64,000 bases of DNA from positions 62,001-126,000 of the forward strand of contig NZ_QHJF01000002.1 in assembly GCF_003259225.1 (NCBI RefSeq), read 5' to 3'. Below the pieces are notes generated by a model that saw only the letters and a list, made by a program, of their open reading frames with translations, was not told the origin of the DNA and made no database searches. Origin of the DNA: Marinomonas arctica (GTDB lineage Bacteria; Pseudomonadota; Gammaproteobacteria; Pseudomonadales; Marinomonadaceae). A program made the translations under genes and the position numbers. Shown in pieces: positions 1 through 64,000 of the stretch (within the stretch, counting starts at the first letter, position 1; each line of letters starts with the position of its first letter).

Positions 1-74
1 ATTTCCACCTTAAAGCCTGAGCCTGTTTCAGCGGTAAAATGCACATCCTCTTGCCAACTCACATTCGCTTTCAT
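1..74 (-). CDS. OsmC/YhfA-like protein, N-terminal fragment
   Basis: Reading leftward from an ATG at 74, the 24 visible codons give MKANVSWQEDV followed by HFTAETGSGFKV. This resembles the start of E. coli YhfA, an OsmC-superfamily protein (peroxide and thiol chemistry, or unknown role). An AAGG Shine-Dalgarno sits about 7 nt upstream. The gene runs off the left edge, so the redox cysteines cannot be checked. It lies 43 nt after trpC on the same strand, and a trpC-linked OsmC gene is also known in Pseudomonas. The family call rests on few residues. Confidence 0.6.
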   Translation of the reverse strand, partial: MKANVSWQEDVHFTAETGSGFKVE

Positions 75-117
75 ATTTTAACCTTATATTGTTCAGCCAT
101 GACTAAAACTGTCGCCA

Positions 118-933
118 CTACGATTGAAACAGCTCAGCTAATTTTTTACCTGGATCGTCAGCACGCATAAACGCTTCGCCGACCAAGAAGGCATGGATTC
201 CTTTCTGACGCATTAACGCCACGTCATCACGGGTATGAATACCACTCTCAGTGACAATGAGTCGATCCGAAGGCACCTCTCCCATCAACTCAAACGTATG
301 ATCTAAACTCAACTCAAAAGTGTGAAGGTCTCGGTTATTAATACCAAGCAACTCGGTATGAGTATATTCCAGCGCCAAATCCAACTCGGGACGGTTGTGC
401 ACCTCAACCAAAACATCCATACCCAAATCGCGCGCCATTTGATCCAATTCACGCAACTTTTGGCCACTTAAACAGGCGGCAATCAGTAGCACGCAGTCTG
501 CACCAATTGCCCTAGCTTCAAGGATCTGATATTCGTCAACAATGAAATCCTTACGGATAACAGGCAATTTACAGGCCGCTCGTGCTTGCACTAAAAATTC
601 TTCATGACCTTTGAAAAAGTCACTGTCAGTCAACACAGACAAACAGGCCGCACCGCCTTTTTCATAGGACTTTGCTATATCCGCTGGAACAAAAGGGCTG
701 CGTAAGATCCCTTTACTCGGAGAAGCCTGCTTAACCTCGGCAATAACGGCCGCCTTACCTATGGCAATCTGATGCTTTAACGCATGAGCAAAGCCACGAG
801 GCGCATTATGAACATTGGCGACAGACGCCGCTACTTCTAAGTTGCCATAAGGCGTATGAGACTTTCGTTCGTTAATCTCTTCGTACTTACGAGCGACTAT
901 TTTCTTTAAAATGGTCGGAGTTTCTATTTGCAT
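118..933 (-). CDS. trpC: Indole-3-glycerol phosphate synthase
   Basis: This enzyme closes the indole ring of CdRP to give indole-3-glycerol phosphate in tryptophan synthesis. The 271-residue protein is a single TIM barrel of normal length for a monofunctional TrpC and is not fused to TrpF. Visible motifs are [11 protein letters not shown], which carries the catalytic Glu and Lys, then RKDFI with the catalytic Lys, GINNRDL, and the phosphate-binding SGI and LVGEAFM segments. The ATG at 933 has an AGGAG SD 9 nt upstream. It is the third gene of trpGDC, 19 nt after trpD. Confidence 0.97.
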
Positions 934-952
934 GGGTGACTGCTCCTCTCTA

Positions 953-1993
953 TCACAGTGAATCAGGGCTCATAAAACAACGAGTAAAACTGGCCAATTC
1001 AGACATTTTTACCTTCGCTGTACCACCACCAATCACATCTTCGGCAATGTTTATCCCCTCAGCCAAGGTATCCGCAATACCTGAAACATAAATCGCCGCG
1101 CCAGCATTTAAAGCAACAATGTCTCGAGCCGGATTAATTTTCCCTTTGCCGTCCAACGCCATTTTTACTAACGCAAGACTTTCCGTCGCATCGGCCGCTT
1201 GAATGGTATCAATAGACTGCAGAGGAATACCAAAGTCTTCAGGGGAAATTTTGTATTCTAAAATCTCTCCATTTTTCAACTCCGCAACATAGGTAGGTGC
1301 CGCAATACTAATTTCATCTAGGCCATCTTCTGAATGAACCACCATCACATGTTCACTGCCCAGCGCTTTTAAAACTTCTGCAATAGGACGTACCCATTTT
1401 TGATGAAATACACCCATCACTTGACGCTTGGCATTTGCTGGATTGGTTAAGGGACCCAGTAAATTAAAAATGGTACGAGTGGCCATTTCTTTACGAGGAC
1501 CAACCGCATATTTCATCGCTGAATGATGATTCGGCGCAAACATAAAACCTAAACCAATTTCCTCGACACATCGGCATACTTGCACCGCATCTAGGCCAAG
1601 GTAAATACCAGCCTGCTCCAATACATCCGCGCTACCTGATTTAGAAGACACGGAACGACCACCGTGCTTTGCCACCTTGCCACCGGCCGCCGCTACAACA
1701 AAAGCAGACGCGGTCGATACGTTAAATAAATTACCGCCGTCTCCTCCCGTACCACAGGTATCCACAACACCGTCAAGGTTTAACTCCACCTTACTGGACA
1801 ACTCTCGCATGACTTGTGCTGCCGCCGTAATTTCTTCGACCGACTCACCTTTCATTCTTAGGCCAATAAGAAAACCACCTATTTGTGCTGGTGTGGCTTT
1901 TCCCGTCATGATGTCATTCATTACTATGCGCATCTCAGCACCATTTAAATCTTGGCGCTCAACAACAGCAGCAATCGCCTTTTGAATATCCAC
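953..1993 (-). CDS. trpD: Anthranilate phosphoribosyltransferase
   Basis: TrpD transfers phosphoribosyl from PRPP to anthranilate. The 346-residue protein shows the glycine-rich PRPP loop [10 protein letters not shown], then [14 protein letters not shown] and GPLTNPA, all class-defining. It is separate from the TrpG amidotransferase, unlike the enterobacterial fusion. The start is GTG, with an AGGAGAGG SD just upstream. It lies between trpG (23 nt gap) and trpC (19 nt gap) and is presumably cotranscribed with them. Confidence 0.97.
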
Positions 1994-2016
1994 CAGCCTC
2001 TCCTATCGTATTAAAA

Positions 2017-2595
2017 TTATCGTGTTAAGAAATTGGCCAATAAAGCATGGCCCGCTTCGGTCAAAATCGACTCAGGATGAAATTGCACCCCTTCTACGGC
2101 AAGCGTTTTGTGTCGAATACCCATAATCTCTTCCCTGTCGCCCGCCGCATTTTGACTCCAAGCTGTCACCTCTAAGCAGTCTGGCAAAGAGTCCGCAGAT
2201 ATGACTAATGAATGATAACGCGTTGCCGTTTGCGGATTAGGCAATCCTGTAAATACCGACGTATTGTGATGATAAATACGCGACGTTTTACCATGCATGA
2301 CATTTTTAGCACGAATCACTTCGCCACCAAAGACTTGACCAATACTTTGATGACCTAAGCAAATACCCAATATGGGAATCTTACCCGCAAACGCCGCAAT
2401 CGCCGCTAAGGATATACCCGCTTCGTTAGGCGTACAGGGACCGGGTGAAATCACCAGATGCGATGGGGCAAGACGCTCAATATCTTCGAGACTAATCTCA
2501 TCATTACGAAATACCTGCACATCTGCACCCAACTCACGAAAGTACTGCACTAGGTTATAAGTAAAAGAGTCGTAATTGTCGATCATCAATAACAT
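2017..2595 (-). CDS. trpG: Anthranilate synthase glutaminase subunit
   Basis: This is a class I glutamine amidotransferase that supplies ammonia to TrpE. The 192-residue protein has the N-terminal [10 protein letters not shown] signature, the oxyanion strand, the nucleophile Cys in GICLGHQ, and the His/Glu pair in QFHPES, so the triad is complete. In many bacteria the same subunit also serves PabB. No trpE is visible in the window, although trpE often lies near rpe-gph in Pseudomonas. It is first in the trpGDC operon and diverges from mgtE. Confidence 0.96.
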
Positions 2596-2648
2596 AAAGA
2601 AGAGACACGCCTAAAAGCAATAAAATTTCGTAATGTAAAATGCGCTAA

Positions 2649-2677
2649 ATTCTACACTGTCGCAAACATTGTGTCTC
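2649..2677 (-). promoter_or_regulatory. Candidate sigma-70 promoter for trpGDC
   Basis: On the minus strand a GAGACA box (4/6 of the -35 consensus) is separated by 17 nt from TAGAAT (5/6 of the -10). Transcription would start near 2642, about 45 nt before the trpG ATG. No tryptophan-rich leader peptide or clear attenuator is visible between this promoter and trpG. This is a consensus match by eye only. Confidence 0.5.
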
Positions 2678-2802
2678 GCCTAGGAAGGATACGATTTTTT
2701 GCCACTCCAACACAAAGCCCTGTTTGAAAGGCATACGATTATGCGACAACCCTAAAATCATGCTATCTTTACCATCATTATTTTGTGTTTTAAGGATGCT
2801 CT

Positions 2803-4134
2803 GTGCATAGCCAAGTCGCCGATCTCATCGAAACCCTCATTCATGACGAACATTCTCCCGAATCTATTAATAAGGCCATTTCCGAGTTAACGCCAGATGA
2901 TGTGGCCTTAGCACTTGAATCCATCCCTCTGGCCCAACGTAAACAAGCCTGGGCGAATATTAAACAGGCCAATCGTCTTGATATTTTAGTTGAAATGCGC
3001 GGTGAATCTCGCCAGCTACTGCTAAAAGGGTTAGATGATACGGAAATAGAGACATTATTTACCGATGTAGATGCGGAAGACTTGCTTGAAATAACCGACT
3101 CGCTACCCGACCGATTAGTCGATATTGCACTTAAGCAAATGGACAACAAGCAGCGTGAATATTATCAACAAGGTATCGTTTACGATGACGATGTTGTCGG
3201 CCGCTGGATTGATCATGAACTCTTAATCGCCTCGCAGTCCATTCGCGTTTCAGAAGCGTTAAGGTTGCTCAAAAAAAGCACACCCAATTACACTGATATG
3301 GTGTATTTGGTAAATAGAACAGGCCGCTGGGTGGGTTGTGTCAGATTTGATCGTTTATTTAAGGCGCAAGGACATGAACCTATTTCTAGCTTAATCGATG
3401 AAGAATGTACCTTTATTCATGCCGATACTGCACTGACCAAGGCCGCCGAACAACTGGAACGATCCTCCTTATCGGCGCTACCTGTTGTGGACGACAATCA
3501 CATTCTCTTGGGCCGCTTTCATGCAGGACTCGCCATGGAAACTTGGCGTCTAGAAAACGAAGCCCAGCAAATGTCGACAGCCGGCCTCAATGAAGAGTCA
3601 GACCTATTTGCGCCAGTAAAGCGCAGCGCTGCAACTCGTGGCATCTGGCTTGGTATTAATTTACTCACCGCCTTCTTGGCTTCGGCGTTTATCGGTTTAT
3701 TTGAAGCCACATTACAGCAAGTGGTTGCCTTAGCGGTATTAATGCCCGTTGTTGCTTCAATGGGCGGCATCGCTGGCAGTCAAACCTTGACCTTAATTGT
3801 GCGAGGCCTAGCACTCGGACAAATTACCCGCAGCAACTTGAAGTCATTACTGTCAAAAGAATTAAAAGTCGGTGGATTGAATGGCTTATTATGGGCCATT
3901 GTCATCGGTGTCGTCACACTTTGGTGGTTCGAAAGCCCCATGCTGGGTGCCGTTATCGGCCTCGCCATTATTGTCAATATTTTTATGGCAGCGCTTTCTG
4001 GGGTACTCATCCCCGTTTTACTGGATAAATTACGTATCGATCCAGCCTTGTCTGGCTCCGTTATTTTAACCACGGTAACGGATATCGCCGGATTCGTCGC
4101 CTTCCTAGGGCTGGGAACGCTACTACTACTTTAA
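2803..4134 (+). CDS. mgtE: Magnesium transporter MgtE
   Basis: This is an inner-membrane Mg2+ channel/transporter gated by cytosolic Mg2+. The 443-residue protein has the N-terminal superhelical MgtE_N domain (about 15-120), paired CBS domains (about 135-260) and a five-helix membrane domain from about 280. The pore signature is PVVASMGGIAGSQ followed by TLTLIVRG. The canonical motif has Asn where this protein has Ile-Ala (MGGN to MGGI), a small departure. The start is GTG at 2803, with AAGGA about 7 nt upstream. It diverges from trpGDC and is followed 54 nt later by an MscS-type channel on the same strand. Confidence 0.93.
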   Translation: MHSQVADLIETLIHDEHSPESINKAISELTPDDVALALESIPLAQRKQAWANIKQANRLDILVEMRGESRQLLLKGLDDTEIETLFTDVDAEDLLEITDSLPDRLVDIALKQMDNKQREYYQQGIVYDDDVVGRWIDHELLIASQSIRVSEALRLLKKSTPNYTDMVYLVNRTGRWVGCVRFDRLFKAQGHEPISSLIDEECTFIHADTALTKAAEQLERSSLSALPVVDDNHILLGRFHAGLAMETWRLENEAQQMSTAGLNEESDLFAPVKRSAATRGIWLGINLLTAFLASAFIGLFEATLQQVVALAVLMPVVASMGGIAGSQTLTLIVRGLALGQITRSNLKSLLSKELKVGGLNGLLWAIVIGVVTLWWFESPMLGAVIGLAIIVNIFMAALSGVLIPVLLDKLRIDPALSGSVILTTVTDIAGFVAFLGLGTLLLL

Positions 4135-4188
4135 CCCTTTTAGCTTTACCCCTTTAACAATTCATATGACAAAGAGATTAGAAAGAAA

Positions 4189-5331
4189 ATGAACTGGGAA
4201 ACAATGCAAATCTATTTAGGCCTTGGCGATACCCAAATGCATTGGGTAGTTCGAGTATTCTTGGTGGTGCTAAGCACGCTCCTTGCCAATTTTGTCGCTA
4301 ATCATATTTTGACACGGATAGACAAACAACTAGAGCGCACCAAAACACCTTGGGATAACGTACTGATTCATGCCGCACAAAGACCCATCGGAGTCTTCAT
4401 CTGGTTAGTAGGCTTAAGCGTTGCTGCTGAAATATCTGGCTCTGAGATGGATCCAGGACTGTCTTCACTGATTAAGTCTATCCGAGAAATTGGCGTTATT
4501 GTCATCCTCTCTTGGTTTATTCTGCGCTGCATATCCGAATGTGAAAAAACCCTCACTAATTCCCAAAAAATCAAAACCCCTGTTGATTACACCACCGCCA
4601 GCGCAATCAGCAAGCTATTACGGGCTTCTGTTGTTATCACCTCAGCATTGGTTATCTTGCAAACATTAGGCTATAGCATTTCTGGTGTATTGGCTTTTGG
4701 CGGCATTGGCGGCATTGCAGTGGGCTTTGCGGCAAAAGACTTACTGGCTAATTTTTTTGGTGGGTTAATGGTGTATTTAGATCGCCCCTTTGCTATCGGC
4801 GACTGGATTCGTTCACCAGATCAAAATATTGAAGGTACTGTTGAGCACATAGGCTGGCGACAAACACGCATCCGTACCTTTGAAAAACGCCCGCTGTATG
4901 TGCCAAATGCCACATTTTCAACCATTTCTGTCGAAAACCCATCACGCATGACCCATCGCCGTATTAATGAAACGATTGGCGTGCGTTACAGCGATTTCGG
5001 TCTTTTACCGACCATTTTGGCTGACATAAAAAACATGGTAGCCAATCATGAAGACCTAGATACAGACCAGACTTATATGGTGAATTTTAATCAGTTTGGC
5101 CCTTCATCCTTAGACTTCTTTATTTACGCCTATACCAAAACAGTGGACTGGAGAACCTACCACAACGTCAAACAAGATGTTTTATTTCAAGCCATGCAGA
5201 TCATAGAAGCACATGGTGCAGAAGTCGCGTTCCCAACACACACGCTTCATATGGCAAAAGACAATAAAATGGCATTATTGCCTGAACAACCGGGATCACC
5301 AGACCCCTTATCAACCGAACCTGCACAATGA
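4189..5331 (+). CDS. MscS-family mechanosensitive channel (YnaI-like)
   Basis: The 380-residue protein has four to five predicted helices. The last is the Gly/Ala-rich pore helix (GGIGGIAVGFAAKDLLAN, about residues 175-195), followed by the beta domain FFGGLMVYLDRPFAIGDWI, the MscS hallmark. The cytoplasmic vestibule continues to about 350 and the tail is Pro-rich. The extra N-terminal helices and size resemble E. coli YnaI/YbdG more than the 286-residue MscS. Its likely role is release of turgor after hypo-osmotic shock, which fits a marine organism. It lies downstream of mgtE, probably in the same transcript, and ends at a strong terminator. Confidence 0.9.
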   Translation: MNWETMQIYLGLGDTQMHWVVRVFLVVLSTLLANFVANHILTRIDKQLERTKTPWDNVLIHAAQRPIGVFIWLVGLSVAAEISGSEMDPGLSSLIKSIREIGVIVILSWFILRCISECEKTLTNSQKIKTPVDYTTASAISKLLRASVVITSALVILQTLGYSISGVLAFGGIGGIAVGFAAKDLLANFFGGLMVYLDRPFAIGDWIRSPDQNIEGTVEHIGWRQTRIRTFEKRPLYVPNATFSTISVENPSRMTHRRINETIGVRYSDFGLLPTILADIKNMVANHEDLDTDQTYMVNFNQFGPSSLDFFIYAYTKTVDWRTYHNVKQDVLFQAMQIIEAHGAEVAFPTHTLHMAKDNKMALLPEQPGSPDPLSTEPAQ

Positions 5332-5350
5332 CAATGGATTCAAAAAAAAT

Positions 5351-5377
5351 GCCAAGTTACATAACTTGGCATTTTTT
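5351..5377. terminator. Bidirectional rho-independent terminator
   Basis: GCCAAGTTA and TAACTTGGC form a near-perfect stem with a tiny loop, followed by ATTTTTT. The A-run on the left supplies a T-run in the other direction. It separates the converging mscS-like and gph genes. Confidence 0.9.
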
Positions 5378-5412
5378 CATGTGTGCTTTGTTTGACCATC
5401 AGCCTACATCAT

Positions 5413-6093
5413 CTAGACCAATAACTCCGCCAAATCGTCAATAATCGCATCCGCACCTAACGCAGCCAAATCCACACCCTGGTGATAACCATAGGTTACC
5501 AAAGCGCATTTAAACCCTGCGTTACTGGCGGCTTTAAAATCGGTAATAGAATCCCCTATCATCAGACAATTTTCTGGCAAGGCTTCAATCGACTCACTAC
5601 AATGCAACAAAGGCAAAGCAGACGGTTTCTTCTCTTCTAACGTGTCACCACCTAACAACCAACCAAATTGCTCCGTTAACTCAAAATGATCCAACATAGG
5701 TTTAACAAACACACTTGGCTTATTAGTAATTAACGCAACGGGCACATTATGATGTTTCAGCGCTTTCAACAACGCTTTTACATTAGGATAAAGGGTTGTT
5801 TTATCCGTCAGGTGAGCATGATAATGCAACAAGAAAGCTCGATACGCTTCGTCGTGTTTGGTTTTGTCTATTCCAGCCCAATCCAATGCCTGCTCAATTA
5901 ACTTAGCCGAGCCAAAGCCCACCCAGCCTCGTACGCGATCCTCCCCCGCTAAAGGGGCACCCAATTCCGCCAAAAACGCATCAACAGCACCGGCGATATC
6001 AGGCACACTGTCAACCAAAGTGCCATCTAAATCCAGACACACCAGTTCAGGCCATCCCTCAAACCAATCGGAAAAATGTTTAGGTGTTTTCAT
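5413..6093 (-). CDS. gph: Phosphoglycolate phosphatase
   Basis: This HAD-superfamily phosphatase removes 2-phosphoglycolate, a DNA-repair and metabolic by-product. The 226-residue protein has motif [10 protein letters not shown] with the nucleophile Asp, the helical cap (about 30-100), motif II ITNKP, the motif III Lys in EKKPS, and motif IV GDSITD. Its length matches Gph. The start ATG overlaps the rpe stop by 4 nt, indicating translational coupling. Adjacency to rpe is classical and supports Gph over other HAD phosphatases. Confidence 0.92.
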
Positions 6094-6764
6094 TGACGGA
6101 CGCTCGCTAATTCTTTGCGCATGGTATCAATGACAGACTTATAGTCGGCTTTACCAAAAATAGCCGATCCTGCCACAAAAGTATCCGCACCAGCACGCGC
6201 GATCTCAGCAATATTCTTTTCACTGACACCACCGTCCACTTCAAGGCGAATATCGTATCCACTAGCGTCTATCAGTGCTCGAGCTTCACGAAGCTTGTCT
6301 AACGTTCCTGGAATAAAAGACTGACCACCAAAACCTGGGTTAACAGACATCAGTAAAATCATATCCACCTTATCCATCACGTGTTTTAAGTAATGCAAAG
6401 GCGTCGCTGGGTTAAATACTAAACCCGCTTTGCAACCGCCGTCTCGGATCATCTGCAAAGAGCGATCTATGTGCTCGCTGGCTTCTGGATGAAAGGTAAT
6501 AAAAGAGGCCCCTGCTTCAATAAAATCGCCAATCATACGATCTACTGGTTTCACCATCAAATGAACATCAATATCCGCGGTCACACCATGTTTGCGCAAC
6601 GCTTTACAGACCATAGGGCCAATCGTTAAATTGGGAACGTAATGATTGTCCATCACGTCAAAGTGTATGATATCGGCTCCGGCCTCCAACACATTGTCAA
6701 CTTCTTCGCCCAATCGAGCGAAATCGGCAGAAAGGATAGAAGGGGCAATGATAAAATCATTCAT
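6090..6764 (-). CDS. rpe: Ribulose-phosphate 3-epimerase
   Basis: Rpe interconverts ribulose-5-P and xylulose-5-P in the pentose phosphate pathway. The protein is 224 residues and a TIM barrel. Visible are [10 protein letters not shown], the metal/catalytic [26 protein letters not shown] and the catalytic Asp in LEVDGG. The start is set at 6764 (MNDFIIAP), where a GGAG SD is present. The frame stays open further upstream, but that extension has no family similarity and runs into the divergent gene. It is coupled to gph by a 4-nt overlap. Confidence 0.96.
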
Positions 6765-6853
6765 ATCTGACTCCAGCAGTGACACAATAAAGGTCTCATA
6801 ATGAAAATTTACACGGCATTTTACCAAGACACTTAAAAGAAGTATTGAAAACA

Positions 6854-7900
6854 ATGAAGAAATTTACCGCGCTAAGCCACGCCATCATTACACTTCTTTT
6901 CTTGAGCAAAAGCCTCCCTGTTTTAGCAGAAGAGCCACAAGCGGCGACCAATGGCACACCTGAAAACCCTATCACGCCAACAGACAGCACGACAAATGAG
7001 AGCGCCCCAGCACCAACCCCTGCAACACAAAGCAACGCTGAATATGTAATCCCTCAGCCACAAGCATCCCGCCTTGATGCACTAAAAACGTCTTTAATGT
7101 TGAGACAGCTAAATCATCAAATACAAACATTAGAGGCGAACGGCGAGCCTTTTCTTACCCTTTACAGAACATCAATGACCAGCGACACGCAAGGCTGCCT
7201 CATCCTCTTGCACTCAGATAACGAACACCCCGACTGGCCTGATGCTATAGCACCATTGCGTAATGCCATGCCGGAATACAGCTGGTGCACCTTATCCATT
7301 GACGTGCCAGACATTATCAAGCGCGCAGACCCTATAAAAATCAATACATCAACACCAAACGACTCATCAACCGCCGACAATACACAACCAACATCCGCTG
7401 AGCTGCCTAACCAAGCTATGGTTTTTGGTCGAATAAACGCCGCTATCACTTACGCAAAGACACAAAACATCGAACAATTTAGTTTTCTTGGCTATGGAAC
7501 TGGCGCAAGTTACGCATTGAGTTTTTTAGCCGCGAACCAAGACGCGGGTACCGCTTTAATTCTCATTGACATGGAATCACCATCAAACTCTCCTAGCTAC
7601 GAAATGGCTCAAAAAATTCGCCAAGTACCCCAGCCTATTTTGGACTATTACGTTAGCTCAACAAGAAGTGATCAATTTGCGATGTGGCGCAAACAAGCCG
7701 CCAACCAAAGGACTGAAAAACGAGGGGACTTTATTCAACTGGATGCCTTGCCCGATAGGGTCACTGGAAAAGACAGCAAACAACTGCTTATACAGCGAGT
7801 TCGAGGCTTTTTAAAACAAAATACCGATCAAAAAAACCAACAAAAAACACTACCCAGGGTAAATAAAGGGCTCTTTTACGAAAGCCCTATTAACAACTGA
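6854..7900 (+). CDS. DUF3530 family protein, alpha/beta-hydrolase-like, exported
   Basis: The 348-residue protein begins with a signal peptide (about residues 1-25, ending near VLAEE), then a Pro/Thr/Ser-rich linker (about 30-65) and an alpha/beta-hydrolase-like domain. Features typical of DUF3530 as I recall it are [12 protein letters not shown], the TLSIDVP strand and FLGYGTGAS. The nucleophile elbow reads G-Y-G-T-G, so the usual Ser is Thr or absent, and catalysis is doubtful. The start is at 6854, with AGAAG upstream. An in-frame TTG at 6845 is too close to that SD. It diverges from rpe. Function is unknown. Confidence 0.75.
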
Positions 7901-7925
7901 GCACAAAAAATGATGAATTAAGCTG

Positions 7926-8717
7926 TTACTTACGCGTTTTTTTAACCATCTCATATGCCGCTTGAATTTCTTGCGTCCGCTCTTTCGCCAGCTCAATCAT
8001 TTCATCTGGCAAACCTTTTGCGCTTAACTTGTCGGGATGATGCTGACTCATTAAACGACGATACGCCTTTTTAATCTCAGCATCCGTCATCTCAGGCGTC
8101 ACACCCAGCGCATCATACGCCGCTTTTAATAAATCTTTCGATCCCATGCCATTTGATGATGACTGATAACCTTGACTGAAGTGAGCTTGCTGTTTTACTT
8201 GAATATGCAGCGCTTCAAATTCTGCAACCGACACGCCAAGATACGAGCAAACTTGAGAGACAAACGCTTTCTCCTCCAAACTAAAATGACCATCAGCGTA
8301 AGCCGACACCAGCAACACCTCTAAAAGAGTGCGAGTTAAATCGCCAGGGCCAACCACCTGTTTGAAGGTATTTAGTACCGAAGCAAGGTCAAAATTTTCA
8401 GACTTTCCCTCATTAAACAATCGCTTAGCCTGATCCTGAGCCGCTGGCGATAATCTTAAACGTTGCATAACAGATTGAGCCAACTGGATTTCTGCTTCTG
8501 TTACTTGACCATCTGACTTAGCCAATCGCCCCATTAAAAGAAATAATGTGCGAAAAAAAGTTTCCTGTTGCAAGCGCACATCAGCTCGACTGCGAATACG
8601 GCTGAAAGCCCCGCCAGTCTGGGCTTTGTCTATCACCCCTCCCACAAAAAAACCCAATAAAGCCCCAACAAAACCGGCCAAAATATAACCCAAAATTGCA
8701 CAAACAATCTTCCACAT
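7926..8717 (-). CDS. djlA: Co-chaperone DjlA (membrane-anchored J-protein)
   Basis: The 263-residue protein has an N-terminal glycine-rich transmembrane segment (about 5-28) with GxxxG spacing as in DjlA, a TerB-like helical domain (about 55-175), and a C-terminal J domain (about 196-261) with HHPDKL as the DnaK-stimulating HPD motif. DjlA stimulates DnaK at the inner membrane and is linked to envelope stress signalling. It is divergent from lptD, a neighbourhood also seen in Pseudomonas and enterics. Confidence 0.93.
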   Translation of the reverse strand: MWKIVCAILGYILAGFVGALLGFFVGGVIDKAQTGGAFSRIRSRADVRLQQETFFRTLFLLMGRLAKSDGQVTEAEIQLAQSVMQRLRLSPAAQDQAKRLFNEGKSENFDLASVLNTFKQVVGPGDLTRTLLEVLLVSAYADGHFSLEEKAFVSQVCSYLGVSVAEFEALHIQVKQQAHFSQGYQSSSNGMGSKDLLKAAYDALGVTPEMTDAEIKKAYRRLMSQHHPDKLSAKGLPDEMIELAKERTQEIQAAYEMVKKTRK

Positions 8718-8845
8718 AAAGATATTTCTCCAGAATCGGTAGCCCCTATGGGCCTGCTTAGATTATCATTTGTCTCTCAACATGGACCCGCTTATGGGCA
8801 GTATCCGATTTCGGACAATAACTTTTGGTAGCAAGTATACCCTGC

Positions 8846-11101
8846 ATGGTTAAGCATTTACGAACATACGCCTTATTTTTTCAAAGTCTTTTCGTATTGC
8901 CAGTGGCACACGGACAAGTGGATCAATGGGACTGGACTCCGAGAGAGTCCTTGACAACTGAGCAACAATCTCAGCTCAGTAGATACTGTCAAGGGTCCTA
9001 TATTAACAGCTGGCAAGCGAACGATGTTCAAGGAACCGACCTCGCCGCAGACCTGATAGTCCGTGACGAAAACGGTGTGATCCACCTTCAAGGAGCGGCC
9101 GAAATACGCCAACCAGAAACCACCTTGTATGCTGATGAAATAGAAGGCATACCTGATGAATATTATCAAGCTGATGGGCATGTGACTCTGCGTAGTAACA
9201 ATCAACTGATCCGCAGTTCACGCGCTTACATAACAAATAACAACAATTCGCCAACAGAATTCAGTGATGCTAAGTTTCTTAGCCACCAGTCCAAAACTCG
9301 AGGCGAAGCTAAACTACTCTCACGCAGTCAAAATGGCGTCATTTTTATAAAAGAAGGCTTTTTTACGACCTGCGAACCTACGCAAGAAAGCTGGCAGCTT
9401 TATGGAAGCTCTATAAAGATCGATACAAACAGTGGCTTTGGCACCGCTCAACACGTACAAATTCGCGTCGCTGGGCTGCCTATTTTTTATTTTCCTTGGT
9501 TGCGATTTCCAATTGACAACACTCGTCAAACTGGCTTTTTATTTCCTAGCTTTGGGTTCTCAGGGTCGGATGGTTTAAGCCTCTCAACCCCATTTTACTG
9601 GAACATTGCCCCTAACTATGATGCGACCATCACACCACAGTTTATTCAAGAAAAAGGCGAGGGACTCGATCTAGAGTTACGTCATTTAAGCCCTTATGGT
9701 GAAACAACTTACGAGCAATCCACATTTTTTGACAAGGATGAAAGTGAACAAACGCTCCTTAAACTCACCACCGCCCAAAGAATAAACACCTATTTTAACG
9801 CTGGACTCTTGCTAGAAGACAATCCAACAAGGGATAAATACCCTGAAGCAAACAGCACATCCATTGGCGAGAAAGATCATTATCAACGAAGCGTTTATAT
9901 AAACGCTAACAATGGTAACTTCCTCAATAAGGTGACTTACTTAACCTATCAAACACCTGATCAGGCCATTGATCAACCTTTCGAATGGTTGCCCAGAATT
10001 GATAGTTCCTATCGTTTATCGACAAGCCGCTTAGATTATAGAATTGATGCTCAATACACGGATTTTTACGATCCAGATGAAAATAATTTTGATGGTAAAA
10101 GAATTGTTTTGAATCAAGATACAAAAGCAAACTTCAACAATGACTGGGGAAGCTTAACGTCAGGTATTTTAGCACAGTATCGAGATTATGATCTTCATAG
10201 CTATCAAACAAAATCGGATAGCGAAGAATCTATTGAGCATTTTACTGGATACATTGACTCCTCAATCGTTTTTGAACGTCGTTTAACCCTAGACAGCAGT
10301 GTGTGGCGGCAAACGCTTGAGCCGCAGCTAAGTTATTTAAATTCACCTTTTAAAGATCAAGACCTTATTCCTGACTTTGATGCAAGTGCACCAATAATGA
10401 CCTATTCTCAAGCATTTAGTCACAACCGATTTAATGGCAACGATAGAATTGGCGATACGGAGCAAGTCACATTTGGTCTAGAAAGTCGTCTATATGATGC
10501 AAGCAATAATGAAAGATGGGCATTTAAAGCGGGTCAGATCTTTTATTTGAAAGATCGTTATGTTGGTATTACTGGCAACACGGATGAAAATAATGCAGTT
10601 GATGACTCACAGCGAAGCGACTTGCTCACCTCGACTAACTACAATGCCGATCGCTTTAGTTTAACGGGGAATTTGAATTACAACCTTGACAACAGCAAGG
10701 TAAACTTAGCTCAAGTCGTTGCAACTCTTAAACCCGTTGACGATGTTAAAATTAATCTTAGCTATTTGTATACAATTAATAACATTGACCCAGAGGATGA
10801 TGCCAAACAAGCCAGTATAGGAAGTATTTTCCCACTCAATCAGAACTGGTCAATGTTTACCCAATACACCTATGACTTTTTGAGACAAGACTCCTCTAAA
10901 GAGATCGTAGGATTGGGCTATGAAAATTGCTGCCTAAAAGTGTCCTTAAGCTATCAAGATTGGCTTAATGAGGATAATAAATACGATCGGGGCGTCTTTT
11001 TACAATTTATTTTACGTAGTTTAAGCAGTGCTGGTCGCGCTAATACCGAAGCCAGTAATATTGCTGACAGCTATTGGAACCAAGGAAAAGTTGGATATTA
11101 A
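8846..11101 (+). CDS. lptD: LPS-assembly outer membrane protein LptD
   Basis: This beta-barrel inserts LPS into the outer leaflet together with LptE. From the ATG at 8846 the protein is 751 residues: a signal peptide to about ...VAHG, an OstA/LptA-like beta-jellyroll (about 60-175) beginning after a Cys in RYCQGS, then a long barrel rich in alternating aromatic strands. Cysteines at CEPTQESW and the adjacent pair in ENCCLKVS match the positions needed for the inter-domain disulfides. An in-frame TTG at 8825 is possible but would spoil the signal peptide. It heads the operon to cca and is 2 nt from surA. Confidence 0.94.
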   Translation: MVKHLRTYALFFQSLFVLPVAHGQVDQWDWTPRESLTTEQQSQLSRYCQGSYINSWQANDVQGTDLAADLIVRDENGVIHLQGAAEIRQPETTLYADEIEGIPDEYYQADGHVTLRSNNQLIRSSRAYITNNNNSPTEFSDAKFLSHQSKTRGEAKLLSRSQNGVIFIKEGFFTTCEPTQESWQLYGSSIKIDTNSGFGTAQHVQIRVAGLPIFYFPWLRFPIDNTRQTGFLFPSFGFSGSDGLSLSTPFYWNIAPNYDATITPQFIQEKGEGLDLELRHLSPYGETTYEQSTFFDKDESEQTLLKLTTAQRINTYFNAGLLLEDNPTRDKYPEANSTSIGEKDHYQRSVYINANNGNFLNKVTYLTYQTPDQAIDQPFEWLPRIDSSYRLSTSRLDYRIDAQYTDFYDPDENNFDGKRIVLNQDTKANFNNDWGSLTSGILAQYRDYDLHSYQTKSDSEESIEHFTGYIDSSIVFERRLTLDSSVWRQTLEPQLSYLNSPFKDQDLIPDFDASAPIMTYSQAFSHNRFNGNDRIGDTEQVTFGLESRLYDASNNERWAFKAGQIFYLKDRYVGITGNTDENNAVDDSQRSDLLTSTNYNADRFSLTGNLNYNLDNSKVNLAQVVATLKPVDDVKINLSYLYTINNIDPEDDAKQASIGSIFPLNQNWSMFTQYTYDFLRQDSSKEIVGLGYENCCLKVSLSYQDWLNEDNKYDRGVFLQFILRSLSSAGRANTEASNIADSYWNQGKVGY

Positions 11102-11103
11102 TC

Positions 11104-12354
11104 ATGAAGTTGTTTTCTTTTTTCTCTTTTATGGTCGTGACACTGCTGCCGCTGCAAACTTTGCATGCTGCACCGACAAAAATTGATGGCATTTCAGCCA
11201 TTGTGGATTCAAAGCCCATTTTAGAAAGTGATATTCAAAATCGCTTCCAGATTGTCAAAGACCGAGTGCCTGGTGGGGTGATGACAGACAATATCCACCG
11301 TCAAATTCAAAATCAGATGATTGACGAAGCTCTGCAGGTAAACTATGCCCGCAAAATCGGCATGAGAGTCTCCAGCACTGATGTGGATAACGCCATCCTT
11401 GGCGTGGCTCAAAATATGAACTTAGACCTGCAAGGCTTAAAAAATGTGCTTGCGAGTAAGGGCATTAACTACTCACGCTATCGTGAGCAAATTGAACAAG
11501 AAATCTTAATCAATAACGTAAAGCGAGAAACTTTAAAAAAGCGCATTGTGATTTCTGAACAAGAAATTAACGATTATTTAAGCTCAGATACCAGCATCAC
11601 CAAAGAAAAAGAACAAGTTCGTCTGCGTCACTTACTTATCAGAGCGAGTAACCCAGAAGAAGCCGAAGCCAAAATCCGGTCTATTAGGCAAAAAATCAAT
11701 ACCGAGGAGGATTTCATTCAACAAGCGGTTGAAAACTCTGACGGGCAATTTGCTATTGAAGGAGGCGACTTAGGCTGGCGTCCACTAAATCAACTCCCAC
11801 CATTATTTGTTCGCGCTTTGGAAACCGACCAAGGCCCTCTTATTGGACCATTACAAAGCAATGCAGGCTTTCATTTACTTTGGTTGATCGAAAAACGTTC
11901 ACCTGATGTCACCTTGCAGCAGCAGACCAAAGTACGCCACATTTTGGTCCGCGCTAATGAAATTCGCAATATAGAGCAAACTAAAGTATTAGCCGAAGAA
12001 CTGTACAATAAGTTAGAAAATGGTGCCGATTTCGCCCAATTGGCGAAAGAGCAAAGTGAAGATCAAGGCTCTACCTTACAAGGTGGTGATTTAGGCTGGG
12101 TAACGCCAGGCACCATGGTGCCTGAATTTGAAAGCATGATGGATCAAACCAGTATCGGTAGCATTAGCAAACCTTTCCGCACACAATTTGGCTGGCATAT
12201 CTTGCAAGTCGAAGGTCGTCGTGAAGCGGATATCAGCGACAAAGTAAAACGCAGTAATGCTGAGCGCGCCTTAACCGCTCAAAAACAAGACGTTGTGCTT
12301 GGCAACTGGCTTGACGAGCTACGTGCAGATGCCTTCATTGACATCAAAAAATAA
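11104..12354 (+). CDS. surA: Periplasmic chaperone/peptidyl-prolyl isomerase SurA
   Basis: SurA escorts unfolded outer membrane proteins, LptD among them, to the BAM complex. The 416-residue protein has a signal peptide cleaved near LHA-APT, the N-terminal chaperone domain (about 25-165), two parvulin domains (about 170-270 and 280-380, each with the RHLL/RHIL and GGDLGW pattern) and a C-terminal helix. The start is set at 11104, because the frame's earlier codons lie inside lptD and would disrupt the signal peptide. It is tightly coupled behind lptD. Confidence 0.96.
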   Translation: MKLFSFFSFMVVTLLPLQTLHAAPTKIDGISAIVDSKPILESDIQNRFQIVKDRVPGGVMTDNIHRQIQNQMIDEALQVNYARKIGMRVSSTDVDNAILGVAQNMNLDLQGLKNVLASKGINYSRYREQIEQEILINNVKRETLKKRIVISEQEINDYLSSDTSITKEKEQVRLRHLLIRASNPEEAEAKIRSIRQKINTEEDFIQQAVENSDGQFAIEGGDLGWRPLNQLPPLFVRALETDQGPLIGPLQSNAGFHLLWLIEKRSPDVTLQQQTKVRHILVRANEIRNIEQTKVLAEELYNKLENGADFAQLAKEQSEDQGSTLQGGDLGWVTPGTMVPEFESMMDQTSIGSISKPFRTQFGWHILQVEGRREADISDKVKRSNAERALTAQKQDVVLGNWLDELRADAFIDIKK

Positions 12355-12363
12355 GAGAAAAGC

Positions 12364-13383
12364 ATGGCGAATAATCCGGTAGAGTCACTCCCTATTATTG
12401 CCATCACCTCTGGTGAACCGGCAGGAATCGGCCCTGACATTATTCTAAGCGCCTTAAACGAGCAGACTTTTCCTGCTCGTTTAATTATTCTTGCTGATCC
12501 ACAATTACTAAAAGATAGAGCGTCAACACTGGGTCTAACTGTCGACATTCGAACACTCAGTCACTCACATGAAGTAAGCGCGCATCAACAAGGCATGATT
12601 AGCGTCTTGCCAATTCAGCAAGCGAAACAGACGATTGCTGGCGTTCTAGACATCGCTAATTCAGCTTATGTTTTAGAAACGCTCAAACACGCCGGGGAAG
12701 GTTGTCTACGAAAAGAATTTGATGCCATTGTCACCCCTCCGGTTCACAAAGGCATCTTATGCGAAACGGGTGTGCATTTTTCTGGGCATACCGAATTCTT
12801 TCAGGCTCAGTGTAAGTCACCACATGTGGTGATGATGCTAGCCACAGAAGCAATGAAAGTGGCACTCGTCACCACTCACCTACCACTAAAAGATGTGTCT
12901 GCTGCCATTACAGAGCAAAGTATCAGTCTTGTCATCAACGCACTGAATCAAGACCTGCAAGAGAAATTCGGGATTACAAAACCAAAGATCTTAGTCTGTG
13001 GTTTAAACCCCCATGCCGGTGAAGATGGTCATCTTGGTAGAGAAGAAATTGACGTTATTATTCCAACACTCGATAAACTGCGCCAAGAAGGCTTAGATCT
13101 TGTGGGCCCTCTTCCAGCAGACACCCTGTTTACCCCAAAATACCTAAATGATGCCGACTGCGCCTTGGCCATGTATCACGATCAAGGCTTACCTGTGTTA
13201 AAATATTCAGGTTTTGGTAATGCCGTCAATATCACATTAGGCTTACCTATTATTCGAACATCTGTCGACCACGGCACAGCCATTGATTTGGCTGGCACAG
13301 GCAAAGCAAATAACGGCAGCCTTAAAGTGGCCATTCAACATGCTATTAATATGGCAAATAACGCGAAAAAGTTTTCTAAATGA
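12364..13383 (+). CDS. pdxA: 4-hydroxythreonine-4-phosphate dehydrogenase
   Basis: PdxA oxidises 4-phosphohydroxy-L-threonine in DXP-dependent pyridoxal phosphate synthesis. The protein is 339 residues. [11 protein letters not shown] at the start, and the metal-ligand histidines in [18 protein letters not shown] and MYHDQGLP, are diagnostic. Its end overlaps the rsmA start by 4 nt (ATGA). The surA-pdxA-rsmA-apaG-apaH order is conserved in many gammaproteobacteria. Confidence 0.96.
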
Positions 13384-14180
13384 GCAAACAGCAGCCCCAT
13401 AAAGCCAGAAAAAGATTCGGCCAAAACTTCCTTCATGATCACGGCGTAATTCGACGCATTGTGGCATGCATTGGCCCCAAAAAAGGTCAGCGCATCGTCG
13501 AGATTGGACCGGGCAAAGGCGCCTTAACGGAAGGCATAATCAGTGTTACTGAGCGCATGGATGTCGTTGAACTTGACCGTGATCTAATCCCTATTTTGAA
13601 GGTAAACTTATTCCGCTTTCCCGAGCTTACCGTTCATGAAGCGGATGCCATGAAATTTGATTTTGCCTCACTGAGCACGCCAGAACAAGCCATTCGTGTT
13701 GTAGGCAACTTGCCTTACAACATTTCAACGCCGCTTATTTTTCATTTATTAAGCCAAGCCAACGCCATTGAAGACATGCACTTCATGCTACAAAAAGAAG
13801 TGGTTGATCGTTTGGCCGCGCGCCCTGGTGATAGCCTTTATGGACGCCTTAGCGTGATGGCACAGTATTATTGCTCCGTCGAATCACTCTTTATTGTTGG
13901 GCCAGAATCATTCGACCCAGCGCCAAAAGTCGATTCTGCCATTGTGAGAATGACGCCACATAAAGCATTACCTTACCCAGTTAATGACATAAAAATGCTA
14001 GAAGACATGGTTAGAATCGGCTTTCAACAGCGCCGCAAAACCCTACGCAACAATTACAAAGGGGTATTAGACACCGATGATTTTTCGGCACTCAATATTG
14101 ACCCCACATTGCGTCCTGAAAGGCTTGACGTGGAAGACTTCGTTCGAATCACCAACTACGTCCTCAAAAAGGAAGGGTAA
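13380..14180 (+). CDS. rsmA: 16S rRNA dimethyladenosine transferase RsmA/KsgA
   Basis: RsmA dimethylates A1518 and A1519 of 16S rRNA, a late quality gate in 30S assembly. The 266-residue protein shows GQNFLHD, SAM motif [11 protein letters not shown], and the catalytic NLPYNIS (motif IV), then the C-terminal helical domain with [11 protein letters not shown]. It is translationally coupled to pdxA, and its TAA is immediately followed by the apaG ATG. Confidence 0.97.
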
Positions 14181-14555
14181 ATGCAGAAATATGACGTCGC
14201 GGTTTCTGTTCGCACAGAATATCTCGCAAGCCAATCAACACCTAATGAATCCCGTTACGTATTTGCCTATCACATTTCAATCACCAACTGCGGAACAGAG
14301 CCGGCCAAGCTTCAGACCCGCCACTGGATTATTACCAATGGCAATGAGCAGGTACAAGAAGTGAAAGGCAGCGGCGTCATTGGAGAATATCCGCACTTAG
14401 CGCCAGGAGAGTCTTTTCATTACACCAGCGGCACGGTGATGGACACAGTTGTTGGCAGCATGCAGGGTAGCTATCAATTTCTGGCAGACGATGGCACAGA
14501 GTTTGACGCCCCTATTCGCCCTTTCACTCTGTCTGTCCCCAATCAGGTTCACTGA
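14181..14555 (+). CDS. apaG: ApaG domain protein
   Basis: This 124-residue protein is a single ApaG immunoglobulin-like beta-sandwich. Typical elements are YVFAYHISITN, RHWIITNG, VKGSGVIGEYPHLAPGESF, YTSGT and MQGSYQF. The biochemical role is unsettled in bacteria; the gene is linked to Ap4A metabolism through its operon with apaH. It starts directly after the rsmA stop codon, so coupling is likely. Confidence 0.96.
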   Translation: MQKYDVAVSVRTEYLASQSTPNESRYVFAYHISITNCGTEPAKLQTRHWIITNGNEQVQEVKGSGVIGEYPHLAPGESFHYTSGTVMDTVVGSMQGSYQFLADDGTEFDAPIRPFTLSVPNQVH

Positions 14556-14563
14556 GGCAATTT

Positions 14564-15391
14564 ATGGCAACCTATGTTATTGGTGATTTACAAGGCTGTC
14601 TTACGCCTTTAGTGCAGCTTTTAGAACAAATTAATTACCACCCTGAACAAGACAAACTTTGGTTTGCTGGTGATCTGATCAATCGCGGTGAAGAGTCGCT
14701 AGAAACGCTTCGCTTCATCAAATCACTGGGCCACAACGCCACCATTGTTTTAGGCAACCATGACCTGCATTTGCTGGCGGTTTCCCATGGCTATGGAAAG
14801 TTAAAACGGGGTGATACATTAGCTGAAATACTGACAGCAGGCGATCGTGATGACTTAATGAACTGGCTTCGCCAACAGCCCTTATTTCACTACGATGAGC
14901 AACTTAATACCGTGATGACACACGCGGGAATCCCGCCTTGCTGGGATCTAGCAAAAACTCAATCTCTCGCCAACGAAGTCGAGACAAAACTCAAATCAGA
15001 CAGTGTTGATGATTTTTTTGCGACCATGTATGGTAATACTCCAGACACATGGAGCGATGAACTGACAGGCTTAGATCGTCTTCGTGCGATCACTAATTAC
15101 CTTACTCGCATGCGTTTTTGCGATGAAAACAGTAAGCTTGATCTTAAATCTAAAGAAGGCATTAACACCGCTGAGAAAGGCTTCGCTCCTTGGTTTAATT
15201 ATCCCTCAAAAGTGCCTAAGGACTGCCATATCGTTTTTGGTCATTGGGCCGCTTTAGAAGGAAAAACCCAGTTAGAACGTATCCATGCATTAGACACAGG
15301 CTGCGTCTGGGGCGGAAGTTTGACGGCGTTGCGCTTAGAAGATAAACAGCGCTTTAGTACACCTTGCACACTTAATCGGAAGAATTCATGA
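14564..15391 (+). CDS. apaH: Symmetrical diadenosine tetraphosphatase
   Basis: ApaH hydrolyses Ap4A to two ADP and also removes Np4 caps from RNA. The 275-residue metallophosphatase has the signature blocks GDLQG, GDLINRG and GNHDLH near the N terminus, and the FGHWA motif near the C terminus. A GAGG SD lies upstream of the ATG. It overlaps glpE by 4 nt. Confidence 0.96.
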   Translation: MATYVIGDLQGCLTPLVQLLEQINYHPEQDKLWFAGDLINRGEESLETLRFIKSLGHNATIVLGNHDLHLLAVSHGYGKLKRGDTLAEILTAGDRDDLMNWLRQQPLFHYDEQLNTVMTHAGIPPCWDLAKTQSLANEVETKLKSDSVDDFFATMYGNTPDTWSDELTGLDRLRAITNYLTRMRFCDENSKLDLKSKEGINTAEKGFAPWFNYPSKVPKDCHIVFGHWAALEGKTQLERIHALDTGCVWGGSLTALRLEDKQRFSTPCTLNRKNS

Positions 15392-15708
15392 CTTTTCATT
15401 GTATTGATATTTCAGATGCACTGCCAATTATTGAAAACAATGCCACCATTGTTGATATTCGCGATCTGACCAGTTTCCATAACAGTCACATGACAAACGC
15501 AATCAGCTTAACCAATGATAACGTTCAAGACTTTATTGACAGCACCGCAAAAGACCAGCCAGTTATTGTCTGCTGCTACCATGGTAATAGCAGTAAAGGC
15601 GCGGCAGAATACCTAGCATCGCAAGGTTTCAAGGCAGTCTACTCACTAAATGGTGGTTTTAGTCAATGGAGCGCCATGTTTCCAGAACAATGCGAAACGG
15701 GTAGCTAA
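15388..15708 (+). CDS. glpE: Thiosulfate sulfurtransferase GlpE (single-domain rhodanese)
   Basis: The 106-residue protein has one rhodanese domain. The active-site loop CCYHGNSSKG is nearly the same as that of E. coli GlpE, with the second Cys as the persulfide carrier, and VDIRD gives the conserved Asp-Arg. Here it is located with apaH and cca, not with glp genes, as in Pseudomonas. It transfers sulfane sulfur to cyanide or thioredoxin; the physiological role is uncertain. Confidence 0.92.
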   Translation: MTFHCIDISDALPIIENNATIVDIRDLTSFHNSHMTNAISLTNDNVQDFIDSTAKDQPVIVCCYHGNSSKGAAEYLASQGFKAVYSLNGGFSQWSAMFPEQCETGS

Positions 15709-15714
15709 CCAACC

Positions 15715-16812
15715 ATGATAGCCAAGTATCAAGTCTATCTCGTTGGCGGTGCTGTGAGAGACGCACTTTTAGCACTGCCAGTTATCGATCATGACTGGGT
15801 TGTCACTGGTGCCACCCCAGAGCAACTTGAGCAACAAGGCTATCAGCAAGTAGGCAAACAATTTCCTGTTTTCCTGCATCCCAAAAGCAAAGAGGAATAC
15901 GCTCTTGCTCGCAAAGAAAAAAAGCAAGGGCAAGGCTATACAGGCTTTATCTGTGACTTTTCTCCTGACATCAGCCTAGAAGAAGATCTGGAACGCAGAG
16001 ACCTGACCATCAATGCCATAGCACAAGATAAAGATGGCGCCTTAATTGACCCCTTTCATGGTCAACAAGATTTACGAGATCGCGTATTACGTCACGTTTC
16101 GGATGCTTTTATTGAAGACCCGCTTCGAATATTGCGTGTTGCTCGCTTTGCCGCACGTTTCCATCATTTTGGCTTTACTATTGCCCCCGAAACCATCCGG
16201 TTAATGCAAACCATTAGCACCTCGGGAGAACTATCTAGTTTAAGTGCAGAACGGGTATGGAAAGAACTAGAAAAGGCCCTTAATACTCAACATGCCAATA
16301 TTTTTTGCTCGGTATTAAAGGAAGTAAACGCTCTAGATAAGCTTTTTCCTGAGTTAGTATGGGAGGAAGACCTGAACCTTATCGAGAGTCTAAGCCAAAA
16401 GAACATAACACCCGCCCAGCGCTGGGCAATGTTATGCAAAAACACGCCACTTGCTCAACTCACCCGATTACATGAACGCATCCGCTGCCCAAATCAATTC
16501 AAAATACTGGCAGAGCAAACACGCTCATTCATAGAAAATCAACATATACCTATGGATTCCATCGCGTGGGAAAGCTGGTTAGTTTGCGTTAATGCCATAA
16601 AAAAACCCCAACCTTATGTTTTACTGATTGAGGTTCTGAGCCATTTGACGAACAGCGACATTCATGACTGGCAATCATTGCGAAATACCATAGCGACCAT
16701 CAATGCCGCCCCATTCATCAAACAAGGCTTAAGTGGCGCTGAGCTAGGACAAGCGTTGAAAAAAGCCCGTACAGAGGCTCTCGACAAAACCCTATCCCCT
16801 TTGATCAATTAA
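15715..16812 (+). CDS. cca: tRNA CCA-adding enzyme, HD motif absent
   Basis: This class II nucleotidyltransferase adds or repairs the tRNA 3' CCA end. The 365-residue protein shows LVGGAVRD, the DHDWVV catalytic carboxylates, [24 protein letters not shown] and ERVWKELE, all strongly Cca-like. The E. coli enzyme is longer (412 aa as recalled), with a C-terminal HD phosphohydrolase domain. Here the equivalent LCHD segment reads LCKN and the following histidine-rich stretch is missing. It should therefore be a plain CCA enzyme without 2',3'-cyclic phosphodiesterase or phosphatase activity. It ends the lptD-cca operon and converges on folB. Confidence 0.93.
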
Positions 16813-16823
16813 CACATAACGTC

Positions 16824-17189
16824 TCAATAAGTGACCGTAGACTTTCTGTGAATTTTCACACCTACGGCTTGAGCTGCTGACACCGCTCCAGGCTTTCGCA
16901 ATGTTAGCGTGATCGCGTTTAATTTAAACTGTCCTATCAATTCAGCAACCAAGTGCTCTGCCAAGGTTTCAATTAGCTCAAATTGACGTTCAGCACAAAA
17001 CGCTAAAATGTAATTGGAGATTGCCTCGTAATCCAATGTCTTCGCAAGATCATCCGTCTCTGCCGGAACACGATTATCGTGCTCCATTTCCAAGTCAAAC
17101 ACCAAATCTTGCTGGATTTTTTTTTCCCAATCGTACACACCGATCACAGCTTGCGTTTTTAAACCCTCAATAAACACTAGGTCGGTCAC
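16824..17189 (-). CDS. folB: Dihydroneopterin aldolase
   Basis: FolB converts 7,8-dihydroneopterin to 6-hydroxymethyl-dihydropterin in folate synthesis. The protein is 121 residues. The family features are VIGVYDWE with the catalytic Glu, LDYEAIS with the catalytic Tyr, LIETLAEH, and TLRKPGAV with the active-site Lys. It sits 1 nt downstream of tsaD on the same strand, a conserved pair. folP lies elsewhere in this window. Confidence 0.95.
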   Translation of the reverse strand: MTDLVFIEGLKTQAVIGVYDWEKKIQQDLVFDLEMEHDNRVPAETDDLAKTLDYEAISNYILAFCAERQFELIETLAEHLVAELIGQFKLNAITLTLRKPGAVSAAQAVGVKIHRKSTVTY

Positions 17190-17190
17190 A

Positions 17191-18228
17191 TTAAGACTCC
17201 TTTAGAGGTGGCAATTCAGATAAAGGCCAACGGGCGCGTATTGACAAACTAAGCTCAGAAAATTGACCATTGACCAAACGCTGAGCACCAGCATAAGCGA
17301 TCATGGCACCATTATCGGTACAAAATTCCGGTCTGGCATAAAACACACTGGCTTTGATTTTTTTCAGTTGGCTTTCAAGCTGCTCACGTAATCGTTGATT
17401 CGCGCTCACGCCACCGGCAATAATCAATCGTTTCAAACCTTCTGCTTCCAGCGCTCGACGACACTTTATGACCAAGGTATCGACCACAGCGGTTTCAAAC
17501 GCCAAAGCAGCATCCGCTTTGAACTGCTCATCGCAGCGATCATGATCTAATGCATCATGTACCGCCGTTAAAAACGCGGTTTTCAAACCACTGAAACTGA
17601 AATCCAAACCTGGACGATCTGTCATCGGGCGCGGGAATGTCAACCCAGATTCAGCATTACCACGTTTCGCTAACGCCGCAATATATGGCCCTCCGGGATA
17701 AGGTAGACCAATCATCTTAGCGGCTTTATCAAAAGCCTCTCCTGCCGCATCATCAAGAGATTGACCTAAAAGACGGTATTCACCGATCGCATCAACACGC
17801 ACCAATTGAGTGTGTCCACCAGACACCAGCAAAGCAACGAAAGGCATTTCTGGTTGCGACTCTTCTAGCATTGGCGCTAAAAGATGCCCTTCCATATGGT
17901 GCACTCCCAAAGCTGGAATCCCCAATGCATACGCCAAAGAATGACCAATCGTCGCGCCAGCCATCAAGGCACCAACCAAGCCAGGACCACTGGTGTAAGC
18001 AATCGCATCCAGTTCCGATTTTTTTATTCCCGCAGCGTGTAATACCTCATCGATAAGCGGCAACGTTTTACGGACATGATCACGGGAAGCCAATTCGGGT
18101 ACAACACCACCGTATTCAGCGTGCTGAGCGATTTGAGAGTAAATCTTGTGTGCCAAAAGACCTTTCTCGGTATCGTAAATAGCGATCCCCGTTTCATCAC
18201 AAGAAGTTTCTAATCCCAATACTTTCAT
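17191..18228 (-). CDS. tsaD: tRNA N6-threonylcarbamoyladenosine transferase TsaD
   Basis: TsaD attaches the threonylcarbamoyl group to A37 of ANN-decoding tRNAs, working with TsaB and TsaE. The protein is 345 residues with an ASKHA fold. [11 protein letters not shown] at the start, HHMEGH with the metal-binding histidines, [17 protein letters not shown] and the third metal ligand Asp in [12 protein letters not shown] are all present. It is divergent from rpsU across a 435-bp region and is cotranscribed with folB. Confidence 0.97.
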
Positions 18229-18327
18229 CAGAATAATCTCATTAATAATTTGCGTATATTGTACCTTATCTGTTCAGACCATTGCAGAGCAAACCGCAAC
18301 TTAGTTCGTATTCAGCGTAAATGAGAT

Positions 18328-18356
18328 TAGACACCGCTAGGTAAAAGCTTTATAAT
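18328..18356 (+). promoter_or_regulatory. Strong sigma-70 promoter for rpsU
   Basis: TAGACA (5/6) is followed by exactly 17 nt and a perfect TATAAT at 18351-18356. Transcription would begin near 18363, leaving a roughly 300-nt untranslated leader before rpsU. This is the best-matching promoter seen in the window. Confidence 0.8.
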
Positions 18357-18663
18357 GCGCGCGTTTTAAATGTTTAAATAAAAAGGCAGGTGATTTTTCT
18401 AGCTTAACCCATGGCTTCCATGTAAAGAGAAGCAAAATGGCAAACAAGCACCCTATGAAAAAATGAATACCGTTACAGACGCGATAACAGTCTGTTCAGG
18501 GTTAAGCCTTTTGGCTTAGGCTTTTGGTTTAGGGAAATCGATCCATACTGGATCACACTCTGTTCAACAAAAGCGCGCTTTGAAAGCCCATTAAATACGG
18601 GTATAGTTCACGCCGTTTTTGTGAATACTTAAACGTTTTAAAAATATTCTTAAAGGTAAAAAC
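18357..18663 (+). other. Long rpsU leader with coupled mini-ORFs and hairpins
   Basis: This is a gene-free stretch between the rpsU promoter and the rpsU ATG. It holds a 9-codon mini-ORF (ATG at 18437, AGAGAAG upstream) whose TGA overlaps the ATG at 18463 of an 18-codon mini-ORF ending at 18519. The second overlaps two hairpins, ACAGAC/GTCTGT and TAAGCC/GGCTTA (18503-18518). The part nearest tsaD (18229-18327) likely carries the tsaD promoter, with a TACAAT-like -10 on the minus strand. No RNA family was recognised. The mini-ORFs are inferred, not proven. Confidence 0.4.
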
Positions 18664-18879
18664 ATGCCAGCAGTAAAAGTAAAAGATAACGAACCATTTG
18701 ACATCGCTCTACGTCGCTTCAAACGCTCTTGTGAAAAAGCAGGCGTTTTGGCTGAAGTTCGTCGTCGTGAATGCTACGAAAAACCAACAACACTTCGTAA
18801 ACGCGCTGCAGCTGCCGCTGTGAAACGCCACGCGAAGAAAGTTTCTCGTGAGCAAAAGAAATTCCAACGTTTGTACTAG
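18664..18879 (+). CDS. rpsU: 30S ribosomal protein S21
   Basis: The 71-residue basic protein matches bS21 in length and sequence, with [17 protein letters not shown] and the Arg/Lys-rich C-terminal helix ending in LY. S21 helps 30S initiation near the anti-SD. It leads the rpsU-yqeY-dnaG-rpoD cluster but is separated from yqeY by a strong terminator, so S21 can be made in excess over primase and sigma. Confidence 0.97.
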
Positions 18880-18948
18880 GCCAATCTGCCGTTTGGCACT
18901 TTGCAAAAAACAAATGTTTGCCTAGACGTTTCTAACTTTTAGGCTTAT

Positions 18949-18984
18949 AAAAAACGGCTAGTTAACCAACTAGCCGTTTTTTTT
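18949..18984 (+). terminator. Rho-independent terminator after rpsU
   Basis: A perfect 15-bp stem, AAAAAACGGCTAGTT with its complement around an AACC loop, is followed by a T-run. It recalls the internal terminator between rpsU and dnaG in the E. coli macromolecular synthesis operon. Partial read-through would set the lower expression of yqeY and dnaG. Confidence 0.92.
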
Positions 18985-19031
18985 GCCTATATGCCTACCC
19001 GACAACTATCTACCGAAAGTAAGAGGATCCC

Positions 19032-19478
19032 ATGTCAGACCTAAAAAAACACATTTCAGATACATTAAAAGACGCGATGCGTGCCAAAGAAAAGCAACGT
19101 GTCACTGTCATTCGCACTATCCTATCCGAATGCAAAAAGATCGAAGTAGATGAACGCATTGAACTAGATGATGCTCGTGTATTAGCCGTTCTTGACAAAA
19201 TGAACAAGCAGCGCAAAGACTCAAACCAACAGTTTATCGACGGCGGTCGCGAAGACCTCGCTGCGATTGAACAAGAAGAAATGGCCATCATTAGCGAGTT
19301 TTTACCAACACCATTGACCGACGATGAAGTCGGTGAGATTGTAAAAGCAGCCATTGCAGAAACGGGCGCAACATCCATGCAACAAATGGGCGCAGTTATG
19401 GCAATAGTAAAACCACAGGTTCAAGGTCGTGCCGATATGGCACAAATCAGCAAACAAGTTAAAGCACAATTAGGCTAA
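19032..19478 (+). CDS. yqeY: GatB/YqeY domain protein
   Basis: The 148-residue protein is a stand-alone YqeY domain, related to the tail of the GatB amidotransferase subunit. It begins MSDLKKHISDTLKDAMRAKEK and contains the typical EEMAIISEFLP and MQQMGAVMAIVKPQ segments. An AGAGGA SD precedes the ATG. The exact function is unknown; a tRNA-linked role is inferred from the domain. Its position between rpsU and dnaG is conserved in pseudomonads and relatives. It is 4 nt from dnaG. Confidence 0.92.
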   Translation: MSDLKKHISDTLKDAMRAKEKQRVTVIRTILSECKKIEVDERIELDDARVLAVLDKMNKQRKDSNQQFIDGGREDLAAIEQEEMAIISEFLPTPLTDDEVGEIVKAAIAETGATSMQQMGAVMAIVKPQVQGRADMAQISKQVKAQLG

Positions 19479-19482
19479 TACT

Positions 19483-21483
19483 ATGGCGGGACGTATCCCT
19501 GATCAGTTTATTGACGAGCTTTTGGCTCGAACCGACCTGACCGATGTGGTTGCGTCTCGCATTAGCCTCAAAAAAACCGGACAAAATTACAGCGCACTGT
19601 GCCCTTTTCACAACGAAAAAAGCCCTTCCTTTAGTCTCAATCCAAACAAACAGTTCTATTATTGTTTTGGGTGTGGCGCAGGCGGCAATGCGATTTCTTT
19701 TGTCATGGAACATGACCATTTAGACTTTGTCGATGCCATTGAAGTACTGGCAAAAGACGCGGGCATGGAAGTGCCAAGAGAACAAGGCGCACCAGACAGA
19801 TACGAACAAAACGCAGAACTGCTTAAACGCCTATCCGAAAGCTCGCAGTTTTATCAGCAACAACTCACTCAACACCCTGACAAGAAAAAAGCCACCGACT
19901 ACTTGTCAAAAGAACGCGGACTGTCTGGCCAAATCGCTAAAGTGTTTGGCTTAGGCTACGCACCTGCAGGATGGGACAATCTTCTTAAAAAAGTGGGAAC
20001 TCGCGCAGAAAGCCAAGAACAGCTTTTATTAGGCGGCATGCTGATTGAGAAAAAAGACCAACCGGGCCACTACTATGATCGCTTTCGTGACCGGATCATT
20101 TTTCCCATTCGAGATTCTAGGGGCCGTGTGATTGCCTTTGGCGGACGAGCATTTGGCGATGAAAAACCCAAATATCTCAACTCGCCAGAAACCCCTGTCT
20201 TTCAAAAAAGCCAAGAACTCTACGGCCTATTCGAGGCGAAGCAGAATACCCCCATACTCGACCAAATTCTTGTGGTTGAAGGCTACATGGATGTCATAGT
20301 GTTGGCGCAACACGGCATTACCAACGCCGTTGCCACTCTAGGAACATCCGTCAATAGCCAGCACATACGCAAACTCTTTAAACTGGTTAGCAAGATCGTA
20401 CTTTGCTTTGATGGCGACAAGGCTGGCCGCGCGGCTGCCATTCGAGGTTTAGAAGCCTCCTTGCCGGTTATGCAAGATGAAAAGCAAGTACGCTTTTTAT
20501 TTTTACCTGAGGGTGAAGACCCCGACTCACTGGTCAGAAAGGAGGGCAAAGACGCCTTTAATCGTCGCCTAGAAGATGCGTCTTCGCTATCACATGTACT
20601 GTTTGATCACGCCAGAAACCAGGTAACCTTGGGCGATGAAGAAGGCGAAGCACAATTCGCTCGCAATGCCATGGAAATGATTAAGCAAATCCCCAAAGAG
20701 CTCACCTTTCGCTCAGTATTAATTCGCCAATTAAGCGATCAATCTGGTATCGACAGTGAAACGCTAGGCAATACTGTCTTTAAAACTCGACGCCAGTTCA
20801 CACCGACGGAAGAGCAAACACTCACCCACCCAGACCATACACAACAAACACACCATTATAATGGCGACACTCCAGATTTAAGCGACTACGATTACGAACC
20901 GTCGCACAACCACTACGATGATTTTCATCCGTCTGATTACACAGCACCAAAAACCCAACCTACAACACAAGGTTCATTTAAAAAACCTTTTGGTAAAAAA
21001 CCCTTTTCTAAAGGCAAGTTTTACAACGACGAGCCAGCACTTCCACCCGCTGCACCCAGTCTAAGCCGAATAAAACAGGCCTCTCTGTGCCTCCTACTGC
21101 ATCCTCACATAGCAAAAGAGATCGATTTACCCGACCCCGTGATAAATCAAGCCAATGATGAGCTGCAAGTTTTCTGCAAAATATGGCGATATTTCACAAA
21201 ATACCCCAATAAAAACACAGGACACCTACTAGGAGAAATGACAGATAACGTCACAACATCTTCCATTTACGCATTATTAAACCACAAAGATGCAATAACA
21301 AAGCAGAAAATAACCAATGCACATCAAGAAGTGCTCGATATGGTTATAGCGTTGGAAAAAAATCTTGGATTAAATAGCAGCATTGCACGGTTGAAAAGCA
21401 AAGGAAACGAATCCATAAAGGACAATAGCAGTAAGCAGGAATTACGGAATTTAATGGATCTGATTAGACAAAAAAAATCATAA
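19483..21483 (+). CDS. dnaG: DNA primase
   Basis: DnaG synthesises RNA primers at the replication fork with DnaB. The 666-residue protein has the N-terminal zinc ribbon ([11 protein letters not shown] ... CFGCGAGG, about 40-64), the RNAP-like core, the TOPRIM domain with VVEGYMDV and CFDGDKAGR (about 260-340), a long His/Asp/Pro-rich linker (about 445-520) and a C-terminal DnaB-binding helical bundle (about 525-660). The linker is longer and more polar than in E. coli (581 aa). Confidence 0.97.
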
Positions 21484-21521
21484 TGGTTGCTTAATTTTCA
21501 CACACAAAAGAAAGGATTCGG

Positions 21522-21550
21522 TGGATAAAAGCGATAGATTTTGTTATAAT
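21522..21550 (+). promoter_or_regulatory. Extended -10 promoter for rpoD
   Basis: An extended -10 element TGTTATAAT (21542-21550) has a weak TGGATA box 17 nt upstream. It lies in the 115-bp dnaG-rpoD gap, giving a leader of about 40 nt before the rpoD ATG. This would allow rpoD transcription independent of rpsU. Confidence 0.65.
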
Positions 21551-21598
21551 CCGCGGCTTGCTAAACTCCCAAATGAATTTCTAACGATAGGTTGTCGA

Positions 21599-23437
21599 AT
21601 GCCAGACACTCAACAGTCACGTCTCAAAGAGCTGATCACCAAGGGTAAAGAACAAGGTTACTTAACTTTTGCTGAAGTTAACGACCACCTCCCTGATGAC
21701 CTTTCAGACCCGGAGCAAGTAGAAGAAATCATTGCCATGATCAACGACATGGGCATTACGGTTTCCGAAGTTGCACCCGATAAAGATAGCCTTCTCATGG
21801 AAGAAGGTGATGCGACCGATGAAGCCGCCGCGGAAGAAGCCGCTGCCGCTTTGGCCGCAGTAGAAGGTGATATTACTAGAACCACTGACCCAGTCCGTAT
21901 GTACATGCGTGAAATGGGTACGGTCGAACTATTGACTCGTGCCGGCGAGATTGCCATCGCAAAACGTATCGAAGAAGGTACTCGTGAAGTCATGGCTGCT
22001 ATCTCCTACTTCCCTGGTGCGGTAGATGTATTGCTCGACGCCTACTCAAAAGTACAGGAAGAAGAAGGCCGCCTAAGCGATATCTTTAGTGGCTTTATCG
22101 ATGGCGACGGTGAAGAACCTATTTTCGAAGACACCGTTAACGATGAGCCATTAATCGATGAAGATACGGTCGATAGTGACGAAGACGATGATGATTCAGA
22201 GACCACCGAAGAAGAAACGGATAACGGTCCTGACCCTGAAGAAACGGCATTACGCTTCAACGATATCACGCGCATTTACAATGAATTAAAAGTGCTATTG
22301 GAAACACGCGACAGACAAGACCCTGACGTGAAAAATAAGCAAGAAGAGCTAAGCATTAGTTTTGCTCCTATTAAGCTTGTTCCAAAAATGTTTGATGAGC
22401 TGATCGATCGCGTACGTACACGTATGGAAAAAATCCGCGACCAAGAACGCCTTATCATGCAAGTGTGTGTGCGCAAATCTGGCATGCCAAGAACCGAATT
22501 TTTAAAACGTTTTCCAAGCAATGAAACCAATCCTGATTGGCTGAAAGAACAAATTGCTTCTGGTGCCGATTACGCCGCCGCACTGGAAGAAAACGAAGCT
22601 GAGTTTATGCGCAGTCAGCGTAAACTACGCGCTGTTTCTAAAGAAACAGGTTTAACCATTGCAGAACTAAAAGAAATTAATCGTCGCATTTCAATCGGTG
22701 AAACTCGTGCTCGCCGTGCGAAAAAAGAAATGGTTGAGGCCAACTTACGCTTGGTTATTTCTATTGCGAAAAAATACACTAACCGTGGCTTACAATTCTT
22801 GGATCTTATTCAAGAAGGCAACATCGGTCTAATGAAAGCAGTGGATAAATTTGAATACCGCCGTGGTTATAAGTTCTCAACTTATGCCACTTGGTGGATT
22901 CGTCAAGCAATCACTCGCTCCATTGCCGACCAAGCTCGCACTATCCGTATTCCTGTACATATGATTGAAACGATTAATAAACTAAATCGTATTTCTCGTC
23001 AGATGCTACAAGAAATGGGACGTGAAGCAACGCCTGAAGAATTGGCTGCTCGCATGGACATGCCTGAAGACAAAATTCGCAAAGTATTGAAGATCGCTAA
23101 AGAGCCGATTTCGATGGAAACCCCGATCGGTGATGATGAAGACTCTCACTTAGGTGACTTCATTGAAGACGATGGTGCGGAATCCCCTATTGATATCGCA
23201 ACAATAGAAGGTTTGCGCGAATCAACCACTATGGTACTTGCTGGTTTAACGGCACGTGAGGCCAAAGTGTTGCGCATGCGCTTCGGTATCGACATGAACA
23301 CTGATCACACTCTTGAAGAGGTCGGTAAGCAGTTTGACGTGACGCGTGAACGTATCCGTCAAATCGAAGCCAAGGCACTGCGTAAGCTACGTCATCCTAG
23401 CCGCTCAGAGCATCTAAGAAGCTTCTTAGACGATTGA
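21599..23437 (+). CDS. rpoD: RNA polymerase primary sigma factor RpoD
   Basis: This is the housekeeping sigma-70. From the ATG at 21599 it is 612 residues, the same size as E. coli RpoD. Region 1.1 (about 1-80), region 1.2 at VRMYMREMG, a very acidic non-conserved region (about 180-230), region 2 with [14 protein letters not shown]-type sequence, region 3, and region 4 ending in [20 protein letters not shown] are all in order. The frame is open to 21521, but those codons include the promoter, so the start at 21599 is preferred. Confidence 0.97.
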
Positions 23438-23451
23438 TATCAGTCGAACAC

Positions 23452-23484
23452 AAAAAAACCGCTGCCATAAACAGCGGTTTTTTT
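23452..23484 (+). terminator. Rho-independent terminator after rpoD
   Basis: A 13-bp perfect stem (seven A, then ACCGCTG-type arm, and its complement) with a 7-nt loop ends in seven T residues, 15 nt after the rpoD stop. Confidence 0.93.
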
Positions 23485-23805
23485 ATAACTAAAAATTGCT
23501 AAAAAAGCCTATTAGAACAAGCATAAGCAACAAAACTGTCATACACTCTAATTAGAGTATGGATAAAGACAGTGAGGTTCAACTTGCCAAAAAACCATAA
23601 TCGTCATCATTTCAATACAATGCTCCAGCCTACTTTGGCGAATCAAGCTGCCAATCAGACAACGCTTACTAAATTACGGTTCACCCTGTTACTTTTCACT
23701 AAACTAAACATTCACCTCTTCAGTCATTATCTAAGCACTATGCGTTTCGTTCGTTTCTTCCCTATTCAAAAGCAAGCTTCATGTTCATTGCAGGAGTAAT
23801 ATTCT
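23485..23805 (+). other. Non-coding upstream region of the PhoH-like gene
   Basis: About 320 bp with no convincing gene. An open frame here starting at a GTG has unusual composition (many Asn, His, Thr, Leu) and no usable SD. The one clear element is a perfect 14-bp palindrome ACTCTAATTAGAGT at 23545-23558, which could be an operator. The last bases carry a CAGGAG SD for the ATG at 23806. Confidence 0.4.
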
Positions 23806-25212
23806 ATGGAAAAAATCTACGTTCTCGACACAAATGTGCTATTGCACGATCCATTGGCAATTTATGCTTTTGCCGAACACAAAGTCGTCATTCCTATGAC
23901 TGTCCTAGAAGAATTGGATGTTATCAAAGATAGGAGAGACAAAGACGTTAGTAGAGAAGCTCGAGTAGCGATCAACACCATCGACAAAATAGTGGGTGAT
24001 GCCTCTCCCCGAGACCTACAAGCCGGCGTCCCAATACGCATTATCAGTAATGAAACAGATCAGGAGCAACCTAAACGCGTCGAAGGCTCTTTGGCCATTT
24101 ATCCAGACCAACAAATCACCCTAACCGATAATATCCCATTTTTAAATGGCAACCATGATCACGCCAATGATAATCGCATCATCAATGTTGGCTTAAGCTT
24201 ACAAGCAACGCACCCTCGCTCCTCTGTTTGCCTTGTAACAAAAGACATCAACATGCGCATCAAGGCAAAAGGCTCGGGACTAGAACGCGTAGAAGACTAT
24301 CGTAAGGATAAGGTTCTTGACGATCTGGACCTAATGAGTAAGGGTTATATTCAGTTTGCAGGCAGTTTCTGGTCAACCATTGAAAGCGTTAAAACAGAAG
24401 CTCACGGCCGTCACACAGTTCATGTTATTAATAAAAGCCATTTACCTAATATCTATTTCAATATGTTTGTCATTGATGATGAAGACTTCATTGGCTTTGT
24501 GGTCAACCTGGACCAAGAACACGTCTACCTGCTCGATATCAATAAACAGCACCTGATGAATCAAAACTTCTGGGGCATTGTCCCCCGCAATCTAGAGCAA
24601 GCCATGGCGTTTTACTTATTACGTCATGACAACTCAGATCTCATGGTAATGACAGGGCCAGCTGGCTCAGGAAAAACACTGTTAGCCCTAGCGTATGGAC
24701 TGCAAGTCACTATGGAGGAAAAACGCTTTAATAAAATTATCGTTGCTAGATCTACGCCTCCGATGGCGGAAGACATTGGTTTCCTACCTGGAACAGAAGA
24801 GGAAAAAATGGCACCATGGTTAGCAGCTTTTGACGATAACTTAGAAATTTTGCATGGCGCTGACGAACACTCTTTTAGCAGCATTGACTACGTTAAACAA
24901 AAAGCCAACATTCAATTCAAGTCTTTGAACTTTATGCGTGGCCGCTCATTTAATAATGCTTTGATCATCATCGACGAAGCACAAGGGCTCACACAATTCC
25001 AGCTCAAGTCCATCGTGACACGAGTTGGCAGCAATTCGAAAATCATTGTACTGGGCAATTTGGCACAAATTGATAACAAGTACATCACCCCACTAACCTC
25101 AGGATTAACTTACCTAGTGGAGAAAACAAAATCCTTTAAATACGCCAGCATCATGCACGTCAATGGCATAGAAAGAAGCCGACTTGCCGAATTTGCTGAA
25201 GAGAATTTATGA
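23806..25212 (+). CDS. PIN-PhoH fusion (YlaK/PhoH2 type) RNase-ATPase
   Basis: The 468-residue protein joins an N-terminal PIN nuclease domain (VLDTNVLLHDP at residues 6-16; further acidic residues at EELD and VCLVTKD) to a C-terminal PhoH ATPase. The Walker A motif is TGPAGSGKTLLALAYG (about 283) and the Walker B is LIIIDEAQ. Such PhoH2 proteins are reported as ATP-dependent RNA helicase-RNases. It is a single-gene unit ending in a strong terminator. The older label 'PhoH family' is also acceptable. Confidence 0.9.
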   Translation: MEKIYVLDTNVLLHDPLAIYAFAEHKVVIPMTVLEELDVIKDRRDKDVSREARVAINTIDKIVGDASPRDLQAGVPIRIISNETDQEQPKRVEGSLAIYPDQQITLTDNIPFLNGNHDHANDNRIINVGLSLQATHPRSSVCLVTKDINMRIKAKGSGLERVEDYRKDKVLDDLDLMSKGYIQFAGSFWSTIESVKTEAHGRHTVHVINKSHLPNIYFNMFVIDDEDFIGFVVNLDQEHVYLLDINKQHLMNQNFWGIVPRNLEQAMAFYLLRHDNSDLMVMTGPAGSGKTLLALAYGLQVTMEEKRFNKIIVARSTPPMAEDIGFLPGTEEEKMAPWLAAFDDNLEILHGADEHSFSSIDYVKQKANIQFKSLNFMRGRSFNNALIIIDEAQGLTQFQLKSIVTRVGSNSKIIVLGNLAQIDNKYITPLTSGLTYLVEKTKSFKYASIMHVNGIERSRLAEFAEENL

Positions 25213-25226
25213 GTATTTAGATCGAA

Positions 25227-25258
25227 AAAAGGGGAAGAACAAACGTTCTTCCCCTTTT
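25227..25258. terminator. Bidirectional rho-independent terminator
   Basis: AAAAGGGGAAGAAC and GTTCTTCCCCTTTT form a 14-bp perfect stem around AAAC. It serves both the PhoH-like gene and the opposing glk-zwf-eda operon. Confidence 0.93.
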
Positions 25259-25291
25259 CATATTGCTACCAGCGATTAAATCACTCAGAAC

Positions 25292-25915
25292 CTAAGCAAC
25301 GGATTTCGCCAACTCGGTAATCTCATCCCACTTACCGGCACGCACTAAATCTGTTGGTACAATCCAAGAACCACCCACACATAGCACATTTGGCAAGGCT
25401 AGATATTCACGGAAGTTATCCGCACCAATACCACCCGTCGGGCAAAACTTAATCTGTGGCAATGGACCACCAAATGCTTTCAGCGCTTTAACACCGCCAT
25501 TCACTTCAGCAGGGAAGAACTTAAAACGGTCATAGCCGTATTCCATACCAAGCAAAATATCAGAAATAGTCGCTACGGCTGGCAAATAAGGCACATCGAA
25601 CTCTTTGCCCACCGCCAATAGATCAGGCGTCATCCCTGGGCTAATAATAAACTGAGAGCCCGCTTCAATGGCTTGAATATATTGCGCGCGAGAACACACC
25701 GTTCCGGCACCAACAATCGCCTCAGGTACTTCCTTACGAAGTGCCGTAATGGCCTCTAGGGCAGCTGGCGTACGCAAGGTTACCTCTAAAACAGGCACAC
25801 CACCGGCGACAAGTGCTTTACCTAACGCGACCGCTTGCTCAACACTATCAACAACGATGACAGGAACAACAGAAGTGGCTGTCATTACCTGTTCAGCAGT
25901 ATATGAAGTAGTCAT
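25292..25915 (-). CDS. eda: KDPG/KHG aldolase
   Basis: Eda cleaves 2-keto-3-deoxy-6-phosphogluconate to pyruvate and glyceraldehyde-3-P, the last Entner-Doudoroff step. The 207-residue TIM barrel shows EVTLRTP with the catalytic Glu, GAGTV, ISPG, the Schiff-base Lys in RFKFFPAE, and PTGGI. It is last in glk-zwf-eda, 22 nt after zwf. edd and pgl are not in the window. Confidence 0.96.
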   Translation of the reverse strand: MTTSYTAEQVMTATSVVPVIVVDSVEQAVALGKALVAGGVPVLEVTLRTPAALEAITALRKEVPEAIVGAGTVCSRAQYIQAIEAGSQFIISPGMTPDLLAVGKEFDVPYLPAVATISDILLGMEYGYDRFKFFPAEVNGGVKALKAFGGPLPQIKFCPTGGIGADNFREYLALPNVLCVGGSWIVPTDLVRAGKWDEITELAKSVA

Positions 25916-25937
25916 TTTATTTTCCTTTTATTAAGAC

Positions 25938-27413
25938 TTAATAATCATGCCAATTACGACCGTCTTTGATCGGTAATGCCATTGATGCAGCAGGCCCCCA
26001 AGAACCGGAAGCGTATTCTTTTGGACGCTCACTGGTTTGGTTCCATGCAGACATAATACCGTCTACCCATTTCCAAGCCGCCTCTACTTCATCGTAGCGC
26101 ATAAACAACGTCGCATCGTTGCGCATCACATCAAGCAGCAATCGCTCATACGCTTCCGGACTACGCTTATCATTAAAGGCTTCCGTCAGACTCAAGTTCA
26201 AATCAACAGGCTGAAGAACCATGCCTTCGCTCACACCTGGAACTTTGTTCATTACCGTTAAAGAGATTTTCTCTTCTGGCTGAAGGCGAATGATCAACTG
26301 ATTACGTTGCAGTTGACGATTACTTTCATCACTAAAGATACTGTGTGGCACGGCTTTGTATTGAATAACAATTTCAGAATAACGCTGACCTAAACGTTTA
26401 CCCGTTCTAAGGTAAAAAGGCACGCCAGCCCAACGCCAGTTATCAATATCCGCGCGCAAAGCAACAAAGGTTTCCGTTCGTGAGTCAGGATTACTGCCTT
26501 CTTCATCGAAATACCCTTTTACATCTTTGCCTTTAATCATGCCCTTCGCATATTGACCGCGAACGGTTTTGGTATAGGCATTTGCTCCAGCAATAGGACG
26601 CAAAGCTTTCAACACCTTGATTTTTTCATCGCGTACTGAGTCAGCATCCATTCGGCCTGGTGGCTCCATCGCAACCAAGCACAATAACTGGATTAAGTGG
26701 TTTTGCACCATGTCGCGCATAGCACCGGCATTATCGTAATAACCCCAACGCCCTTCTACACCCACCGTCTCGGAAACAGTAATCTGCACATTATCAATAT
26801 GCGCACTGTCCCATAATGGTTCAAACAAGGTATTACCAAAGCGAATAGCCAATAAATTTTGCACTGTCTCTTTGCCAAGATAGTGATCGATACGGAAGGC
26901 TTGCTGCTCATTGAAGTTCTTCATCACTTCGTCGTTAATTGCACGGGAAGATGCCAGATCTCGACCAAGCGGCTTTTCTAAAACAACACGCATACGGTCC
27001 GCATTCAATCCATGGGCCGCTAGCGAAGAACAAATCGAGCCAAATAGGTCAGGCGACGTCGCAAGGTAAAACACAACATCACGGTTATCGCCGCCCACTT
27101 GATGATCATTTAAGCGCGAAAAATCAGACGCTTCTTGTGCATCAACAGACACATAACTCAAACGCTCTTTAAAGCGCGGCCATGTTTTTTCATCCCCAAC
27201 ACTAGAAGGCACAAATTCATCAAGCGCTGCTCGAATTTTTGTCTGATATTCCTCAGTACTCACTTCTCGTCTCGAAGCACCAATAATACGCGTCGTCGGA
27301 GCAAGCAAACCATCCATATCCAAATGGTACAAAGCAGGCAACAACTTGCGCATTGCAAGATCACCGCCGCCACCGAAAATTACAACATCACAGGCTTTTA
27401 AACTGGCCTTCAT
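25938..27413 (-). CDS. zwf: Glucose-6-phosphate 1-dehydrogenase
   Basis: Zwf oxidises glucose-6-P to 6-phosphogluconolactone with NAD(P)+. The protein is 491 residues. It shows the dinucleotide loop FGGGGDLAMRKL, the catalytic RIDHYLGKETVQN, and EKPLGRD. The start was placed at the ATG at 27413, because the in-frame TTG 15 nt upstream is part of the sequence TTGGAGAAAG that supplies the SD. The fingerprint is GGGGDLA where GASGDLA is more common. It lies between glk and eda. Confidence 0.96.
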   Translation of the reverse strand: MKASLKACDVVIFGGGGDLAMRKLLPALYHLDMDGLLAPTTRIIGASRREVSTEEYQTKIRAALDEFVPSSVGDEKTWPRFKERLSYVSVDAQEASDFSRLNDHQVGGDNRDVVFYLATSPDLFGSICSSLAAHGLNADRMRVVLEKPLGRDLASSRAINDEVMKNFNEQQAFRIDHYLGKETVQNLLAIRFGNTLFEPLWDSAHIDNVQITVSETVGVEGRWGYYDNAGAMRDMVQNHLIQLLCLVAMEPPGRMDADSVRDEKIKVLKALRPIAGANAYTKTVRGQYAKGMIKGKDVKGYFDEEGSNPDSRTETFVALRADIDNWRWAGVPFYLRTGKRLGQRYSEIVIQYKAVPHSIFSDESNRQLQRNQLIIRLQPEEKISLTVMNKVPGVSEGMVLQPVDLNLSLTEAFNDKRSPEAYERLLLDVMRNDATLFMRYDEVEAAWKWVDGIMSAWNQTSERPKEYASGSWGPAASMALPIKDGRNWHDY

Positions 27414-27432
27414 ATATTCTTTCTCCAACTAT

Positions 27433-28407
27433 TTAGGCTTTCGACACAAGATAGGACGCATAACAAGCACATCCCATCAGCCCTGGGTATTCCGACATTA
27501 CGACAAACGTCGGAATAGGTGAGACAAATTCTTTCATGCGCCCTTTATCTTGCATGGCATCACGAAAACCGCTCTTAAGGATTTCATTGAGATAACGAGG
27601 CACTATCCCTCCGGCAATATAGACACCGCCACGGGACTCAACCGACAGTACAAGATCACCAATCACGCGCCCAAGAAACACAAAAAACTGCTCTAAAGCG
27701 GCGCTGGCAATTGGGTCATTTCCTTGCTTTAGCGCTTCACCAATTTCGGGGGCTGTTAATCGTCTTTCAATGCCTTCTCGTTGTGCCATAGCCTCGTATA
27801 TATTTTCAAGGCCCATTCCAGACAACACACGCTCAGCCGACACGCGTTTATGACGAGTACGTAAGAACTTTAAAATGTCGTCTTCAAGGTCGTTGCAAGC
27901 GGACAAATCCACATGCCCACCTTCCCCCGGCAACACCATATTAGGGCCGTTATCTTGAGGCACAACACAAGAAATGCCTAATCCAGTTCCCGCTCCTACG
28001 ACCCAACATGGTGCTTTTGGATCTACTGTGGCGTGTTCACCCAATACCACCATATCGCTTTTAGGTAGAACCTCTAAGCTATAACCCACGGCATCAAAGT
28101 CATTAAGCAAGGCAACAGGTTTATCGTCACCAAAATAAGATTGCACTTCGGCACGAGTAAAGTGCCAAGGATTATTAGAAAAGCGAATGACAGCTTGATT
28201 GACAGGACCTGCGATGGCAAGAACGACAGCATCAATATTTTCCATATCGACACTACAATGCTCTATATAATCGGCCGCAGCGTCGAAAAAATTCGCATAA
28301 TTCTTACAAGGGAGCACTCTAATTTCAAGAGGCTCATACTGATGGATGGGAACCAAGGCAAAGCGCGCATTCGTTCCACCAAGATCGGCGATTAAAGCAT
28401 GGGACAT
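27433..28407 (-). CDS. glk: Glucokinase (Glk family)
   Basis: Glk phosphorylates glucose with ATP. The 324-residue protein has ADLGGTNARFAL (phosphate 1), NNPWHF, LLNDFDAVGY with the catalytic Asp, VGAGTGLG, and GEGGHVDL followed by the adenosine motif VYIAGGIVPR. It matches the E. coli-type Glk rather than ROK kinases. It is first in glk-zwf-eda, with a HexR-like palindrome about 90 nt upstream of the start. Confidence 0.96.
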   Translation of the reverse strand: MSHALIADLGGTNARFALVPIHQYEPLEIRVLPCKNYANFFDAAADYIEHCSVDMENIDAVVLAIAGPVNQAVIRFSNNPWHFTRAEVQSYFGDDKPVALLNDFDAVGYSLEVLPKSDMVVLGEHATVDPKAPCWVVGAGTGLGISCVVPQDNGPNMVLPGEGGHVDLSACNDLEDDILKFLRTRHKRVSAERVLSGMGLENIYEAMAQREGIERRLTAPEIGEALKQGNDPIASAALEQFFVFLGRVIGDLVLSVESRGGVYIAGGIVPRYLNEILKSGFRDAMQDKGRMKEFVSPIPTFVVMSEYPGLMGCACYASYLVSKA

Positions 28408-28492
28408 AGACGAACCCTATTTAATTTTTTTGAAATTTTACAACAAAATTGAGGGGAAAAATACCGCAACTCTGAAAAAACAGCCGCTAAAA

Positions 28493-28507
28493 TGTAATAA
28501 AATTACA
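28493..28507 (-). promoter_or_regulatory. HexR-type operator upstream of glk
   Basis: A 15-bp sequence reading TGTAATTTTATTACA on the minus strand matches the published HexR consensus (TGTAAT-www-ATTACA, as I recall it) at every fixed position and is a perfect palindrome outside its centre. HexR is an RpiR-family repressor released by KDPG that controls glk, zwf, edd and eda in gammaproteobacteria. Its position just before glk-zwf-eda makes the assignment strong. The hexR gene itself is not in the window. Confidence 0.75.
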
Positions 28508-28510
28508 ATC

Positions 28511-29575
28511 CTATCTTAGCCTGTTTAAAAATTTAAATACCTTAGTCGGTACTAATCTTTTACGGTTATTTTTATAATCATAAAGACGCTCATCCGCTAC
28601 TTTTAGCAGATGTTTGTAGTTGCTTGGCCTATCAGACATCACACTAGCACCACCATAACTGATCGTAATCGGCACAAGATTCGATTTATACCTTAATGGA
28701 TTAGATTGAAGGTATTCCTGAATGGACTCAGCGACCATAATGGATTGCTCATAACTTTTACCCGGCATCACAAACACAAATTCATCGCCAGCAAAACGGA
28801 ATGCCAAACCCTGCTTATGAACATATTTTAACAAACGCTTGGCAATGTATTCTAACACCTCATCGCCACAGTTATGTCCCAAGGTATCATTGATCGACTT
28901 AAACGCATCGCAATCAATAAATACAACCGTCAAATCACGCTCTTGCGACTTAGAGCGAGCGAATTCACGCTCCAACATCAACTCAAGCTGCCGACGATTT
29001 AATAGACCGGTTAACGGATCTCGAGTGGCTAAGTACTCAAGCTTTTCTCTTGCCGTCACGTTACTAAGACAAATTGAAATCTTGATGGCAAGCTGATCAA
29101 GCAAAAAAGTATCTTTGGTCATCGCATCATAACGCGTACTGTCCGAGTCGGCCTGACAAAACAGACCAACTAACTCACCGTCAATCGTCAGCGGAGAAAT
29201 CGCCACAGAGGAAATAATATCACGATAAACGGTCGGAATGATCTCCCAGCAACGACCCAAGTTCGTATTCACCAGCACCGTTTTATTACTGGATTTAATA
29301 ATATCAATCATAGATCGACGTCTAGTGAACAAGACCCGATCGCGTAAATCTGGCATTTTCTCTAGACTTTCTATGAGATGGGACAAAGGCGCTTCATTGA
29401 TTAAGTTTACCCATACATAGGGGACATTAAATTGCTTTTGCACTTCTTTTGTTAACGTAGAAACAAACTGGTCACAACGACCAATCGAAAGAATACAACG
29501 CTCTATCTCAAAGAACTTGCGTGCAATCTCTTCATTGCGTCTAACATTGTCGATCAGTTCGTTAATATCATGCAT
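28511..29575 (-). CDS. Diguanylate cyclase with N-terminal GAF/DUF484-like domain
   Basis: The 354-residue soluble protein has an N-terminal sensory domain (about 15-175) of GAF/DUF484 character, with GELVGLFCQAD and a following coiled linker, then a GGDEF domain (about 185-345) beginning RDPLTGLLNRR. The active-site loop is AGDEF at 262-266, a variant usually compatible with c-di-GMP synthesis. No RxxD inhibitory site is present five residues upstream. A TATAAT -10 lies on the minus strand at 29664-29669, about 90 nt upstream of the ATG. It lies upstream of the HexR site and is probably separate from glk. Confidence 0.88.
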   Translation of the reverse strand: MHDINELIDNVRRNEEIARKFFEIERCILSIGRCDQFVSTLTKEVQKQFNVPYVWVNLINEAPLSHLIESLEKMPDLRDRVLFTRRRSMIDIIKSSNKTVLVNTNLGRCWEIIPTVYRDIISSVAISPLTIDGELVGLFCQADSDSTRYDAMTKDTFLLDQLAIKISICLSNVTAREKLEYLATRDPLTGLLNRRQLELMLEREFARSKSQERDLTVVFIDCDAFKSINDTLGHNCGDEVLEYIAKRLLKYVHKQGLAFRFAGDEFVFVMPGKSYEQSIMVAESIQEYLQSNPLRYKSNLVPITISYGGASVMSDRPSNYKHLLKVADERLYDYKNNRKRLVPTKVFKFLNRLR

Positions 29576-29791
29576 GTACTATGCCCCACCGCACCAACAG
29601 TAAGCGGTCCACTTCTCTGAATAGAAAGCAGCAGATCCTAAAAACATTATTGATCTGCAATGCATTATAGTACGATGCTTACACAATTTGAGCTATACGT
29701 TGAAGAAAATTTGCCATCTAAACGGCATAAAAAAAACCCCCATCAAACATCCTCCACAGACAAGCTCTTCGTTATTTCAATTAATCCTTTG

Positions 29792-29830
29792 TTTTCTTAA
29801 GAAAAATCACTCTGTGCCGATAGCGTATCG
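29792..29830 (+). promoter_or_regulatory. Two adjacent palindromes upstream of a small ORF
   Basis: A perfect 14-bp palindrome TTTTCTTAAGAAAA (29792-29805) is followed by the dyad CGATA-GCG-TATCG (29818-29830). They end 23 nt before the ATG of the 107-residue protein. They look like operator sites, but no known regulator motif is recognised. Confidence 0.35.
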
Positions 29831-29853
29831 TAACGAATTTAATAGGCATATAA

Positions 29854-30177
29854 ATGAATATAAGAGACATTGTTGAAACACAGGTAACCCAAAGCAGTCG
29901 AGCGGGACAACCGGTTTCTGGCAATGCAAATTTTGCCTTATTAATGAGTCTATTCAGCCAACCAGGTCCGTCACTGATTGATACGGCTGACAAGTTGAGC
30001 CAACATCAACCCCATGCAATAACGCGTCCAATGCAATTTTCACAGAGCATTGGAGAAAATCCCATTGCCAACATAGCCTTACTAAAAGCATTGAGCTTCG
30101 AGCCTTTAGCAGAAGGTCCAGCTTACCAATACGACGCCGTAGAAAGTCTAGAAAGACAACTCCATACTCGCTTCTAA
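29854..30177 (+). CDS. Small hypothetical protein
   Basis: This is a 107-residue soluble protein not recognised from any family. It has no signal peptide, membrane segment or cysteine. Two stretches, NANFALLMSLFSQ and NPIANIALLKALSFE, look like a degenerate repeat of a short amphipathic helix preceded by Gly/Asn, possibly a duplicated peptide-binding unit. A weak AGG lies upstream of the ATG. Its last 4 nt overlap the stop of the opposing DUF3080 lipoprotein gene, and no terminator lies between them. Coding status is likely but not certain. Confidence 0.5.
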   Translation: MNIRDIVETQVTQSSRAGQPVSGNANFALLMSLFSQPGPSLIDTADKLSQHQPHAITRPMQFSQSIGENPIANIALLKALSFEPLAEGPAYQYDAVESLERQLHTRF

Positions 30178-31205
30178 GACGCGCCTCCAACAGACAGAGA
30201 ACAGAGACCAAAAAGAGCACTCCACTGCTGGGCATGCCCCTGAGACGCCCGTTGATAATGCTGCCAACGGCTGTCTGAAGCGACTAATGAGAACTGATGA
30301 GAGAAGACACGCATGTCGTTACTCAATGGTGCACTTAGCTCAAACAGCTTATTTAAAAGTGGTAAAACCTGATAAGCGCTACGATTAATGCGCCCCATAT
30401 AAGGCTGGACGATCTTGACATAATGCGTTTCAAATTGCTGTTTAAGGTACCCAATTGGCGCACCACACATTTGTTGATCAAGCGCTGCCATCTCAGCGGT
30501 TACACGATCTAAATAATCCGTTATTCGAACTGTTGTGTATAACAACCTACCGGCATATTCACTGTCCATCAGTGTCTTTAGATCACCCTCGAAAACGTTT
30601 GCATCAACAACAGGTAAGCGATCAAGATTCTCACCTATGACAACCAATCGATTCAGAGCGTTCATTAATTCTTGTTGATCTGCTGTTGAGGAATTTAGCG
30701 GTAAATAACCATTGGATAAGCTGAAAAAAGCCTCACTTTCCGCACCATTAAAAAGCGCATTCCCAAACGCCATCGGCAATTCAAGGCGTTTCTGTTGTGC
30801 TATATGATGCAACTCCTCGGCCAAAGTGTCGTTCTTAATATCACACGATTCAATGGCTCGAATGATGTCCAGCTCGTATAAAAACCGCTGACTGTCAGGC
30901 ATCACCTTACCCAAAATGCTGTTTTTTCTTCCCGCTACAAGACCAACATCACATTGCTGCAAGGACAAATAATCCAATAATCCAATATCAAATTGCGTTA
31001 GACCTTGTTGACGATGACGGGAAGACGGCAAGCTTGCTGGCATTAGGATTGCAGGAGAAGACACCGACATATACTGCGAGCGATTTAAACCAGCTGCATA
31101 TTGAGATAAAACGTCCTCGCCCTGAAAACGCGTATCACAACCACTCACTCCTGCGAGTATAATGCCGCTTAACAGAATCATTGAAATAAAGGTTTTTACT
31201 AACAT
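30174..31205 (-). CDS. DUF3080 family lipoprotein
   Basis: The 343-residue protein, starting at the ATG at 31205, has a lipoprotein signal with lipobox VSGC (cysteine at residue 23). The DUF3080 hallmarks, as I recall them, are LLDYLSLQQCDVG and GRKNSILGKVMPDSQRFLYE. The rest is helical, with an EYAGRLLYTT region. It has Asp after the lipobox Cys (CD), which in enterics would mean inner-membrane retention; that rule may not hold here. Its start codon and that of the divergent thioesterase share the palindrome CATG. Function is unknown. Confidence 0.75.
   Translation of the reverse strand: MLVKTFISMILLSGIILAGVSGCDTRFQGEDVLSQYAAGLNRSQYMSVSSPAILMPASLPSSRHRQQGLTQFDIGLLDYLSLQQCDVGLVAGRKNSILGKVMPDSQRFLYELDIIRAIESCDIKNDTLAEELHHIAQQKRLELPMAFGNALFNGAESEAFFSLSNGYLPLNSSTADQQELMNALNRLVVIGENLDRLPVVDANVFEGDLKTLMDSEYAGRLLYTTVRITDYLDRVTAEMAALDQQMCGAPIGYLKQQFETHYVKIVQPYMGRINRSAYQVLPLLNKLFELSAPLSNDMRVFSHQFSLVASDSRWQHYQRASQGHAQQWSALFGLCSLSVGGAS
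31134..31163 (+). promoter_or_regulatory. Candidate promoter for the thioesterase gene inside the DUF3080 gene
   Basis: A perfect TATAAT at 31158-31163 has ATCACA (4/6) 18 nt upstream. It lies within the first codons of the divergent lipoprotein gene and would start transcription near 31170, 34 nt before the thioesterase ATG at 31204. The -10 overlaps an earlier in-frame ATG at 31162, which argues against that ATG being the real start. Confidence 0.5.
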
Positions 31206-31614
31206 GAATAAACTACTCATCCAAAAACGAGAAGAAATATCGGAGACACGTGTTGCCAAAATGGTGTTTCCAGCCACAACAAACCATTACGATACCTTAT
31301 TTGGTGGCATCGCCCTACAGTGGATGGATGAAGTCGCCTATATCGCTGCCACTCGTTTTGCCAGAAAAACCATGGTCACCATTTCAACAGAACAGGTTGA
31401 CTTTAAACAACCCATCCCATCAGGTATTTTAGTCGAGCTCATTGCTCGCGTCGTTCATGTTGGACGAACGTCGCTAAAAGTAGAAGTGTCTATTTTTCTA
31501 GAACAACTCGACAGCGACAAACGCACAAAAGCAGTCACGGGGCATTTCAACTTTGTTGCTGTGGATAGCAACAAAAAACCAACCCCCATTTTCGATGAAG
31601 AAATAATGTCTTAG
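31204..31614 (+). CDS. Acyl-CoA thioesterase (hotdog fold, YciA-like)
   Basis: The 136-residue protein is a hotdog-fold acyl-CoA hydrolase. The HYDTLFGGIALQWMDEVAYIAA segment carries the Asn/Asp and Gly pattern of the YciA/BACH group, followed by VDFKQPI and the strand VGRTSLKVEV. It probably hydrolyses medium or long acyl-CoA. The start at 31204 has AAAGG about 11 nt upstream. A longer start at 31162 is possible but overlaps the promoter. It ends at a terminator shared with the converging lipoprotein gene. Confidence 0.85.
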   Translation: MNKLLIQKREEISETRVAKMVFPATTNHYDTLFGGIALQWMDEVAYIAATRFARKTMVTISTEQVDFKQPIPSGILVELIARVVHVGRTSLKVEVSIFLEQLDSDKRTKAVTGHFNFVAVDSNKKPTPIFDEEIMS

Positions 31615-31622
31615 CCATCATC

Positions 31623-31663
31623 AAAAACACAGTGAGTCCACATGGCGACATCACTGTGTTTTT
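31623..31663. terminator. Bidirectional terminator
   Basis: AAACACAGTGA and TCACTGTGTTT pair over 11 bp, with a 15-nt loop that can extend the stem through GTC/GAC, followed by TTTTT. An A-run on the left allows use from the other strand. Confidence 0.82.
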
Positions 31664-31668
31664 ATGGC

Positions 31669-32259
31669 TTATTTTGCGTGTCGCTTAGCAATTTCAGCCG
31701 CGAGTTCATCAAAGCTTTTTTCAGCTTCAAGCTTTTGAAACAATGCCGCTTCATTTCGCATTGAAGAACGTAAAATGCTTTCCGCAACACCTTGCGCCTG
31801 CGTAGGATCTAAACCCACAAGCACCACTAAACCACCAGACGGGGTAGGCATTTGACGGATGATTTTTGAACCAATCAACTGCTGTTCAGTAATTTGTTTG
31901 GTAACAACACTGTTAACACGATCTACGGTTTCTGAATCACCCGCCCCCGTTGTTTCAACATATTGCTTAACCATGTTTTGCAAATCAACACTCAGCACTT
32001 GCGCCAACTCAACACGTGCTGCTGTCGCTGCCATCTGCTTCATATAATTCACACCCGCCGCGGATTTTTCACTGTAGCCAGCCGCGGATAAAATAACCCC
32101 ATCCACAGGTGCACCACACACCCAATCAGGCGCAGGTTGGTTAGAGCCATCAGCAAAAACACAATCAGGGATGGCAGAAACAGGCGTATTCACGGCATCT
32201 TTACTGCATGCCGCCAATACAAGACTCGCCGCGATTAACCCTACCACTTTAAACGTCAT
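31669..32259 (-). CDS. LPP20-family lipoprotein
   Basis: The 196-residue protein has a lipoprotein signal with lipobox LAAC at residues 15-18. Next come a Cys-containing segment (PDCVF ... PDWVCG) and an LPP20/LpoB-like region (VILSAAGYSEKSAAG, AATAARVELAQVL), ending in a charged helix. The PDW(V/I)-G-A-ARxxLA pattern is typical of LPP20 proteins. The role is unknown in most bacteria. Confidence 0.78.
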   Translation of the reverse strand: MTFKVVGLIAASLVLAACSKDAVNTPVSAIPDCVFADGSNQPAPDWVCGAPVDGVILSAAGYSEKSAAGVNYMKQMAATAARVELAQVLSVDLQNMVKQYVETTGAGDSETVDRVNSVVTKQITEQQLIGSKIIRQMPTPSGGLVVLVGLDPTQAQGVAESILRSSMRNEAALFQKLEAEKSFDELAAEIAKRHAK

Positions 32260-32387
32260 GATCTTTTTCCTTTACTCTAGCTAAGACAATCAGAACTTTA
32301 AGCTCTACCAGCCTAAGTGCAATGCACAAAAGCACAATCAACAAAAGTGCAATGCTGTCATTTTAGCCTATTCATACCATTAAAAAC

Positions 32388-32419
32388 AAAAAAAGGCGCT
32401 AATAAATAGCACCCTTTTT
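32388..32419 (-). terminator. Terminator after pnp
   Basis: A stem of AAGG and GCTA paired with TAGC and CCTT, with a small internal bulge, is followed on the minus strand by a long T-run. It lies 20 nt past the pnp stop. Confidence 0.75.
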
Positions 32420-32439
32420 AATTTATCCGTCACACAAAA

Positions 32440-34548
32440 TTATTCAGTGTAAGCGGCTTTCTCTTCTTCAGTAACGTCTTTCATAGACAGTTTGATACGA
32501 CCACGAGCATCAACATCTAGCACTTTAACGATGACATCTTGACCTTCTGAAAGGAAGTCGGTTACCGCACGAATACGCTCTTCAGCGATTTGAGAGATGT
32601 GAACCAAGCCGTCTTTACCAGGTAAAATGTTAACAAAAGCACCAAACTCCGCTAAGCGAACCACTTTACCTTTGTAAAGCTTGTCTACTTCCGCTTCAGC
32701 GGTGATTTCATGAATCTTCAGCAAAGCGGCGTCAGAAGACGCTTTGTCTGCAGCGTAAATACGCACAGTACCGTCGTCGTCTAGATCGATAGAAGCGCCT
32801 GTTTGTTCCGTGATAGAACGAATAGTCGCGCCACCTTTACCGATAACGTCACGAATTTTCTCTGGATCAATTTTGATCGTCGCCATAGATGGCGCATTTG
32901 GAGACACTTCAGGACGAGCGTAACCGATAACTTTCGCCATTTCACGAAGGATATGAGTACGAGCTTCAAGCGCTTGGCTTAAGGCGATATCCATAATTTC
33001 TTCGTTGATGCCTTCGATTTTGATGTCCATTTGAAGCGCTGTGATACCTTCTGCGGTACCCGCTACTTTAAAGTCCATATCACCAAGGTGATCTTCGTCA
33101 CCCAAGATATCCGTTAGTACTGCAAAGCCGTCGTCTTCTTTGATAAGACCCATGGCGATACCTGCCACTGGCGCTTTCAAAGGAACACCAGCGTCCATCA
33201 TAGACAAAGACGCACCACATACAGACGCCATAGAGCTTGAACCGTTAGATTCAGTGATCTCAGACACGATACGAATGGTGTATGGGAATTCATCTTCAGA
33301 AGGCAATACTGCTTGAACACCACGACGAGCTAGACGACCGTGACCAATCTCACGACGACCAACGCCACCCATGCGACCACACTCACCTACAGAGTAAGGA
33401 GGGAAGTTATAATGAAGCATGAAGCTGTCTTTGCTTTCGCCAGTCAAACCATCCGTCATTTGTGAATCACGGCTCGTACCTAATGTACAGGTTGCAATCG
33501 CTTGTGTTTCACCGCGCGTAAACAAAGCTGAACCGTGAGTTTTGCTTAACAGACCCACTTCAACACTGATTGGGCGAACCGTTTTATTGTCACGGCCATC
33601 GATACGTGGTTTACCGTCGATAACACGACGACGTACAATGCGTTTTTCTAGTTTAGAGAAAGCGCCCGTTACGTCCGCTTCAGAAAACTCACCGCCTTCA
33701 GTTACTAAGGCAGCAACAGCAGCATCACGAACAACGCCTAGTTGAGCGTAACGAGCCATTTTCTCACTGATGCCATACGCTTCTTCGATTTGAGCCGCGT
33801 AGCCAGACTTAAGTGCATCAGTCAAAGACACATTTGCCGCTTCCGCTGTCCAATCCCAACGAGGCTTAGCGCACTCAGCTGCGAATTCAGTGATAGCAGA
33901 AATAGCTGCTTGCATTTCTTTGTGTGCGTAAAGAACCGCACCTAACATTTCGTCTTCCGTTAGTTCTTGCGCTTCAGATTCCACCATCAACACGGCATCT
34001 TTTGTACCCGCTACCACCATGTCTAGCAAAGAACCTTCTAGATCAGAGTAACTTGGGTTAAGCACGTAGCCAGACTCATCGTTGAAACCAACACGAGCTG
34101 CACCGATAGGACCATTGAATGGGATACCAGAAATTGTTAATGCTGCAGACGTTGCAATCATTGCAGCGATATCGGCGTCTAGGTTAGTGTTCGTAGACAT
34201 AACCGTACAAACAACCTGAACTTCGTTCATGAACCCTTTAGGGAACAATGGGCGAATTGGACGATCGATCAAACGAGACGTCAGTGTTTCTTTTTCAGAA
34301 GGGCGACCTTCGCGCTTTAAAAAGCCACCAGGGATTTTACCAACCGCATAAGCTCGCTCTTGATAATGCACAGACAATGGGAAAAAGTTTTGACCAGGTG
34401 TCGCTGTTTTTGCACCAACAACCGTCGCTAGCACTTGCGCATCACCAATTGTACAAAGTACAGCGCCCGTTGCTTGACGAGCAATGCGGCCTGTTTCTAG
34501 CGTTACGGTATCGTTACCGAACTGGAAAGTTTTTGTCGTAATACTCAC
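32440..34548 (-). CDS. pnp: Polyribonucleotide nucleotidyltransferase (PNPase)
   Basis: PNPase degrades RNA 3' to 5' phosphorolytically, partly within the degradosome. The 702-residue protein has two RNase PH domains (about 10-140 and 310-540) with the linking helical domain, then KH (about 553-610; [11 protein letters not shown]) and S1 (about 620-690; [16 protein letters not shown]). The start is GTG at 34548 with AAAGGA 6 nt upstream. The open frame further upstream lies in the structured leader. It follows rpsO, as in E. coli. Confidence 0.97.
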
Positions 34549-34576
34549 GCGTATTCCTTTTATTAAAAAAATTTCT

Positions 34577-34680
34577 TCTCCCAAAGACCTCTTTTTAAGC
34601 CAGTACTCATATGAACTCTTTAACACCTTTCTCTAACGGAAAGAAAAGCACATATGAAGTACAGGCTGTCCCTTGGGAGA
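34577..34680 (-). promoter_or_regulatory. pnp leader double-strand hairpin (probable RNase III autoregulation)
   Basis: In the rpsO-pnp gap two arms about 65 nt apart pair: TCTCCCAA at both ends and AGCC-n-GTACT-CATATG on each inner side. A further small CTTTC/GAAAG hairpin lies in the centre. The E. coli pnp leader has a comparable long hairpin, cut by RNase III and then used by PNPase to repress its own mRNA. The same logic is inferred here from position and fold only. Confidence 0.65.
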
Positions 34681-34684
34681 CCAA

Positions 34685-34717
34685 TAAAAAAAGGGCCATA
34701 ATAATTTATGGCCCTTT
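34685..34717 (-). terminator. Terminator after rpsO
   Basis: A 12-bp perfect stem, AAAGGGCCATAA with its complement around TAAT, is followed on the minus strand by a run of seven T. It lies directly after the rpsO stop, so pnp depends on read-through or on an internal promoter. Confidence 0.9.
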
Positions 34718-34724
34718 CTCAGTC

Positions 34725-34994
34725 TTAGCGACGCAGACCTAGTTTTTTGATCAAACTAGTGTAACGAGCTGCATCTTTACGCTTAAGGTAATCCAACAAC
34801 TTACGACGCTGGTTTACCATGCGGATTAGACCGCGACGAGAATGATGGTCGTGGATATGAGCTTTAAAGTGATCTTGAAGACCTTCGATGTTCTTAGTCA
34901 ACAATGCTACTTGAACTTCAGGAGAACCCGTGTCACCTTCTGCTACTTGAAACTCTTTTACCAACGCTGCTTTTGATTCTGCAGACAATGCCAT
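34725..34994 (-). CDS. rpsO: 30S ribosomal protein S15
   Basis: The 89-residue protein matches uS15, with [14 protein letters not shown], the [11 protein letters not shown] helix and LLDYLKRKD. It binds the central domain of 16S rRNA. The start is at the ATG at 34994; the TTG 15 nt upstream belongs to the sequence TTGGAGATT that provides the SD. Confidence 0.97.
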
Positions 34995-35070
34995 AATCTT
35001 AATCTCCAAATTAATATGCTATTAAAAGTAAAGGATAGCCGAGCATATTTTCAGTCATCCTAGGCCAGCA

Positions 35071-35079
35071 AGTTTAGCA
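35071..35079 (-). promoter_or_regulatory. Possible extended -10 promoter for rpsO
   Basis: On the minus strand TGCTAAACT fits an extended -10 element (TGn plus TAAACT) about 77 nt before the rpsO ATG. No good -35 box is visible. It would drive rpsO independently of truB. Confidence 0.35.
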
Positions 35080-35105
35080 CTTTTTTTAGCAGAACTCACT
35101 GCTAT

Positions 35106-36032
35106 TTATAAAGAGAACTCACTAGTATTTACCAATCGATAAGGACGAATAGACGTTCCTTTTATCTGCCCAAGCCCCAAAAAGCGCTGTGATTGTTCAT
35201 CATACATTCTGATCACGGTTTCATGCTCTAATGAAACAGGGCTAGAAACGGTCCGCCCAAACATCATATCTAAGGTGTCCGCCTCTGCTAAATCCACTTT
35301 TTCAAAGTGTTCTACGGCGGTATCCATTGAAATCAGATGAGAGTCCAACGCCTCGTAACCTTGCTCCGCTATCGCCTCAAATTGTTCTAGGGTCATCATA
35401 TTTTCAGGCAAATACCCTGCCGTCGAAATACGATGCAAAGAGTGCAGATGTGCGCCACACCCTAACGCTTCGCCAATATCCTCACCAATAGTTCGGATAT
35501 AAGTACCTTTAGAACACTGAATATCAAGCGTTAACGTATCGTCAGTTCTGGAAACAAGGGTGAGATTTGAAACCGTGACACGTCGACGTTTTCTCTCGAT
35601 AACAATGCCCTGACGAGCATACTCATAAAGAGGTCGACCTTCATGCTTCAAAGCGGAATACATGGGCGGTATTTGCTCAATGTCACCACGAAACCTATCT
35701 AAAATCGCCTCAAGCGAGTCATCCGTCAGGGTAGGAATCAACTCTTCCGTTAACACGTCCCCTTCACGATCGCCCGTTGTGGTTCTTTTACCCAACTGAA
35801 TGCAAGTCAAATAACGCTTATTTGCATCCAATAGATATTGTGAGAATTTCGTCGCTTCACCAAGACACAGTGGCAACATTCCTGTTGCCAAAGGATCGAG
35901 CGCACCAGTATGGCCCGCTTTCGCCGCTTGATAAAGACGGCGAACACGCTGCAATGCCTGGTTTGAACTAAGACCAATCGGCTTGTTCAGTAAAACAATC
36001 CCGTCTACCGAACGCCATTTTGCTTTCACCAT
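35106..36032 (-). CDS. truB: tRNA pseudouridine(55) synthase
   Basis: TruB makes pseudouridine 55 in the T-loop of tRNAs and also acts as a tRNA chaperone. The 308-residue protein has GIVLLNKPIGLSSN, the catalytic Asp in GHTGALDPLATG, KRTTTGDREGD, YSALKHEGRPLYEYAR and the C-terminal PUA-like domain. It lies between rbfA (18 nt) and rpsO, the classical arrangement. Confidence 0.97.
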   Translation of the reverse strand: MVKAKWRSVDGIVLLNKPIGLSSNQALQRVRRLYQAAKAGHTGALDPLATGMLPLCLGEATKFSQYLLDANKRYLTCIQLGKRTTTGDREGDVLTEELIPTLTDDSLEAILDRFRGDIEQIPPMYSALKHEGRPLYEYARQGIVIERKRRRVTVSNLTLVSRTDDTLTLDIQCSKGTYIRTIGEDIGEALGCGAHLHSLHRISTAGYLPENMMTLEQFEAIAEQGYEALDSHLISMDTAVEHFEKVDLAEADTLDMMFGRTVSSPVSLEHETVIRMYDEQSQRFLGLGQIKGTSIRPYRLVNTSEFSL

Positions 36033-36050
36033 ACGACTTTATTACTCGCC

Positions 36051-36431
36051 TTAGTTACCGTTTTTCGTCTCATCATCACGAATCGCTTCGTCAATCAGAG
36101 CCGACATACGCGAACCATTGACCACACTTTGGTCATAATGAAAGCGCAAATGCGGCATAACACGAAGTTTCACTTCTTGTGCTAAACGACGACGTAAAAA
36201 ACCTTTTGCGCTGTCAAGAGCCGCTTGGTTCTCTGCCAATACTTCTGGCTGATCGTCTTTACCCAAAACCGTGTAATAAATATCCGCATAGCCTAAATCT
36301 TTTGCTACACGCACTTCGTTGACAGTAACCAACCCTAAACGTGGATCTTTTACTTCAAACTGGATCAAGGACGCCAGCTCCTTTTGGAGCTGGTCACCAA
36401 TCCGACTAGTACGACTAAATTCGCCTGCCAT
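36051..36431 (-). CDS. rbfA: Ribosome-binding factor A
   Basis: This 126-residue KH-like protein is needed for late 16S 5'-end maturation and cold adaptation. It contains RTSRIGDQLQKELASLI, DPRLGLVTVNEVRVAKDLGYADIYYT and LRFHYDQSV, all conserved in RbfA. It is 12 nt downstream of infB. Confidence 0.96.
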   Translation of the reverse strand: MAGEFSRTSRIGDQLQKELASLIQFEVKDPRLGLVTVNEVRVAKDLGYADIYYTVLGKDDQPEVLAENQAALDSAKGFLRRRLAQEVKLRVMPHLRFHYDQSVVNGSRMSALIDEAIRDDETKNGN

Positions 36432-36443
36432 GATCTTGTCCTA

Positions 36444-39017
36444 TTATAACGTACGCGCAACTTCGATGGTTTCAAAAACCTCGATCTTATCGCCTACTTT
36501 TACGTCAGTGTAGTTTTTAACACCGATACCACATTCCATGCCTCGGCTAACTTCATTGACCGCATCTTTAAAGCGACGCAGAGATTCAAGCTCACCTTCA
36601 TAAATAACAACATCATCACGCAATACACGGATCTGTTTGTTACGGTAAACCGTCCCTTCTACCACCATACAGCCAGCAATCAAACCAAACTTAGGCGAAC
36701 TGAACACATCACGTACTTCGGCCGTACCTTTGATGTCTTCACGAAGATCTGGAGACAACATACCGGACAACGCAGATTTCACATCGTCAATAATGTTATA
36801 GATAACACTGTAGTAGCGAAGATCAATACTTTCACGCTCAATGAATTGCTTAGCAGAGTTGTCCGCACGCACGTTGAAACCGAAAATAACCGCATCAGAC
36901 GCTAGCGCTAACGTTGCATCCGTTTCCGTGATACCACCAACGCCACTAGAGATAACGTTAACTTTCACTTCATCTGTATTCATGTCAGTCAATGATTTAA
37001 TCAAGGCTTCAAGAGAACCACGAACGTCCGCTTTAATAACAATGTTCAGAGTACGAACTTCGTCTTTGCCCATCTCAGAGAATAAGTTCTCTAATTTAGC
37101 AGAATGCTGGCGAGCAAAACGCACTTCACGGTACTTACCTTGACGGAAGTTCGCCACTTCACGCGCCTTACGCTCATCCGCTACAACGATGAACTCTTCA
37201 CCTGCTTCTGGCGTTCCATCAAGACCAAGAATCTCAACAGGAATAGATGGGCCTGCCGAATCAATCGTCTTACCAGTTTCGTCCAACAATGCACGCACAC
37301 GACCCATTTGAAGACCAGCCAACACGATGTCGCCTTTCTTCAAAGTACCGTTTTGAACGAGCAAAGTAGCAACAGAACCACGACCACGATCTAAACGAGC
37401 CTCAACCACCACACCTTTTGCTGGTGCGCTAGGAACCGCGGTTAATTCAAGTACTTCTGATTGCAACAACACCGCTTCTAGAAGCGCTTCAATACCTTCA
37501 CCAGACTTAGCCGATACACCGACGAACTGAACGTCACCGCCCCATTCTTCAGGAATAACACCTTGCGCCACTAATTCGTTTTTAACACGATCTAAATCCG
37601 CGCCTTCTTTATCGATCTTAGTCATGGCAACGACCATTGGAACACCAGCAGCACGAGCATGCTGAATCGCTTCAATTGTCTGAGGCATCACGCCATCGTC
37701 TGCCGCACACACTAGAATAACAATGTCTGTTGCTTTCGCACCACGTGCACGCATAGACGTAAACGCCGCGTGTCCCGGAGTGTCCAAGAAGCTGATCATG
37801 CCGTGCGGTGTTTCAACGTGATAAGCGCCGATATGCTGTGTGATGCCACCAGACTCACCCGCAGCAACGCGAGTCGTACGAATATAATCAAGCAGAGACG
37901 TTTTACCATGGTCAACATGGCCCATCACAGTAACGACAGGTGCACGCTTGATCGCCTCACCTTCGTAGTCGATGGCTTCGATCATGTCATTTTCAACAGC
38001 ATTTTCGTCGATTAGCTTAACCGTATGACCCATTTCCTCAACAACAAGCGTTGCTGTATCACGGTCAATGGTTTGGTTAATGGTTGCCATCGCACCCATT
38101 TTAAACATGACTTTGATAACTTCTGCGCCTTTCACTGCCATTTTTTCGGCAAGATCTGCCACAGTGATGCTTTCTGGCAAAGCGACTTCATGAATCATTT
38201 TAGCCGTTGGCTTTTGGAAACCATGCTCTTGTTTTGCTGGCTTCTTATTTTTACGTCCTAACTTGCCGCGACGAGTGAATTCATCTTCGTCATTAACATT
38301 TACGCGTGATGTGCGCTTGTTATCTGGATTAATACGACCACGAGGTTTGTCTTTATCGTTGTCATGTCTCACTGGGCCTTTTTTGCCTTTTGGTGCAACC
38401 GACGATTTCTTACTGTCCATTGCTGGTTGAGACATTTTTTTCGCTGCTTTAGGCTGCTTCGGTGATTCCACGGGTTCTGCCGCTCCTATATCGGAAACAT
38501 ACTGCTCCGTATAATTTACCGCGTCAGCATCCGCTACGGCGGCTTTTGCCGCTGCGTCTTGACGCGCTTTTGCTTCGGCTTCAGCTTTTGCTTTGGCCGC
38601 CTTCTCTTCTTCAATCTTACGCTCGGCTTCTAGACGAGCCTGCTCTTCAGCTGCCAAACGTTCTTGCTCTTCAGCAAGGCGCTGGGCAAGTAATAACTCT
38701 TCTTGCTTTTGAGATTCGCTGTCTGAATCATCACGCTTTACGTACGTGCGTTTTTTCTTCACTGCAATATTAACCGCTTTTCCGCCATCACGCGACAACG
38801 TACTTGTTGTCTTTCGTTGCAGAGTAATTCTTTGGCTATTGCCGCTGTCTTCGCCATGCTGACGTTTTAGATAATTCAGTAACGCTTGCTTTTCAACTTC
38901 AGAGACTTCTTGACTTGCACTCGTTTGAGGCAGGCCAGCGTCTTTCATCTGAGCTAGTAGCTTATCGACTGGCGTATTAACCAGGTCGGATAATATCTTT
39001 ACGGTTTGAACTGTCAT
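36444..39017 (-). CDS. infB: Translation initiation factor IF-2
   Basis: IF-2 is the GTPase that places fMet-tRNA on the 30S subunit. The 857-residue protein has IF2_N (1-50), a long Lys/Glu/Ala-rich coiled and disordered region (about 100-240), a second IF2_N (about 280-335), the G domain (GHVDHGKT at 366-373, [12 protein letters not shown]) and the C-terminal domains II-IV. GGGGGAA provides the SD. It is cotranscribed with nusA (26 nt gap). Confidence 0.97.
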
Positions 39018-39043
39018 TAAGTTCCCCCTTATGTACTCAGATT

Positions 39044-40534
39044 TTATTCAGATTCAGCAAACCAAGGTGCACGAGCTGTCAATATAAGACTCGCCGCGCG
39101 CGCTTCTGTCATACCTTCAACATCTAGCAATTCATCAACCGATTGCTCTGCTAGATCTTCCATGGTGATCACTCCCATAGAAGCCAACACTAAAGCAAGA
39201 TGATTATCCATACCTTCCATTGCTAACAAATCAGCAGCAGGCTTGGCATCATCCAATTGCTCTTCGGCTTGTAGAGCTCGGTTTAACAAGGACTCTTTTG
39301 CTCGTGAACGTAATTCATTTACCAAATCTTCATCAAATCCGTCGATGTCTAACATTTCTTCCATAGGGATATAGGCCACTTCTTCTAAAGAAGTGAATCC
39401 CTCTTCAACCATCTGAATGGCTAAATCGTCATCAATGTCTAAACCAGAAACAAAAATATCAATGAGTTTTTGTGACTCTTCTTGCTGTTTTGCCTCGGCG
39501 TCTTCGCTGGTCATTACATTCAATGACCAACCCGTCAATGTAGAAGCCAAGCGCACGTTTTGACCGTTACGACCAATGGCTTGCGCCAAGTTGTCGCTCT
39601 TAACCGCCACATCCATAGAGTGCGCGTCTTCATCAATAACGATAGAATCAACTTCAGCAGGCGCCATAGCGTTAATCACTAATTGAGCAGGGTTATCATC
39701 CCAAAGAACGATATCAACACGCTCGCCATTCATTTCATTTGATACTGCTTGAACGCGCGCGCCACGCATACCAACACACGCACCAATTGGATCGATACGA
39801 CGGTCATTTGTTTTAACGGCAATTTTTGCACGCAATCCAGGATCTCGTGCGGCACCACGGATTTCAATAACTTCTTCTGCAATCTCTGGCACTTCAAGAC
39901 GAAATAGCTCGATCATGAAAGCGGGGGCATTACGAGAAAGGATTAATTGCGATCCACGATTATCTTCACGAATTTCAAGTAACAACGCACGAATTCGATC
40001 ATTCATTCTGAAACTTTCACGAGCGATAAGCTGATCTTTCGGCAAGGACGCTTCTGCATTCTCACCTAAATCAATGATCAGGCTATCACGGGTGACTTTT
40101 TTCACTTGCCCATGAACAAGCTTGCCTACTTTTTCGGTATACAGCGCAACCATTTTCGCGCGCTCGGCTTCACGTACTTTTTGCACAATAACTTGTTTTG
40201 CTGTTTGCGCGGCAATACGGCCAAATGCTTCAGACTCGACTTCTTCTTCGTATATTTCACCGATACCCAAGCCAAGATTTTGCTCTTCAGAATCGTCTAT
40301 TGTCAGCTCTGAAGCTGGCGCAGAATATTCTTCATCGGCAACAATGTGCCACTGACGGTACGTTTTATAATCACCTGTACGCTGATCAATGGAAACACGA
40401 ATTAGTGCGTCTTCTTCAAAACGACGCTTGGCAGCACTTGCTAAAGCAATTTCAACGGCTTCGAAAATAACTTGTTTCGGAACATCTTTCTCGTTGGAAA
40501 CGGCTTCCACTACCAAAAGAATTTCTTTGCTCAT
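39044..40534 (-). CDS. nusA: Transcription termination/antitermination factor NusA
   Basis: The 496-residue protein has the RNAP-binding N-terminal domain (1-130), S1 (about 135-200), KH1 and KH2 (about 230-345; [13 protein letters not shown] and [12 protein letters not shown]) and two C-terminal acidic helix-hairpin-helix repeats (about 365-420 and 440-495), as in gammaproteobacteria. It is in the rimP-nusA-infB order. Confidence 0.97.
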
Positions 40535-40561
40535 CCTTTTAGCCTCTCTTCAAGGTTAATT

Positions 40562-41023
40562 TTAAAATTGTGGAACAACATTTGCCTTATCAATCAATTC
40601 GATAGGCAATAGGTATTCTTCTTGATCTACACGAATAACAATATCTTCGCTTTCGATCCCCATTAGTTGCCCTTTAAACTTACGTCGCCCATCAAAAGGC
40701 ACTCGTAAACGCAAAGAAACAATAGAACCGATATACGCCTGATACTGAGCCAAACTGAATAAAGGCCGATCTAAACCTGGTGACGATACCTCTAGGCTAT
40801 ATTCCCCAGTAATAGGATCTTCAACATCTAAAATGGAACTTACTTGACGACTTACACGGGCACAATCTTCAACATCGATCCCCTTTTCAGCGTCCGTTTC
40901 GATATAAATACGAAGTACGGAATCCTTGCCTAAAGACAAGTACTCCATCCCCCAAAACTCTAACCCCAAACCTTCAACGACTGGTCGAATAAGTTCTTCT
41001 AAAATCGTGTATTTTGCTGACAA
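40562..41023 (-). CDS. rimP: Ribosome maturation factor RimP
   Basis: RimP assists early 30S assembly. The 153-residue protein begins at a TTG at 41023, preceded by CGGAGA at 7 nt, giving SAKYTILEELIRPVVEGLG. GIDVEDCARVSRQVSSILDVEDPI and SSPGLDRPLF are diagnostic. The frame continues upstream to a TTG at 41077, but that part has no RimP similarity and overlaps a terminator-like hairpin. A TTG start on this operon-leading gene may keep its level low. Confidence 0.93.
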   Translation of the reverse strand: MSAKYTILEELIRPVVEGLGLEFWGMEYLSLGKDSVLRIYIETDAEKGIDVEDCARVSRQVSSILDVEDPITGEYSLEVSSPGLDRPLFSLAQYQAYIGSIVSLRLRVPFDGRRKFKGQLMGIESEDIVIRVDQEEYLLPIELIDKANVVPQF

Positions 41024-41061
41024 TCGTTTTCTCCGAAAACCAATTTTGTAAAACGCAGAAA

Positions 41062-41084
41062 CAAAAAACGGGCTCAAGGCCCAT
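41062..41084 (-). terminator. Terminator-like hairpin just before rimP
   Basis: On the minus strand ATGGGC-CTTGA-GCCCGT forms a 6-bp stem with one G-U pair, followed by six T, about 38 nt before the rimP start. It may attenuate transcription into rimP-nusA-infB. Confidence 0.5.
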
Positions 41085-41117
41085 TTTCATTAAAACATAG
41101 TGCACGGTGCAGATAAC

Positions 41118-41138
41118 AAAAAACCCCATATAGGGGTT
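41118..41138 (-). terminator. Terminator-like hairpin in the tRNA-Leu to rimP interval
   Basis: On the minus strand AACCCC-TATAT-GGGGTT is followed by a T-run. It could end a tRNA-Leu transcript, or a short RNA started at the promoter just downstream of the tRNA, with read-through feeding rimP. Confidence 0.65.
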
Positions 41139-41322
41139 CTTAGTACTCTACTCAATGAAGCATTGAAAGAGCATCCTTCCAAATAGAAGGCTATCAATCC
41201 TGACACCAAATACTAAGAACAAACTGCTGCGGATACCTAAATTAGGAAAACCATGAGAAGAACAACTCGTTAAAGTAACTCTAATCTCAACAAACCAGAT
41301 TGCTCTGCATCAATATGACGAC

Positions 41323-41351
41323 ATCATACACAAAATACGATACCAATTCAA
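41323..41351 (-). promoter_or_regulatory. Candidate promoter between tRNA-Leu and rimP
   Basis: On the minus strand TTGAAT (4/6) and TATGAT (5/6) are separated by exactly 17 nt. Transcription would start near 41316, immediately downstream of tRNA-Leu, and yield a leader of about 290 nt before rimP. The rest of the 331-bp rimP-tRNA gap holds two terminator-like hairpins and no ORF that I can support. Confidence 0.55.
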
Positions 41352-41354
41352 TAT

Positions 41355-41440
41355 TGGTGCGGATGGGGGGAATCGAACCCCCACGAGCGTTGCTCACCAC
41401 CCCCTCAAGATGGCGCGTCTACCAATTCCGCCACATCCGC
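41355..41440 (-). tRNA. tRNA-Leu (anticodon GAG)
   Basis: The 86-nt cloverleaf with an encoded CCA starts GCGGATG and ends CATCCGC-A-CCA. The D-arm has AATTGGTAGAC, the anticodon stem CCATC/GGTGG encloses TTGAGGG with anticodon GAG, the long variable arm (GAGCAACGCTC) is typical of leucine tRNAs, and the T-arm reads GGGGGTTCGATTCCCCC. It lies between secG and rimP, a position conserved in Pseudomonas. Confidence 0.97.
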
Positions 41441-41487
41441 AAAACGCTTAACCAAACACTACTAACCAAACATCACAGCCACTAAAA

Positions 41488-41841
41488 TTATTCAGTTACC
41501 GGAATATCAGATGTTGTGTTTTTGCTATCACCTAAATCAGGCAGACCAACTGTTTCTTCAACTTGAGGCGCTGAAGGAACAAAATCAAGTGCACCAGAAA
41601 CACTTTTTGCTTGCTCACTCGCATAGTAAGCCAAACCAAAACTAGTCAAAAAGAAAATCAATGCAAAAAGCGCTGTCATCTTTCCAAAAAAACTGCCACC
41701 ACCTTGACTGCCAAATACAGTCTGGGACGCACCACCACCAAAAGAGGCACCCGCGTCCGCACCTTTACCTTGCTGTAACAAGACCAACGCAATAATGACT
41801 ACTGCCGCCAGTACATGCAAAACTAAAATAAGTGCTTCCAT
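41488..41841 (-). CDS. secG: Protein translocase subunit SecG
   Basis: The 117-residue protein has two membrane helices (about 2-22 and 55-75) around the glycine-rich loop GADAGASFGGGASQTVFGSQGG, the SecG signature, and a variable acidic tail. It aids SecA-driven translocation through SecYE. It lies 3 nt after tpiA, with the SD inside the tpiA end, so coupling is likely. Confidence 0.96.
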   Translation of the reverse strand: MEALILVLHVLAAVVIIALVLLQQGKGADAGASFGGGASQTVFGSQGGGSFFGKMTALFALIFFLTSFGLAYYASEQAKSVSGALDFVPSAPQVEETVGLPDLGDSKNTTSDIPVTE

Positions 41842-41844
41842 TAA

Positions 41845-42594
41845 TTAACCTGCTGCTTTTACTATTGCTATAAATTCTTTTGCATCAAGCGATGCACCGC
41901 CAACAAGGGCACCATCTACATCAGGCATTTGAAACAAAGCCGAGCTGGTTGATGCCTTAACACTTCCACCATACAAAATCTGCACTTTCTGAGAAACAGA
42001 TTCTGACGATTGAGCTAAAAACTCTCTGATTGCTTTATGAACTTCTTGTGCCTGCTCTGCACTGGCTGACAAACCGGTGCCTATTGCCCACACAGGTTCG
42101 TAGGCTATAACCAAGCCTTCGAACGCAGCAATACCAACAACATCAATGACAGCTTGAATTTGTCGTTCACATACTTCAAGCGTCTTGCCTGCTTCACGTT
42201 CTGCCAGCGTCTCTCCGACACATAACATAGGAACCAAGCCAAAATCTAATACTGCCTTTACTTTTGATGCAACTAACGCATCTATCTCACCATAAAGAGA
42301 ACGTCTCTCAGAGTGACCAAGTAAAACATACTTAACCCCAAAATCACCCAACATGGAAGCGGATACTTCTCCCGTAAAGGCGCCTTTTACTTCTTGACTC
42401 ACATTTTGAGCCGCTAGCACGATAGCACTGCCAGAAATCAAACTCTCAACTTGAGACAAGTAGGGAAAAGATGGTGCAACAACCACTTCAGAGTTAGAAC
42501 CTTCCATCTCAAGTAAACCGTTAATCAGTAAGGATATGGACTCTTTTGAGCCATTCATTTTCCAATTACCAGCCACTATCTTTTGACGAATCAT
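41845..42594 (-). CDS. tpiA: Triosephosphate isomerase
   Basis: TpiA interconverts DHAP and glyceraldehyde-3-P. The 249-residue protein shows AGNWKMNG with the catalytic Lys, LLGHSERR with the catalytic His, AYEPVWAIGTG with the catalytic Glu, and YGGSVK and VGGASL for phosphate binding. It precedes secG and tRNA-Leu. Two perfect hairpins separate it from glmM. Confidence 0.97.
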   Translation of the reverse strand: MIRQKIVAGNWKMNGSKESISLLINGLLEMEGSNSEVVVAPSFPYLSQVESLISGSAIVLAAQNVSQEVKGAFTGEVSASMLGDFGVKYVLLGHSERRSLYGEIDALVASKVKAVLDFGLVPMLCVGETLAEREAGKTLEVCERQIQAVIDVVGIAAFEGLVIAYEPVWAIGTGLSASAEQAQEVHKAIREFLAQSSESVSQKVQILYGGSVKASTSSALFQMPDVDGALVGGASLDAKEFIAIVKAAG

Positions 42595-42615
42595 ATTCTA
42601 ACCCCTAAATTCGAG

Positions 42616-42639
42616 GCGCCCATTCTATGGAATGGGCGC
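42616..42639. repeat. Perfect inverted repeat in the glmM-tpiA gap
   Basis: GCGCCCATTC and GAATGGGCGC form a 10-bp GC-rich stem around TATG, extendable by two weaker pairs. No T-run follows in the glmM-to-tpiA direction; on the plus strand TTTAGTTT follows. It is more likely an RNA processing or stability element, or an antisense terminator, than a terminator of glmM. Confidence 0.6.
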
Positions 42640-42667
42640 TTTAGTTTCAAGTCATTTATTACTATTC

Positions 42668-42693
42668 AGCTCATAAATTTTGCTTTATGAGCT
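42668..42693. repeat. Perfect inverted repeat spanning the glmM stop codon
   Basis: AGCTCATAAA and TTTATGAGCT form a 10-bp stem with a 6-nt loop, and the glmM TAA is inside the stem. No T-run follows on the minus strand. Together with the neighbouring hairpin it suggests mRNA processing between glmM and tpiA. Confidence 0.55.
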
Positions 42694-44031
42694 CGCTTTT
42701 GCTGAAACAACAGAATTCACTTCCTCGACCAAATAATCAACAAGCTCATCCACTGTTTGGTCGTCTCGACCTTCTACCATGACACGAATCAAAGGCTCTG
42801 TACCCGAAGCCCGAAGCAACACTCGACCAAGACCATTCAAACGCTCATTAGCGACGGCGATGGCTTTCTGCAAAGCAGGCTCTTCATTTGGCACAAAACG
42901 CTTAGCGACGCGTATGTTTTTTAATTTTTGTGGAAATTTTACAAGACCGACCAAAAGCTCATCGAGGGACTTACCCTCTTCCACCATGGCACGAAGTACT
43001 TGAAGGGCCGCAATAATACCGTCACCAGTCGTCGTAATAGAGCGACAAACAATATGCCCAGAAGGCTCACCACCTAACACCCAGCCATGCTGCATCAGCT
43101 TTTCATTCACATATCGATCTCCCACCGCCGCCCGACTAAAACCAATACCCGTTTCGGAGAACGCCAACTCAAGACCAAAATTACTCATCAATGTACCAAC
43201 AACACCGCCACTAAAACGCCCTGTACGCATTAGATGATTCGCAATGATATAAAGAATATCATCGCCGTCACGAATTTCGCCATGACGATCAACCAAAATC
43301 AAACGATCGCCATCCCCATCTAGAGCAATACCGATATCAGCCTCTTCTGCCAAGACATTCTTTCGTAGCAATTCAGGTTTTGTTGCCCCACTAAACTCAT
43401 TGATATTTAGGCCATCAGGATTGACACCAATAGAGATAACCTCAGCCCCTAGCTCTGAAAACACTCGGGGAGCAACATGGTAAGTGGCGCCGTCAGCACA
43501 ATCGACGACAATCTTTAGCCCGCTTAATTGCAAACCGATCGGGAACGTGCCTTTACAGTATTCTATGTAACGCCCAGCCGCATCATCAATGCGCTTAGCA
43601 CGCCCGATAAGACTGGACTCCACCACAACCATCGGCTGCTCAAGAAAATACTCAATGCGCTCTTCTATTTCATCAGAAATCTTCCCACCTTCTGCTGAAA
43701 AAAACTTAATACCATTGTCGGTATACGGATTATGGGAAGCACTGATAACAATCCCAGCGCTGGCGCGAAACGTGCGCGTCAGATAGGCAATGGCAGGCGT
43801 TGGCATAGGCCCCACTAAACGGACATCCGCACCCGCAGCAACAATACCGGACTCAAGCGCTGACTCAAACATGTAACCAGAGATTCGCGTGTCTTTACCG
43901 ATTAAGATTTTTTTATCATTTTCTTTAAAAACCTGCCCAGCTGCCCAACCCAGTTTAAGCATAAACTCAGGTGTAATTGGCATAGTTCCAACTTTGCCAC
44001 GAATGCCATCTGTTCCAAAATACTTACGCAT
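42685..44031 (-). CDS. glmM: Phosphoglucosamine mutase
   Basis: GlmM converts glucosamine-6-P to glucosamine-1-P for peptidoglycan and LPS. The 448-residue protein has [10 protein letters not shown], the phosphoserine loop [15 protein letters not shown], metal site [14 protein letters not shown] and [12 protein letters not shown]. The start is the ATG at 44031, which shares its A with the folP stop (TGATG). GAGAGA serves as SD. The folP-glmM pairing is classical. Confidence 0.97.
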
Positions 44032-44864
44032 CAAATTTCTCTCTCAATACGAGACATTAGTGCCAACATCTCAACATGCGGCCTAACATCATGAACCCTA
44101 AATAGACGAGCACCTTTTGAATAGGCAGAGGCATTTGCCCCCATCGTGCCATACAAACGCTCATCAACTGGTAAATTCAACACATCCCCTATCATGGTTT
44201 TTCTCGAAAGACCAATCAGGACCTCAAACCCCATTTCTTTAAACTGAGACGTCCGATTCAGCAAGGATAAATTATGAGACAAGGTTTTTCCAAACCCTAT
44301 ACCAGGGTCCAAAATAAGCCGAGAACGATCAATCCCCACACGCTCACACTCTACCACTCTGGACAATAGATATTGCATCACGTCATCTACGACCGAACCA
44401 TAATCCGGTTGCTGCTGCATGGTTTGCGGCACCCCTTTCATGTGCATCAAACAAACAGGCAAGACCGTTTCAGCAACAGCTTGCAAGGCACCATCACGCT
44501 CAAGGGCACGAACATCATTAATCAGACCTGCCCCTAAGCGGGCGGCCTCTCGAATCACTTGAGTGGTACTGGTATCAACAGAGACTATGATATCAAAGCG
44601 TTTCTTTATCGCCTCTATAACAGGTAAGACACGATCCATTTCTTGCTGGATACTGACGGGAACAGCACCGGGGCGAGTTGACTCACCACCGACATCGATA
44701 ATACTAGCACCTTCGACAATCATTTTTTCAGATTGACGCAGAGCCGCATCAAGGGAATGAAAGACACCGCCATCCGAAAAAGAATCTGGTGTCACATTTA
44801 AGATCCCCATTACATGAGGAAGGGACAAGTCTAACGACTTGTCCCCGAACGACATTAACGACAT
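44031..44864 (-). CDS. folP: Dihydropteroate synthase
   Basis: FolP condenses pABA with hydroxymethyl-dihydropterin-PP and is the sulfonamide target. The 277-residue TIM barrel shows [45 protein letters not shown] and DPGIGFGK. It lies 34 nt after ftsH and overlaps glmM by one base. Confidence 0.97.
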
Positions 44865-44898
44865 GAAAAATCCATATCAGCAGATTAACAAGGAAAAA

Positions 44899-46872
44899 TC
44901 ACTCACCCGTAGGTTTAGGAGATACTGTCCCAGTAGAATCATCAAGATTGGACGATTCTTCTTCAGAAGACTCAGTAACGCCATCCTCTTTCACCGCTTT
45001 TGCGTCATCACCTTTTGGCGAATTCGCACTAGGGTCTGACCAACCCTCAGGGGCAGAAGGCTTATTACCGTCCATAATTTCTTTAATCTGCTTCGCATCA
45101 ATGGTTTCATATTGCATCAAGGCTTCCGCCATAACATCTAGCTTAGCGCGGTTCTCTTCTAATATCTGCGTCGCCTTTGCATAGCAACGAGTAATAATAT
45201 CTTGAACCTCAGCATCAATGATCTTACCCGTTTCCGGTGAGAAGTAATTTGCCTTGCTGCCTGTAGGGCCCGTGATATAACTACCACTATTATCGTCTTC
45301 TTCGTAAGCAAATGGGCCTAATTTTTCAGACAAGCCCCATTTAGTCACCATGTTACGAGCTATACTAGTGGCTCGTTCAATATCATTTGAGGCACCTGTA
45401 GAGACGCCATCAAAACCATGGATCATCTCTTCTGCTATACGACCACCATACAAACTGCAAACCTGACTTTCAAGACCACGTTTACTGATACTGTATTTGT
45501 CTTCTTCTGGCAAATACATAGTGACACCAAGTGCACGACCACGAGGAATAATAGACACTTTGTATACTGGATCATGTTCTGGCATTAGATAACCAATAAT
45601 AGTATGACCCGCTTCATGATATGCCGTGTTCAGTTTTTCTTTGTCACTCATCACCATGGTTTTGCGCTCTGCGCCCATGAGGATTTTGTCTTTCGCAAGC
45701 TCAAGTTGTTCCATGTTCACTAAGCGACGATTAGAACGAGCCGCAAACAACGCTGCCTCGTTAACCAAGTTCGCTAAGTCAGCACCAGAGAAACCAGGCG
45801 TACCACGAGCGATGTTTTTTGGCTCAACATCGTCATCACAAGGCACTTTACGCAAATGCACTTTCAAAATCTGCTCACGACCACGAATATCAGGCAAGCC
45901 CACTTGCACTTGACGATCGAAACGACCTGGACGCAATAAAGCAGGGTCTAATACGTCAGGACGGTTTGTTGCCGCAATAACAATAATGCCTTCATTACCT
46001 TCAAAGCCATCCATTTCAACCAATAGCTGGTTTAACGTTTGCTCACGCTCATCGTTACCGCCGCCCATGCCGGAACCACGATTACGGCCAACCGCATCAA
46101 TCTCGTCGATAAAGATAATGCATGGCGCATGCTTTTTAGCTTGCTCAAACATGTCACGAACACGAGACGCACCGACACCAACAAACATTTCAACGAAATC
46201 AGAGCCTGAAATAGTGAAGAAAGGTACTTTGGCTTCACCAGCAATTGCCTTAGCAAGCAAAGTCTTACCTGTTCCTGGAGGTCCACACATCAGGATACCA
46301 CGAGGAATTTTTCCGCCTAGGCGCTGAAATTTGCTTGGCTCACGCAAGAAATCAACAAGCTCTTCGGTGTCCTCTTTCGCTTCATCGCAACCTGCGACAT
46401 CAGCAAAAGTGGTCTTAATTTGATCTTCTGGTAAAAGGCGTGCTTTGGATTTACCAAAAGACATAGGGCCGCCCTTGCCACCAGCGCCACCTTGCATCTG
46501 ACGCATGAAGAACATAAAAATCGCAAGTATAAGAAGGATTGGGAAACTGGCCACCAATAATTGAGTCCAAATGCTTTGTTGCTCAGGCATGCGCCCCTCA
46601 ACAACCACATTATTGCTCAATAAATCGTCCATTATCTTTGGATCCGCTGCCGCAGGACGCACGGTATCAAAAGTATCACCGCTCGTTCGGCTGCCGCTAA
46701 TGGTATAGCCATCCACCACTACTTTTGCTATACGACCATCTTGCACTTCTTTTACGAATTCGGAATAAGAAATCCGGTTCGTATCGGCCGTTGTATTAAA
46801 ATTGTTAAACACAGTTAGCAGTACAGCAGCTATCACTAACCATAACAGTATATTTTTCAGCATATCGTTCAA
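44899..46872 (-). CDS. ftsH: ATP-dependent zinc metalloprotease FtsH
   Basis: FtsH is an inner-membrane AAA protease (LpxC, RpoH and SecY quality control). The protein is 657 residues: two N-terminal membrane helices flanking a periplasmic domain, a GPPGTGKT Walker A near residue 200, the second region of homology, zinc motif HEAGH near 420, and a long acidic Ser/Glu/Pro tail. The start chosen is TTG at 46872 (encoding NDMLKN, like the Pseudomonas start), 7 nt after GAGG. GTG at 46878 is too close to that SD, and ATG at 46863 is an alternative. Confidence 0.95.
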
Positions 46873-46932
46873 GAGCACACCTCTTAAAGGTTATTTTTAA
46901 TATCTCTGGTAATGATACCAGAACATATCCCA

Positions 46933-47553
46933 TTAACCCTTATATTGTCTTCCTAATAAGTAAACTTCGCGACTTCTTGCTCGCGAGGCATCCGGCTTAC
47001 GTGTTACAACAGAATCAAATTGAGCCCGCATGGCTTTGAGGTATTCTTCAAACCCCTCCCCCTGAAACACCTTCACTAGAAAATTTCCGCCCGGACGCAG
47101 CACTTGAGATGCCATATCCAAAGCAAGTTCTACAAGATACATAGCTTGTGGCTGATCAGTAGAACTGTTCCCACTCATATTGGGGGCCATATCGGAAATT
47201 ACAAGATCTGCTTTTTCATCTCCGATCTCCCTTAAAATCGCTTCGTATACTTCCTGTTCAGTAAAATCCCCCTGAACAAAACGCACACCCGGCAAAGGCG
47301 CCATTTCCAATATATCCGAAGCAACAACCGTTCCCTTATCTCCTACCAATTTCGCCGCCACCTGAGACCAGCCACCTGGCGCTGCACCTAAGTCAACGAC
47401 ACGCATCGTGGGTCGAAACAACTTATCCTTATCGTTTATTTCGATGAGTTTATAACTGGCTCTGGAGCGATAACCATCTTGTTGCGATTTTTTGACATAC
47501 GGATCGTCAAAATGTTCCTTCATCCAATTATTACTACTTTTTGATCTTGCCAC
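46933..47553 (-). CDS. rlmE: 23S rRNA 2'-O-ribose methyltransferase RlmE (RrmJ/FtsJ)
   Basis: RlmE methylates U2552 in the A-loop of 23S rRNA. The 206-residue protein begins at [11 protein letters not shown] carries the catalytic Lys, [14 protein letters not shown] is SAM motif [13 protein letters not shown] has the catalytic Asp, and FLVKVFQG has the second Lys. It is upstream of ftsH, as in E. coli, and diverges from yhbY. Confidence 0.96.
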
Positions 47554-47652
47554 GTTTTCATCATACCTAAATCAGTCAATATTCCGCTATAATATCGCTT
47601 AACCTCTTCAGCCTCCAATAAAGAGGATCAACTAATATGAGAAAATTTTACT

Positions 47653-47955
47653 ATGAGTCTTACAAACGCCCAAAAAAAGCAATATCGCCTAATCGGACAC
47701 GCACTTAATCCAGTGGTTATGATTGCGGGCAACGGCCTAACTGAGTCCGTTCTTACTGAAATCGATCGCGCCCTTGAAGATCACGAATTGATTAAAATAC
47801 GCATTAGCATCACAGATCGTGAAGTACGCACGGCTCTGATTGAAGAAATCAACAAAATAATGAAGTCTGAAACCGTACAAACAATTGGCAAAGTAGCACT
47901 TTTTTACCGTGCTGCACTAAAGCCAAATCCTAAATTGTCAAACTTACTTCGTTAA
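47653..47955 (+). CDS. yhbY: CRM-domain RNA-binding protein YhbY
   Basis: The 100-residue protein is a single CRM/YhbY domain, with RLIGHALNPVVMIAGNGLTESVL and LIKIRI. It associates with pre-50S particles in E. coli. A TATAAT lies at 47588-47593, but the -35 is poor. The strong SD (AAGAGGA) is placed for an out-of-frame ATG at 47637; the yhbY ATG has only GAGA at 11 nt, so initiation may depend on re-initiation. Divergence from rlmE-ftsH is conserved. Confidence 0.92.
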   Translation: MSLTNAQKKQYRLIGHALNPVVMIAGNGLTESVLTEIDRALEDHELIKIRISITDREVRTALIEEINKIMKSETVQTIGKVALFYRAALKPNPKLSNLLR

Positions 47956-47966
47956 TAGACCACGGT

Positions 47967-48003
47967 GAGATAGTCTTTTTTTGCTCAAAAAACAGACTAT
48001 CTC
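47967..48003 (+). repeat. Long hairpin after yhbY
   Basis: GAGATAGTC and GACTATCTC pair perfectly, and the enclosed TTTTTT and AAAAAA can extend the stem around a short GCTC loop. There is no T-run after the 3' arm, so it is not a normal terminator. It could be an RNA stability or processing element between yhbY and the next gene. Confidence 0.55.
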
Positions 48004-48058
48004 TAAACTCTTTAAAAAAATGGCCGATACCTTTGACAGTCAACAAAGGAGCTAGACC

Positions 48059-48898
48059 ATGATATTTATAGAGGCACTCAACAGAGCCAGCACCCAAACC
48101 AACGAAAAAAAGTTGATCTCTAGAAACAAATATCGTCCTGTCATCAGCAATAAAGACTCGGTTGATCTCAGTTCTGCGGCTCATCAAGTCAAAGAAATAC
48201 ACTTAGATAGCCAAACAAAAAAAACACTCACAGCGTCAACCAGCATTTTTGCCAATCTGATTGAGCACGTATTAAGCCACATCATGAATTCTACCCTTCA
48301 CCTGCACTCCCCGGAAGAGCTTAATTTGGACTCAAAAGAGTGGAAGATATTTTTACAAGTCCCGCCACTGAACACAGAAAAAATCAATAAAGCAGATGAC
48401 TACATAACACCAGAAGTCCCGCAAAGACCGCCGGCAAAGCAACTTATCTTCCATATTCCAGTAAAGCCGCTCTATGGCACTCCTGTTGAAATGACCGTTT
48501 TATTATCGCCCCATAACGGATCGCCAGAAACGCCCATTTTTTTTCATACCTTTCCAAAGGAAAGCTGGCTACCTATTTTGCACACACCCTATTCACCGGA
48601 ATTTCTTAACCAGCAAATCACGCACTACCACATACTATTAGACCAAGATGGTGAACAAGATCAATTGTCGTCACTCCATGCACACATCAATCAAAGCAAA
48701 ATCGCTGAAAACAATACCCAATCTGCGATTTTCGGTTTGCGAATTTGGAGGGCAAAAAACCAGGTTTTAACCCCCGCGGTGCTAGGAGACAGCAAAGTAG
48801 GCTTATTATTTGTGGGTCACTACCCTCCCATAGAAGGAAATCCCATTACCGAAGAAGAGCGAGCAAGACAGGCCAACAACCTTTATACAAAGGCATAA
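48059..48898 (+). CDS. Hypothetical protein, unrecognised
   Basis: The 279-residue protein is not recognised from any family. It has an excellent AAGGAG SD 8 nt before its ATG and ends at a terminator, so it is very likely real. It has no signal peptide or membrane helix and almost no Cys. The N-terminal 60 residues look disordered and polar. The rest has a beta-rich pattern with strands such as KQLIFHIPVK and VEMTVLLSPH, and a terminal FGLRIWRAKNQ ... VGLLFVGHYPPIEGN. The tail ITEEERARQANNLY is helical and charged. It sits between yhbY and erpA. Confidence 0.65.
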   Translation: MIFIEALNRASTQTNEKKLISRNKYRPVISNKDSVDLSSAAHQVKEIHLDSQTKKTLTASTSIFANLIEHVLSHIMNSTLHLHSPEELNLDSKEWKIFLQVPPLNTEKINKADDYITPEVPQRPPAKQLIFHIPVKPLYGTPVEMTVLLSPHNGSPETPIFFHTFPKESWLPILHTPYSPEFLNQQITHYHILLDQDGEQDQLSSLHAHINQSKIAENNTQSAIFGLRIWRAKNQVLTPAVLGDSKVGLLFVGHYPPIEGNPITEEERARQANNLYTKA

Positions 48899-48900
48899 AA

Positions 48901-48929
48901 AAACCCTTCGCATCTGCATACGAAGGGTT
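48901..48929. terminator. Bidirectional terminator
   Basis: AACCCTTCG and CGAAGGGTT form a 9-bp stem with a 10-nt loop. The preceding A-run gives a clean T-run for erpA on the minus strand, and TTATTTC follows on the plus strand. Confidence 0.75.
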
Positions 48930-48964
48930 ATTTCTAAAGACGTCACAGACAAGCAACTAAAAGA

Positions 48965-49312
48965 CTAAATACTAAAACTCGCACCACAACCACAGGTAGA
49001 CGTCGCGTTAGGGTTTTGCACGACAAAACGCGAGCCTTCTAAATTCTCTTTGTAGTCTACTTCTGACCCAACAAGATATTGAAAACTCAACGGATCAACC
49101 ACCAAGGTCACACCGTTACGCTTTACTTCTGTATCGTCTTCTTGATGCTCTTCATCAAACGTAAAACCATACTGAAAGCCAGAACAACCACCCCCTGTCA
49201 CATAAACACGTAACATGAGCCGATCATTCTCTTCTTCTTCGATCAAAGATTGCAGCTTTGCAGCCGCTGCGTCTGTAAATTCGATAGGATCAATCGATTC
49301 AACCATGCTCAT
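48965..49312 (-). CDS. erpA: Iron-sulfur cluster insertion protein ErpA
   Basis: This is an A-type Fe-S carrier delivering clusters to targets such as IspG. The 115-residue protein has the three conserved cysteines: one in [13 protein letters not shown] and two in [23 protein letters not shown] also fits ErpA rather than IscA. No isc genes are nearby, which agrees with ErpA being located alone. Confidence 0.94.
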
Positions 49313-49382
49313 TTTGACACCACTATAACAATTACCGATGATCAGATTATCCGCTTAACCTAGTAATTTAGTCAAGTATTGA

Positions 49383-50969
49383 TCAATGTTCTCGAGTTGA
49401 ACGGAAACGAACCTGAGGCCACTTTTCCTCTGCCATCATTAAATTTACTCGCGTTGGTGCCAGGTAAGTCAAATGCCCACCGCCATCAACAGCCAAATAA
49501 TCACGGCACTTATTCTTAAACTCTTCAAATTTCCTAGCGTCGTCGCAGTCTACCCAGCGCGCGGTGTTAACGTTGACCGCCTCATAAATACATTCTACCT
49601 TGTATTCATCCTGCAAGCGGTAGGCCACTACTTCGTATTGCAACTGCCCCACGGCCCCCACGATTAATTCGTTATTACGTTGTGGCATAAACAACTGAGT
49701 CGACCCTTCTTCAGAGAGCTGCTGAAGGCCTTTTTGCAAGGCTTTCATTTTCATTGGGTCTTTCAAGCGAACACGACGAAACAGCTCCGGTGCGAAGTGA
49801 GGAATACCAGTGAACTTTAAATCTTCCCCTTCCGTGAACGTATCCCCGATCTGAATCGTGCCATGGTTATGCAAACCAATGATATCGCCAGAAAAGGCCT
49901 CTTCAACCCCTTCACGATCGCCCGCAGTAAACGACACGGCATCCGTCACTTTAATGTCTTTGCCGATACGGCAATGACGCATCTTCATACCGCGACTATA
50001 GGTTCCAGAACACACTCGCATGAACGCGATACGGTCACGGTGTTTCGGATCCATGTTGGCTTGAATTTTAAAAATAAACCCTGAAAACTTCTCTTCCGTT
50101 GCTGATACTTTTCGGCTGTTGGTCTCACGATCAATCGGTGAAGGCGCCCACTCAACAAACCCATCCAGCATTTCACGAACACCGAAGTTAGATAAAGCTG
50201 TACCAAAGAAAACAGGTGTTAACTCACCGGCTAAATACGCAGCATGATCAAATTCATGGCTTGCACCACGCACCAGTTCGATCTCGTCTACATACGCTTC
50301 CCAATCATCACCCAACAAAGCCTTGGCTTCATCCGACTGCAGACCTTCGATGCGGATATCATCCATCAGCGTATGGCCGCGACCACGCACAAATACATGA
50401 ATCGTGTCAGTATAAAGGTTATACACCCCTTTGAAAAAATCACTCATGCCGATCGGCCAAGTAATGGGGGCGGCGGCAATTTTTAGAACGTCTTCCACTT
50501 CATCTAACAGATCAATCGGATCACGAATATCTCGGTCCATCTTGTTGATAAACGTCAGAATAGGCGTATCCCGAAGACGACAAACGTCCATCAACTTGAT
50601 AGTGCGATCCTCTACCCCTTTTGCGCCGTCGATAATCATCAATACCGAGTCAACTGCGGTAAGCGTACGGTAGGTATCTTCCGAGAAATCTTCGTGCCCA
50701 GGCGTATCAAGTAAATTGACGATGCGGTCTTTGTATGGGAACTGCATCACAGAAGAGGTAATCGAGATACCGCGCTGCTTCTCCATTGCCATCCAGTCAG
50801 ATGTCGCATGCTTGTCACCTTTACGGCCTTTTACTGAACCCGCGGTTTGAATAAGCTGACCAAGCAGCAAAAGCTTTTCCGTTATGGTGGTTTTACCTGC
50901 GTCAGGGTGCGATATGATCGCAAAAGTTCTTCGTTCGTTTACTTCGTTGAGAAAATTCTGGTTTGCCAT
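49383..50969 (-). CDS. prfC: Peptide chain release factor 3
   Basis: RF3 is the GTPase that recycles RF1 and RF2 after termination. The 528-residue protein has G1 [11 protein letters not shown]2/G3 [13 protein letters not shown] and [15 protein letters not shown]4 NKMDR, and the RF3-specific C-terminal region with [15 protein letters not shown]. The 246-bp region before it holds a possible TATAAC -10 but nothing else identifiable. Confidence 0.97.
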
Positions 50970-51215
50970 TAAAAAATTCTTTTAAGTTATACGCGGGCGT
51001 TGCTCTCATCTTCTTAAAGACCAGCACAGCATAATCAGCGCTTGCCAACCCCGTCATGTTAATCGTGATTACGTTTGGCGCTATTTTCGCTGATCTCGAG
51101 GTTATAAACAATCAATGTCCCCGCAGAAGACTCGTTTAATGGTATAAATATTTTTAAAAATACACTGAGCAATCCGCCCCTTAAATATGAAAAGAAGCGA
51201 CACAGCATCAATAAA

Positions 51216-52856
51216 TTAGGCATCAGCCAAAATAGACACCTGATTTCTACCATTATGCTTAGCTTGATACAAAGCCTGATCTGCTGCTTCAATCAGCGCA
51301 TCCGCGCCAACAAACTCACGAGAACTGCACACCAAACCAGCTGAAAAAGTACAGCTAAATTGACTGTTAGCACCGCTAAATTGAATGCTCTTAAACGAAT
51401 CCAAAAGAGATCCAAGTAATCTTTTCGCATTACTCACTGAACAATCGGGTAAGACCACCAAAAACTCTTCACCACCATAGCGCCCCGCCCGATCACTGCG
51501 ACGTAGCCGTTTTTGCAATAATGCCGCTATCGTACTAATAACAATATCGCCGACAGCATGACCATGGGAGTCATTCACGCTTTTGAAGTGATCAAGATCG
51601 ACCATAGCCACGCAAAAATGCTGCCCGTTACGCTTCATTTTTTCAAACTCAGTATAAACTGTGTCTTTGATTGAGCCGTGTCTCACCAACCCAGTCAAAC
51701 TGTCACACTCAATCATAGATTTAATGTCGCGATTTCGAGCCAACCTCAACTTCACAGCACTCACCAAATGTTGATTACTGATTGGCTTGGTTAAAAAGTC
51801 ATCAGCACCATAAGATAAAGCCTGCAACTGCCTGTGAATGTCATGCTCAGCCGATAAAAAAGTGATATGCAAACTACTGAGTTGGTCGTATTGACGGATC
51901 AAACCTGATACATCAGAACCTGAGTAGTCTGGCATATGCATATCTAACAACAACAAATCTGGCTTAAAAGACAGTAAATCTTGGATAATATATTTGGCCG
52001 ACTCAATAACCTGAACCTCTATTCCTGCAGCACCTAATATCCAGCTATAATGCTCTGCCAATAACGAATCGTCGTCTAATATACTCACCTTTTTATCCAC
52101 AAAGTCCATCTCATCAAACAGAAGAATAATTCTTTGCAAAATACGAGTGGAGTCTAGCTGACCAACAAAAAACGCTTGGGCCTGATGACGCACCGCATTA
52201 ATACGAGTCTCAAAATCATCATCCTTAGAGCAAAGCATTAATTTCGTCTTGTTCTGTACAATACAATCGAGTAAATCATCCTGAGAAAATAAGGAATCGC
52301 CTGCCAATTGCGTCTCGCAAAACAATAAGCCTGGCATGCTATCTTTAATTGCGAGAGAGCATTCAGCGTAGGAAGAAAAACTTCTAACTGTAAAGTCAAA
52401 TGCCGTCAGTTGAAGTTCAAGTTCTGAACGAAAATTTGAGTCGGGCAACACAAACCAAACACTTTGAATCGTGTTTGGAGCATTCAGGGCTTTACCCAAA
52501 GATTGAAGCGTTACTGGCTGATCTTTATTAGAATTAGATTCTTCAATAAAGTTATTAATCGCTTCACATAAATTGAGTCGGGCAACATCTGAGTCTGTCT
52601 TATCGCTAGTAAGCAAGGCATTCACTTCAATTTGACGCGCTAAGCGGCCAAGAAAGTGCAACCCAAAACTACCACAAGAACCGGCTAATTGATGGGCTTT
52701 GCTAATAACATCTGGCAGTTGTGAAAAGTCGTTCTCACGTATAGACACAAGGACTTGCGAAAAAAAATCCGTCCTTTGACTTAGAACATGCTTAAAATTA
52801 GCCTGCAATGACTGCATCGCTAATTGAATGTCTTCGGGTGTTTTTTTAGTAGGCAA
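51216..52856 (-). CDS. HPt-pseudoreceiver-receiver-GGDEF diguanylate cyclase
   Basis: The 546-residue cytoplasmic protein has four domains. The HPt domain (about 10-110) carries AHQLAGS with phosphorylatable His55. A degenerate receiver (about 130-250) has Glu181 where the Asp should be and lacks the Lys. A full receiver (about 256-375) has DDD, Asp305 in LLLLDMHMPD and Lys357. The GGDEF domain (about 383-546) has active-site GGEEF 461-465 and an intact RxxD inhibitory site (452-455). It is likely the output of the upstream kinases, making c-di-GMP when phosphorylated. It is last in the four-gene cluster, 28 nt after the multi-PAS kinase. Confidence 0.88.
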   Translation of the reverse strand: MPTKKTPEDIQLAMQSLQANFKHVLSQRTDFFSQVLVSIRENDFSQLPDVISKAHQLAGSCGSFGLHFLGRLARQIEVNALLTSDKTDSDVARLNLCEAINNFIEESNSNKDQPVTLQSLGKALNAPNTIQSVWFVLPDSNFRSELELQLTAFDFTVRSFSSYAECSLAIKDSMPGLLFCETQLAGDSLFSQDDLLDCIVQNKTKLMLCSKDDDFETRINAVRHQAQAFFVGQLDSTRILQRIILLFDEMDFVDKKVSILDDDSLLAEHYSWILGAAGIEVQVIESAKYIIQDLLSFKPDLLLLDMHMPDYSGSDVSGLIRQYDQLSSLHITFLSAEHDIHRQLQALSYGADDFLTKPISNQHLVSAVKLRLARNRDIKSMIECDSLTGLVRHGSIKDTVYTEFEKMKRNGQHFCVAMVDLDHFKSVNDSHGHAVGDIVISTIAALLQKRLRRSDRAGRYGGEEFLVVLPDCSVSNAKRLLGSLLDSFKSIQFSGANSQFSCTFSAGLVCSSREFVGADALIEAADQALYQAKHNGRNQVSILADA

Positions 52857-52884
52857 ACTTAGTGACCCCTATCCATAAATAAAT

Positions 52885-55641
52885 TTAAGATGTTACTGGT
52901 ATTGGTAAATGAAGATAAAATCTTGCTCCAGACGTTTTATTTGATGTGTAGCCAATCGTCCCTCCCATTGCTTCCACTAACTCTTTACACAGCGCAAGCC
53001 CTAATCCAGTCCCGCCCTTCATTTTTGAAGTGCTTGTGTCGGCCTGAGAAAAACGCTGAAAAATACGGGAACGAAATTCTTCTGGAACACCTTCCCCTTC
53101 ATCTTCTACCGAAAGCTCGATATAGTTGGCTATTTTTTGTGCAGACAATGCTACCATGCCCTCATTAGGCGAGTACTTAACAGCATTGGATAATAAATTT
53201 GCTAATATTTGCATCAAACGATGTTCGTCAATAAGAATGGAGATCTCGTCTATACATTCTGCAATATTTAAAGCGAAGCGAACGCTTTTTCCGCCCAAAT
53301 ACAATTGATGATCATGTATGGATCTTTGAAGTACCGACCTAATATTCGTCTCTCTCATTTCAAACGACATTTTGCCAGCCACAAGCTTCTCAATATCCAG
53401 TAGATCACTTATTAGATGTATTAGCTGATTACAATTATTACTTGCGATATTCAGTAATTTAGCAGATTTTTCAGATAAAGATGCAAGTTCACCCGACTGC
53501 AGCAGATTCAGTGCACCTGAAATAGACGTCAATGGTGTTCTTAACTCATGACTGACTGTTGCAATAAATGCTTCTTTCATTTTCTGCAACCTCATTCTTT
53601 CCGTGACATCTTGCACCGACCCGACCATAATCAACTCAGGATTTTTCTCTTCTGGTACAAACTGAGACAATTCATGTACCCAACGAATTTCGCCATCTGA
53701 GCGAATAATACGATGCACCATATTATAGATGCCAGACTGTCTAGCTTGCTCCTGTCCCTGCTCTACTTTTTTCACGTCATCAGGGTGAATCATACTTTTA
53801 AATAAAGAAAGGCTGGGCTGAATATCCTCAGAATTGAAACCAAGTATTTGATAGATAATGGGAGACCACCACAGCGAACCATGCTTAAGCGATATTTTCC
53901 AATACCCTATTTGCGCCTGCTCACTAGCAAGATCTAAACTTTGCTGAGCCACTTTTAATTGCTGATTAAGCTTTTCAAGGGTTAAATAATATTCTTTTGT
54001 TTGAGTGATATCTTGAATGTACCCATGCCATAGCGTGCTACCATCGGGCATTTTTTCAGGTGTCGCATTACCTGACAGCCACATAATAGATTGATCATCT
54101 CGGTGTACTCGATACTCATCCTGCCAAACCGTTTGATGCTCACGTGACACCTCAATACTTTGGATAATCGCATCTAGATCATCTGCATGTATTCGAGAAA
54201 ATGCCGCTGAAGCATCCTCAATAACATCATCTGGAGTAACACCATAGATAGATTTAATAGCGACACTAGCATAAGGAAACGCAGAGTGTCCGTTAGGCCA
54301 TAACTGAAATTGATAAACCATACCGGGCAGTTGTTGAGTGAGCTTGATTAAACGCTCTTGCAATTTCTTTTCATTGCTTACGTCTAATATAAAGCCGTTA
54401 AGATAAAGCACTTGCCCAACATCGTTATATTCTGCCGCTCCTCTTTCTTCAACCCAACGAATAGAGCCATCGGCATGTATAATCCGATAATGAAGTAACC
54501 AGCTTGATTTGTCATTAAGGGCAACGTCTATACTGTGCTCCAGACGCGTTCTATCCTCAGGATGGATAACGCTACTATACGTACGAACAGCGTTACCAAT
54601 AAAATCACTCGACGGGTAGCCAGACAAAGGATCAATATGACCGCTCATAAACAGCATGGTCCAACTCTCGTCCGCCTTACATCGATAGGTTATTCCCGGA
54701 ATATTCGCGACTAAGGTTCTAAACTGATCTCTGCTTTCGAGTAGAGACATCTCGGCATTCATCTGCTCTGAAATATCAGCGTGGGTTCCGTACATCATCA
54801 ATGGCTTACCATCTTCCGTCCATGAAACCACTTGCCCTCTATCATGGACCCAGACGTAATGGCCATTTTTATGTTTCATGCGACATTTATAGTCGTAAAA
54901 AGGACTCATACCGTTGAAATGTTCTTCGAGCAACCGACCAGATTCAGCCAAATCGTCTTGATGAGCGAAAGACAACCAAGTTTCAATAGAAATAGGTTCA
55001 AGTTCATCCAGCTGATAGCCAATAATATTGGCCCAACGCTCATTGAAAATAGTCTCTCCTGTCTGAATATTCCACTGCCAGGTGCCTATTCTAGTACCGT
55101 CAAGCACAGAGCGATACATCTGTTCACTAGTGAGCAATTTATCATGGGCATATTCTTGCAACCGGTCTTCTATTTCCTGCTCAACGGCTTGTGCAAATTC
55201 AAACGCAATTTCACGTTCTTCAACAGAAAAAATACGGGGTTGACAACCAAGGAAGCACAGTGTGCCTACTGCTTGCCCATCGTATTTGAGGGGAACTCCA
55301 GCGTAAAAGCGAATAGATGGCTCACCCACGACTAGGGGATTATCAGCAAAGCGCTCATCTTTCAATGTGTCTGATATCTCAAAAATATCGCCACTTAAAA
55401 TAGTATGACCACAAAATGAGATATCACGACCAGTCTGGCAAACCGCTAACCCTTGCCGAGATTTAAACCATTGTCTATCCTCGTCAACCAGTGAAATCAG
55501 TACAATATCACTCTTTAAGCTAAACTGCGCTAAACGCGTTAATCGATCAAAACGCGGTTCTGACGGTGTATCAAGCATTTGAATTAGATGAAGTGCTTCG
55601 AGGCGTTCAACTTCATTGTCAGGCTTACTTGGTATTTGCAT
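52885..55641 (-). CDS. GAF/multi-PAS sensor histidine kinase
   Basis: The 918-residue soluble kinase has a GAF domain (about 22-160), four PAS/PAC modules of the PAS_3 type (about 175-295, 305-425, 430-550 and 570-690), HisKA with His698 in ATVSHELRTPLTS, and a HATPase_c domain (N-box near 815-819; DEGEGVP; GGTGLGLAL). No membrane segment is present, so it senses intracellular or diffusible cues. No receiver is fused; the partner is presumably the 129-residue receiver 25 nt upstream or the GGDEF protein downstream. Confidence 0.92.
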   Translation of the reverse strand: MQIPSKPDNEVERLEALHLIQMLDTPSEPRFDRLTRLAQFSLKSDIVLISLVDEDRQWFKSRQGLAVCQTGRDISFCGHTILSGDIFEISDTLKDERFADNPLVVGEPSIRFYAGVPLKYDGQAVGTLCFLGCQPRIFSVEEREIAFEFAQAVEQEIEDRLQEYAHDKLLTSEQMYRSVLDGTRIGTWQWNIQTGETIFNERWANIIGYQLDELEPISIETWLSFAHQDDLAESGRLLEEHFNGMSPFYDYKCRMKHKNGHYVWVHDRGQVVSWTEDGKPLMMYGTHADISEQMNAEMSLLESRDQFRTLVANIPGITYRCKADESWTMLFMSGHIDPLSGYPSSDFIGNAVRTYSSVIHPEDRTRLEHSIDVALNDKSSWLLHYRIIHADGSIRWVEERGAAEYNDVGQVLYLNGFILDVSNEKKLQERLIKLTQQLPGMVYQFQLWPNGHSAFPYASVAIKSIYGVTPDDVIEDASAAFSRIHADDLDAIIQSIEVSREHQTVWQDEYRVHRDDQSIMWLSGNATPEKMPDGSTLWHGYIQDITQTKEYYLTLEKLNQQLKVAQQSLDLASEQAQIGYWKISLKHGSLWWSPIIYQILGFNSEDIQPSLSLFKSMIHPDDVKKVEQGQEQARQSGIYNMVHRIIRSDGEIRWVHELSQFVPEEKNPELIMVGSVQDVTERMRLQKMKEAFIATVSHELRTPLTSISGALNLLQSGELASLSEKSAKLLNIASNNCNQLIHLISDLLDIEKLVAGKMSFEMRETNIRSVLQRSIHDHQLYLGGKSVRFALNIAECIDEISILIDEHRLMQILANLLSNAVKYSPNEGMVALSAQKIANYIELSVEDEGEGVPEEFRSRIFQRFSQADTSTSKMKGGTGLGLALCKELVEAMGGTIGYTSNKTSGARFYLHLPIPVTS

Positions 55642-55666
55642 AAAAGATACCTACCACCCTTATACT

Positions 55667-56056
55667 TTAAACACCTTGATGGCACTGGTCATAAATAGAC
55701 AATAATTCATTACCTAAGTTAGCGGCATCAAAAGGCTTTTCAATCACAGCAACCGCACCAGCTTCTAGATATTGTTTCTTTTCGGATTGTTGGACACGTG
55801 CCGTCATGAAAACAACTGGAATAGATTGGCAACTTGGTATCTTTCGGATTTCTGCTAACGTTTGCAATCCATCCATACTAGGCATCATGGCATCAAGCAA
55901 AATCAAGTCAGGTTGTAACCCCTCCACTGCAGCACTTGCATCCTTACCATTGTCAAACGAGAAGAGAGTAAACCCCAAAAGATCCACCAGCGACATTTCT
56001 ACAATCACTCGAATAGACTCATCGTCCTCTACATGTAAAATTGTATTTAGTTCCAT
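55667..56056 (-). CDS. Single-domain response regulator
   Basis: The 129-residue protein is only a receiver domain: acidic pair HVEDDES, phospho-acceptor Asp in LILLDAMMPSMDG, Thr in VVFMTAR and Lys in VIEKPFD. There is no output domain, so it works as a shuttle or by protein contact, like CheY or Spo0F. The start at 56056 is favoured by the GGGA just upstream; ATG at 56068 would add four residues. It sits between the hybrid kinase and the GAF/PAS kinase. Confidence 0.88.
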   Translation of the reverse strand: MELNTILHVEDDESIRVIVEMSLVDLLGFTLFSFDNGKDASAAVEGLQPDLILLDAMMPSMDGLQTLAEIRKIPSCQSIPVVFMTARVQQSEKKQYLEAGAVAVIEKPFDAANLGNELLSIYDQCHQGV

Positions 56057-56104
56057 TAGTCCCACCATCTCTGTTTTATTCTATATCAATCCATTTTATA
56101 CATT

Positions 56105-59086
56105 TTAGCTTGGTTTAGACGTTTGAATGCGCGTGTTAATTCCATTCAGTAATTCTTGGCTAGACAATCGCGATTTAAGCATCACCGCCTCTACCTTGCT
56201 CGCTTCTTGTACAGCTATATCCTCACCCGATAATATGACGACTTTAGTGGCTGGCATAAACGCTCTTATTTCAGGCAGTAATTCCCAACCCACCCCATCT
56301 GGCAGACTAACATCTAATAAAATAACGTCAAACGGCTCTTTTTTTAACTTTAACCGTGCTTCCTCTAAGGTACGAGCCACCTCAAAGTCAAACAATTCAC
56401 CCGCCATAGCTCGAATCACTTCATGCAAATCTGCATCATCTTCTACATGCAGTACACGGGAATGCCGTTCACTTTTCAACGACAGCTGATGATGCACAAT
56501 ACTAAGAAGACGTTGCTGATCAATAGGTTTTGCTAACCAATCAATATTGGAAACATCCCCACTAATCTCTAAACGTCCTTGCTCTACTTTGGCTGAAACT
56601 ACCACTATCGGCAAATTTAACGTCTCTGAATCTTGTCGCAACTTTCTAATAACATCTAACCCTCCTATGTCTGGTAGCATTAAATCAACACTAACCAAAT
56701 CATAGCTTTGCACCTGCAGACGATTTAAAGCATCTTGGCCTGTGAGAGCAATATCGACAACATAGCCCGCTTCTTTCAGCATAATACTCAGTAGATTAGC
56801 GACGTCTGCATCGTCTTCTATTACCAAGATACGTTGTGTTTTCGACGTAATTTCAGTGTTAATATGGTTTACAAATGAAACACTGTTAATAGGCTGCATC
56901 ACAGGTAATTCAAAAAAGAAACGCGCGCCTTTGCCTTCAACAGACTCAAAATCTACACTCCCTCCCATTCGCTCAATCAACTCACGAGTAATAGCAAGAC
57001 CGAGTCCTGTTCCCTCTTTTGCTCTCGTATCAGAAGAATCGGCTTGTGCAAAGCGTTGAAAAACTCGAGCTCGGAAAGCTTCAGGGATACCAGGTCCATG
57101 ATCAACCACACTGACAACAACTTTATCATTGAAGGTTTCTACCTCAACAGATACATGACCATTCTCTGGTGAAAATTTAATCGCATTTGATAGCAGATTA
57201 ACCAGCACTTGCATCAAACGCTGACTGTCCACTTTGATCAGTGTGTAACTGGCACTGGTTGTCAGTGTCGCAGTCACTCTGCGCTCAGTGCTAAACTCTT
57301 GTATGGACTCTAATGCTTGCTCAAGTAAGGGCGTTAACTCTTGAACCTGCATATCAAAATGTAGTTTACCAGCTGTAATTTTCTCGAAATCTAATAAGTC
57401 ATTAATCAATAAGGCAAGCCGCTTACTATTGCGATGAGCTGTTATTAGTAGCTTATTGGCTTTTTCTGGCAAGACACCAAAGCTTCCTCCCACCATTAAA
57501 CCCAATGCTCCGGATATAGAAGTGAGAGGAGTTCGTAACTCATGACTTACAGTGGAAATAAACTCACTTTTCATCTGGTCAATACGTTTTCGCTCTGTAA
57601 TATCCTCAGCAATACCAAGATAACCAATGATATTATGCGATTCATCACGCATCGACGTGACAACGAGTGAAACAGGAATATACTCGCCATTTTTATGTAC
57701 GTAAGTCCATTCCCGTGTCTCAACACCCTGAGCTTCTGCTTTTTCAACAAATACTCTAAAACCTTCTATTGGTTTGCGTAACTCTGCCGTTAATTCGGCC
57801 GATCTTGCCTTTACCTCGTGATCAAGATGAAAAATGGCAGGCGTTTTTTTATTAATCGTATCCAACTTAGTATAGCCAAGCATCTTTTCAGCACCTTTAT
57901 TAAAGGCCGTTATTAGGCCATTCGCATCGGTCGCAATAATAGAAAACTCCGAAGCCGCCTCCAGTACGCTGGATAAAAAACGCTCAGTATCTCGAATAGT
58001 AGCATTGGTCGCTTTTCTCTCGCTTTCGAGGCGATTCATTGCTCGTACTAACGCTCTCACTTCGGGTCCTCCTTGCTCTTGGAGGTCGACGTCAAACGTA
58101 TTTTTTTCAACCATTTTATCGATTCGATGAGTCATTATTTCGATCGGGCGAGTTAAACTTCGTGCCATCCACACGCCCGCTAAACTCACCAACACCATGG
58201 CACACAGTGTAATAAATAAAAAATGACGGTAAGACGCTTTAGCTGGTGCTATAGCATCTTCATAAGGAATGGCACGTAACGCAATCCACCCTAGAGTATC
58301 TAACTTCTCGGTCGCTACTAAATACCTCTTTTTATTGTATTCAATTAACGTGCCTGCCGATGCGAGGGACAAAGCGGCATCGACCATAGCATCAGTGCCC
58401 TCAGGAGGAAGTCGTTGAGGCGAGGTAAACCTTTTCTGCATAGATACAAAAAGACGGTGTCGAGGATCAACAACTACACTGTAAACACTGGAGTCGTCTT
58501 TTAGTGCAACCTTTGAATCAATAAGAGGAGTGTTCGATAAATCAAGCAAGCCGGCAATAAAACCTTTTATTTCGCCATCAGAAGAAAGAATAGGCTGAAG
58601 AAATGAAAGCAAGGGAAGACCCGTTACTCTGCCTAAAATAGGTTCAGAAATAATGGCTTTTTTGGTGAAAAAACTTCGCTGAAAATGCGGTCTGTCTAAG
58701 TAACTGGTTCCTAATCTATTGGGCACATAAATACTTTCCGCTATGGCAACGGCATTCGCATCAAAAGCCAATAAGCCATCGGGGAAAAGATCACCTGCCA
58801 CAGAAGGCCTTAACATTAGAGTTTGTAGCGATTGAGTTTTTAATAGCTCATTATTGTCATCTAAAAATCTTGTCGAAAATGCCTCTAATCCCAGCACCCG
58901 CTGCTTTAATGACAGCTCCAGTTCTGATGCTAAACGTTCTATTTGTACAGACTCTCGTTCAACCACGAGTTGAGTATAATCATCAATGATCAATCGATAA
59001 AAAGTAATTAACATTCCACACACTAATATACCAATAGTGAGAAGAATTAGCAGTATAACTCGAACATTAAGCGACAACCGGCTCAT
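56105..59086 (-). CDS. Membrane hybrid sensor kinase with two receivers
   Basis: The 993-residue protein has TM1 (about 10-30), a periplasmic Cache-type sensor (about 35-280; FPDGLLAFD, LDRPHFQ and GRVTGLP are dCache features), TM2 (about 288-307), HAMP (308-360), PAS (about 368-495), HisKA with His515 in STVSHELRTPLTS, HATPase_c (about 615-728), receiver 1 (about 750-865; Asp801, Lys853) and receiver 2 (about 876-988; Asp925). No HPt is fused, so phosphate could pass to the HPt of the GGDEF protein in the same cluster. It diverges from the RsbQ-like operon. Confidence 0.92.
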   Translation of the reverse strand: MSRLSLNVRVILLILLTIGILVCGMLITFYRLIIDDYTQLVVERESVQIERLASELELSLKQRVLGLEAFSTRFLDDNNELLKTQSLQTLMLRPSVAGDLFPDGLLAFDANAVAIAESIYVPNRLGTSYLDRPHFQRSFFTKKAIISEPILGRVTGLPLLSFLQPILSSDGEIKGFIAGLLDLSNTPLIDSKVALKDDSSVYSVVVDPRHRLFVSMQKRFTSPQRLPPEGTDAMVDAALSLASAGTLIEYNKKRYLVATEKLDTLGWIALRAIPYEDAIAPAKASYRHFLFITLCAMVLVSLAGVWMARSLTRPIEIMTHRIDKMVEKNTFDVDLQEQGGPEVRALVRAMNRLESERKATNATIRDTERFLSSVLEAASEFSIIATDANGLITAFNKGAEKMLGYTKLDTINKKTPAIFHLDHEVKARSAELTAELRKPIEGFRVFVEKAEAQGVETREWTYVHKNGEYIPVSLVVTSMRDESHNIIGYLGIAEDITERKRIDQMKSEFISTVSHELRTPLTSISGALGLMVGGSFGVLPEKANKLLITAHRNSKRLALLINDLLDFEKITAGKLHFDMQVQELTPLLEQALESIQEFSTERRVTATLTTSASYTLIKVDSQRLMQVLVNLLSNAIKFSPENGHVSVEVETFNDKVVVSVVDHGPGIPEAFRARVFQRFAQADSSDTRAKEGTGLGLAITRELIERMGGSVDFESVEGKGARFFFELPVMQPINSVSFVNHINTEITSKTQRILVIEDDADVANLLSIMLKEAGYVVDIALTGQDALNRLQVQSYDLVSVDLMLPDIGGLDVIRKLRQDSETLNLPIVVVSAKVEQGRLEISGDVSNIDWLAKPIDQQRLLSIVHHQLSLKSERHSRVLHVEDDADLHEVIRAMAGELFDFEVARTLEEARLKLKKEPFDVILLDVSLPDGVGWELLPEIRAFMPATKVVILSGEDIAVQEASKVEAVMLKSRLSSQELLNGINTRIQTSKPS

Positions 59087-59291
59087 TTTTTTCCCTATAT
59101 TTTCTGAGTAATATTTTTTTTCAACATTATCCTACTACTTTACAAAAATGACCTACTTATACTCATAAAACTCCCTATTTATTATAAAAATCACACCGGA
59201 TTTTTTTGCTATCAAATAAAATTAAGCGTAAATTCTTTAATTGGCAACTTTATTATAACGTGTGAAATTTATTGGTACGGTTTTACGATCT

Positions 59292-59312
59292 GTTCTACAC
59301 TATCTGTAGAAC
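59292..59312 (+). promoter_or_regulatory. Perfect 8-bp dyad at the promoter of the RsbQ-like operon
   Basis: GTTCTACA-CTATC-TGTAGAAC ends 20 nt before the ATG at 59333. A possible promoter (TTGGTA at 59272-59277, 18-nt spacer, TACACT at 59296-59301) places the -10 inside the dyad, as expected for a repressor site. It is not followed by a T-run, so it is not a terminator. The cognate regulator is unknown. Confidence 0.55.
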
Positions 59313-59332
59313 GCAGGCTATGGGAGTTCTTT

Positions 59333-60151
59333 ATGAATGTCTTGCATCGGAACAATGTGCATGTATCAACCCACCATGTTAACAAACCCACTCTACTTTA
59401 TGCCCACGGCTTTGGATGCAGTCAAGCCATGTGGAATAATGTGATACCAGCCTTTAAAGAGAAAGCCAAGCAAATTTCTTTTGATTTTGTTGGAAGTGGT
59501 CAATCAGACATCGCAGACTACAGTTTCGAACGTTACAGAAGGTTAGAAGGATACGCTCAAGATGTTATCGAAATTTGCGACGCTCTAAAACTTGATTCCG
59601 ATGTCATTTTTATTGGCCACTCAGTCAGTTGCAGCATTGGGGTGCTCGTCGCGAACGAGAGACCAAATTTATTCAAAAAAATGATTTTTTTAGGCCCTTC
59701 TCCTTGCTTCTTGAACATGCCACCAGATTACCAAGGAGGCTTTGAGCGAGCAGACCTTGAAGGGTTATTAGAATTGATGGATCAAAACTACCTTGGCTGG
59801 GCAAGCTACCTTGGGCCAGTGGTTGCTGGAACCGATGCAGATCCAAAAATATCGGGGCAGCTATCAGACAGCTTTTGTTCAACCGACCCAATCATTACTC
59901 GACACTTTGCTAAAGCGACGTTTTTCTCAGACAACCGAGAGGATTTTACCAAGCTCGAAGTGCCTAGTCTCATTTTACAGCATAAAGAAGATGCCCTTGC
60001 GTCGGTAGAAGTAGGAAAGTTTTTACACCAACACATACCAAATAGCACGCTGCAGATACTGGATGTCGCCGGCCACGCGGCACACATGAGTCACCCTCAT
60101 CTGGTGATTGATGCGATTGAAGAATATCTTAGATCGGATTTACCCGCATGA
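59333..60151 (+). CDS. RsbQ-like alpha/beta hydrolase
   Basis: The 272-residue protein closely follows Bacillus subtilis RsbQ from memory: N-terminal RNNVHV, HGFGCSQAMW, DFVGSGQSD, the nucleophile elbow GHSVS, GPSPCFLN, GWASYL, FCSTDP and a conserved C-terminal His segment. The triad is Ser97, Asp220 and His248, each offset by one from RsbQ (96/219/247). RsbQ activates its PAS partner RsbP during energy stress and is a relative of plant KAI2/D14 receptors. A GGGAG SD precedes the ATG. It overlaps the downstream PAS kinase by 4 nt. There is no signal peptide. Confidence 0.9.
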   Translation: MNVLHRNNVHVSTHHVNKPTLLYAHGFGCSQAMWNNVIPAFKEKAKQISFDFVGSGQSDIADYSFERYRRLEGYAQDVIEICDALKLDSDVIFIGHSVSCSIGVLVANERPNLFKKMIFLGPSPCFLNMPPDYQGGFERADLEGLLELMDQNYLGWASYLGPVVAGTDADPKISGQLSDSFCSTDPIITRHFAKATFFSDNREDFTKLEVPSLILQHKEDALASVEVGKFLHQHIPNSTLQILDVAGHAAHMSHPHLVIDAIEEYLRSDLPA

Positions 60152-61647
60152 CGCGACACTCTGAACTTGACGCCCTGCCCTGCCCTTTGGTTATTACTGA
60201 CCAAGAGGGCGGTATCGTATTCATCAATGAATGCGCCATAACGTCTTTTGAACTGACAAGCCCACACGAAATAGAGCATATTGAGCAGCTTTTTCCCGTT
60301 CCGACTAGGATCTTTTTGCAAACCCACCTCTGGCCTATGTTAAGAGCCAATGGTGTCATCAAAGAAATGTATGTAAAAATCAATCTGGCAGATGGAATCA
60401 CTCTGCCGATTTTATTGAACGCCCAATCCGGACACTTTGATGAGCAGTCCTGTTATCAATGGGTTATGTTACCCGCTGCCGAACGTGCCAGCTTTGAGCA
60501 AGAATTACTTAAAGCCCGCCAACAGCTACAGGAATACGCACAAGAAGCCAATTCAAACCGTCACCTTCTGCAAACAGTACTTGATGGCGCTGAAGACATC
60601 GCAATATTAGCCGTATCAGAACACGGACTTGTTATATTCGCTAACAAGGGAGCAGAGACACTGTTTGAACAACAATTCAACAATCTAAAAGATCAACCTA
60701 TCCACACCTTACTCAACCCCGTGACACCATGCGCAGAATTAGATGCATGGTACAAAACCATGTTATCAACAGACATACCATTTTCTATGGTCAATAATGC
60801 CTGCGTATTTGATACCAAGATTCATCAAAAACACACAAAATCAATCGACATTCATATTCAAATTAGAAAGATAGAAACGGAGTTTAGTACTAACAACATT
60901 CAATTTATCGTTCTCATAAGTAATATTAGCCAAAGAAAGGAATACGAAACCCTACAAAATAATTTCATTACCACCATAACACATGAGCTGAAAACACCAT
61001 TAACCTCCATTCTTGGTGGATTAAATATATTAAAATCGGGAAAAGTTGGATATCTATCTAAAAAATCAAGATATCTAATCAACATAGCATTAGACAATGG
61101 CAATAGACTTAAAGATCTAATCGATAAAATTATTGACTTCTCTGAAATAGAATCTATCTCGCCCCCCATATCGATGCAAAGCGTTTTTTTACAATCGTTA
61201 TTAGAAAAGTCCATCGAAAAGCAAAAAGATTATGCAAACAAAAAACAAATAACACTATTGATGGAAGGTCCTACTGAAAATATACCTATTTACCTCGATC
61301 CTGTACGTTTTTTAAAGGTTATGGCAACTTTAATTTCTAATGCTATAAAATTTTCAACATCGAACACGACAGTTAAAGTGGTTTTTTTTGTGGAAAATAA
61401 ATACGTATTGTTAAGAGTTGAAGATCAAGGAATAGGCGTTAGTCCTGACTTTATTCCTTATTTATTTGCGCCCTTTCGCCAACAGGACAGCAAGACAGAT
61501 CGCCGCTATGAAGGTACAGGACTAAGCTTAGCGGTAAGTAAGGGCCTAATAGAAGCAATGGGAGGAGAAATATCCTTTCTACCGACGCAAAAAAGCGGTT
61601 CTATTTTTCAAATAAAGCTGGCCATTAGCTTCCGTAGTCAAAAATAA
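60148..61647 (+). CDS. RsbP-like PAS sensor histidine kinase
   Basis: The 499-residue soluble protein begins with a PAS domain (about 5-108) resembling that of RsbP. It shows DALPCPLVITDQEG, the helix RIFLQTHLWPMLR, and the strand GITLPILLNAQ; an analogous segment in RsbP is recalled as similar. A coiled coil (about 110-138), a second PAS (about 140-262), HisKA with His279 in THELKTPLTS, and HATPase_c (about 375-495; ATLISNAIKFS, EDQGIGV, GTGLSLAV) follow. RsbP instead ends in a PP2C phosphatase. The RsbQ-like gene overlaps its start, so the two are coupled. No receiver is fused. Confidence 0.88.
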   Translation: MTRHSELDALPCPLVITDQEGGIVFINECAITSFELTSPHEIEHIEQLFPVPTRIFLQTHLWPMLRANGVIKEMYVKINLADGITLPILLNAQSGHFDEQSCYQWVMLPAAERASFEQELLKARQQLQEYAQEANSNRHLLQTVLDGAEDIAILAVSEHGLVIFANKGAETLFEQQFNNLKDQPIHTLLNPVTPCAELDAWYKTMLSTDIPFSMVNNACVFDTKIHQKHTKSIDIHIQIRKIETEFSTNNIQFIVLISNISQRKEYETLQNNFITTITHELKTPLTSILGGLNILKSGKVGYLSKKSRYLINIALDNGNRLKDLIDKIIDFSEIESISPPISMQSVFLQSLLEKSIEKQKDYANKKQITLLMEGPTENIPIYLDPVRFLKVMATLISNAIKFSTSNTTVKVVFFVENKYVLLRVEDQGIGVSPDFIPYLFAPFRQQDSKTDRRYEGTGLSLAVSKGLIEAMGGEISFLPTQKSGSIFQIKLAISFRSQK

Positions 61648-61696
61648 CGGAATATCAAAATCTTAAAATCATACAGCACAGCTAGTTCAGCGGAAG

Positions 61697-62383
61697 TTAC
61701 AAGCGAATAATCTCAACAATAGGCGCCCCAGATGTCCAATCAACCAGTTGAATATCAGACACACTGAGCCTTTCTCGCCAGGCAAGAGAAATCACCCCCC
61801 AAGGAAAATGAAAGCTTTGCAAGCGATATTGATCACCTTGCCAAGGCAAACCATACGCCTCCCCATTCAGCAAACTCGGGGCACAGTTAATCTGACTCAA
61901 ATTATCAACTAAGCCGCTGCCATTGGCTTTTAATAGCGCTTCTTTGGATGTCCAAAGGCAAAAAAAACTCGCTTGCCTGTCTGCACATACATTCAGCTGA
62001 CTCTTCTCATCTGGATGACATACCATATCAATCATGCTCTCAAGATCATCCATATCTTTGTAACATTCTACGTCCACCCCGATAGCGCATTCATCGCTAG
62101 ACTGAGCCAACGCTACTGCCACCGACTCCGCGCTGTGACTCAAATTAAAGGCAATGCCCTCTTGTATAAAAGGCTTACCAGACGACGTTCGATAAAAGCA
62201 CCATTCTGATGTTTTTTTAAATGGAAAATAATGACTCAAAACGCGACGTTTAAAGGCATGGGCAAACACATAAGCATCACGTAAATGCGCAAAGCGAAAT
62301 GCAGCAGCACGCAACCTTTCTGCTTCGTCCAGACTATTTTCAATCGCAAACGCTTTTTCACTGTATGCCAAAGTCAAAATCAT
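61697..62383 (-). CDS. Sfp-type 4'-phosphopantetheinyl transferase
   Basis: The 228-residue protein shows the Sfp-group motifs GKPFI, FNLSHSAESVAVAL, IGVDVE with the Mg-binding Asp/Glu, and FFCLWTSKEALLKANGSGL. It converts apo carrier proteins to holo form using CoA. The start ATG at 62383 has a GGA 7 nt upstream; in-frame codons to 62410 lack a usable SD. No carrier protein, NRPS or PKS is near. It may serve secondary or fatty-acid metabolism encoded elsewhere. It converges on the PAS kinase. Confidence 0.88.
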   Translation of the reverse strand: MILTLAYSEKAFAIENSLDEAERLRAAAFRFAHLRDAYVFAHAFKRRVLSHYFPFKKTSEWCFYRTSSGKPFIQEGIAFNLSHSAESVAVALAQSSDECAIGVDVECYKDMDDLESMIDMVCHPDEKSQLNVCADRQASFFCLWTSKEALLKANGSGLVDNLSQINCAPSLLNGEAYGLPWQGDQYRLQSFHFPWGVISLAWRERLSVSDIQLVDWTSGAPIVEIIRL

Positions 62384-62602
62384 ATCATTTCCAAAACAGC
62401 TCATTCCCAATCATCGGTATCATGATATATTCCGATGAGATTAATTCCCAAACACTTTAAATGGGACATTGTTGTCCTCAGCGTCACTCAATCCCCCTGA
62501 GTACACAGGCTAAAAGTTGGCATTAATTTTTCATTGTACTAACCGACACAAGAATCGTACCAACGTGTCATCCAATTATAAAAATAACAGGACAAGTGAC
62601 TA

Positions 62603-64000
62603 ATGGGTATTCCCACATTATTTTGGCTTCGCAATATCGGCATTGGTGGTCGGCTTTTTCTCGCCTTTGTGCTGATTTCCTCTATTACCATTGTCGCCAG
62701 CGGCTTGGCAACCAATACCTATTTGCAACTGAGTGATCGCCTTTTACTACTAAAATACCAAGACATTCCGGGCCTAGATGCCGCCGCTAGACTAAACGAT
62801 AAAAGTCGTCTCATTGTCGCAACGGCACCACTTCTGGTCACTAGCGATGCCGCCATCTCAAGAGAACAAACCATGGCAGCACTCCGTCTTGCTATCAGTG
62901 AAATGGACGCTTTAATGCGTAACTTACCGGATTACAATCGATACTTTTTGGAACTCATCACTCAGATCCAAAATAGCCTCACGTTACTCAACCAAAGCGT
63001 TGAACGCCGCGAAGTCATAAGGCGCGAATTGGCGCAAACATCCTTACTCATCTTCCCCCTGTTTCAGGCGAATATTCAACAACTGGATCAGCTAGAACGC
63101 AGCGCCGAATTAGAGCAAATCATTCATCGGCTACATTACTTTTCCGGCTTAATGGAAAAAATCGGCAACGATGCATCATTCAACGAACTGGATTACACCT
63201 TTTTACGGCTGGAAAAGCTGGGTGGGGAAATCGCTCAATATCTGACATTACTACCACAAGTATCCCCAGCATTAAGGCAAAATTTACGAGCGCTTTTACA
63301 CATGAGCTCTCGGCAAGGCGAACTGTTTCAACTCAAAAACGAAGAATTGGATTTACTGTATCAGCAAAGCTTTTTACTTGAAAACAGTCAGCGACATATT
63401 CAACAATTGGCCGCCCAAATCAATCAATACACCAACTATACCAACACCAGTATTCGAGGTTCGCTAGAAGGTGCCATTAAATCCATCAACAGTAGTATTC
63501 GCAATATCTTACTGCTGTCTCTCATTAGTTTAAGCGTTGCCTGCGCTATCTCTTGGTTTTACGTCCGTCGTAATGTGCTGCAACGTATTATAGAACTGCA
63601 ACAAAACATGCGTGCCATTGCCAGCTCTCAGCTCGACACGCAAATCCGTATTCTAGGCAACGATGAAGTTTCCAGCATGGCACGTGACCTACAGTATTTC
63701 CAACAAACCGCCATTCAGGTGGAACGAACCAACCAAAGACTCGCGGCGGAGATAGAAGAAAGAGTCGCTGCCGAAGCACAGCTAAAAGCCACTCAAAATG
63801 AACTGGTACAAGCTGGAAAACTCGCGGCACTAGGCCAACTTGGCGTGGGCATTACCCATGAAATCAATCAACCGTTAACCGCCATCGCTAGCCACCTTCA
63901 TACAGCGGGACGCCATATGGAAAAAAATCAACTGGATAAAGCACAAAACAGCCTAGATAAAATTGGCCAGCTGCTCACCAAAATCACCCGCATTACCAAA
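62603..64000 (+). CDS. Membrane sensor histidine kinase, 5' part
   Basis: The first 466 codons are present and the gene runs off the right edge. An AGGA SD precedes the ATG at 62603. The protein has TM1 (about 15-37), a long all-helical periplasmic sensor region (about 40-295) of the TorS/four-helix type, TM2 (about 300-320), a HAMP linker, a coiled coil (about 375-400) and HisKA with His419 in HEINQPLTAI, which is typical of the DctB/HPK4 group. The ATPase domain is outside the window. The 219-bp region before it has only a weak hairpin (GGACA/TGTCC). Confidence 0.85.
   Translation, partial: MGIPTLFWLRNIGIGGRLFLAFVLISSITIVASGLATNTYLQLSDRLLLLKYQDIPGLDAAARLNDKSRLIVATAPLLVTSDAAISREQTMAALRLAISEMDALMRNLPDYNRYFLELITQIQNSLTLLNQSVERREVIRRELAQTSLLIFPLFQANIQQLDQLERSAELEQIIHRLHYFSGLMEKIGNDASFNELDYTFLRLEKLGGEIAQYLTLLPQVSPALRQNLRALLHMSSRQGELFQLKNEELDLLYQQSFLLENSQRHIQQLAAQINQYTNYTNTSIRGSLEGAIKSINSSIRNILLLSLISLSVACAISWFYVRRNVLQRIIELQQNMRAIASSQLDTQIRILGNDEVSSMARDLQYFQQTAIQVERTNQRLAAEIEERVAAEAQLKATQNELVQAGKLAALGQLGVGITHEINQPLTAIASHLHTAGRHMEKNQLDKAQNSLDKIGQLLTKITRITK

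Follow-up and report, generated by a model that had tools for sequence, protein, structure and literature searches.

What does an RsbQ-type hydrolase report to when the gene overlapping its own encodes a histidine kinase, as it does in the Gram-negative bacterium Marinomonas arctica, and which output might such a pair control? The window, meaning the whole 64,000-nucleotide stretch of DNA that was analysed, carries this pair as follows, the kinase being referred to here as PHK.

59333..60151, + strand: RsbQ-type alpha/beta hydrolase, 272 aa, ATG start, triad S97-D220-H248
60148..61647, + strand: PHK, a PAS1-helix-PAS2-HisKA-HATPase histidine kinase, 499 aa, ATG start, 4-nt overlap with the hydrolase gene
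60148..60474, + strand: RsbP-type PAS1, residues 1-109 of PHK
60475..60588, + strand: 38-residue helix linking PAS1 to PAS2, residues 110-147 of PHK, predicted in an AlphaFold2 monomer model
60589..60927, + strand: PAS2, residues about 148-260 of PHK, not RsbP-like
60955..61155, + strand: HisKA, residues 270-336 of PHK, phospho-acceptor His279
61297..61620, + strand: HATPase_c, residues 384-491 of PHK

Beside the pair lies a cassette of signalling genes on the opposite strand, the first of them divergent from the hydrolase gene.

56105..59086, - strand: hybrid kinase with a Cache-like region (below the Pfam cut-off), HAMP, PAS, HisKA, HATPase and two REC domains
55667..56068, - strand: single-domain receiver (REC), Asp59
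52885..55641, - strand: kinase with GAF, four PAS, HisKA and HATPase
51216..52856, - strand: Hpt-REC-GGDEF protein with Hpt His55, REC Asp305 and a GGEEF motif

The hydrolase is readily placed. Its triad residues lie in sequence within GHSVS, HKEDA and AGHAA, and the best PDB chain by phmmer is B. subtilis RsbQ (1wom, 305.8 bits), with Olei00960 ranked second at 263 bits and plant KAI2 following from 169 bits, so that the full triad and the RsbQ likeness put forward in the original prediction are both confirmed. Among the nearest records is the hydrolase of M. shanghaiensis, at 92% identity. The overlap of the hydrolase and PHK genes is an ATGA common to both, and the open reading frames agree with the Pfam matches of PHK (PAS at 6-93, weak; PAS_9 at 153-262; HisKA at 270-336; HATPase_c at 384-491) in giving the architecture that had been proposed for the overlapping gene, an RsbP-type PAS followed by a second PAS, HisKA and HATPase. 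PAS1, the helix, PAS2 and the kinase follow one another in this order when the full-length protein is modelled as a monomer with AlphaFold2 (mean pLDDT 76.3, pTM 0.36), and the phospho-acceptor histidine is kept in 12 of 15 aligned PHK rows, these being the 12 long enough to include it. A promoter scan returned two sites, both of them inside PHK, whereas shuffled sequence gave more. Directly 3' of the kinase, at 61697-62410 on the - strand, is a 4'-phosphopantetheinyl transferase-like gene, which among the loci compared recurs only in M. shanghaiensis.

The assignment of PAS1 to the RsbP type was approached by pairwise and profile comparison. RsbP residues 1-131, in a sequence checked at ten positions given in the 2011 description of the class (its nine class residues and P62), align with PAS1 at 62.6 bits and with the remaining six PAS domains of PHK and the cassette kinases at 4.0 bits at most (PAS2, 4.0 bits; the hybrid-kinase PAS, 1.5 bits; two of the GAF-kinase PAS domains below zero and the other two giving no row), in keeping with the predicted RsbP likeness. 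A profile of 18 RsbQ-neighbour PAS domains, PAS1 of the window among them, scores 163.7 for PAS1 and no higher than 8.0 for the other six, and together these scores rule out an ordinary PAS domain at this position. The RsbP residues C10, L13, L48, Q53, F55, C56, Y59, E72 and P86 correspond to C12, V15, F49, R54, F56, L57, H60, E73 and P87 of PAS1; as far as the 2011 figure legend defines the class positions, eight of the nine fit, F49 being a misfit if the consensus is Leu. PAS1 keeps Cys12, Phe56, His60, Glu73, Pro87 and Pro63 at positions of class-named residues, and among the 15 aligned PHK rows (split, truncated and kinase-less members included, Alishewanella left out) Cys12, His60, Pro63, Glu73 and Pro87 occur in all 15 and Phe56 in 14. 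The position of L48 holds Phe in eight rows and Leu in seven, and that of Q53 is basic in six of the 15 and otherwise variable; Glu73 is the only invariant position across 58 PAS domains. The end of PAS1 reads MLPAAERASFEQELL, and the DIT motif, whose absence belongs to membership of the class, is absent there.

Modelled alone, PAS1 adopts a PAS fold (pLDDT 91.5) whose nearest solved structures in a fold search of the PDB are the FixL haem, DOS and LOV domains; by sequence, phmmer finds chance-level matches only among PDB entries. The FixL and LOV likeness raised haem or LOV sensing as candidate functions of PAS1. RsbP C56 occupies the position of the FixL haem histidine, according to the available text of the 2011 paper (PMC3183031). 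In PAS1 that position is Leu57, and a FixL-type haem is unlikely, judged from sequence, because Leu or Met replaces the haem histidine in 15/15 PHK rows.

Is the pairing more than adjacency? A scan of 84,980 species genomes with six peptide patterns found 35 hydrolase loci, three of them in Marinomonas, and it favours near relatives because its seeds were exact peptides of the window hydrolase. An RsbP-type PAS (at least 49 bits) stands at the hydrolase gene end in all but one of the 35 (the exception is L065), and this neighbour is kept across Pseudomonadota, Bacillota, Bacteroidota, Acidobacteriota and Myxococcota, so that the predicted neighbourhood holds in relatives. Within the genus, RsbQ is present at E<=1e-30 in 27 of 48 genomes and an RsbP-type PAS at E<=1e-3 in 12 of 48, the latter at 13 places, each of them no more than 60 bp from an RsbQ match. 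Neighbours were examined for 31 of the 34 RsbQ rows of the genus (leaving out the second G016 copy and two G026 halves), and by profile 17 are paired and 14 are without a PAS partner.

These unpaired copies, together with L065 as another, are what would favour the view that the hydrolase is a housekeeping esterase whose adjacency to a PAS gene has no signalling meaning: the M. arctica genome itself has a second RsbQ (G000:C106:104595-105404, 49% identical), flanked by genes for a sodium/hydrogen exchanger and a homocysteine S-methyltransferase, and 13 further places in the genus likewise lack an RsbP-type PAS in the 1.4 kb downstream and keep the triad (L002, the M. arctica copy, with L019-L025, L028-L031, L033 and L034). 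On visual inspection of its sequence, the same exchanger gene precedes all 14 of the PAS-less genus copies examined. Against this view, the PAS neighbour persists in 34 of the 35 scanned loci across the five phyla named, and all but one of the 15 PAS-less copies fall into a single clade that adjoins GGDEF-paired Marinomonas RsbQ (SH-aLRT 97 for the 14 plus two paired rows) and has changed residues. Asn152 is found in 67/67 paired hydrolases vs 0/14 PAS-less ones, where it is Asp, and Pro186 in 66/67 vs 0/14, where it is Val. The esterase explanation is very improbable on this evidence, and the position of the PAS-less clade beside GGDEF-paired RsbQ on the tree suggests that it arose by loss of the partner. 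The residue differences suggest a PAS interface and do not prove one, because the PAS-less copies reflect one clade.

Of 67 distinct pairs, 41 have a GGDEF motif in the PAS protein, 17 a kinase H-box and nine neither of the two. The PHK-type hydrolases group in a single clade (15 rows with a histidine-kinase label plus three with a kinase-less PAS protein; SH-aLRT 97). The Marinomonas hydrolases nest inside those of Rheinheimera with moderate support (83, in a quick tree rooted for drawing only), a placement that would fit horizontal transfer. At L060 (6806-7618), L136 and L137, RsbQ is followed by a PAS1-PAS2 protein of 266-267 aa, counted from the PAS start, that ends at the expected kinase start; since the three make one clade they are read as an output-less form, perhaps an adaptor. 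The column of the catalytic His248 holds Pro or Asn in two of the 67 paired RsbQ rows (L067, L140), which may point to an error in the sequence or to an inactive hydrolase.

The original prediction had proposed a hydrolase paired with an RsbP-type PAS kinase in a Gram-negative bacterium, with no mention of the likely output genes beside it; the pairing stands, but it is not a new arrangement, the class having been in print since 2011. The accessible part of that report describes 45 pairs of RsbQ with an RsbP-type PAS and three output types, the Gram-negative members having histidine kinase output and five proteins having extra PAS domains (Nadezhdin, Brody, Price 2011, PMC3183031). As far as that text goes, the Marinomonas pair resembles the class in having the RsbQ homologue directly upstream, the RsbP-type PAS as the most N-terminal domain and a helical linker, as well as in its kinase output in a Gram-negative and its extra PAS domain; it is thus one more member of the 2011 class, and we regard its identity as an RsbQ-PAS module of that class as close to certain. 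It differs in that three of the published kinases carry fused C-terminal receivers, whereas here a separate linked receiver and an Hpt-REC-GGDEF protein are proposed; a separate partner regulator for the class kinases was not found in the portion of PMC3183031 available to us. The new part seems to be this candidate output. Compared with the sigma-B energy-stress branch of B. subtilis, the hydrolase likewise has a full triad and the PAS domain most of the class residues, but RsbP ends in a PPM phosphatase and PHK has a kinase and a second PAS instead.

In B. subtilis the PAS domain of RsbP binds RsbQ, the F55A substitution inhibits binding and the triad is needed for signalling, again as given in the accessible text (PMC3183031), and by analogy with this published work direct hydrolase-PAS contact and a need for an intact triad would be expected in Marinomonas. 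The cue of the module is there called mysterious and its regulatory target is given as known only in B. subtilis (PMC3183031), and no solution to the cue was found among titles and abstract starts of the open-licence literature. What the hydrolase conveys to PAS1 can be pictured in two ways, and the available discussion in PMC3183031 lets both stand, delivery of a product (model 1) and action as a receptor (model 2). A hydrophobic product made by the hydrolase, as put forward in the original prediction, may thus be the signal or may not. In the receptor model, ligand binding would alter the contact with PAS1 and hydrolysis would only reset the system, an arrangement compatible with the preferred explanation given below and a serious possibility that falls a little short of probable. 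It gains from a 2025 eLife paper whose AlphaFold2 model joins two RsbQ with two RsbP and puts RsbQ at the PAS domain and linker, much as RsbT sits on RsbU; with reference to the 2011 work, the same paper mentions that the module also occurs on kinases and cyclases (PMC12143880). It gains also from the plant receptors KAI2 and D14, to which the window hydrolase is homologous by sequence, Asn152 and Pro186 being among the residues common to RsbQ, Olei00960 and three KAI2-type chains, although KAI2 reaches only about half of RsbQ's bit score against the window hydrolase. In plants KAI2 and D14 signal to F-box proteins, and they are not known to signal to PAS proteins. The fold of PAS1 speaks on the other side, its likeness to the ligand-binding FixL haem, DOS and LOV domains leaving room for a delivered ligand.

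The question of output turns on the cassette. Aligned, the cassette and PHK together hold the phosphorylatable His, Asp, His and Asp residues and the GGDEF residues of a complete relay, and the Hpt histidine, REC aspartate and GGEEF motif are kept in 13/13 aligned Hpt-REC-GGDEF proteins, as is the receiver aspartate in 16/16. The nearest paralogues of PHK are the two cassette kinases (E 1.2e-43 and 5.8e-41, the next at 1.5e-28, among 33 other kinase-like places in its own genome), with an identity between the PHK core and these two of only 36%. Fifteen PHK-type loci were counted, window included, of which 13 are intact, one (L055) is split and one (L058) breaks off close to the end of its contig. 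At 14 of the 15 the cluster includes the receiver (55-98% identical), and at 12 the Hpt-REC-GGDEF gene (12/13 and 11/13 when L055 and L058 are set aside); in Arsukibacterium tuosuense (L052) the receiver gene begins 36 bp 3' of PHK on the same strand. Linkage fails for both genes in Alishewanella, and for Hpt-REC-GGDEF only in two Nitrincola. The PHK and receiver genes of Nitrincola tibetensis are together, but the best Hpt-REC-GGDEF relative, at 35%, belongs to a paralogous cluster elsewhere that has kinases and a receiver of its own. In Alishewanella tabrizica, assessed from 6 kb on each side of RsbQ (L081) and from contig numbers, the cassette is on a different contig from RsbQ and PHK.

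Several irregularities were met among these loci. Nitrincola alkalisediminis (L058) was considered as a minimal hydrolase-PHK-receiver case and set aside, its PHK frame stopping after 174 aa with another 111 bases of contig to follow (L058:6813-7337). The PHK gene of Rheinheimera pleomorphica is split (L055:6813-7583; also L118), and both breaks may reflect either genuine decay or an error in sequencing. In Rheinheimera sp. A13L the cassette includes a 1547-aa hybrid-kinase-like gene (L117:9488-14131), similar to a 1473-aa gene beside the kinase at L114.

The conserved neighbour genes suggest, without proving, that the pair helps to control cyclic di-GMP. A contrary explanation is that a known sensing pair has another output here, with a PHK regulator elsewhere, a transcription factor for example, and the cassette served by its own two kinases. 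Cassette parts do occur without PHK: the Hpt-REC-GGDEF gene is found in five of 48 genus genomes (E<=1e-60, with 30 candidates from each genome scored), four with PHK and the fifth G016, where the receiver, GAF kinase and Hpt-REC-GGDEF genes stand at one place beside RF3. In a family draw of 345 genomes around Rheinheimera sp. SA_1 (Hpt-REC-GGDEF cut-off E<=1e-110; four or up to seven candidates scored per genome, such that weak copies may be missed), the gene is present in all nine genomes with an RsbQ of at least 67% identity vs 16 of the 336 others, namely 2/73 with a weaker RsbQ and 14/263 without RsbQ at E<=1e-60; six of the 25 rows have one stop inside the match, and no probability is placed on these counts because the genomes are related. 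The co-occurrence in four of the five genus genomes and in all nine family genomes speaks for the c-di-GMP output, the copies in G016 and in the 14 RsbQ-less genomes for another one. Clusters at L156 (N. tibetensis) and L157 (G016) contain a hybrid kinase and their own receiver, 39-42% identical to that of the window, and RsbQ is absent from those stretches, which means that this type of cassette extends beyond the link to RsbQ. The separation in Alishewanella also favours another output. Against it stand the linkage of the receiver in 14/15 loci and the state of two species in which the cassette has been reduced.

Neither M. atlantica nor M. gallaica has a match to the hybrid kinase at E<=1e-60, and in both the GAF kinase survives only as its first 171-179 residues, while hydrolase, PHK, receiver and Hpt-REC-GGDEF are retained, leaving PHK as the sole remaining one of the three cassette kinases; the two reductions count as one event because the RsbQ tree places these species as sisters. 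The former GAF-PAS4 kinase appears there as a free-standing GAF protein of 173-201 aa (L048:4597-5202, L049:4682-5203). That the receiver stays with PHK where the other cassette kinases are gone or cut argues against another output. Just 3' of PHK in M. gallaica, however, are a REC + Trans_reg_C response regulator and a HAMP-HisKA-HATPase kinase, of which M. atlantica has remains or pieces. A DNA-binding regulator so placed favours another output, and this neighbour pair means that PHK is not the sole kinase of the neighbourhood, but the regulator has its own kinase beside it. All told, an output outside the cassette is unlikely, without being negligible.

The preferred explanation, then, is a relay from the RsbQ-PAS module through PHK to the Hpt-REC-GGDEF protein. 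The hydrolase would bind PAS1 and the helix behind it, and upon meeting or turning over a small molecule inside the cell would change the state of the PHK dimer. Under this control PHK, predicted to be cytosolic, would autophosphorylate on His279, and the phosphate might then pass to Asp59 of the receiver, His55 of the Hpt domain and Asp305 of the REC domain, a His-Asp-His-Asp relay that would set the diguanylate cyclase activity of the Hpt-REC-GGDEF protein. The other two cassette kinases may feed the same receivers with other signals. We infer the phosphate path and the c-di-GMP output from gene linkage only: that the linked single-domain receiver is the partner of PHK is probable, that c-di-GMP is the output of its pathway is the direction in which the evidence leans, and the whole reading, from module through PHK to diguanylate cyclase, is favoured by a similarly slight degree. 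A search of the open-licence literature for RsbQ with Marinomonas and for Hpt-REC-GGDEF strings found none.

The RsbQ-PAS-GGDEF fusions offer a parallel, sharing the hydrolase and PAS input but having the cyclase fused to the PAS domain, whereas here it would be reached by phosphorelay. There is about an even prospect that gammaproteobacteria possess two wirings from RsbQ-PAS to c-di-GMP, by GGDEF fusion or, in this clade, by a kinase joined to a multi-kinase phosphorelay, and if so the metabolite sensed by the hydrolase would be weighed against other signals. The PAS-less RsbQ copies provide a natural control for the PAS-binding surface, and perhaps for the ligand. The candidate c-di-GMP output provides a measurable readout in named Marinomonas strains, of which M. 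atlantica and M. gallaica naturally retain a single cassette kinase out of three.
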